This document shows, piece after piece, positions 1-32,447 of a stretch of 32,447 bases of DNA. A program made the translations under genes and the position numbers. Under the pieces are notes generated by a model. That model ran no database searches. It worked only from the letters and a program-made list of their open reading frames with translations, and was not told the DNA's origin. Within the stretch, counting starts at the first letter, position 1, and every line of letters begins with the position of its first letter. The stretch is from an uncultured Clostridia bacterium (GTDB taxonomy: Bacteria > Bacillota > Clostridia > TANB77 > CAG-508), in assembly GCA_944388695.1 (NCBI GenBank), contig CALXJT010000015.1, positions 1 to 32,447 of the forward strand, written 5' to 3'.

Positions 1-76
1 GTGGGACTCGAACCCACACGCCATTGCTGACAACAGATTTTGAGTCTGCCCCGTCTACCAATTCCAGCACACCGGC
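1..76 (-). tRNA. tRNA-Leu (anticodon CAA), 3' end beyond the window
   Basis: Read on the minus strand, the sequence starts with the acceptor half GCCGGTG, then a D-arm with GGAATTGGTAGAC, an anticodon stem GCAGA/TCTGT round the loop CTCAAAA (anticodon CAA, decoding UUG), a long variable arm typical of leucine tRNAs, and the T-arm GTGGGTTCGAGTCCCAC. The window ends right after the T-arm, so the 3' acceptor strand is missing. The long variable arm and the CAA anticodon agree on Leu. Confidence 0.95.
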
Positions 77-204
77 AAATCTTTTTATATACTACCACAC
101 TTTTATAAAAAAGTCTACAAATTTATAAAATTTTTTAATATTTATTATTTATTATTTCCCACATCTAAAAATACACTACATCAATAGAAAACTTCCCCAA
201 AATG

Positions 205-251
205 TATAAAAACACTTGACTATATAGCTTAATAAAAACTACATAGCCAAG
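205..251 (-). terminator. probable intrinsic terminator after the 74-residue gene
   Basis: On the minus strand an imperfect stem, CTTGgCTATgTAG pairing with CTAtATAGtCAAG, is followed by TGTTTTTAT. It lies about 15 bases beyond the stop of the gene at 267-491. The mismatches in the stem keep this uncertain. Confidence 0.5.
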
Positions 252-266
252 CTGAATTATAAAAAA

Positions 267-491
267 TTATCTGGGTTCCATTATTATCCGCACGCTAGAA
301 GCATATGTTATTCTTAATTTTAATCTTGACATGATTTTTAACACATCTTCCTCATATATTCCGTCCTCAAAGTAGCATGAAACATTTCCTCGTTTAAACT
401 TTACACTGTTCTTTCCTTTATAAACTTTATTTATGACACTTTTTGCCCGATTTACAGAAACTGTTTTGCCCTGGATAATAATAATCTTCAT
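267..491 (-). CDS. small protein of unknown function, 74 aa
   Basis: Not recognised. A short basic protein that starts with a hydrophobic beta-like stretch (MKIIIIQGKTV) and has one cysteine; it has no signal peptide or membrane segment. The start is well supported: AGGAGGGTGA lies just upstream of the ATG, preceded by a near-consensus promoter (TTGACC, 17 bases, TATAAT at 523-551), and a terminator-like stem follows the stop. It is therefore a monocistronic gene. The 12 bases beside its -10 box recur beside the -10 box of the small gene at 9468-9728, which hints at shared control. It is likely a soluble small domain protein, function unknown. Confidence 0.75.
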   Translation of the reverse strand: MKIIIIQGKTVSVNRAKSVINKVYKGKNSVKFKRGNVSCYFEDGIYEEDVLKIMSRLKLRITYASSVRIIMEPR

Positions 492-522
492 ATAGTCACC
501 CTCCTATACATTTTATGTAACC

Positions 523-551
523 ATTATATTACTTTCTGAAATAAAGGTCAA
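523..551 (-). promoter_or_regulatory. sigma-A type promoter of the 74-residue gene
   Basis: On the minus strand TTGACC (546-551) and TATAAT (523-528) are spaced by 17 bases. The motif ATGGTTACATAA (513-524) overlaps the downstream edge of the -10 box. The same 12-mer, in the opposite orientation, sits just after the -10 box at 9772-9777, so it may be an operator. Confidence 0.7.
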
Positions 552-698
552 TAGTTTTAACTCTATATTTTTACTTTTTTTAATTTTTATCTTCCTACCT
601 ATCGGTAATGCAGAAAAAAATAATATTCTAATTTTTTTAATTTATTAAAATATATGACTTTGTGAAGATTTTTCTTCTGTTTGGCTTTTTTTATCTTT

Positions 699-728
699 TT
701 GTCGAATATATATTCACATTTTTATAAT
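699..728 (+). promoter_or_regulatory. promoter of the secreted 198-residue protein
   Basis: TTGTCG (699-704) and TATAAT (723-728) are spaced by 18 bases, upstream of the plus-strand gene at 825. The predicted leader is about 90 bases long and holds a perfect 22-base palindrome at 753-774. Confidence 0.6.
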
Positions 729-752
729 GTCCTCGTATTTTATTAGTTCTTT

Positions 753-774
753 AACTACTTTATATAAAGTAGTT
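753..774. promoter_or_regulatory. 22-base perfect palindrome in the leader of the secreted protein
   Basis: The arms AACTACTTTAT and ATAAAGTAGTT are fully complementary. The site lies between the promoter at 699-728 and the ribosome site AAAGGAGGAAAA at about 810. It could be a dimeric repressor operator or an mRNA hairpin; the sequence does not decide between them. Confidence 0.5.
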
Positions 775-824
775 TTAGATAGTAACATTTAACGATTTCA
801 TTTATCAAAAAGGAGGAAAACATT

Positions 825-1421
825 ATGAGAAAAATGAAATCCAAAAACTTAAAGCGGATTGCTTTGAGTTTAGCAACTGTTGTAACACTTGGTACATTTT
901 CTGCAATTCCTACTTTGGCAGCTGAAAATGTAAACAATGCAAGTGAGTCCAAACAAACAATTAATGAGAATGTTGATTCAAAATTAGTGTGCGACGAAAC
1001 TGAACAAGTTTCATACAGTGATTTATCAACACTTTCAGAAGTCGGACTCTACGCAGGTACAGAAACCTGGTATGGCGGTTCAGCACTGGCTGGAGACTAC
1101 ACCTTTGAAAACAACAATCTTACACCAGTAAAGACAATGGGACAATCAGGAACTCTGCGAATTTCCGGTTCATTCTATGGAGCTGATGGTTATGCTTCAG
1201 CAAGTCCAATTAAGCTGACTGTACAAATCCGCTCTACTTCAGGAGCTATATTAGCAGAAACAAGCGTTAATGACAGTAGATCTGGAAGTACTCCATTTTC
1301 TGTTTCATGTCATGTATCACAGGGACAGCGAATTCAAATCTTTTTTGATGCTAGCAGCATAAGCAATCCACCAGGAATTTACCGCGAGGCACATGTTACA
1401 TATTACAGACACTTATACTAA
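825..1421 (+). CDS. secreted protein of unknown function, 198 aa
   Basis: The N-terminus is a classical signal peptide: basic MRKMKSKNLKR, a hydrophobic core (ALSLATVVTLGTFSAI) and a likely cut after TLA-A near residue 33. The mature part has a Ser/Asn-rich linker and, from about residue 75, a Gly/Ser/Thr-rich region with alternating hydrophobics that suggests a small beta-sandwich; two cysteines are seen (about residues 56 and 158). There is no sorting motif, so it is probably released. AAAGGAGGAAAA gives a strong start at 825. Its base composition is clearly richer in G+C than its neighbours and it is alone on the plus strand between its own promoter and terminator, which suggests recent acquisition. 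I do not recognise the family. Confidence 0.85.
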   Translation: MRKMKSKNLKRIALSLATVVTLGTFSAIPTLAAENVNNASESKQTINENVDSKLVCDETEQVSYSDLSTLSEVGLYAGTETWYGGSALAGDYTFENNNLTPVKTMGQSGTLRISGSFYGADGYASASPIKLTVQIRSTSGAILAETSVNDSRSGSTPFSVSCHVSQGQRIQIFFDASSISNPPGIYREAHVTYYRHLY

Positions 1422-1456
1422 TTACATAAAATAATTTTATAAAGTAAGATAAAAAT

Positions 1457-1498
1457 AATAGTTGGGACAAAACCTCATCAGGTTTTATCCCAACTATT
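1457..1498. terminator. strong intrinsic terminator, usable on both strands
   Basis: AATAGTTGGGA-c-AAAACCT pairs with AGGTTTT-a-TCCCAACTATT round a four-base loop, followed by TTTCTTCTT on the plus strand and by ATTTTTATC on the minus strand. It ends the secreted-protein gene and also faces the anti-sigma gene at 1609. Confidence 0.85.
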
Positions 1499-1608
1499 TC
1501 TTCTTAAAATGATATTAACTTTTGACAACTTCTCAAATAATATATACCTTTTAATATTACAGTTTCTTAAAATTCATAATAAAAATAAACTTCTTTTTTT
1601 AACATTTA

Positions 1609-2754
1609 TTACATTATTTCTTTACCTCCTAATATTTCACTTGTAGTTGCATCAATATAATACTCTTTATTGACATTTTCTAAAGTATTAGCCGTATTTT
1701 CAAAATGTCTAATTTTAACTATCCAAACATTTCTAATTTTCTCATGATTCATCATATATAATATATTATCCTCTATCTTACTATTATCAATATGTATATT
1801 GTTCTCAAGTTGATATATATACTCATTAGCTTTCCTAATTCCCAATTCAACAGATACCTCTTTTATATCATTAGTTGTAAACTCTAATTCTTTATCCCTT
1901 GCCACTTTTATTGCATGTTCTTCAGTAACTTCAATTGGATTTTCGTCAAATGTTCCCTCTCTAACATTGTTAATTGCTCTAATTTTCAACTCTCCCTCAC
2001 TCACAAAAAAACTAACATCTACAAACTCATAAGGATTACAAACATCACCATACATTTTTCCATATTTAGCTTCCCACATTTCAACTAATTCATTATTAAG
2101 CATATAATCCATTTCATCACAGCTCATAAATTCGTAATTACCATTACTATAATTTAATTCATTAAATATATTATCCGCATATTCTTTTGCTAGTTCACTC
2201 TCTACATCATCTACTGAAATATCTTTATTTACACTTACCCCTTTATCCTTAAAACTATTTAGCTCGCCCGTTCTAGCACTAATACTAATATCATATCCTT
2301 TTTCTTCATCAATATCTGTTTTCATAGAATAATATTCACCATTTGTTTTATTAACATCATCCTTCAATTCTACCTGAACAATCTCTTGCTTTCCATATCC
2401 CAAGTTTTCTAAAATTTCATAAGCTTTTGTTCTAGCTTCATCTTCTGTAATCAATTCTCCTCTTCTATCTACAGGAACTTCAATATTTGCTAAAGTTTCT
2501 TGTAATTCCTGATAAGTATATTCTCTTGGTTCTTTCCAAACTTTCTCATATGCAATTACACCAGCAAAAACTGTCCCACCTATTACCACTATTAAAGTAC
2601 ATGTAACAGATAATACTCTTAATATTTTATACTTATATATCCTCATTCTTGCTTGAGGACTTTTTAATGCTTTTTGTACAATATTTTTATATCTTTTAGG
2701 CTCTTGCAATTCTTTATCTAACATTTCTTTTATATACCTGTCAATCTTGTCCAT
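1609..2754 (-). CDS. membrane-anchored anti-sigma factor-like protein with PepSY-like repeats, 381 aa
   Basis: Probably restrains the ECF sigma factor encoded just upstream, with which it overlaps by 14 bases (2741-2754). The layout is that of a type II membrane protein: a basic cytoplasmic part (residues 1-43), one membrane span (about 44-68, VLSVTCTLIVVIGGTVFAGV), then a large extracytoplasmic part. That part seems to hold two PepSY-like units. The first starts at ITEDEARTKAYEILENLG and ends at YDISISARTGEL. The second starts at VTEEHAIKVARDK and ends at EYYIDATTSEILGG. Its ribosome site AAAAGGAGGTAA lies inside the sigma gene, so translation is coupled. No zinc anti-sigma HxxxCxxC motif is present. 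The role is inferred from context. Confidence 0.75.
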   Translation of the reverse strand: MDKIDRYIKEMLDKELQEPKRYKNIVQKALKSPQARMRIYKYKILRVLSVTCTLIVVIGGTVFAGVIAYEKVWKEPREYTYQELQETLANIEVPVDRRGELITEDEARTKAYEILENLGYGKQEIVQVELKDDVNKTNGEYYSMKTDIDEEKGYDISISARTGELNSFKDKGVSVNKDISVDDVESELAKEYADNIFNELNYSNGNYEFMSCDEMDYMLNNELVEMWEAKYGKMYGDVCNPYEFVDVSFFVSEGELKIRAINNVREGTFDENPIEVTEEHAIKVARDKELEFTTNDIKEVSVELGIRKANEYIYQLENNIHIDNSKIEDNILYMMNHEKIRNVWIVKIRHFENTANTLENVNKEYYIDATTSEILGGKEIM

Positions 2755-3331
2755 CTCTTTTACCTCCTTTTAATTTATTTCTTCCTCTAAATAAATTTGT
2801 CTTTACTGTATTTGGATTCATCTTTTGTATTTTACTTATCATATCTGTAGAAAAGTCTTCTTGATATTTTAATAACATTGTTGCTTTCTCCTTTTTGTTT
2901 AGATCTTTATTTTCTTTAATGGCTCTTATAAAATCTATTTTAAATTCAACTTCAGATATTTCATCAACATTATCTTTAACTAGCTTCATATATTTTGCTT
3001 CAGAATCCATATACACATCTAATGGTACTTCATTCAATTTATTTCTTTTTTTCATTAAACTCGCCATCTTATTATACAAAATTGTATATAACCAAGCTTT
3101 AAATGCTTTTGGATTTCTTAAGTCCTCTATCTTACAAAAAACTTCTGTTGCAACCATTTGTACAATATCTTCAGCATCTTCTTTATTAAAGTTTAATGAT
3201 AGATATGCTATTTTATAGATTTTTTCATAATTTCTTCTTATCAATTCATTAAATGCTAATATAGCTTCTTCCTGGTTGCCTCTCATATTTTGTGCTTTTA
3301 GTACAACTTCTTCCTCTTCCAGTTCTTCCAT
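2741..3331 (-). CDS. RNA polymerase ECF-type sigma-70 family sigma factor, 196 aa
   Basis: Directs RNA polymerase to a specific regulon. Region 2 is visible at about residues 30-95: YEKIYKIAYLSLNFNKEDAE, DIVQMVATEVFCKI and KAFKAWLYTILYNKMASLMK, matching the family's D-A-x-D-I-V-Q and W-L-x-x-I-x-x-N motifs. Region 4 is at about 135-190, with a helix-turn-helix reading FSTDMISKIQKMNPNTVKTN then LFRGRNKLK. The ribosome site GGAGATAGAAATG fixes the start. The next gene starts inside this one and encodes the likely anti-sigma protein. The acidic N-terminus (MEELEEEEVV) is longer than in minimal ECF factors. Confidence 0.9.
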   Translation of the reverse strand: MEELEEEEVVLKAQNMRGNQEEAILAFNELIRRNYEKIYKIAYLSLNFNKEDAEDIVQMVATEVFCKIEDLRNPKAFKAWLYTILYNKMASLMKKRNKLNEVPLDVYMDSEAKYMKLVKDNVDEISEVEFKIDFIRAIKENKDLNKKEKATMLLKYQEDFSTDMISKIQKMNPNTVKTNLFRGRNKLKGGKRDGQD

Positions 3332-3388
3332 TTCTATCTCCTTTATAATTTAGAACTATATAAAAATTCACTTTTTGCTAATATATAA

Positions 3389-3571
3389 TTATAGGAAATA
3401 TCTGTATGTTAATAGATGTTTTTGAGCTCTATTATTATAACAAAAAGTTTTTAATTTTTCTTGCTTTTTAACTTTTTTTAACATAGCAGAGATTATTTCT
3501 TTTGTAACAGTTTTAATGCTAGATATTACTTGGTTTTCAGTTCTTTTTTTAATAAAAATTTTTTTATTCAT
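3389..3571 (-). CDS. possible small cationic peptide, 60 aa
   Basis: Not recognised. A lysine-rich peptide with an amphipathic stretch (VISSIKTVTKEIISAMLKKV) and a single cysteine near residue 44. Support is a good ribosome site (AAGAGGTGATATG) and a position 57 bases ahead of the sigma gene in the same direction, so it may open that transcript. Against it are the low-complexity composition and the absence of a signal peptide. It might be a regulatory peptide or a chance ORF. Confidence 0.4.
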   Translation of the reverse strand: MNKKIFIKKRTENQVISSIKTVTKEIISAMLKKVKKQEKLKTFCYNNRAQKHLLTYRYFL

Positions 3572-3621
3572 ATCACCTCTTAATTTGAATCTTCCATATT
3601 CGAATAATAATTATTATTCAT

Positions 3622-3816
3622 TTACGATTTCTGATAATAAATTTTTTCTTTATTATCAATTATGTCTCTATCCCCTGGCATTCTAGTATTTGAAAGAAAT
3701 AATTCAAAATTATAATCTTTGCTATTTAGTCCCTCTATTATATAAGAGTCTTTTTTTTGGATTTTGGTTTCACTTTTTAAAAAATTTTTTAAATTTTTTT
3801 CGTATTTTCGTATTAT
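3622..3816 (-). pseudogene. start-less open frame, possible gene remnant
   Basis: A 64-codon open frame on the minus strand ends with the protein-like text FELFLSNTRMPGDRDIIDN. It has no usable start codon until codon 46 and no ribosome site. It may be the tail of a gene lost at 3820-4015. The rest of the 3572-4075 spacer is AT-rich and holds only the short tandem repeat at 3896 and the terminator at 4021. Confidence 0.25.
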
Positions 3817-3895
3817 TTATTCATATTTTTTTAATAACTAGTATTTTTATATGGTTTTTTTTGTTAAATCATAAATATTAATTAAAGAAATTTTT

Positions 3896-3928
3896 AGTAT
3901 TAAATTAGTATTAAATTAGTATTAAATT
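3896..3928. repeat. three tandem copies of the 11-mer AGTATTAAATT
   Basis: Three exact consecutive copies of AGTATTAAATT lie in the non-coding spacer between the sigma locus and the sortase gene. They are most simply slippage products in an AT-rich spacer; no partner feature suggests an iteron role. Confidence 0.8.
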
Positions 3929-4020
3929 TATTAACTTTTATCAAAATTTTTTACTATGATTTCTCATAAAACTACATCATGAAATATAACATTAGTAGTT
4001 CATATAATTTTAAAAAAGAT

Positions 4021-4066
4021 AAAAATATCCTTCCAAAGTATTTCTATATCTTTGAAGGATATTTTT
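4021..4066. terminator. intrinsic terminator of the sortase operon
   Basis: AAAAATATCCTTC-c-AAAG pairs with CTTTGAAGGATATTTTT, with one bulged base. On the minus strand the stem closes directly into a T-tract, nine bases beyond the sortase stop codon. Confidence 0.8.
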
Positions 4067-4075
4067 ATAAATTTT

Positions 4076-4948
4076 TCACTCTATTTTTCTTCCAATTACA
4101 GCAAATCTTCCATCTTTAACATGATATGAACATGTAGACAATGTAATCAATTGTTCTCCATATCGAGCCGTCGCTTCAATATTGTATAATGATTCATTTT
4201 TTGCATTTTGTACAAATTCATTATACTGTTGTTCTGTTTCTGCATTTACAAAATAATAATATCTAAAAACATTTTTCTCTGATTTATAAAATACTCTTGT
4301 TTTTAAAACTGCTATAATTTCATACTCTGCATCCTCTTTTTCTGTTGTAAAATTTATAGTTGGATGCTCCTTATAATATTGCTCACTTTCATATTTTAAT
4401 AATTCTTGAAACATTGTACCATTTTGTAAATTATGCCCATATATTAATAGATTACTACTAGGTATTTCCCAATTATAATCTTTAGTTAAAAAGATTGAAC
4501 CATTTCTAGATTTTTGTTTTTTATAATTATGTGTCATATAATATTCATTATCTTCTCCTTGTAATACAGGATAATTAATATCTGTGCCACTTATTTCAAT
4601 CCAACCTACAATATCAGAATTCTCTTGTTGTAATTTTTTTACTTTTAACATTTTTTCTGTATATGCTTTTCCCATTTTTATTCCTATATTTTTTTGACTT
4701 TTTACTTCATTAGATTCTGTGTTATCACTATTAGTTGATTCATTTTTATTAATATTTTCATTTTGATTATCTTCTATTTCTATTTCATTTACTCTTATAT
4801 CATCTAATAATTTACTTTCCTCTTCTGCTTCTCTTTTTAACGAAAAAAAATCTATAATATACATAACTGATAAAATAATCAATAAAGTTAATACAAAATA
4901 TATAAATAAATATATTTTCTTTTTCTTAACACTCTCATTTTTTTTCAT
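4076..4948 (-). CDS. srtB: class B sortase, 290 aa
   Basis: A membrane-bound transpeptidase that cuts a surface protein at its sorting signal and joins it to the cell wall. An N-terminal anchor (residues 11-32) is followed by a charged Asn-rich linker and the sortase domain from about residue 93. The catalytic residues are all visible: His172 in YGHNLQNGTMF, Cys273 in LSTCSYH and Arg281 in DGRFAVIGRK. DIVGWIEISGTDINYPVLQG and NGSIFL are typical of class B. The start is set at 4948 because GGTGATAAAAATG places the ribosome site before that ATG; an upstream GTG is unlikely. The gene just upstream encodes a protein with a PKTG sorting signal, its likely substrate. Confidence 0.93.
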   Translation of the reverse strand: MKKNESVKKKKIYLFIYFVLTLLIILSVMYIIDFFSLKREAEEESKLLDDIRVNEIEIEDNQNENINKNESTNSDNTESNEVKSQKNIGIKMGKAYTEKMLKVKKLQQENSDIVGWIEISGTDINYPVLQGEDNEYYMTHNYKKQKSRNGSIFLTKDYNWEIPSSNLLIYGHNLQNGTMFQELLKYESEQYYKEHPTINFTTEKEDAEYEIIAVLKTRVFYKSEKNVFRYYYFVNAETEQQYNEFVQNAKNESLYNIEATARYGEQLITLSTCSYHVKDGRFAVIGRKIE

Positions 4949-4991
4949 TTTTATCACCGCAAGTATTTTTTTAGGATAGACTTTAATTAGC

Positions 4992-6119
4992 CTATCCTAT
5001 TTTATCTTTCTTTCTCATATAACTAATAATTACTGCTGAAAGTAATATTACTAATATAGCTATACCTATAAAATTTGGTACACCTGTTTTTGGTGTTTCG
5101 TCTTTTTCTGTTACTACATTTTCAGGTTTATTTTCTGGTTGATTATTTTGGATTTCAGAAATTTTTACATAGATAGTTTTGTCAGCATCTATTGGTGTAT
5201 TAAAATCAAACTCATTAACATATTGTTCATCTGTATAGAATCCATCTATTTTATAATTCTCTGCTAATTTAATATGTGATTTTAATAAATCCTGTGTAAT
5301 TGTTTTTCCTAAATCTACTACTATCTTATTTGACTCTCTATTAACTACTAATGTTATTATTGCATTTTGTGTGTCTGCATTTGCTGTTACATCACTTGGA
5401 ATCGCTGTTTCAGAAATAACATTATCTGCACTATCTGTTAAAACTATATTTCCTCCTGCTACAACTACTTTATTTGTTGTTCCTTCTGCATTTGTTACTG
5501 TAAATTCTTTAACATTACCGTTTTCAGGTATACGAACTACATTTTCGCTTGAATCTGATGTTAGTATACCATTCATTGTTAGTGTTGGATTATTAGTTGC
5601 TGCTGTTCCTTTATCAATTTCTATACCATTATTTGCATTTGTACCATTATATCCCAAATGTAATTTTCTAACTTCAACATTTCCTCCGTTAGCTAAAACT
5701 CCTCCATATCTGAATCCTGTTACTGATACATTATCAAGTATTACTGTTGCTCCATCATATGATTGCACACCATATTTTGGACCATTTTGTAAATTTATGT
5801 CTTTTAGTGTAAGTTTAGCATCAGAAAATTGTGCTGTAAACATTGTTTGATTTCCTGATGTTGAAGTCCAATCACTTGAACCTGTTATAGTATATCCATT
5901 TCCGTCTATTATAAGCTCTTTTGCTATTACAATAGGTTTTGTTACAGTTATGTTATTTTGAAGCTCTACTGTATCTCCATAATCTGCACTTGAAATGGCA
6001 CTGTTTAATGTTTCTTCATCAGTAACTTTTGTTGTTGCAGCATTACTGATGCTTGGTATTATTGAAAAAATAGTTATTGTTGCTATACATAATAAAATTG
6101 ATTTTATTATTTTTTTCAT
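4992..6119 (-). CDS. cell-wall-anchored right-handed beta-helix surface protein, 375 aa
   Basis: A surface protein and the probable substrate of the adjacent sortase. Signal peptide at residues 1-27 (cut after SISNA). Residues 35-200 read like a pectate-lyase-type beta-helix, with repeated short strands (LIIDGNGYTITG, LTLKDINLQNGPKYG, VILDNVSVTGFRYGG). Residues 275-330 resemble a Listeria-Bacteroides (InlB B) repeat (IDGFYTDEQYVNEFDFNTPI, then YVKI). The C-terminus is a sorting signal: TPKTG at 342, a hydrophobic span and a basic tail RKKDK. Clostridial class B sortases accept PxTG-type signals (S/N/PPxTG in Clostridioides difficile), so this fits srtB 43 bases downstream. The start at 6119 is set by AGGAGGTGAAGAAATG. 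Confidence 0.88.
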   Translation of the reverse strand: MKKIIKSILLCIATITIFSIIPSISNAATTKVTDEETLNSAISSADYGDTVELQNNITVTKPIVIAKELIIDGNGYTITGSSDWTSTSGNQTMFTAQFSDAKLTLKDINLQNGPKYGVQSYDGATVILDNVSVTGFRYGGVLANGGNVEVRKLHLGYNGTNANNGIEIDKGTAATNNPTLTMNGILTSDSSENVVRIPENGNVKEFTVTNAEGTTNKVVVAGGNIVLTDSADNVISETAIPSDVTANADTQNAIITLVVNRESNKIVVDLGKTITQDLLKSHIKLAENYKIDGFYTDEQYVNEFDFNTPIDADKTIYVKISEIQNNQPENKPENVVTEKDETPKTGVPNFIGIAILVILLSAVIISYMRKKDKIG

Positions 6120-6221
6120 TTCTTCACCTCCTAAAACTATTTTTACCATTTTATTTTTATTTATTTACAATTCTAATTTTTTGTCAAATAAAAATTTTCC
6201 AATTTTGTGAATTTTAGAAAT

Positions 6222-6641
6222 CTAGAATATGAAAAATGAACCCCCATACATTTTTAACTCTTCAATATCCTTCCCAAATCTCTCATCTTGTATTTTTGAC
6301 TCTTCAAGTAATAATCTCCTAATTTTCAATAAATCTTCTCTAGTAATTTTAGAAAAGTCAACAGTATCATTTTTTACTTCAGTATATATTTGAAATATTC
6401 TTTCTTTCTCACTCAAATCACTATATTCATTTATTGTATATGTCTTTTCATTTTCTTGTTTTAATGTTTGATTATCAAAATTTGTTCTTGATTGTTTTAA
6501 ATTAATTTGAGACTGATTTTCATTTATATTAAATTTATTTTGGGCTATATTATCTTTCTTTGGCTTTTCTAATTGTTTTACTTTATTCTTAAAAATAAGC
6601 TTTTTAAAAAATTCTTTTATTTTAATTAATATTTTTCCCAT
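6222..6641 (-). CDS. hypothetical protein of the 734-residue-protein cassette, 139 aa
   Basis: Not recognised. A lysine-rich N-terminus that could be an amphipathic membrane-binding helix (MGKILIKIKEFFKKLIF), an Asn/Gln-rich linker (residues 20-65), and a C-terminal helical part with FSKITREDLLKIRRLLLEES and an odd aromatic tail (MYGGSFFIF). Ribosome site GAGAGGGAAAAATG. It lies 28 bases after the 734-residue protein gene, so it closes a three-gene transcript running from 9293. Confidence 0.7.
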   Translation of the reverse strand: MGKILIKIKEFFKKLIFKNKVKQLEKPKKDNIAQNKFNINENQSQINLKQSRTNFDNQTLKQENEKTYTINEYSDLSEKERIFQIYTEVKNDTVDFSKITREDLLKIRRLLLEESKIQDERFGKDIEELKMYGGSFFIF

Positions 6642-6669
6642 TTTTCCCTCTCAATATTCATATTTTTAT

Positions 6670-8874
6670 CTATCTTTCTAAATTGTCAATTCCACTATCT
6701 CTTTCATTTTTTTCTTGCTTCATCAGACTTTTCATTTCTCTTTTATTTTCTTTGGATTTTTTTATAATTTGCTTTATTATTTTTCTTTCTTCCTTTTGTT
6801 CTTGAATTATTTCTCTCATCTTTTGAATATCTTGTATTATTTCAGAAGTTGGCTCTTCATTGTCTAAAATAGTTCTATTAATTTTTTCTTCCATTTCTCT
6901 AATTTGATGTTTTAATGATTTTCTTTCTTCTTTTAACTTTTCTATAATTTCCTCTGTATTTTTTACATTTTCTTGCTTTTCTACAATACTTATGGTTCTT
7001 TTTCTTATTTCACTATATTCTGAATTATTATCCAAATCCACTTCTGATTCTTCTTTATCTTGTCTTTCAGTCTCTACTCCAGCATTTACTCCTTCTTCTT
7101 CATATTTTTCTTTTTCATCATTATCTTCTATATCTTCTTGATTAACATATTCTTGTTCTTCACTTTCAACTACTTGTTCTTGTGGATTTTCTGTTAATTC
7201 ATTTTGTGTTTTTTCTTCTTCAATCTCTCCATTTATTATACTTTCAACTTGTTTAGAAGTTTCTTCTACTTCTTTTTGAGTTATATTTTTATTTTTTAAT
7301 AATGCTATCTTTAATATTTCTTCAATATTTTCATTTTCTAAATTCTGTATATTAAAACCAGAAATAATGCCATCTATTTGTTCTTTAACTTTAATTGCAC
7401 TATAGAAATAATCTCCCATTTTTATAACTATATCTTGCTCTAATAGATTTTGATTTAATTTATCATAAATAGATTTTGACATTTCTTGTTGTTCTTCTGT
7501 TAAATGAATTTCTTTTTCTTCTTCCATATAGTATCTGCTATCTTTAATAAATTCCTGTCCTCTTATTTGTGATAGCTTACTTAATATCTGTTCTTTACTA
7601 ACTCCATATTTTTCTTTTAAGTATTTTTCTGACTTAAATAAATTTGAATTTAGTTTTCTTTTTCCACCTCTATCATTTACTAACGGAGAATTATGAGCTC
7701 TTAATAAATTAATTCTCATATTCAAGTTCTTATTATTACTTGTAAAAAGTTTATTTGTTCCTGATTTTGCAAAATCATATAATCCATTTTCTATAACTAA
7801 ATCTAAATTTTTCTTTATATTTTGTGGAGAACCTTCAAATGCTATAGACAAATTATGATTTGTCATATCTATTTTATATTGTTTTAAAACATTATATATA
7901 GGTTCTAATTTATCTGACTTTGATACTGTTAAAAAATTAGGACTTTCATCTAATATGCTAAAATCAATGCCCAATTTTTTAATTGTATCTAACATTTCCA
8001 TAACATCAATAGCTTTAATTTGAGATACAGATAACAATGTTTTACATCTAGGTAATATATCTAATCCTATTCCATAATCATTTTTACTAATAACTTCTAT
8101 AACATCTTTTATTGCATCCGGATTTCCTTTTTCTAATAATGTTCTTGTTACAAGTTCTTCTGGATTTAAACCTGCATTTTCCAATACTTTAACTATTTCA
8201 AGAGATTTTTCTTTATCACTACTATTTTCTATTAATTTATCTAAACTCTCTTGTTTAATCTCTTTAGTTGTTTTTTCTCCTATCGTTGAACTTGCAATTC
8301 TATATCTCTGTTTATCTTGTTCTGAAAGCTCTTCATAATTAACATCTTTTAATAGTTCTGGATCTGCTTTAGAAAGTATATAAACATTACCCAAGAAATC
8401 ACCCTTATAGTCTTCTAGTCCATAAAATTGTCTCAATTCATTTATTTTTTCCATACCATTTTTTCCATAATGGATTCCAAATTGACCATATTTAGGAACA
8501 TCGAATACTATTGCATCTTCTAATATTCCATAATTATATTTTTCCTCACTATTTTGTAAATCCTGTACTATTTCTAAAATATAACTATTTTTTTGTTTAA
8601 ACATCCATCTACTTGCAGTCACACAATATTTTACTGCTTCGTTATTTTTCAATTCATCAACTGTTTTTCGTCCCAATTTTTTAACCAAATTTTTTTCAGC
8701 TCTTTCTGCATCTTGACTTACTATTGAAAACATTTCTTCTATATTGTATTCTATATTTTTTCGGTCACTTTTTACAAATTCTTCTTCTAATTTTGGAATT
8801 CTTCTATATATAATACTCTTTAATATAGTTTCATATTGATGTGCTACTCTATTTAACATTTGAAGATTTCTCAT
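6670..8874 (-). CDS. large helical-repeat and coiled-coil protein of unknown function, 734 aa
   Basis: Not a family I can name. Three parts can be read. Residues 1-200 form a folded domain with DVPKYGQFGIHYGKNGMEKI and YKGDFLGNVYILSKADPELL. Residues 205-420 are helical repeats of the form GLNPEELVTRTLLEKG, LDTIKKLGIDFSILDES, VLKQYKIDMTNHNLSIAFEG, whose pattern (helix, short turn, hydrophobic helix) looks like mTERF-type repeats. Residues 540-734 are extremely Glu/Lys-rich with an acidic linker and a C-terminal coiled coil. There is no signal peptide or membrane span, so it should be cytoplasmic. The start codon overlaps the previous stop by four bases (ATGA), which implies coupling to the 140-residue partner. 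The mTERF comparison is by eye only. Confidence 0.85.
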   Translation of the reverse strand: MRNLQMLNRVAHQYETILKSIIYRRIPKLEEEFVKSDRKNIEYNIEEMFSIVSQDAERAEKNLVKKLGRKTVDELKNNEAVKYCVTASRWMFKQKNSYILEIVQDLQNSEEKYNYGILEDAIVFDVPKYGQFGIHYGKNGMEKINELRQFYGLEDYKGDFLGNVYILSKADPELLKDVNYEELSEQDKQRYRIASSTIGEKTTKEIKQESLDKLIENSSDKEKSLEIVKVLENAGLNPEELVTRTLLEKGNPDAIKDVIEVISKNDYGIGLDILPRCKTLLSVSQIKAIDVMEMLDTIKKLGIDFSILDESPNFLTVSKSDKLEPIYNVLKQYKIDMTNHNLSIAFEGSPQNIKKNLDLVIENGLYDFAKSGTNKLFTSNNKNLNMRINLLRAHNSPLVNDRGGKRKLNSNLFKSEKYLKEKYGVSKEQILSKLSQIRGQEFIKDSRYYMEEEKEIHLTEEQQEMSKSIYDKLNQNLLEQDIVIKMGDYFYSAIKVKEQIDGIISGFNIQNLENENIEEILKIALLKNKNITQKEVEETSKQVESIINGEIEEEKTQNELTENPQEQVVESEEQEYVNQEDIEDNDEKEKYEEEGVNAGVETERQDKEESEVDLDNNSEYSEIRKRTISIVEKQENVKNTEEIIEKLKEERKSLKHQIREMEEKINRTILDNEEPTSEIIQDIQKMREIIQEQKEERKIIKQIIKKSKENKREMKSLMKQEKNERDSGIDNLER

Positions 8875-9293
8875 TTTTTAACAATTAATGTATCCTGGTC
8901 AAAATCTCTAGTATAATCATCCCATTCTTTAATTTCTCTATGAAAAGAATCTTTGTATTTATTTACTTCCTCACTATTAAAATCTTTTATTGCAGACCAA
9001 ATATCTATTAATACTTCATATCTATTAGTCTCTAACTGACCTCTTGGTATTTGAGTTCTAGGATATATTTTTTGTTCAATATTAGATATATTAAAATTCC
9101 TATCTGCAAGTTCTTCTTCATTTAACCCATAATATTTAACCAAAAACATTTGCTCTTCTGTTAAACCATTCCTTAATGTATCTTCTGTTAAACCTCTTAT
9201 TGTTTCTTCTAACATTTCAATTTCTTCTTCTTTTTTTCTTTTTATAAGTTCTTCATCTGCTTTTTTTAAAGCATCATTATAAGAATATCCCAT
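8871..9293 (-). CDS. hypothetical protein opening the cassette, 140 aa
   Basis: Not recognised. Mostly helical and charged: MGYSYNDALKKADEELIKRK then an acidic helix, a middle reading LTEEQMFLVKYYGLNEEELA, and a C-terminal half with NRYEVLIDIWSAIKDFNSEE. No membrane span or signal peptide. Ribosome site AGAGGATAG. It overlaps the 734-residue protein gene by four bases, so the two are probably made in a fixed ratio. The small-partner-then-giant-partner order also occurs at 25329-21135, though the sequences are not visibly alike. Confidence 0.75.
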   Translation of the reverse strand: MGYSYNDALKKADEELIKRKKEEEIEMLEETIRGLTEDTLRNGLTEEQMFLVKYYGLNEEELADRNFNISNIEQKIYPRTQIPRGQLETNRYEVLIDIWSAIKDFNSEEVNKYKDSFHREIKEWDDYTRDFDQDTLIVKK

Positions 9294-9422
9294 TTTTTTC
9301 TATCCTCTTTCTTCAGTATATTGTAAATTTTAAATTTATAATGTTCTGTTTTTAATCTAACAATTTTTTATATTAAATATATTTTTGCGATTTTATAATT
9401 TATAAATTTAATTTATTCATAT

Positions 9423-9460
9423 AAAAAACAAGTAGAGCAATGCAATATCACTCTACTTGT
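9423..9460 (-). terminator. intrinsic terminator of the 86-residue gene
   Basis: On the minus strand ACAAGTAGAG pairs with CTCTACTTGT round a loop of 13 bases and is followed at once by TTTTTTAT. It starts about eight bases beyond the stop codon at 9468. Confidence 0.85.
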
Positions 9461-9467
9461 AACCACA

Positions 9468-9728
9468 TTATCTTTCGGTTTCTGCCTGTATTAAATCAAT
9501 CTCCTTTTCAATATTGGAAATTTTCTTTAATACTTCCTCTTCTGGAATATCTTTTTGTAAAAAGTATTCCAATTCTTCCAAAAGAAGTTTAATTTTTTCG
9601 TGAGCCTCCAAAGTTCTCTGGAGATTAAAAGGTGATTTTCCTACCACTCCTTTGTTTAAAAATCTTTCTGCTTTTTTCTCCACTTCTTTAACTTTTGTAC
9701 TCACTTCGCTGTTTTTAGGATAATTCAT
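9468..9728 (-). CDS. small helical protein of unknown function, 86 aa
   Basis: Not recognised. Predicted all-helical, with heptad-like hydrophobics in EKIKLLLEELEYFLQKDIPE and VLKKISNIEKEIDLIQAE, so a small helical bundle or dimer is likely. It is a monocistronic gene with a clear promoter (9772-9800), a strong ribosome site (AAGGAGGATTCAATATG) and a terminator. The codon use has more G+C than the flanking genes. The 12-mer just after its -10 box matches one at the 74-residue gene near 513. Confidence 0.8.
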   Translation of the reverse strand: MNYPKNSEVSTKVKEVEKKAERFLNKGVVGKSPFNLQRTLEAHEKIKLLLEELEYFLQKDIPEEEVLKKISNIEKEIDLIQAETER

Positions 9729-9771
9729 ATTGAATCCTCCTTATTAGTATAAAGTCAATGGTTACATAATA

Positions 9772-9800
9772 ATTATATCACATTATCTCGAAAAAGACAA
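9772..9800 (-). promoter_or_regulatory. promoter of the 86-residue gene
   Basis: TTGTCT (9795-9800) and TATAAT (9772-9777) are spaced by 17 bases on the minus strand. The 12-mer ATGGTTACATAA (plus-strand reading, 9758-9769) follows the -10 box and is the inverse copy of the one at 513-524. Confidence 0.7.
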
Positions 9801-9820
9801 AATATTATTTAAAATTATAT

Positions 9821-10747
9821 TTATTTCAATATAAAAAATAATAATATACTTATAGCTAATTGAATTAAAACAATTTTACTTGTTATTTTATATATCTTTT
9901 CTATTATAATTCTATTTTTCCCATTATTTGCAAAATCACCTATTTGTACTTCATTATGTGAAATATAATCATCTATATTATCAACATATACAGATTTATG
10001 TGAAGATTTACTATAATGAGAATATTTTGTTTTTGGCAAAATATTTCTATATAATGCTAACATTATAGGAAGTCCTAATACATTTCCAACTATTGCAGAA
10101 ACAAACCATTGTCCTATTATAATTACCATCTTACTATCTAAATAATTAGATAGTTGAACAGGTATTTTATCTTTATTTGCCATTAATATAAAATAAATTA
10201 TATATGATAATATAAAACCTATTGAAAAACAAAAACTTTGTATTCTTATTTTTCTATTTCTTACAGTTTTGTTATATCTATCATCATTTTTTTCAATAAG
10301 TCCTCTAATATATGAATGAATCCTATTAGTTTGTTCTTCTTCATATCTACCGTCCACACTTATTAAAACTGTATCTTCAGTAAAATGTAACCATATATGT
10401 ATTTTTTTATATTCATAATTATTTCTATCCCTAACATTTGAGCTATATGATATATCACAATACATGCTTATTCTTTTTATTGCTTCTAAATTATCTAATG
10501 CTCCAATAAACCAATTATAATTTGTTTCAGTTAGCTCCTTACCATTTTTATATTCTACTGTATATTTTATTTTAGGATAATCTCCTTTATATTCATGTAT
10601 CTGTTCACTAAATTTTAAACCTCTATTTTTTTGTTCATCCATTTCAAATAATCTTTTATATTCTTCTGTTTGATCTTCTAAATAATTTGCTATCTCTATT
10701 ATTGTTTCTACTGGCACTATTTTATTAACTATTTTTTCCTCTGCCAT
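9821..10747 (-). CDS. membrane protein of unknown function, 308 aa
   Basis: Not recognised. A cytoplasmic N-terminal domain of about 165 residues (acidic, with an alpha/beta look: YPKIKYTVEYKNGKELTETN, KKIHIWLHFTEDTVLISVDG) precedes membrane spans at about 171-190, 207-232 and 288-307, with a loop carrying HYSKSSHKSVYVDNIDDYI. The ribosome site AAAGGGGGAACATATTATG fixes the start. It follows the DUF2207-like gene with a 15-base gap, so both are one transcript. The three spans suggest a membrane complex with that neighbour. Confidence 0.75.
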   Translation of the reverse strand: MAEEKIVNKIVPVETIIEIANYLEDQTEEYKRLFEMDEQKNRGLKFSEQIHEYKGDYPKIKYTVEYKNGKELTETNYNWFIGALDNLEAIKRISMYCDISYSSNVRDRNNYEYKKIHIWLHFTEDTVLISVDGRYEEEQTNRIHSYIRGLIEKNDDRYNKTVRNRKIRIQSFCFSIGFILSYIIYFILMANKDKIPVQLSNYLDSKMVIIIGQWFVSAIVGNVLGLPIMLALYRNILPKTKYSHYSKSSHKSVYVDNIDDYISHNEVQIGDFANNGKNRIIIEKIYKITSKIVLIQLAISILLFFILK

Positions 10748-10762
10748 AATATGTTCCCCCTT

Positions 10763-11983
10763 TTATTCAAAATATTCTACATAAATCTTTTTCAAATATA
10801 TTTCATTCAATAATTCTATATCATTTAATTGAGCATATTTTCTTATTATTTTTTTGTTTATTCCTAATGAAATTGCATATATTAAATACTTTTCCCAAAT
10901 TGCTATTGCATTTGCATCTTGGTTTGATAACATCGAATAATCTTCTAAATATTTTTTAAAAGATAACCATTTTTCTAAATAATCTTCTTGTTTTAATTTG
11001 CTGTATTTGGGTACTTTAAAAAATATATATACTATAAAAAATATTATACAAATTCCCATTGATATTTTCATATCTAGGATTATTGAAAATACACTAATTA
11101 TTAGAAAGGTATAATATAAATATTCCTCTTTTTCTGTATGTTTTATAATATTAAACATATACATTATTGTAACAAGTGAAATTATGAAATTTACTATTAC
11201 TTTATACCATATAAGTTCATCATTAATTATATTAAATATACTTACATTATTACTAAAAATTAAAACACATCCTATTATTATAGTTAAAATAATATATGTT
11301 ATACCTAAATTAATATTTTCTCTTGCATTTGTCGATTTTTCTATATATTGAATATATTTATAAGCTATAAATATGTATATTATTCCGCTAATTACAATAT
11401 TTATTATAATAGCCGTTTTTATATTAAAGATTTCTACACTATTTAAAAATAATACTATAGGCAATGTTATTGAATAAAACATACCTATTCCAAATATAAA
11501 ATAACTTATCAGTAATAAAATTTTATTTATATTTTTTAGTATTGAACTTTTATATACCATTCGTGAATTTTTTCTTCTCTCTAACATTTTATCAAAAGCT
11601 TTAAAATCTTGTTTGAACTTTTTACTTTTAATATAATCATTAAATAATATTCTATCATTATTTTTAAATATCTGGTTAATTAAAAACATTTCATGTTCTT
11701 TTAAATCTGTTACTCTATAATTTCTTTCTAAATATAGTACACTTTCTTCTCTTCCTTTTATTTTTTCCTTTTCAATTCTAATATACCCTCTATAGCTCAA
11801 GTCTAATATTGTTGAAATTATATCATTGCCATCTGTATGTCCTTTTATAATTTTACCAACAAGTGCTGGACTATCATCACTTAGAATTTCTCGATAATAT
11901 ATGTATTCTTTTTTGTCTCTTGATAATTTTTTTCTTAATATAAGTGTATATAATATTACTATGATTAAAATAATTATTAACAT
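10763..11983 (-). CDS. membrane protein related to the C-terminal half of DUF2207, 406 aa
   Basis: A short N-terminal span (residues 1-14) leads to a cytoplasmic segment, SPALVGKIIKGHTDGNDIIS then TILDLSYRGYIRIEKE and YLERNYRVTDLKEHEMFLIN. This matches the conserved 'PALVG ... D ... ATLLDL ... RGYL' core found after the membrane span of DUF2207 proteins. Residues 148-335 hold about seven hydrophobic spans. The large extracytoplasmic N-terminal domain of full DUF2207 proteins is absent and no broken copy is seen upstream. The biochemical role of the family is not known. First gene of the pair with 9821-10747; ribosome site AGGAGAATAAAATG. Confidence 0.75.
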   Translation of the reverse strand: MLIIILIIVILYTLILRKKLSRDKKEYIYYREILSDDSPALVGKIIKGHTDGNDIISTILDLSYRGYIRIEKEKIKGREESVLYLERNYRVTDLKEHEMFLINQIFKNNDRILFNDYIKSKKFKQDFKAFDKMLERRKNSRMVYKSSILKNINKILLLISYFIFGIGMFYSITLPIVLFLNSVEIFNIKTAIIINIVISGIIYIFIAYKYIQYIEKSTNARENINLGITYIILTIIIGCVLIFSNNVSIFNIINDELIWYKVIVNFIISLVTIMYMFNIIKHTEKEEYLYYTFLIISVFSIILDMKISMGICIIFFIVYIFFKVPKYSKLKQEDYLEKWLSFKKYLEDYSMLSNQDANAIAIWEKYLIYAISLGINKKIIRKYAQLNDIELLNEIYLKKIYVEYFE

Positions 11984-12252
11984 TTTATTCTCCTGTTCTT
12001 CAAGTAAACTATATTTTATAGTTTTTAATAATATTTCTTTTGTTTATTTAATCGATAAATTAATTATATGTTTTTGATGCCTCTATAAGAAAATTTTTTT
12101 CTTCTTAAAATTTATTTTTTACATGATATACCATTTTTTCTCATTAATTTGTTTACAATATATCGCATATTTACTTTTTTCTCAATAATTAAATATATAT
12201 TTTTTTATTTATAAAACTTTTTAATGATTTTTACTTTATTATTTGGAATTTT
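11984..12252. other. AT-rich spacer without a gene
   Basis: The 357-base gap between the DUF2207-like gene and the acetyltransferase gene is very AT-rich. Apart from the terminator at 12253-12306 I see no ORF with a ribosome site, repeat or RNA structure. The promoter of the 10763-11983 gene should lie here but no convincing -35/-10 pair stands out. Confidence 0.6.
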
Positions 12253-12306
12253 TAATAAAAAAATAAACTCATGATTATTAAGCTTTTAATTCAATAATCA
12301 TGGGTT
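12253..12306 (-). terminator. intrinsic terminator of the 13937-12341 gene group
   Basis: On the minus strand AACCCATGATTATT pairs with AATAATCATGAGTT (two mismatch or wobble positions) round a 13-base loop and is followed by TATTTTTTTATT. It lies 35 bases beyond the acetyltransferase stop. Confidence 0.85.
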
Positions 12307-12340
12307 CTCTTTCTACAATTTTTTTTCTCTTTTATGAAAT

Positions 12341-12904
12341 TTATTTAATATTTTTATTTCTTATACAATTTTCTTCAAATTCATTTTCCAAAATATCCAT
12401 AGATATAGTGTCATAATATTTACCATTAATAAATTTATTCTCACGAATTTTTCCTGTTTCTTTAAAGCCACATTTTTTATAACATTTTAAAGCTCTTTCA
12501 TTAAAGCTTAATACATGTAATTTAATATTATGTAGATTCATATAATTAAAACCATAATCTAAAATTAAGTTTATAGCCTCTGTCCCATATCCTTTACTTA
12601 AATAATTTTTATCTCCTATAAATATTCCTAATGTTGCAGTTCTATCAAGATGATTAATCCTTTCTAAACTAATAGTACCTATTAACTTATCTTCTTCTAA
12701 TGTTATAATTGAAAATGTTGCTTCTGGGTTTGAATCTTCTTGTAAGTATTTTCTTTCTCCTTCTAGAGACATTATAGCTCCGCTTCTTCCAATATAATCT
12801 GTAACTTCAAAATCATTCATCCATTCTGTAAATTTTTCTACATCTTCTACATTTCTTGGTGATAAATATATTCTATCACCTAATAATTTCTTAAAATACT
12901 TCAT
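12341..12904 (-). CDS. GNAT family N-acetyltransferase (RimJ/RimL type), 187 aa
   Basis: Transfers an acetyl group from acetyl-CoA to an amine; the substrate cannot be read from sequence. The N-terminal strand LGDRIYLSPRNVEDVEKFTE is typical of the RimJ/RimL branch. The acetyl-CoA loop is KGYGTEAINLILDYGFNYMN (about residues 103-122), followed by the family signature LHVLSFNERALKCYKKCGFK and ETGKIRENKF. Length is normal. It is the last of three closely spaced genes (ASCH, histidine phosphatase, GNAT); none needs the others, so the group may be a loose accessory operon. Confidence 0.9.
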   Translation of the reverse strand: MKYFKKLLGDRIYLSPRNVEDVEKFTEWMNDFEVTDYIGRSGAIMSLEGERKYLQEDSNPEATFSIITLEEDKLIGTISLERINHLDRTATLGIFIGDKNYLSKGYGTEAINLILDYGFNYMNLHNIKLHVLSFNERALKCYKKCGFKETGKIRENKFINGKYYDTISMDILENEFEENCIRNKNIK

Positions 12905-12948
12905 TTTTCATCATTCCCTTCTTTTATTATAACTCTAAATGAATTTTT

Positions 12949-13488
12949 TTATACTATTTCATATCTCCAACCAGGTCGCCAATTTTTCGTTTTTCTCCAA
13001 TCATTATCTATTGCTTCTTTCCAACTAATATTTTTAGTTATTACTTCTAATGCTAATTGTGGTGCCTTATGTGAAACTAAAGCTACAGTTTTTCCATTAT
13101 AATTTTCTAACAAATAATTACAAAAATTTCTTAATCTTTTTTCAACTTCTTGTAATGATTCTCCATTTGGAAATTGAATATTAATGTGTTCTTCATATTT
13201 CACTAAAGATGAATCTTTTCCATTTAAATCACCATAATTACATTCCCTTATCCTTTTATCTTGTAATATCACTTTTGAATCTTTAAATATATTTTTAGCT
13301 GAATCTATTGCTCTTTTTAAATCTGAACTGATAACAAAATCTATTTCATCTAAATTTATTTGCTCTCTCAATTTAATACTTTGTTCTATTCCTTTTTCAC
13401 TTAAGACTCCATCTAGCCATCCTGTAGATTTATGCTCTATATTATCTGTAGTTGTTCCATGCACAAAATAAATTATTCTAACTGACAT
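12949..13488 (-). CDS. histidine phosphatase superfamily protein with altered RHG motif, 179 aa
   Basis: A phosphoglycerate-mutase-like fold protein, probably a small-molecule phosphatase. The fold is shown by IIYFVHGTTTDN (position of the usual RHG motif), GWLDGVLSEKGIEQSIKLRE, DFVISSDLKRAIDSAKNIF, the acid region RIRECNYGDLNG, FPNGESLQEVEKRL and the second histidine in VALVSHKAPQLALEV. The catalytic His is kept, but the Arg before it is replaced by Val. A branch with such 'H-x-T-T' motifs and a C-terminal DWR...KNWRPGW exists, so it may be an active subfamily rather than a dead enzyme. Ribosome site GGAGAGTAAAAAATATG, six bases after the ASCH gene. Confidence 0.85.
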   Translation of the reverse strand: MSVRIIYFVHGTTTDNIEHKSTGWLDGVLSEKGIEQSIKLREQINLDEIDFVISSDLKRAIDSAKNIFKDSKVILQDKRIRECNYGDLNGKDSSLVKYEEHINIQFPNGESLQEVEKRLRNFCNYLLENYNGKTVALVSHKAPQLALEVITKNISWKEAIDNDWRKTKNWRPGWRYEIV

Positions 13489-13493
13489 ATTTT

Positions 13494-13937
13494 TTACTCT
13501 CCTATTTCTTCATAATTCCAGATACTCAAATGTCCTTTAGCTTTTATTGGTTTGTCTAACACTTGAACATTTTCTAAAATCCAAGCATATCTTCCCTCTT
13601 CATATTTTCCACAAATATATTCTTGATAATTATTTTTTTTCATATTCTCTACATATTCTTTAGTCATATAAATACAATCTACTAAATTACATTTGCAAAT
13701 AATATTTCCAAAGTTTAAAGGAATATTATCAACTAATGCCATAAATTCTCTGTCATTCTTCCAAGCTTTTGGAATAGCAGTGGAACTAGCATGGATATAT
13801 AACTCTCCTCTATATGAAGTTTTCCAACTCCTTGTTTCTACTAATTTCTTATTTTCTTTAAGTTTAATTGGCAAATCTATTCTCCTATTTTCAAATTTCA
13901 ATATAATTGGCTTCTCTACTTTTACAATTTTACTCAT
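13494..13937 (-). CDS. ASCH domain protein, 147 aa
   Basis: ASCH is a PUA-like beta-barrel domain linked to RNA binding or modified-nucleoside hydrolysis. Visible signatures are ENKKLVETRSWKTSYRGELY followed by IHASST (the K-x-x-E-x-R-x-W...YRG...IHA pattern), IICKCNLVDCI, and the C-terminal GRYAWILENVQVLDKPIKAK then GHLSIW. Length is usual. Ribosome site GGGAGGAAAAATG. First gene of the 13937-12341 group. Confidence 0.88.
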   Translation of the reverse strand: MSKIVKVEKPIILKFENRRIDLPIKLKENKKLVETRSWKTSYRGELYIHASSTAIPKAWKNDREFMALVDNIPLNFGNIICKCNLVDCIYMTKEYVENMKKNNYQEYICGKYEEGRYAWILENVQVLDKPIKAKGHLSIWNYEEIGE

Positions 13938-14036
13938 TTTTCCTCCCTAATACCCTAGTACATATATAAATTATTACTAAACAATACTTAACTTTCTTCA
14001 ACAGTTTATTTATAATATACTTCATAAGCACTTACT

Positions 14037-15476
14037 TTATATTTCTTCTAATATTAATATTATATAATTATAAATTCTCTTTAATGAACTTATTGAACAT
14101 CTTTCTTTTGGGCTATGAGCATCATATATATTAGGTGCTATTGCAATAAAGTCTAACTCTGGTATTTTACTCGCAAAAAAACCTGCTTCTAAACATATAT
14201 GCATATCTATTACCTTGGGATCTTTTTTAAAACATTGCCTATATATTGCTTTACAAGTATCTATAAATGTTGACCTTTCTTTATGTTCATATCCTGATAA
14301 TTCACTCTTTCCTTCTTGTATTTTATATTTACTAACTATACATTCTAGCTCTTTTTCTAATTTTTGCACTACCTCACTTCTATTAGTTCTTATTGAAAAA
14401 GATATCTTAATTTTATCATCAAAACTTTCTATCTTTCCTATATTTAATGAAACTAATGGATTTTCATTTGTATCTTTGTAATATACACCATTTTTTATAT
14501 CTTTAATTATATTTATAACTTTACTTGTTGTATTAGAGTCATAACTATAATTATCTATTTGTTCAATTTCTTTTACATTAACATTAATGTTTTCATTATC
14601 ATTTATGATTTTTTTCTTTAATAAATTATTATAATTTATTATTTCTTGATTTATTTTATCAAAATCACTATTTTTAATATATATTTCACTATAACACTCT
14701 CTTGGTATTACATTTACCTTTCTACCACCATAAATGTTTTTTATGTAAATATTATATTTTTTAGATAAATTATATAGTAAATTGCCCATTTCTTTTATGG
14801 GATTCCCTCTATTTTTCGATATATCTTTTCCTGAATGACCACCTCTAAATCCGGTCATTTCAATTTTTATTAATGTATAATCTCTACTATTTTTTTGTCT
14901 ATTACATTCTATTTCGTATTCAAATATTTTTGCCCCTGCACATCCAATCCATAATTCTTCTTCATTCATATTGTCCAAACATATCATTTTTTTGCTCTCT
15001 AACATACTAACATCTATCTGTTTTGCACCTTCCATAGTTGTCTCTTCTTGTACTGTAAATATAGCCTCTATTTTAGGATGATTTATTTTATTAGAACTTA
15101 ATATAGCCAATATTATTGCTATTCCTATTCCATTATCTGCACCTAATGTAGTGTCTCTTGCTCTGATATAATCTTCTTCAATATAAATATCTAAAGCTTC
15201 TTTTTCGAAATCGTGACTACTATTTTCTTCTTTTTCACATACCATATCTAAATGACATTGTAACATTATACTTTCATTACTTTTATTAGATTTTGTTGAG
15301 TCTTTAAAAATTATTATATTGTTATATATATCTCTTATATATTTCAAATTTCTTTCTTTGGCAAAATTTTCTATATAATCTGCTATTTTTTCTTCTTTTC
15401 CAGACATTCTGGGAATTTTACTTATTTCATAAAAATATTTTAATACATCTTTTATATCAGGTTCTTTTAACTTCAA
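14037..15476 (-). CDS. pepD: aminoacyl-histidine dipeptidase (Xaa-His dipeptidase), M20 family, 479 aa
   Basis: A cytoplasmic di-zinc peptidase that cleaves dipeptides, with broad activity on Xaa-His. Metal ligands and the catalytic acid can be read: His75 and Asp77 in LQCHLDMVCE, Asp114 in LGADNGIGIA, Glu144-Glu145 in TVQEETTMEGA, the Asp in MICLDNMNEEELWIGCAGA, and the C-terminal His in YDAHSPKERCS. The FRGGHSGKDI motif of the lid domain is present. Length matches PepD (about 485). The start codon is TTG at 15476, set by the strong ribosome site GGGGAGGTGATTTTTTG. It appears to be transcribed alone; no transporter is adjacent. Confidence 0.93.
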   Translation of the reverse strand: MKLKEPDIKDVLKYFYEISKIPRMSGKEEKIADYIENFAKERNLKYIRDIYNNIIIFKDSTKSNKSNESIMLQCHLDMVCEKEENSSHDFEKEALDIYIEEDYIRARDTTLGADNGIGIAIILAILSSNKINHPKIEAIFTVQEETTMEGAKQIDVSMLESKKMICLDNMNEEELWIGCAGAKIFEYEIECNRQKNSRDYTLIKIEMTGFRGGHSGKDISKNRGNPIKEMGNLLYNLSKKYNIYIKNIYGGRKVNVIPRECYSEIYIKNSDFDKINQEIINYNNLLKKKIINDNENINVNVKEIEQIDNYSYDSNTTSKVINIIKDIKNGVYYKDTNENPLVSLNIGKIESFDDKIKISFSIRTNRSEVVQKLEKELECIVSKYKIQEGKSELSGYEHKERSTFIDTCKAIYRQCFKKDPKVIDMHICLEAGFFASKIPELDFIAIAPNIYDAHSPKERCSISSLKRIYNYIILILEEI

Positions 15477-15513
15477 AAAATCACCTCCCCATATATATTA
15501 CAAAATAAATATA

Positions 15514-16153
15514 TTATTTCTTTAAAATAAATTCCCATAAAGCTTTTTTTCTATTTAATCTAATTGTTATATTTTCATTTAGAATAATAACATTCCATTC
15601 TTTAGTTAAAATATCAAATTGTTCTTTATTGAATAATCTAAAATATTTTCCATAGTCATAATAAAAATTTTTTTCTATCTCTTTAGTCGTCTCTTTTACA
15701 TATCCTTCATTTTTATCTGAATTCATTCTCCCTATAAACAAGCCATCTTTCTTTAAAACCCTATATATTTCATTAAATATTTTTATTGTAGGTATTCATA
15801 TCAAAATAATGAATTGATAAATTTGCATTAATTAAACCTATTGAATTATCTTCGAATGGTAATTTTTCTTTGACATCAATTTGCATAGTTTTACTACTTG
15901 ATATTAATTCTTTCAGTTTATTTAAAGCTATATCTGAAATATCACATGATATAACATCAAAACCTTTATCTAATAACCACTTTGTATCTTGCCCTATGCC
16001 ACAACCTAAATCTACTGCTTTTTTAGGTACAACCTTCATTATTTTCTCACTATATTTCTCCATCCAATTATCTTTCATAAAATCTGTTTTATTATTTTTT
16101 ATATTATCTTCCCAATATCCATTATTCCAATATTCCTTACTATTTTCTAACAT
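15514..16153 (-). pseudogene. class I SAM-dependent methyltransferase, broken by one frameshift
   Basis: The first 126 codons (16153 to 15773) carry the Rossmann motif I VDLGCGIGQDTKWLLDKGFD, motif II VISCDISDIAL and the post-motif LINANLSIHYFD. The frame then ends at NTYNKNI-stop. The next frame continues the family without loss: KIFNEIYRVLKKDGLFIGRM, then the normal tail to 15514. Taking out one base in ACCTACAATAAAAATA near 15785-15795 would restore MNTTIKIFNEI. It is a methyltransferase of about 213 residues, inactive unless the shift is a sequencing error or is suppressed. The substrate is unknown. Confidence 0.85.
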
Positions 16154-16247
16154 ACTATTCTCCTCTAAATTACTCTATTTTTTACATAAACTATATAATT
16201 TTACAAATCAAACATTTCATACTCACTGACATTTTATCATAGAAGCT

Positions 16248-16279
16248 CAAAAAAAGAAAGTGCTTTTCTAAACACTTCC
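16248..16279 (-). terminator. intrinsic terminator downstream of the 16314 remnant
   Basis: On the minus strand GGAAGTG pairs with CACTTTC round a ten-base loop and is followed by TTTTTTT. It lies 35 bases after the remnant at 16314-16385 and seems to be a survivor of that lost gene. Confidence 0.7.
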
Positions 16280-16313
16280 AATCAAATCATATAGATAAAT
16301 ATTTTATAATAAT

Positions 16314-16385
16314 TTATACTATTTGACACAACATATCAACTTCTATCGTCTCCTGAATCTTATGATTTTTTACAAAATCCTGACT
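16314..16385 (-). pseudogene. C-terminal remnant of an unidentified gene, related to 29903-30061
   Basis: The minus strand reads SQDFVKNHKIQETIEVDM then LCQIV-stop. The longer fragment at 29903-30061 ends in FEDFV, a 14-residue insert, then NHKIKVTIEVDMVCGVV-stop. The two tails are clearly homologous. This copy has lost everything upstream and part of the tail. Family unknown. Confidence 0.55.
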
Positions 16386-16448
16386 TTATTCTTCATCTGA
16401 ATACAAAATAGTTGGCTATAAAATTTTAAAGTATAGAACTGAAAAAAT

Positions 16449-16704
16449 ATGACTCAAGCAGAATTAACTGAACGAACCGATACAACATCAAAATTTGTTT
16501 CAATGCTTGAAAATGGAAAAACAGGTATAAAAAGTTTTAAATATATCTCCTAACAAACTCTTTTATGGCTTATTTTATAATTCTTTGGCTTTGGATATAG
16601 CTTTGGAAAATAAAATTCTTAAATTAAATGACAATCAATAAAATTTGCTTTTAGATTTTATAGATATGATAACTAAATATGATAGCAAAAAAGATGGTAA
16701 TTAA
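16449..16704 (+). pseudogene. XRE-type helix-turn-helix regulator remnant
   Basis: Plus strand: MTQAELTERTDTTSKFVSML then ENGKTGI is the recognition-helix half of an XRE repressor (Q-x-x-L-x-x-R-x-x-x-x...S-x-x-E-x-G). It runs into stops; a shifted frame then continues VLNISPNKLFYGLFYNSLAL, as in the second half of such regulators, up to a TAA near 16641 and NLLLDFIDMITKYDSKKDGN. So the first helix, a piece after the HTH and an internal codon are lost. A terminator follows at once. The rest of the 16154-16870 gap holds only the remnant at 16314 and AT-rich sequence. Confidence 0.75.
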
Positions 16705-16718
16705 ATTCCATCTTTTTT
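16687..16718 (+). terminator. intrinsic terminator of the XRE remnant
   Basis: AAAAAAGATGG pairs with CCATCTTTTTT round the loop TAATTAAATT; the 3' arm merges with the T-run. It overlaps the last codons of the remnant. Confidence 0.8.
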
Positions 16719-16870
16719 TATAAATAATTCTGATTTATATTTCTACTTATTGTTGTAATAATTTTAATAATAAAATTCAAACAATATTTTAACCTATAAA
16801 AAATGACTTCTTATTAAATCCCTTTCTTCTTTTATTTTATTAAAAATTCCACACCTCCTTTTTTTTCTAT

Positions 16871-17743
16871 CTATACCCATTGTTTTATTATATCACTTGA
16901 AATATTTAAATTTCCTTTACCAATTCCTATATCTATATTTGGTTTTATTTTTCCATGATAATCACTACCACCACTAATAAATAAATTATTTTCTTTAGCA
17001 TATGTTATTAGTATATCTCTTTTACTTTTTTCTTCAGATGATGGGTGAAAACATTCTATTCCGTCTAAATTAGTATCTTTCCTTAATTTTTCAATTAAAG
17101 TTATAGTATCTTCAATTTTATATTCAAATGGATGTGCTAAAAATGCTTTTCCTCCTGCTTTATGAATAGTATTTATTACTTCTTTATATTGTGGTCTAAA
17201 TTCTATATGATTCATAAAATAACTACTTTTTGGATTTGCCAATCCTTTTCTGAAAAAAATATTAAATGATTCTGCAAATTCCCCTAAAATGTGATAGTTT
17301 TCTTTATGTTCAAGAAATTCATTATAAATTAAAGGCTCTACATATTCAAATGCGTTTTTTGGTTTTTGTATCTTATCTATATTATATATAATTCCGTGTT
17401 TATCTGCTATATCCAATAATCTCTTGGATAATATTTTCTGTTGTTCTTTTAACTTGTCTTCTGAATAGTATTTTTCACACCAATTATTTATTACATCTGT
17501 ATCTATATCATAAGCCAATATTTCAATATTCTTTTTTTGAAATACAGCGTGTAGTTCTGTCCCCTTTATGATCTTTCCACTAAATATATTATTATCTTTT
17601 AATGCTTTGTCATTATATTGTTTACAAGTATCGTGATCAGTAAGTGATATGTATTCTAGCTTTTTTTCTTCACACATTTTTAATATTTCTACTACTGTTT
17701 TATCCCCATCTGAATATGTTGTATGTATATGTAAATCTATCAT
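16871..17743 (-). CDS. PHP-domain metal-dependent phosphoesterase (YciV/TrpH type), 290 aa
   Basis: A polymerase-and-histidinol-phosphatase fold hydrolase; relatives act on 3',5'-nucleoside bisphosphates or short oligonucleotides. Metal ligands can be read: His5 and His7 in DLHIHTTYSDG, Asp12, Asp36-His37 in SLTDHDT, Glu63 in KGTELHA, His in FLAHPFEYK, and the closing Asp-x-His in SGGSDYHGK. Ribosome site GGAGGGAAGATAATG. Compared with compact TrpH proteins there is a longer middle (residues 95-180) reading NAFEYVEPLIYNEFLEHKEN. Transcribed after the DUF402 gene, with a GC-rich hairpin between them. Confidence 0.9.
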   Translation of the reverse strand: MIDLHIHTTYSDGDKTVVEILKMCEEKKLEYISLTDHDTCKQYNDKALKDNNIFSGKIIKGTELHAVFQKKNIEILAYDIDTDVINNWCEKYYSEDKLKEQQKILSKRLLDIADKHGIIYNIDKIQKPKNAFEYVEPLIYNEFLEHKENYHILGEFAESFNIFFRKGLANPKSSYFMNHIEFRPQYKEVINTIHKAGGKAFLAHPFEYKIEDTITLIEKLRKDTNLDGIECFHPSSEEKSKRDILITYAKENNLFISGGSDYHGKIKPNIDIGIGKGNLNISSDIIKQWV

Positions 17744-17769
17744 TATCTTCCCTCCAATATATAATTAGG

Positions 17770-17800
17770 GGGCTGTTAGTAAGATATCTTATAACAGCCC
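17770..17800. other. GC-rich hairpin between the DUF402 and PHP genes
   Basis: GGGCTGTTA pairs with TAACAGCCC, enclosing the palindrome AAGATATCTT. It lies 27 bases ahead of the PHP start and beyond the DUF402 stop on the minus strand. No T-tract follows on either strand, so it is either a weak or factor-assisted terminator or a processing/stability element. Confidence 0.6.
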
Positions 17801-17846
17801 ACCCTATACTATGATTTTCAGAAATATGTTGCCCAGCAGTTTTGTA

Positions 17847-18380
17847 TTATTTAAAATACTTTTGAATCAACTCTTTTTTATCCATATTGATAAATATGTT
17901 TTTATTTTGCTGAATTTCTTCAATTAACTCTGAACATACATCTTTTGCTAAATCAAACTCTTTTTTTGTTATCTGGTCACTCTTTAAAGCTTCCAATAAT
18001 TCGTCTTCATCATCGACTATTATTTGATTGTCTTCATTAGGACAATATATAATATCTAGATATAAATCATCATAATATGGTATATTTTCTTCTACACCAT
18101 TGTCACGTGACATATCAAAATAATACCCTACTACATTTGCATCTTTATCTAGAAATGCCCTTGCATTATAAAAATGATTTAATGGCGTAAATTCAACAAC
18201 AAAGTAGCCATCATCAAGATATACAATGCTCTGCCCAGACCTATTCACAAAGAAAGTTTCATCGATTTTGTTAATCCTTTTGATTGTTAAATAGTAATTT
18301 TCTGTCTCTCTTCTTTGTATAACTAAATCCCAATCAGAAACTCCTCTCATATAAGTTTTGCTTGTGTACTTTCTTCTCAT
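17847..18380 (-). CDS. DUF402 domain protein, 177 aa
   Basis: DUF402 proteins include RNA-associated domains and nucleoside phosphatases such as Bacillus subtilis YgaC. The domain is read from GQSIVYLDDGYFVVEFTPLN then HFYNARAFLDKDANVVGYYF and DDLYLDIIYCPNEDNQIIVD followed by DEDELLEALK, which keeps the D-x-Y-x-D-x-x acidic cluster of the active site. A C-terminal helical tail follows. The start at MRRKYTSKTYM is the usual beginning of the family, although its ribosome site (AAAGGATGATG, about 18 bases upstream) is distant. G+C is a little higher than in the neighbours. Confidence 0.85.
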   Translation of the reverse strand: MRRKYTSKTYMRGVSDWDLVIQRRETENYYLTIKRINKIDETFFVNRSGQSIVYLDDGYFVVEFTPLNHFYNARAFLDKDANVVGYYFDMSRDNGVEENIPYYDDLYLDIIYCPNEDNQIIVDDEDELLEALKSDQITKKEFDLAKDVCSELIEEIQQNKNIFINMDKKELIQKYFK

Positions 18381-18431
18381 TGTTGGTTACATTCATCATC
18401 CTTTCATTATATTTAACATCTTATTTACATT

Positions 18432-18742
18432 TTAGTAAAACCCCATAACTTTGTCAAGAGGAATTTGTTTTTTATCCGCTCGTAACCTCATCAGCTTTTC
18501 CTGTGACTTCTGTAATAAAGCTTCGATTTCGTCATTTTTAACAATTTCCTCAAAATACCTTTTGAAGTTACTGTTAATCTCTCCAGACGGTGTCATACTA
18601 TATTTCAAGTGTGATGGATTTAACGACTTAAATGCGTCTAAATCCTTGATAGTTGGAAATTCTTCTTGAGTCACAAGAAGTTGCAGTGACAAAGGTGTTT
18701 TCCAATCTTTTTGATTGTGCAATGAGTAATTACGCTAGTCAT
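18432..18742 (-). pseudogene. unidentified gene, 96 readable codons, probably frameshifted at its start
   Basis: The long frame (18722-18432) reads HNQKDWKTPLSLQLLVTQEE, FPTIKDLDAFKSLNPSHLKY and a C-terminal charged helix LLQKSQEKLMRLRADKKQ. Its only in-frame start is a TTG without a ribosome site, just after an in-frame TAG. A strong ribosome site (GAAAGGAG at 18751-18758) and an ATG at 18742 are present, but that frame stops after 23 codons. An indel near 18720 would join the two. Upstream lie a full promoter and a 9-base inverted-repeat operator. I do not recognise the family; the G+C is higher than around it. Confidence 0.5.
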
Positions 18743-18763
18743 AATACATTCTCCTTTCATAGT

Positions 18764-18793
18764 TTAGTACAAGTTATACTACCTTTGTACTAA
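18764..18793. promoter_or_regulatory. operator-like inverted repeat TTAGTACAA / TTGTACTAA
   Basis: Two perfect 9-base arms, TTAGTACAA (18764-18772) and TTGTACTAA (18785-18793), are separated by 12 bases, between the promoter at 18826-18854 and the ribosome site of the 18742 gene. Arm length and spacing suit a dimeric HTH repressor acting on the leader. Confidence 0.6.
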
Positions 18794-18825
18794 TTTATGG
18801 GTTACATATAGCTTACGCTATAATA

Positions 18826-18854
18826 TATATAGCACATTTTTATGTAAATGTCAG
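18826..18854 (-). promoter_or_regulatory. promoter for the 18742 gene
   Basis: CTGACA (18849-18854) and TATATA (18826-18831) are spaced by 17 bases on the minus strand. Just downstream are a short palindrome, TAGCTTACGCTA (18809-18820), and GGTTACAT (plus reading, 18800-18807), a motif that recurs near other promoters in the window. Confidence 0.5.
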
Positions 18855-18958
18855 TATTTATATCCTATATTATGCGCTAATTATATCAGCTTTTCATAGC
18901 ATAAAAACTCGCACTATTAGTGTTATAAGAATTTTGATTAAATATATCTCTTTCAAAC

Positions 18959-19494
18959 TCATTCATAATAACGATTAATAAATATTGTTATCTTATTTTT
19001 TAATGGTTTTATTTTTTCTACAAACATATAATATTTTCTTAATAAGTTTTGAGCATCTTGTAGCAACACATCTTCATTCATACCAACTTTACAAAGTAAA
19101 ACACACTATTTAATTTTTCCATCTTTTTTCTTACTAATGTTTGTAGTAATATTGTATTATTAATTTTTAGTTCTTTTAAAAAATACATTATTTCTAATAA
19201 GTTTTTAATAATAGGTTTCATTCTATATTCGTCTGTCATTAGTAAAAAGTTTAATTCACATTTCTTTTTTATCTCCTCTAACTTCTTCATCTCCTCATCA
19301 TACAAACTGACAGAATTATTATTATAATTATTATTATTACCTTGTAAGTTTTTCCGCTCATGACTTGTAGTTTTGGTTATTTCTTGATTTGTAATGTTTT
19401 GCATATTTAGAATTGTATTATTTGCTATTTCAGAATTGTAATATTTACAATTCTTATTTTGACATCTTTGCCCTTCCTTCAATTTTAGACACAA
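18959..19494 (-). pseudogene. truncated, frameshifted gene with Cys-rich N-terminal part
   Basis: The frame runs from a stop near 19515 through CDSFLCLKLKEGQRCQNKNC then KYYNSEIANN (four or five cysteines, zinc-ribbon-like), an Asn-rich linker, and a helical part (YDEEMKKLEEIKKKCELNFL). It stops at 19078. The next frame continues in the same style, KVGMNEDVLLQDAQNLLRKY then YMFVEKIKPLKNKITIF, to a TGA at 18959. One extra base in GTGTTTTAC would explain the break. There is no ribosome site or ATG at the 5' end, so the N-terminus is lost too. Family unknown. Confidence 0.5.
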
Positions 19495-19520
19495 AAAAGA
19501 ATCACATTTTAAGTGATTCT
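19493..19520 (-). terminator. intrinsic terminator downstream of the flavodoxin remnant
   Basis: On the minus strand AGAATCAC pairs with GTGATTCT round a seven-base loop and is followed by TTTTTTG. It also overlaps the open frame of the 18959-19494 remnant, so at least one of the two is no longer functional. Confidence 0.7.
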
Positions 19521-19543
19521 ATTGAAAATAAAAGGGGATGTTT

Positions 19544-19573
19544 GTGCTAATTGCTAGTTCTATCAATTAGCAC
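19544..19573. other. perfect 10-base-pair hairpin after the flavodoxin remnant
   Basis: GTGCTAATTG pairs with CAATTAGCAC round a ten-base loop, 34 bases beyond the stop at 19607. No T-run follows on the minus strand, so it may help the terminator at 19493 or protect the 3' end. Confidence 0.55.
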
Positions 19574-19606
19574 TATTTTCATTTTTAATTAGTATTTACG
19601 CATTTA

Positions 19607-20114
19607 CTATTGTAAACTATCAATAAAATTGCTTATATCAGAATCTGAAGGATTTTCTCTAAATCTATGTCCTTCTAACCAATTTCCACCATTAGCTTCT
19701 TCTTCTAATAATTCCCCACTTTGACCTAATCCTGATGATGTAGAAGTACAGAATGGAATTACTGTTTTTCCATTAAAGTCATTTGCTTTTACAAATGTAT
19801 CTACTGGCCAAGCTGCTATACCCCACCAAATAGGATATCCTATTAGAACTGTATCATAATCTGCCCAATTCTCTACTGTTGTAGTTGTTAATTCTACATT
19901 TCTTAAAGATTCATCTTCATGTTCTCTTGATACTCTTGAATTACTATTCGTCCAATTTAAATCATCAGAAGTATATTCATCTACTGGAGTTATTTCAAAT
20001 ATATCAGCTCCTAAATTTTCTGCTAGTTTACTTGCAACTTCTTCTGTATTACCTGTTGCAGAATATTATTAATAAAATAATAACTACAATTAATACAATT
20101 CCCTTCTTACTCAA
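19607..20114 (-). pseudogene. flavodoxin with membrane-anchor leader, internal deletion
   Basis: After a strong ribosome site (AAAAAGGAGGAATT) and a TTG start at 20114 the text is SKKGIVLIVVIILLIIF, a signal or lipoprotein-type anchor. It then meets stops. From 20060 another frame gives the flavodoxin FMN loop SATGNTEEVASKLAENLGAD, YDTVLIGYPIWWGIAAWPVD and PFCTSTSSGLGQSG, running to a TAG at 19607. The lipobox/linker and first beta-strand before SATGNT are missing, so the anchor and the flavodoxin no longer join. It once was probably a surface-attached FMN electron carrier. The neighbouring TetR tail and operator (20712-20921) suggest a regulated redox unit. Confidence 0.85.
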
Positions 20115-20219
20115 TTTTAATTCCTCCTTTTTTATTTTTATTTTTTAATATCTTCTCCTAAATATGCTGTTAGTATTTTGTTATATACTCTATTTCTTTT
20201 TTTTAAATTTCTTAAATAA

Positions 20220-20549
20220 TTAATTATTTTCTTTTTTGATATTTTTCTTTTTTAAAGTTAATAAATTAAGTATTCCATATCCTATAACTACAAATATTAT
20301 AAATATTGCAACATAATCTATAATAATCATAATAGCATTATCTTCAGAATACAAAGGGAAAAAACTTTGAAGTGTTATTTTCTGTATAAATTTTTTTTTA
20401 TAAAACCATTTATTCCAAAAACTAAAGCAAAAAGAATTAGAAATACATTTAATATTATTTTGTTTTCCCTTTTTAGTTTTATAATTATATACTGAATTTT
20501 CTGTTTGGTCTGGTGTTTTAATAAATATTTCTATTCCTAACATTAGCAT
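20220..20549 (-). pseudogene. small membrane protein gene, frameshifted in a poly-A run
   Basis: The minus-strand frame ending at 20220 contains KKFIQKITLQSFFPLYSEDN then AIMIIIDYVAIFIIFVVIGY, a likely membrane span, and a basic tail. Upstream of a run of nine A (20391-20399 in plus reading) the better protein sequence is in the next frame, KLKRENKIILNVFLILFALV then FGINGF, which gives another span. One base lost or gained in the run would unite the two into a two-span protein. It lies between the operator at 20750 and the flavodoxin remnant. Function unknown. Confidence 0.5.
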
Positions 20550-20711
20550 TTCAATACATTATTTAATTTTATTTTTTTTCATAACTAAATCCCTCCTTTA
20601 CTTTTTTATTTCTTCATTTGAATTATAGCATTACATTAGTTTTTTAGGAAGTTCTAATAAGTTCATAATATTTAAACTAAAAGTTTATGCAATTAATTCT
20701 ATTAAGATTGC

Positions 20712-20769
20712 TTGACATTTTAACTAATCTTTACTTTATAATTTTAGCAGACGGTAGTAACTATCGGTC
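20712..20769 (+). promoter_or_regulatory. promoter with a TetR-type operator
   Basis: TTGACA (20712-20717) is followed by TTTATAAT (-10 at 20735-20742) and then by the imperfect inverted repeat GACGGTAGTAACTATCGGTC (20750-20769). The placement just after the -10 box fits an autoregulated TetR-family gene on the plus strand, with the flavodoxin group leaving on the minus strand. Confidence 0.6.
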
Positions 20770-20807
20770 AATACTTTTTTTATAAAATTACTTAAAATGA
20801 TAATTAA

Positions 20808-20921
20808 TCTATTTCTCTTGATACAAATAAAAAAATGCCTTATGGTATTTTATATTCCAAGACTCCTTCTGATGATGCTTATAGATTTTTAAATATAATA
20901 AAAGAAGGAATAAAATCATAG
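20808..20921 (+). pseudogene. C-terminal tail of a TetR-like regulator
   Basis: Open frame after TAA: SISLDTNKKMPYGILYSKTP then SDDAYRFLNIIKEGIKS-stop. The closing 'F-L-x-I-x-x-x-G-I-K' is common at the end of TetR-family repressors. The DNA-binding half is missing; only about 40 bases separate the operator from this tail. The identification rests mainly on the operator and divergent layout. Confidence 0.45.
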
Positions 20922-20933
20922 ATTTTATTCCAA

Positions 20934-20975
20934 AATAGTAGAGCTTAAGAAGAAATGTTCTTAAGCTCTACTATT
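20934..20975. terminator. bidirectional intrinsic terminator
   Basis: AATAGTAGAGCTTAAGAA pairs perfectly with TTCTTAAGCTCTACTATT round a six-base loop. It separates the plus-strand TetR remnant from the end of the minus-strand cassette at 21020. Confidence 0.8.
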
Positions 20976-21019
20976 TACACAGCTTCTACTATAGCGTCTT
21001 ATATTTATATCTAAAAAAA

Positions 21020-21142
21020 TTATCTCTCATTTTCATTATCAGCTTCTTTTTTTATATTTTTATCACATATTTCATTTATTTCTTTAGAAACTTTGTAAGC
21101 TTCATCTATAATTTCTTGTTTTTTTATATCTTTATCATCCAT
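21020..21142 (-). CDS. 40-residue protein, coupled to the 1252-residue protein
   Basis: Reads MDDKDIKKQEIIDEAYKVSK then EINEICDKNIKKEADNENER: one charged amphipathic helix with a single Cys. Its ATG overlaps the end of the upstream gene (start 21142, upstream stop at 21135) and a ribosome site AAAGGAG sits inside that gene. A longer reading from 21259 has no ribosome site and only copies the overlapping gene. It is likely translated by coupling and could be a small partner of the giant protein; function unknown. Confidence 0.6.
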   Translation of the reverse strand: MDDKDIKKQEIIDEAYKVSKEINEICDKNIKKEADNENER

Positions 21143-24100
21143 TATCACTAAACTCCTTTTCCTCTTTATTTTTAATAATTTCATTAAGAACTTCTGTTGC
21201 TTCTCTTCTTTCTTTTTCAGATACTCTATCATTATTTTCTTTAAGTTCATCTTCATCAATAATATGAATTACTGATTTTTTTTCATTTTGTTTATCTAGT
21301 TCCCTATATCTTTCATTTATCCTTCTTGCTTCTCCTATTAATGATTTTGCTGTATCTGTTCTTAAATATCTTGGATTTAATGAAGCTCTTCCTTGAAATC
21401 TAGTTCTATCCAAAGCATCAGCATCTTTTAAATATTTACACATAAGTCTAGTATTTTTAATATCTTCTTCTTTAACTCCAAACAATAAACACATTTTTTG
21501 AAATTCTTTTTCATCAAATTCATTTATATTTTTTTCATTATGTTCATGATATAAAATTGCTACATTTACCATGGCAATTTTACTCTTTTCTAAACCTTGT
21601 TCTCTTAAAGATCTTTCTGCAACTCTTGTACTATATTTAGCATGTTCTTCTTTCCCATCTACTCTTCTTCCATTATGAAACTCTTCATTTCTTCCTGAAT
21701 CATGATATTTTGCAGCTTCTAATAATAAATATTTACATTCATCATCTAATTTATTTTCTTTATTTGCTATCATGTATGTAAATAATACTACATTCTGAAT
21801 ATGTCTTTTAGAATGAATCCCTTCATCTCTATATTCTGGCATTTCTTCTATTTCTTTAACAATTTTAGCTACTTGCTGTTTTCCATCTTTACCTAAACAT
21901 TGTTCTCTAAATTCTACTATATCATCAGGTCTATTATATTCTTCAATCCATCTATTAATATATTCATTGTGATTATATCCTCTTTCTGTTTTTAAGGTTT
22001 TATTATAGCCAAAACATTCATATTTCTGTTCTTCTTCTAAAGTTGTATTTATTAACATCTGTATACATTTTTTTGCGGTTTGCTTATCCCTAGTTTCTAA
22101 TTCTTGTATTATTTTTTCTATTCTAGCTATTCTATCTTGTAGTATTTGTGGAGAAAATAATGTATTCCTAATTTCATCACAAAAAGTATTCCCTGTTCTA
22201 TTATTTTCTGAATCTACTATTATTCTATTTATTAAATCGGGATTTCCTGTTTCTCTAAATTTTCTCTCTAAATCATCTATTTTTTCTTTTTCTTTGATAG
22301 CAATATATGTTCTATCTATAATAACAATTGGCAATGGTTTTATTTCTCCATTATCTGTTTCTGTTGAAAAGTCTCTTGAAGCTCTAACAGAATTTTCCCA
22401 TATTTTATCATTTTTTGTATACTCAATTAATAATTTATTTCGTTCATTTCTATCATTTAGTTTTCCTTGTCGCTGTAGCTCCATATATTTTTCTAATGGA
22501 ATTACTGGAATATAAACTATATATGCTGGTTGTTTTTTATATACATTTCCTTTATCTAATGCTCTTCTTTCTCTTACATTTTCTGGATGAGTATGTCTAA
22601 TATTATCAATTTGTTTATGTGGAATATTATATAATATTCTTCCATCTTTAATACTTTGGCTTGTATTCATCTTTTTATTTGCTCTTGTTGATACTATATC
22701 CCATGGAGCTGATAAAAGTAAAGAATTTTCTGCAAAATTATTAAAGCCAAAGGTTACATATTCTATTTTAGCAGTCGCAATATTATTATTTGCTATAGGT
22801 GTAGTACAAAATCCATGTGATTGAATTAACTTTCTATTCCATTCTTCATAAAAATTTGCATTAACATTATAGTTACTATATGCTCCTAGTGATGTTAACT
22901 CAATCATAAAATTTTCTCCTGAATCATATATTGCTATACCTTGTGCTAATGGCAAATTAATATTTATTCTATTTTCATCTTTTAATTGATATAGTTCTTT
23001 GTTAAATTGTCTTGCAAAATATGCTCTAATTTCACTTTCAATTATATTGCTAAACAAATAGTTGTCTTGCAAATTTTCTTTACTATTATATAATTCTTCT
23101 AAAGTTCTTTTATCATATGTGTTCAATATATTTCTTATTGATTCAAGATATTCCTTTATTTTTACATCTCTTTCATCACTTAATTCAAATTCATCTATAT
23201 CCTTACCATATGTTTTAAGTAATCTTATACTTTCTTCTAAAGATTGTCCATATTTCTTTTCTAATACACATAATTGTAATTTTTCTATTTCATCTAAACT
23301 ACTAATGTATTTTGTTTTCAATTCTCTTCTTTTAATTTTTTCTACATATTCTACTCTATTAAAATTTTCTACTTCTTCTATACTTTTTATATCAAATATA
23401 TTTTCTGAACTAGAAAGTATATATATTAACTTTCTAATTGTCTCCTCATCTGTTAATTCTGAATTTTCTATACTTTCCAATAAATCTTTGTATTTTTTAT
23501 TGTTTAATCCTTCTAAAAAATTATCTATGATTGGAATCCAATCTTTAATATTATCTTTTTCTACTATATCTAATGCTTTTACTAATATTTGGTAACTATT
23601 ATCACTTAAATTTAATATCTTTTTTTGTACTTTTGAATCACATGTTATAACATCTAATTTTGTACTTAAATCTTTATATTCTTCTGTTAACATTTTTAAT
23701 TCACATGTATCCAATATATCTTCATTTATATTTTTAAGTCTTCTTAAATTCTCTTCTAAAAATTGTATCTTTTCATCACTTTCATTTTGTAAATAATCAA
23801 TCAATTCAAATCTATATACACTTAATACTCTTCCATCAATACTACCAATTCTTTTTAATTTTTCTCCTAAAATTATTTTTTTATCATCTGGTTCATTTAG
23901 TAAATATTTATTTAACAAATCAATAACTTCATCATTTATGAATTCTATACTGAAAATTATCTCTTGGATTCCATTTTTGCTTAATATTTGTAATAAAGTA
24001 TCATATTCTTTTTTTGAATTTCTTAATATTTCCAATTTTTGTTCAGTATTAAGGTCTAATATCATATCTATTAAACAAACTTTATTATGAAAATGACTAT

Positions 24101-24893
24101 TTCTTAAAATAGGAAAATGACTATTTCTTAAAATGTCTAATATATAATCATATTTATTTTCTTCGTTTTTAAGTATTGCCATTTTTGAATTATTATTAAG
24201 ATTTTCTTTTACCAATATTCCATATAAACCATCTGAAATACCTGTATCTTCTATAAATGGAATAAATTTGTATGTCCAATCTTCATATGTAATAGTTGTA
24301 TATTCAGAAAATATTCTTAATTTATCTTCTTCAGTTAATGAATTAAATATCTCAATTTTATCTTCATCATTTTTTATTCTTGTAAAGTGTAAATCTCTAT
24401 TAATGGGATTAATCAGAAATTTTATTCTTTCTTCCTCTGATAACGACAAAATAATATTCTTTAGCACTTCATCATCCATTCTTGATGTTATAGGATTATA
24501 AATTATATCTCCATAATCCCCTTCTTCCTCTTCCATACAATTTAATATATCTAATTTAGCTTTATCTGGTAATGAAACAATAGTATCTAACAATTGTTTT
24601 CTTTCTATAGCTTCTTCATCTGATTGTATATTACGAATATTAAGATAATAACTTAATATATCTGTATCTGCAAATTCTTTCATAGCACTGACTAGACAAT
24701 CATTATCTATTAAATATTGATAAAATTCAGAATCTTTTAATAATTCCATTTTTTCTTGCTTATATTTTTGATAGTTATCCTCATTGAAAAAGTCAATATC
24801 TTTTTCTCCTACTAACACATCACCTAATTGATTATAATCTATTTCATTTTTTAAATATTTTACTACAGCTTCAAACTTTTTAGTTTTATCCAT
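21135..24893 (-). CDS. 1252-residue helical-repeat protein with a central conserved-looking domain and a C-terminal HD domain
   Basis: Residues 1-600: Leu/Asp/Glu-rich helical repeats (such as EEERIKFLINPINRD, TEEDKLRIF, NTEQKLEILRNSKKEYDTLL) that suggest an alpha-solenoid. Residues 640-870: a mixed alpha/beta domain with LIQSHGFCTTPIANNNIATA, NSLLLSAPWDIVST, KKQPAYIVYIPVIPLEKY and PLPIVIIDRTY, a motif set I cannot name. Residues 1022-1180: an HD phosphohydrolase domain, His1031 in SKRHIQNVV, His1064-Asp1065 in AAKYHDSGR, His1084, His1116/1118 in LYHEHNE and Asp1157 in KDADALDR. HD domains hydrolyse phosphate esters, often of nucleotides. No membrane span is seen. It overlaps both neighbours by eight bases; ribosome site GGAGGAAAATACATG. 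Confidence 0.88.
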   Translation of the reverse strand: MDKTKKFEAVVKYLKNEIDYNQLGDVLVGEKDIDFFNEDNYQKYKQEKMELLKDSEFYQYLIDNDCLVSAMKEFADTDILSYYLNIRNIQSDEEAIERKQLLDTIVSLPDKAKLDILNCMEEEEGDYGDIIYNPITSRMDDEVLKNIILSLSEEERIKFLINPINRDLHFTRIKNDEDKIEIFNSLTEEDKLRIFSEYTTITYEDWTYKFIPFIEDTGISDGLYGILVKENLNNNSKMAILKNEENKYDYILDILRNSHFPILRNSHFHNKVCLIDMILDLNTEQKLEILRNSKKEYDTLLQILSKNGIQEIIFSIEFINDEVIDLLNKYLLNEPDDKKIILGEKLKRIGSIDGRVLSVYRFELIDYLQNESDEKIQFLEENLRRLKNINEDILDTCELKMLTEEYKDLSTKLDVITCDSKVQKKILNLSDNSYQILVKALDIVEKDNIKDWIPIIDNFLEGLNNKKYKDLLESIENSELTDEETIRKLIYILSSSENIFDIKSIEEVENFNRVEYVEKIKRRELKTKYISSLDEIEKLQLCVLEKKYGQSLEESIRLLKTYGKDIDEFELSDERDVKIKEYLESIRNILNTYDKRTLEELYNSKENLQDNYLFSNIIESEIRAYFARQFNKELYQLKDENRININLPLAQGIAIYDSGENFMIELTSLGAYSNYNVNANFYEEWNRKLIQSHGFCTTPIANNNIATAKIEYVTFGFNNFAENSLLLSAPWDIVSTRANKKMNTSQSIKDGRILYNIPHKQIDNIRHTHPENVRERRALDKGNVYKKQPAYIVYIPVIPLEKYMELQRQGKLNDRNERNKLLIEYTKNDKIWENSVRASRDFSTETDNGEIKPLPIVIIDRTYIAIKEKEKIDDLERKFRETGNPDLINRIIVDSENNRTGNTFCDEIRNTLFSPQILQDRIARIEKIIQELETRDKQTAKKCIQMLINTTLEEEQKYECFGYNKTLKTERGYNHNEYINRWIEEYNRPDDIVEFREQCLGKDGKQQVAKIVKEIEEMPEYRDEGIHSKRHIQNVVLFTYMIANKENKLDDECKYLLLEAAKYHDSGRNEEFHNGRRVDGKEEHAKYSTRVAERSLREQGLEKSKIAMVNVAILYHEHNEKNINEFDEKEFQKMCLLFGVKEEDIKNTRLMCKYLKDADALDRTRFQGRASLNPRYLRTDTAKSLIGEARRINERYRELDKQNEKKSVIHIIDEDELKENNDRVSEKERREATEVLNEIIKNKEEKEFSDNG

Positions 24894-25329
24894 GTATTTT
24901 CCTCCACATTATTTTTATCTTATCTATTATTTTTGTAATAATATTTTGTTTTTTCACTACTTGTAAAGCTTTATTTTCTTTAGTATCTAAATATTTAATA
25001 GGCTTTTGTGGAAATACTTCTATATCGCCATATTGTTTCTTTTTTTCTAATTCATACCATTCTTTTCTATCTTTTTGTATTATTTCTTTTTTTGTTTCTT
25101 CGTCACAAATATAATCCCTATATATTACAGATAATATTGTTCTTGTTTCTTGCTTTAAGTTTTGTTCATTTATTCCTTTTGTGTTATCATATTTCAAAAC
25201 ATATGATGTAGACATATTTTCTTTTATATTATCTATAAATTCTTTTGGAATTTTCTTTAATAAATCTTCACTTAAATATTTTAAAATTTCATTTACTTCT
25301 GTAAATGCTTCTCTATATACCTGTATCAT
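24886..25329 (-). CDS. 147-residue protein opening the HD-protein cassette
   Basis: Not a named family. The N-terminal two thirds look compact and conserved in style: FTEVNEILKYLSEDLLKKIP then KEFIDNIKENM and QNLKQETRTILSVIYRDYIC. A basic Lys/Trp-containing tail ends in IIDKIKIMWRKIHG. Ribosome site AGAGGAAAGAAAAATG. It overlaps the 1252-residue gene by eight bases, so the two should be co-translated; a terminator for the previous transcript lies just upstream at 25379. It may be a regulatory or adaptor subunit, inferred from the coupling only. Confidence 0.75.
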   Translation of the reverse strand: MIQVYREAFTEVNEILKYLSEDLLKKIPKEFIDNIKENMSTSYVLKYDNTKGINEQNLKQETRTILSVIYRDYICDEETKKEIIQKDRKEWYELEKKKQYGDIEVFPQKPIKYLDTKENKALQVVKKQNIITKIIDKIKIMWRKIHG

Positions 25330-25378
25330 TTTTCTTTCCTCTATCTACTTATTATTAATTAATATTCTATCATAACGT

Positions 25379-25409
25379 AAAAAAAAATAAAAGCCTTTTA
25401 AAAAGACTT
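25379..25409 (-). terminator. intrinsic terminator downstream of the coiled-coil gene
   Basis: On the minus strand AAG-t-CTTTT and AAAAG-g-CTT pair with one mismatch, followed by TTATTTTTTTT. It separates the transcript of 26671-25718 from the 25329-21020 cassette. Confidence 0.7.
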
Positions 25410-25649
25410 ATACAATTTTGCAAATTCTTCTTTTTTATTTTTCTCTTTCTTTATCGTTGTATTAATTGATTATTTTTCTATTTATCCATGCTATTATAAC
25501 ATTTACAATGTAATCTTTTTTATTTCTAAAATTTGATTTTGATAAACTATTTAATATATTTTCTATTCTTATATTTTGCATATTTATTACCTTTCTTTTG
25601 TTTACTATGCCATAAATCTCTAATTTTCTCAATTATATTTCAAATTAAC

Positions 25650-25697
25650 TGTCGGAAACTCTCGTAAATAATACAATATTTCCGAGAGTTTCCGACA
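25650..25697. repeat. 15-base perfect inverted repeat downstream of the coiled-coil gene
   Basis: TGTCGGAAACTCTCG (25650-25664) is exactly complementary to CGAGAGTTTCCGACA (25683-25697), with an AT-only 18-base loop. It starts 20 bases beyond the stop at 25718. The arms are much richer in G+C than their surroundings and no T-run follows on either strand, so it is not a standard terminator. It may be an mRNA-end protector or a protein-binding or recombination site. Confidence 0.85.
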
Positions 25698-25717
25698 AGT
25701 ATTTCTATAGGATTTTG

Positions 25718-26671
25718 TTATTTATTAGCTTCAGTTGCGCTATTTCCAAGTATTTTAACTCCTCCTGTTGCCTCGACTGTTTTTGTTGCCATTTCTTTTA
25801 TTTGGTTATATGCTTGGTCTAATTTATTTTGCATTGATTCTTTTTCCACATTTGATTTTTGTAATTCTTCTTTTAATGATTCAATTTTATCATTTTGCCT
25901 ATCTATTGTATTTTGAAAATCTTTTTTTAATAGCTCTGTTGTATATTTGTTTTCTTTTTGAATTTCTGTTGTTGCTTCTTTTTTACCTCTTTCATATTCT
26001 TTTTCAAGTAATTCTGGTATTGTTTTTACTTTTTCTTCTAATTCCTTAATATTTTCTTCTTTTGCTTTTGCTTCTTCTAAAAGTGTTTCTGCTCTTTCCT
26101 CTTTTTCTGCTAATATTTTTTCTCTTTGCTTTTTTTCATCTTCCCATTTATTATTTGTTATTTCTCTATCTCTTTTTAATTTATAATTATATTCTTCAAC
26201 TTCTCTATCTCTTTCTATTTTTAGATTTTTTGCCTTTGTCTCATATTCTTTCTCTAATTCTTCTTTTTTATTTTGATATTCTTCTTCTAATTCTTTTATT
26301 TCACTATTTATTTTTTCTGTTTTTGTGTTTTTTTCATTTTCTAGTTTTGCCATGTAATCTTTTCCTGCATTTACTATGACTACTAAATTACTCAATTCTT
26401 TTTCTATTCCATATAAATCTTTTAACTTGTCTTCTTCTGCTTTTATGGCTATTTCTAAATCTTTAAATTTATTATTTAGCTCTTCAGAAAAAATCTTTTG
26501 TTCTACATTTTCTCTCGTTACTTCTATGGCTTTTTCTTTTTTTCTCTTTTCTTCTTCTTTTTGAGGTTCATATTTTGTTTTTTCTAATTCTTTTTCTCTT
26601 TCTAGTGCTTCATTTAATGCTTCTAATATTTCTGCTTTTGTGTTTTTTAATGTTATTTCTTCTTTTTTCAT
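25718..26671 (-). CDS. coiled-coil protein of unknown function, 317 aa
   Basis: Almost the whole protein is Glu/Lys-rich helix with heptad spacing (residues 30-290), for example INSEIKELEEEYQNKKEELE and REKILAEKEERAETLLEEAK. A non-helical tail ends in EMATKTVEATGGVKILGNSA. No membrane span or signal peptide. Uncharacterised coiled-coil proteins with such a short Ala/Gly tail are common in Clostridia; the tail may bind a partner. The start at 26671 is preferred because AGAAGGTGTAAATATG puts the ribosome site before this ATG; an ATG ten codons earlier lacks one. Appears monocistronic. Confidence 0.8.
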   Translation of the reverse strand: MKKEEITLKNTKAEILEALNEALEREKELEKTKYEPQKEEEKRKKEKAIEVTRENVEQKIFSEELNNKFKDLEIAIKAEEDKLKDLYGIEKELSNLVVIVNAGKDYMAKLENEKNTKTEKINSEIKELEEEYQNKKEELEKEYETKAKNLKIERDREVEEYNYKLKRDREITNNKWEDEKKQREKILAEKEERAETLLEEAKAKEENIKELEEKVKTIPELLEKEYERGKKEATTEIQKENKYTTELLKKDFQNTIDRQNDKIESLKEELQKSNVEKESMQNKLDQAYNQIKEMATKTVEATGGVKILGNSATEANK

Positions 26672-26835
26672 ATTTACACCTTCTTTTTTTGATATTAACA
26701 ATTTATAATTTAAATTGCTAATATCTTTATATCATGTTTTTATATCATTAGCAATATAAAATATATTGGAAATTAAAATTGCTTTCATAAGTTATATCAC
26801 AATTTTTTTTAATTTTCATAATATAAAAATCTATA

Positions 26836-26861
26836 TTACGAATTTTTCAATTTTTTCGTAA
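26836..26861 (-). terminator. weak terminator-like hairpin after the hydrolase fragment
   Basis: TTACGAA pairs with TTCGTAA round a twelve-base AT loop, followed on the minus strand by TATAGATTTTTATA. It lies ten bases beyond the stop at 26871. Confidence 0.5.
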
Positions 26862-26870
26862 CATAAATCT

Positions 26871-27134
26871 TTATAAATAATTCACTATATCTTCAAAAGT
26901 ATCATATCCACTTTCACTATTGATATGTCCTGCATTAGGAATAAAAACTTGTTCCGTTGCAATTTTATCTGCAAATTCTTTTTCAGATTCATAATTTACA
27001 TATGGATCGTTATCTGAATAGAAACAAATTATTTCATTCGCATATTGTCTCACATCTTCTAAATTATCAAAATACATTGATTTATTAACTGCATCATATT
27101 CTTCATTTATTCTAATAAATTCAACATCTTTCAT
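26871..27134 (-). pseudogene. C-terminal fragment of an alpha/beta hydrolase (RBBP9/YdeN type)
   Basis: The 87 residues contain the acid loop IICFYSDNDPYVNYESEKEF (catalytic Asp) and the histidine loop VFIPNAGHINSESGY. These belong to the last third of RBBP9/YdeN-type serine hydrolases. The nucleophile elbow G-x-S-x-G and the first strands are absent, and the 130 bases upstream contain no trace of them. The ribosome site is weak (GGGAG, 12 bases from the ATG). It is best read as a truncated gene without catalytic ability. Confidence 0.7.
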
Positions 27135-27267
27135 AAAAAAATCTTTCTCCCTTTTTATTTTTTTCTAGTCAGCACTTATTTTAAAAATATATTTAACATT
27201 TATTAAATAGGTTTTACTATCATAACTTTTACCAATTAATTTTACACTTTTTACTTCTTACTTAACT

Positions 27268-27585
27268 TTATTTTTGATTAATTCTACTATTTTCATTTTC
27301 TTCACCGATTATTTCTAATTTATTATTATTAAATTCGTAAGTATACATATGAATATTTTTACCATTATTTATACCTATTATATGCTTTTTATCATCCCAT
27401 ACTTTATATGTAAATGGCTCTTGAAAATGTTGTTTTAAAAAATTATATGCTTGTAAATATAAAGAATTATACATTTTACTCTCTTCTATATCTTCTATAT
27501 TTTTCAATTTTTCATGATTTGTTAGTTTCTTTATTATCTGCCATCCTAAATAACTTTCTTCCATTTTGTATGGACTAAATCCCAT
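27268..27585 (-). CDS. hypothetical protein, 105 aa, perhaps truncated
   Basis: Not recognised. The text starts abruptly at MGFSPYKMEESYLGWQIIKK, has a helical middle, and ends with a beta-rich part (PFTYKVWDDKKHIIGINNGK then IHMYTYEFNNNKLEIIGE). No good ribosome site is seen and there is a stop nine codons upstream. It may be the C-terminal piece of a longer protein. It lies in a stretch with other broken genes. Confidence 0.45.
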   Translation of the reverse strand: MGFSPYKMEESYLGWQIIKKLTNHEKLKNIEDIEESKMYNSLYLQAYNFLKQHFQEPFTYKVWDDKKHIIGINNGKNIHMYTYEFNNNKLEIIGEENENSRINQK

Positions 27586-27735
27586 ATCTAAATATATTTT
27601 TACATTTCCAACTTAATTTCTTGCTTTCATTTTTCATATTAAGATAATATCATCTTATTTTTTATACGTCAATGAATATTTTTTGAAACAAATTTGAAAT
27701 TTTATTTTAAACTTAAATAATATTCTTATATAACC

Positions 27736-27956
27736 TATAAAATACAATAAGTGTATCTCTAATACATTTATTGTATTTTATAATACTTGCAATGTATTTT
27801 ATTCATGAATATTCTGTTTATTTTTTATTACATCTCAGTTATATTAAGCATCTTTTCACTTTTTATTTCTCTGTACTTCTTCTGTATTTTTTTATCTTTT
27901 ACAAATACCTAGAAAACTTGTTTTTCTAGGTGTTTACGAGATACACTCTGTATCTC
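27736..27956. other. structured spacer with alternative pairings
   Basis: The 413-base gap 27586-27998 has no ORF but holds three stems: a perfect 15-base AT stem (27736-27750 with 27768-27782), ACCTAGAAAA with TTTTCTAGGT (27907-27931), and GAGATAC with GTATCTC (27938-27956). The loop of the first stem contains GTGTATCTC (27751-27759), which is exactly complementary to GAGATACAC (27938-27946), so two exclusive folds are possible. No downstream plus-strand gene is close. The role is unknown; it may only be decayed terminators. Confidence 0.4.
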
Positions 27957-27998
27957 TTTCCTGCCTTTTAGTATTATTATTTAATTTATTTTTCATTT

Positions 27999-28880
27999 TT
28001 AAATCTCTCTTTCTATAAATTCTATAAATGATGGTACTGTTTCCAATAAATATTTATTATCTTTAACCACAAAATAAGCCTCTGCTTCTGACCCCCATGA
28101 ATATGTACCATTTATCTCAATATCTTCTATTTTAGTTTTTGTAAATTTCTTTCTTCCAGTTAAATAGTTTAATAAATATTCATTATTTTCTTGTAATTGC
28201 TTAAGTACTTTTTTGCATTTTCTATAGTTTCCTTCTTTATAATACATAATAGATAAAGGAAACAACATAAAAGTTGAATTATCTGAATATTTCTTATACA
28301 TTTCTTCAGCTTTTTCGAATTTTTCAAGTACGGTATACAATCCTATAATCAAATATCTTATACCTAAATTATCACTTTCACATAATTCTAATAATTCTTC
28401 CCCTTGTTTTATTGCTTCTGTATATCTTCCCAACTCCATTAATGTTAGCATATAGCTATGTTTTGTTCTCATAAATGGTCTTGTTTCTATTAAACCCCAA
28501 AAAATTCCTATATTTTCTTCATTAAAAAAGTCCTCTTTTTCCAAATTAGCCTTTTCCTTATTTAATGTTTCTCTATATTTCTGTAACTTTTTTATTGTAT
28601 TACTTTCAAATTTCGTAATAAAATTCTCTGCGTCTATATTGTCCGGATTTATTTCTAATGCCTTCTTTGCTAATTTTATTGCTTTTGTTTTTACTGGTTC
28701 ATCATATGCCTCAAATAATAAGTTGTCTGATTGTTCTCTTTTGATAAATTCCTCATCTTCAAAACCCATATTTTTCAACCTCCATATTTTTTCTTCTATA
28801 ATATTTTTTATATTAACTTCATCACATTGTTCTTCTAGGATAGAGTCTCCTACTTCTCTTACTTTTAATACTTTACTCAT
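27999..28880 (-). CDS. TPR-repeat protein (ST7-like) with a peptide-deformylase-like N-terminus, 293 aa
   Basis: From about residue 50 this is a tetratricopeptide-type protein: AIKLAKKALEINPDNIDAEN, then the ST7-like block WGLIETRPFMRTKHSYMLTL, MELGRYTEAIKQGEELLELC, NLGIRYLIIGLYTVLEKFEK and AEEMYKKYSDNSTFMLFPLS. Such proteins are scaffolds of unknown partner. Residues 1-27 (MSKVLKVREVGDSILEEQCD then EVNIKNI) do not fit this family but closely resemble the first strand and helix of a peptide deformylase (K-V-R-E-V-G-D-P-I-L-x-x-x-C). No deformylase catalytic motif (GxGxAAxQ, EGCLS, HExDH) follows. A short fusion made by deletion or recombination is inferred. Ribosome site GGAAG before ATG. Confidence 0.8.
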   Translation of the reverse strand: MSKVLKVREVGDSILEEQCDEVNIKNIIEEKIWRLKNMGFEDEEFIKREQSDNLLFEAYDEPVKTKAIKLAKKALEINPDNIDAENFITKFESNTIKKLQKYRETLNKEKANLEKEDFFNEENIGIFWGLIETRPFMRTKHSYMLTLMELGRYTEAIKQGEELLELCESDNLGIRYLIIGLYTVLEKFEKAEEMYKKYSDNSTFMLFPLSIMYYKEGNYRKCKKVLKQLQENNEYLLNYLTGRKKFTKTKIEDIEINGTYSWGSEAEAYFVVKDNKYLLETVPSFIEFIEREI

Positions 28881-28982
28881 TTTGTTTTACTTCCATATAT
28901 CACCATATTTATATCACAGATTTACTTTTTTCTCAACAAATTCACCAAAATTCGCATTAAATATATTAGATTTTTGAGCAAT

Positions 28983-29216
28983 AAAAATTTTAAAGTCGTT
29001 AGATACTATGGTTTATATGCTAGAGAACACAAACATTCTAGCCAAATATTTAAATTATTAAATCAAACTCAAATAGAAATCAGAGAACAATTAAGAAAGT
29101 GAAATCTTTCTATTGAATTATCTTTTGGATACAACCCAACAATTTTTGATTGTGGAGGACATTTTTTATTTTTTGAATTAAAAGTCCCCTCCAAAGTATT
29201 GCCAAATGTATTTTAA
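28983..29216 (+). pseudogene. C-terminal remnant of an IS91-family transposase
   Basis: Plus strand: FKVVRYYGLYAREHKHSSQI, a break at TGA (29100-29102, where Trp is expected in REQLRK-W-NLS), then IELSFGYNPTIFDCGGHFLF and FELKVP. This matches the end of IS91/IS801-type transposases (RYYGxYxR...LxFGYxPxxCxCGG). Only this last part is left, with no start. The TGA is a true stop because TGA ends other genes here. Confidence 0.8.
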
Positions 29217-29243
29217 ATCTATATAATATTTTTGGTGATTTTA

Positions 29244-29489
29244 ATGAATAAATATCCTTTTGCTAATGAAGTAAAGAAAATGAAAGATAATTTTAAAAGA
29301 ATGATTGATTCTATGTCTGATGATGAATTTTTTGATTTTATAGAATATATAAATGCTTGCACTGAAATCTTTAATGAAGATTACGATGAAGATTTTTGGT
29401 CTGGTGATGAAGGCTGGGAAGATGAAGCTGTTCAGTTCTATGGTTATAATCCTGATGATATTGAAGATGATGATACCTTACCATTTTAA
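29244..29489 (+). CDS. small acidic protein downstream of the transposase remnant, 81 aa
   Basis: Not named. Very acidic, with KMKDNFKRMIDSMSDDEFFD at the N-terminus and DEDFWSGDEGWEDEAVQFYG then YNPDDIEDDDTLPF at the C-terminus. The ATG at 29244 follows TTGGTGATTTTA, a usable ribosome site; an upstream GTG overlaps that site and is less likely. It starts 28 bases after the IS91-type remnant and may be the passenger ORF of that element. The frame is intact although its partner is broken. Confidence 0.65.
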   Translation: MNKYPFANEVKKMKDNFKRMIDSMSDDEFFDFIEYINACTEIFNEDYDEDFWSGDEGWEDEAVQFYGYNPDDIEDDDTLPF

Positions 29490-29702
29490 CTCAAAAAATC
29501 TATATTTTATTATGCCTCTTATTTTTTGTTCTTTTTACTTAAAAATAGAACTTTCCTATAATACAATAAAGAGCAATAATATAAAAATATATTATCACTC
29601 TTGAATCGAGCTATATGAAGTTCTTCATATATAGTTAGGTCTATTACCTAAAAATTAGATTAATCTATATTAATATTATATGTTGATTTCTATTTTCTAT
29701 GC

Positions 29703-29793
29703 AAAAAGAATAGGATTTCTCCTATTCTTAAATCAAACCTTATAACTTTCGTTATAAGTAGTACCACCAACAATGTGGTAAAATATTTTTATT
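29703..29793 (-). ncRNA. candidate small RNA gene of about 90 nt, unknown class
   Basis: On the minus strand a good promoter (29800-29827) is followed by no ORF but by three tidy hairpins. The first is TACCAC/GTGGTA (29762-29780), the second CTTATAAC-GAAA-GTTATAAG (29739-29758; a perfect 8-base-pair stem with a GNRA tetraloop). The third is AAGAATAGG/CCTATTCTT (29706-29729), followed by TTTTT as an intrinsic terminator. The predicted transcript begins near 29793. The order promoter, structured body, terminator is that of an independent sRNA. I cannot match it to a known RNA class; no repeat array or Cas gene is nearby to make it a tracrRNA. Confidence 0.55.
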
Positions 29794-29799
29794 AATTTA

Positions 29800-29827
29800 A
29801 TTATATCATATTTCTAGATAAAGTCAA
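29800..29827 (-). promoter_or_regulatory. promoter of the small RNA candidate
   Basis: TTGACT (29822-29827) and TATAAT (29800-29805), spacer 16 bases, on the minus strand. Downstream is AT-rich leader and then the three hairpins of the RNA candidate, with no ribosome site or start codon in frame with an ORF. Confidence 0.65.
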
Positions 29828-29870
29828 TCTTTTTTTTTGCTATTTTTTCTCCAAACATTATTATTTTTTT

Positions 29871-29896
29871 GTTGACAAATCGTTGACATTGTCAAC
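29871..29896. promoter_or_regulatory. GTTGACA repeat/palindrome cluster
   Basis: GTTGACAA (29871-29878) is followed 11 bases on by GTTGACATTGTCAAC (29882-29896), a 15-base palindrome made of the same half-site. Three half-sites in 26 bases look like a regulator binding site. It lies 45 bases upstream of the small RNA promoter and just after the remnant ending at 29903. Confidence 0.5.
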
Positions 29897-29902
29897 ATTA
29901 AA

Positions 29903-30061
29903 TTATACTACTCCACACACCATGTCAACTTCTATCGTTACTTTAATTTTATGATTTTCTATTCTTTTAATCTTATTTTTTCCTTTTCTCTCAAAACTAA
30001 CAAAATCCTCAAAAGCAGTAAATTCAACTATTATATCTAATTTTTGAGAGATAGCACCGAG
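29903..30061 (-). pseudogene. C-terminal remnant of an unidentified gene, related to 16314-16385
   Basis: After a TAG the minus strand reads LGAISQKLDIIVEFTAFEDF, VSFERKGKNKIKRIENHKIK, VTIEVDMVCGVV-stop. There is no start codon or ribosome site. The last part matches the remnant at 16314-16385 (DFV...NHKI..TIEVDM.C). The tail of some mobile or repeated gene is likely, but I cannot name it. Confidence 0.5.
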
Positions 30062-30105
30062 CTACATTCCACATGTGTAGTGGTCAGCCCGTTGAATTGT
30101 AGCTC
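30059..30105. other. GC-richer stem-loop in the spacer before the transglutaminase-like gene end
   Basis: GAGCTACATTC pairs with GAA-t-TGTAGCTC (one bulge) round a loop of about 24 bases. The surrounding 30052-30135 is markedly richer in G+C than the rest of the spacer, as if derived from another source. It may be the end of a mobile element or part of a lost gene; no T-run follows. Confidence 0.45.
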
Positions 30106-30152
30106 TTAATGTGGTATCCTGACGGTTGATATGTCAAATTAATATAATATTT

Positions 30153-31307
30153 TTATCTTGTCTCAATGCCTCTATTTTTGTGAAATAACTTTATATTTTC
30201 TCTACACCTCTCTATTATTTTCTGTCCATCATAATTATCATTCAATTTATCAATAGTTTTAAATTCTTCATTTGCTTGTCGAATTGCTATCCATTTTTTT
30301 GATAAAGTGTCTTTATTTTCTTTTTTTGAAAATAATGTTGGTGGATTAATCGCAGCCTCTTTATCATTTATTTTTATTAGAAACATACAATTATATTTAG
30401 GTTTACCAAAAATTGGTGTAAATTCAATATGATTGGCATAATAAAATAATTCTAAAGCTTTACTTACTTCAATTTCTTTTCCATCCAATATGATACTTCT
30501 AAAATTGACTTTTTCTGTTACAGGAACTAAAATACTTTCTAAATAAGTGATGATAGTAGCTTGTTTTTCTAAATCGGTTAAATCTTCCATATGTAATCGT
30601 TCTGAGATTCCTTTTATATTATATCTTTCTATTAAATATTCATAAACATTCTTTCTTGATTCATTAATTTTTTCTTCTGATACATAAAAGTCATATAGTC
30701 CATTTGGTTTTCCATTATAAAAATTTTTATCAGATAATTTATAACGCATTGATGATAATTTTCCATTATAAGATGTTGGATCTAAAAAATAAAATTTATC
30801 CTTATCAAACTTTACAACAGTTACTTGATGCTCTGAATAAATGTCTTGACTTTCCTCAAATTTTCTTATTCTTAATATATTTGCTTCTTCATGACTTGCT
30901 ATAAATAAAAGTTCTAAGAATCTACTTTGTGAATTACAAACACCTTTTCCTAATAATGCAATATTTATTGCCTCTTGACTAAGAACAGCTGCTTTTTCCC
31001 CAATACTTTCATACATTCCATTAAGTCTAATATATTCTAAGAAATTAAGAACTTTTTCTTCTAAAGAAAAGTTTTCATCTCCTAAGGTATATACAACATC
31101 TTGCAATTCTTTTTTTAATTTAGTATACATATAATCAATATTAGCATTTTCAAAAAAACTTCTACTATAAGGGGTAGCTTTTATATAATTTGATAAAAAT
31201 TTATATTCATCTGTATTGTTCATTCGATATACTAAATCTCTATGATTTTTAACATCATTTTGTAACAATTGTTCTAGTACCTCTCTATTAATTCCATTTA
31301 ACTGCAT
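30153..31307 (-). CDS. transglutaminase-like (papain-fold) domain protein, 384 aa
   Basis: Residues 110-180 contain a Cys-His-Asp set in the order of transglutaminase-like proteins: Cys124 in LLGKGVCNSQSRFLELL, His160 in YSEHQVTVVKFD and Asp176 in FYFLDPTSYNG. Such domains act as proteases or transferases on proteins. The first 105 residues are helical, the last 200 a mixed region with YANHIEFTPIFGKPKYNCMF then LIKINDKEAAINPPTLF. There is no signal peptide, so it is cytoplasmic. Ribosome site AAGGAGAATAACCATG. It stands 75 bases after the RhuM gene in the same direction; no known functional link. Confidence 0.75.
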   Translation of the reverse strand: MQLNGINREVLEQLLQNDVKNHRDLVYRMNNTDEYKFLSNYIKATPYSRSFFENANIDYMYTKLKKELQDVVYTLGDENFSLEEKVLNFLEYIRLNGMYESIGEKAAVLSQEAINIALLGKGVCNSQSRFLELLFIASHEEANILRIRKFEESQDIYSEHQVTVVKFDKDKFYFLDPTSYNGKLSSMRYKLSDKNFYNGKPNGLYDFYVSEEKINESRKNVYEYLIERYNIKGISERLHMEDLTDLEKQATIITYLESILVPVTEKVNFRSIILDGKEIEVSKALELFYYANHIEFTPIFGKPKYNCMFLIKINDKEAAINPPTLFSKKENKDTLSKKWIAIRQANEEFKTIDKLNDNYDGQKIIERCRENIKLFHKNRGIETR

Positions 31308-31382
31308 GGTTATTCTCCTTTTAATATGTTATTTTTTATTCAAATTAGTTAAAATTTTTTTCTTAGGACAATAATTATATTT

Positions 31383-32405
31383 CTATTCATTTTTGCTACT
31401 CTCTACTAATTTATCAAAATCGGATTTATATAATTTATCTTGTATAACTCTGTATTTTTCAAATTCTGTTAGAGCTTTTTCTCTTGCTATTTCGTGTGAT
31501 ATTTTACCAGCATCTTTTAATATATCTCTATCATCTGATAATAAATATTTGTCTATTCTATTTGCCCAATCTTCCATAGTCATTGGAATATTTCTTTTTG
31601 CTCTTGCCTCTGCTAAATCCAAGAAAGCTGAAACAATAAGTTCTAATTGTTCTAATTCTTCTTTCTTTAAATAATTTTTTGCTATTACTACATCAGTTTC
31701 TAATATTTTACCATTAGGAGAATTTTTCCAGTTGGGCAAGTTCATATGTTCTTTTGTATGATCTGCTCTATTATAAATTATCTCTGCTGCTGTTTGATGA
31801 GTCACCGCATAATGCATTTTATTTTGAACTTTTTTAAAAAAATTAATTGTTATAGGAGATTTACTATCATAATCAATAGCGGTTGCATATATGTCTGTTA
31901 TTTTTTGGTAAAATCTTCTTTCTGACAATCTTATTTCTCTAATTTCAGCAAGTAATGATTCAAAATAATCTTCATCAAAAAATGTTCCATTTTCCATTCT
32001 TTTTTTATCTATAATATATCCTTTTTTTGAAAACTCTTTTAATACATTTGTTGCCCATCTTCTAAATTGAATTGCACGATCAGAATTTACACGATATCCA
32101 ACTGATATAACAGCATCTAAATTATAATATTTGACATTTCTTTTTACTTCTCTATTTCCCTCTTTTTGAACTAGTAAGAAATCCTTACTAGTTGAATTTT
32201 CTTCAAGTTCATTACTACTATATATATCCTGAAGATGCATAGTTATATTATTTCTTGTGGTATTGAATAATTCCCCTAATGCTTTTTGAGTTAGCCATAA
32301 ATCTCCATCTTCAAATCGTACTTCAATTCCTTTTTCTTTCTTTTGCTGTTCAAATATTAGAAATTCTGCTGAACTACTTCTTATATATAAATCTTTGTTG
32401 CTCAA
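31383..32405 (-). CDS. rhuM: RhuM family protein, 340 aa
   Basis: RhuM proteins are widespread in genomic islands (named from a Salmonella pathogenicity island) and their biochemical function is not settled; the N-terminal half looks like a phage-regulator-type HTH. Signatures: IEVRFEDGDLWLTQKALGEL, FNTTRNNITMHLQDIYSSNE, VKYYNLDAVISVGYRVNSDR, AIQFRRWATNVLKEFSKKGY and the C-terminal MHYAVTHQTAAEIIYNRADH and DVVIAKNYLKKEELEQLE. The start is placed at the TTG at 32405, because an ATG at 32423 overlaps GGAGGTGA, which looks like the ribosome site itself. Length is typical. It suggests an accessory island at this end of the window. Confidence 0.9.
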   Translation of the reverse strand: MSNKDLYIRSSSAEFLIFEQQKKEKGIEVRFEDGDLWLTQKALGELFNTTRNNITMHLQDIYSSNELEENSTSKDFLLVQKEGNREVKRNVKYYNLDAVISVGYRVNSDRAIQFRRWATNVLKEFSKKGYIIDKKRMENGTFFDEDYFESLLAEIREIRLSERRFYQKITDIYATAIDYDSKSPITINFFKKVQNKMHYAVTHQTAAEIIYNRADHTKEHMNLPNWKNSPNGKILETDVVIAKNYLKKEELEQLELIVSAFLDLAEARAKRNIPMTMEDWANRIDKYLLSDDRDILKDAGKISHEIAREKALTEFEKYRVIQDKLYKSDFDKLVESSKNE

Positions 32406-32447
32406 TTTAAAACTCACCTCCATTATAGTTAAACTATATCATAAATT

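Follow-up and report, generated by a model that had tools for sequence, protein, structure and literature searches.

Type III toxin–antitoxin systems (ToxIN, CptIN, and TenpIN) carry a structured RNA beside the gene for an endoribonuclease of the MazF/Kid fold, with repeated RNA units and an intrinsic terminator (PMC5086642). In the AbiF–RCd22 pair of Clostridioides difficile, two repeated RNA motifs lie beside the toxin, and the RNA acts in trans through direct RNA–protein binding (PMC12373285). The module described here would work most like these two (PMC5086642, PMC12373285). Its RNA part is formed by two small RNAs, RNA-A and RNA-B, on the minus strand of the window, by which we mean the whole 32,447-nucleotide stretch of an uncultured Clostridia bacterium that was analyzed. 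On sequence grounds, we consider it fairly likely that the two RNAs serve as the antitoxin in a type III-like module with an N-extended PemK/MazF protein as its toxin, and that the toxin has been lost in the window, leaving the pair solitary.

As in ToxIN, CptIN, and TenpIN, a structured RNA partner lies by a gene of the MazF/Kid endoribonuclease fold, with an intrinsic terminator and, at co-directional loci, a second though diverged unit. However, the toxin belongs to PF02452 (PemK) and not to the ToxN/AbiQ family. In those systems, the RNA adopts a pseudoknot fold and neutralizes the toxin through direct binding. It lies upstream under one promoter, with a terminator between the RNA and the toxin, whereas here it lies downstream or is convergent and has its own promoter. 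The units also differ, in that they are approximately 85–90 nt long, have three hairpins, each carry their own terminator, and are sometimes single; co-directional loci have two diverged units with a terminator each, while convergent loci have one. By its toxin family and by the downstream position and separate promoter of its RNA, the module falls outside the named type III families. With AbiF–RCd22, it shares two repeated RNA motifs adjoining a toxin, but the AbiF toxin is of the Abi_2/AbiD/F family and the RCd22 RNA is upstream (PMC12373285). The type II systems MazEF and PemIK have the same toxin domain, but here there is no protein antitoxin gene and the toxin has an N-terminal extension of about 50 residues. 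We take the Rfam pemK RNA (RF02913) to be named for PemK genes and a possible published precedent for a structured RNA near them. It differs from the present RNA in sequence and length, and its covariance model left the window RNA unmatched and gave no match in genomes G000, G064, or G034. In G585, it has four copies, none with a PemK gene within 1.5 kb.

RNA-A (29703..29786, minus strand) is an 84-nt, three-stem small RNA with an intrinsic terminator at its end, supported by its fold, by covariance matches, and by covariation. Its promoter, TTGACT-16-TATAAT (TTGACT at 29827-29822 and TATAAT at 29805-29800, minus strand), agrees with the consensus at 11 of 12 positions, and no other site in the region scores better. 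On the same strand, stem 1 (29762..29780) has 6 bp, 29780-29775 with 29767-29762, and stem 2 (29739..29758) has 8 bp, 29758-29751 with 29746-29739, closed by a GAAA loop. The single-stranded linker GTTTGATTT (29730..29738, minus strand) follows and is kept in alignments of the A and convergent units. Stem 3, the terminator (29706..29729, minus strand), has 10 bp, 29729-29720 with 29715-29706, and then a T run; a simple terminator scan did not flag it, because the T run is partly counted within the stem. The folding energy is -26.9 kcal/mol, with z = -5.4 (RNAfold against dinucleotide shuffles, 0 of 200 equally good). The original prediction of a structured RNA behind this same minus-strand promoter is borne out by the fold and by covarying homologs (below); its three stems, GAAA loop, and T tail all stand, except that it had given the third stem 9 bp.

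A second, diverged tandem unit in the window, RNA-B (29566..29657, minus strand), was overlooked at that stage. It follows the same three-stem plan with other stem letters and has its own terminator. The model R1, a covariance model built from the RNA-A sequence alone, scores it at 35.7 bits, and R2, the training rows of which included B units, at 69.5 bits. The TATAAT upstream of RNA-B (29675..29680, minus strand) scores 9.5 of 12, a level found in 10% of shuffles, and its -35 box is weak; a promoter of its own for RNA-B is uncertain. The whole RNA module (29558..29851, minus strand) is 94–97% identical to toxin-bearing genomes with otherwise unrelated flanks, and in G064 and G253 the matching stretch begins only a few codons from where the toxin gene stops.

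Beyond RNA-B, R1 finds close homologs in congeneric species and in further genera, as well as the convergent units. By covariance models, the RNA family comprises 44 units (38 distinct) at 28 loci. When 18 units were aligned to the model, all 370 pair cells (100%) were paired, both-side changes occurred in 23 of 24 pairs, and the covariation score was 0.829; shuffles gave 0.231 ± 0.024, and slid structures did not exceed 0.157. For all 44 units (38 distinct), 99.3% of cells were paired, 23 of 24 pairs again had both-side changes (5 of 6 in stem 1, 8 of 8 in stem 2, and 10 of 10 in stem 3), and covariation was 0.792 against 0.245 shuffled. These values are to be read with the facts that the alignments were fitted to the structure, which favors it, and that related sequences inflate covariation counts. 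The modeled structure consists of nested stems. The A, B, and convergent units have differing stem sequences, and pairing is retained in each. Nearly every A or convergent unit is preceded by a TTGACA/T-16 to 18-TATAAT-like box, with 11–12 of 12 matches (at most 1.5% in shuffles). The original prediction had named compensatory changes in all three stems as its support, and these are seen.

With the RNA alone as query, a search of 390 genomes of the family with R2 found it in 26 genomes of 11 genera. Over 391 class-level genomes, R2 gave no match outside the home genus, though weak units adjoin the class-level toxin in G585. RNA-A has no Rfam match at gathering or permissive thresholds, and the family of RNA-A and RNA-B is absent from Rfam. 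Several candidate relatives were discarded. Plain DNA similarity returned only AT-rich chance matches to the RNA; of the exact hairpin-pattern matches in public collections, most were fortuitous ones within unrelated genomes, and only L036 and L055 were real; and weak R1 matches (below about 38 bits) outside toxin loci (L076-L097, of which L076-L078 were inspected) were judged to be chance terminators.

In related gut-bacterial genomes, the RNA lies directly behind a PemK/MazF toxin gene. PF02452 (E 1e-18) is the only Pfam family above the cut-off in this protein, and an extension of about 50 residues precedes the domain. A profile of the toxin matched MazF structures at 4e-12, with no ToxN among the matches, and the protein would be classed as a MazF/Kid-like endoribonuclease from such comparisons. 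The RNA stands beside the toxin in two arrangements, a co-directional tandem pair or a single convergent unit with its own promoter. In G064, G253, G287, G155, and G300, the pair lies 32–83 bases past the toxin stop codon on the same strand. A toxin protein search of 287 genomes of the order found further complete toxins in G192, G034, G186, and G065, each followed by one opposite-strand, convergent RNA unit. These convergent units have the promoter TTGACA-17-TATAAT and their own terminator abutting the toxin end, and R1, built from the window unit alone, recognizes them. Blind R2 matches adjoin an intact toxin in G313, G348, G402, G455, G424, and G465; in G501, the adjoining toxin is cut by the contig end. 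As the RNA search finds toxins and the toxin search finds RNAs, the linkage holds in both search directions.

The RNA was present with 11 of 11 complete toxins from the protein search that had enough downstream sequence (G064, G253, G287, G300, G192, G034, G186, G065, G585 twice, and the Paraclostridium sordellii plasmid NZ_CP124284); G193 was left out of this count, as its sequence ends 56 bases past the toxin. Among toxins with enough downstream sequence, no complete toxin without the RNA was seen. The toxin was not found in phages or viral contigs, and the PemK loci of Bacilli plasmids (L164 and L165) have no such RNA. The closest plasmid relative of the toxin outside the order (49% identity) is on the 6.5-kb P. 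sordellii plasmid (L163), where the toxin and RNA pair are located between the replication gene (rep) and a caspase-family gene. The best two R2 matches on this plasmid (E 0.011 and 0.021) immediately follow the toxin as a tandem on its strand. G585, which belongs to a different family of the class, has two toxin copies with such units behind each (E 0.043). By score, the P. sordellii and G585 matches are weak (E 0.01–0.04), and it is position, strand, and tandem order that would carry the argument for them. In G585, NZ_CP124284, and several other loci, a TTGACA box falls within the last toxin codons, and the toxin C-terminus is LDI or LDM.

Since stem 3 acts as the terminator and, in convergent loci, directly meets the end of the toxin gene, the hairpins might be mere 3'-end or terminator structures of the toxin transcript, with no independent RNA. 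This is very improbable, because a near-perfect promoter is kept upstream of A and convergent units even without a toxin, stems 1 and 2 also covary, and the convergent units are on the other strand from the toxin.

The linkage is not absolute, as solitary RNAs without a toxin occur in the window, G056, G417, G166, G390, and others. A regulatory small RNA of the host, carried along with the toxin gene but without action on the toxin, would fit these frequent solitary copies and the units behind a HEPN gene at L155 and L156. However, the RNA is found next to the toxin, in either of two orientations, across about a dozen genera, and it accompanies every complete toxin found with enough flank, so that we regard a bystander role as quite unlikely. 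At both L155 and L156, a single family RNA unit lies 9 bases behind the HEPN-domain gene, itself after a nucleotidyltransferase-like gene, and these two genes are another type of toxin–antitoxin pair.

Returning to the RNA as antitoxin, it is also retained where the toxin is broken (by an internal deletion in G234 and as a remnant in G463) and where there is no toxin at all, as in G503 and in the window, G056, and G417. That the RNA outlives the toxin, while no complete toxin lacks the RNA, is an asymmetry typical of antitoxins. G216, where a deletion joins mid-toxin to mid-convergent RNA, is a decayed locus of the same kind. In the genome of the window, the best protein match to the toxin is an unrelated MazF (30% identity, E 2e-6). 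The most economical interpretation is that the window once had the toxin and has kept only the RNA pair. The suggestion that RNA-A came from a lost or undescribed element, as its RNA part, agrees with the findings, with the same pair behind a PemK/MazF toxin elsewhere and the toxin absent here.

In a type I/VIII-like arrangement, the RNA would act as antisense, pairing with the mRNA of the toxin to block translation or lower stability of that mRNA. A small RNA with its own promoter does adjoin the toxin gene, the convergent units reach or marginally overlap its 3' end, and the duplexes computed with the toxin start region are a little stronger for cognate than for non-cognate pairs (-22.9 versus -21.4 kcal/mol). 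However, that difference is well below the shuffled spread (mean -20.1, sd 3.9 kcal/mol), leaving no clear cognate antisense duplex signal at the toxin start region; the conserved sequence is mostly within stems, and co-directional tandem units cannot act antisense in cis. We consider antisense control unlikely.

The RNAs are probably the antidote of a PemK/MazF toxin without a recognizable protein antidote, and we infer that they neutralize it. A strong promoter of its own would keep the RNA in excess, and the RNA hairpins would bind the toxin and block the active site. The 156 small ORFs around 16 toxins include no shared protein-antitoxin ORF. Small-ORF clusters common to distant loci run antisense within the toxin gene, the remaining clusters occur in close relatives only, and a MazG-like ORF lies upstream of the toxin in one subclade only. 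An incomplete literature search turned up no description of RNA antitoxins that act on PemK/MazF toxins. Pipelines annotate these genes as type II PemK/MazF toxins, yet a protein partner is not visible. An RNA partner would explain such orphan toxins, bring the PemK family and a new gene order within the range of RNA antitoxins, and provide a ready-made test set. Solitary copies such as that in the window would then be natural RNA anti-addiction genes, and the window's pair could guard against incoming copies of the module.

Similar arrangements occur behind other N-extended PemK genes. In G070, G258, G245, and the second copy of G064, two near-invariant RNA units lie downstream of PemK while the flanks diverge, and three genomes of family f44 have a repeated CATACCTA hairpin downstream of an N-extended PemK. 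The 300 bases after N-extended PemK genes fold more stably than those after ordinary short MazF genes (median fold z -5.2 versus -1.6, p = 0.00015; with the present clade excluded, -4.5 versus -1.6, p = 0.003), a comparison that is indicative only, with mononucleotide shuffles, related loci, and small, non-random samples. The presence of different structured RNAs behind other N-extended PemK clades suggests a broader class. We see roughly even chances that N-extended PemK/MazF toxins in Clostridia have RNA antitoxins of clade-specific families, usually two downstream small RNAs with their own promoter and terminators, with solitary pairs serving anti-addiction.

A second PemK clade, marked by a VGVGKELCG motif (L172, L118, L119, and L122), has two other tandem structured RNAs downstream with their own promoter and terminators, which hardly vary across four genomes although the flanks differ. 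Those of L172 have no Rfam match, and R3, a model of the clade-2 RNA, had no match in 77 genomes, a sample without any known carrier. Further distinct repeated hairpin RNAs lie behind the N-extended PemK genes of L168-L170 and L123 (CATACCTA..TAGGAGACTATA twice; CGTAWTAAA units).

The original prediction had also placed RNA-A among mobile-element debris. The plus strand at 28968-29215 holds a remnant like the C-terminus of an IS91-type transposase, with an in-frame stop and no relative in 54 related genomes. This debris appears unrelated to the RNA, and a link between them was rejected, as other RNA loci are without an IS91 remnant. An 85-residue acidic ORF at 29232-29489 (plus strand) ends in DDDTLPF, like the C-terminal tip of a single-stranded DNA-binding protein, and has one weak relative (G002) in 55 genomes. 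At 29906-30060 (minus strand), there is a short-ORF remnant (..KIKVTIEVDMVCGVV) with an intact 61-residue relative 850 bases downstream of the G155 RNA pair; Pfam gave no match. A GTTGACA palindrome/direct repeat (29868-29894) stands just upstream of the RNA module, and the sequence upstream of the module is common only to the toxin-less G056.
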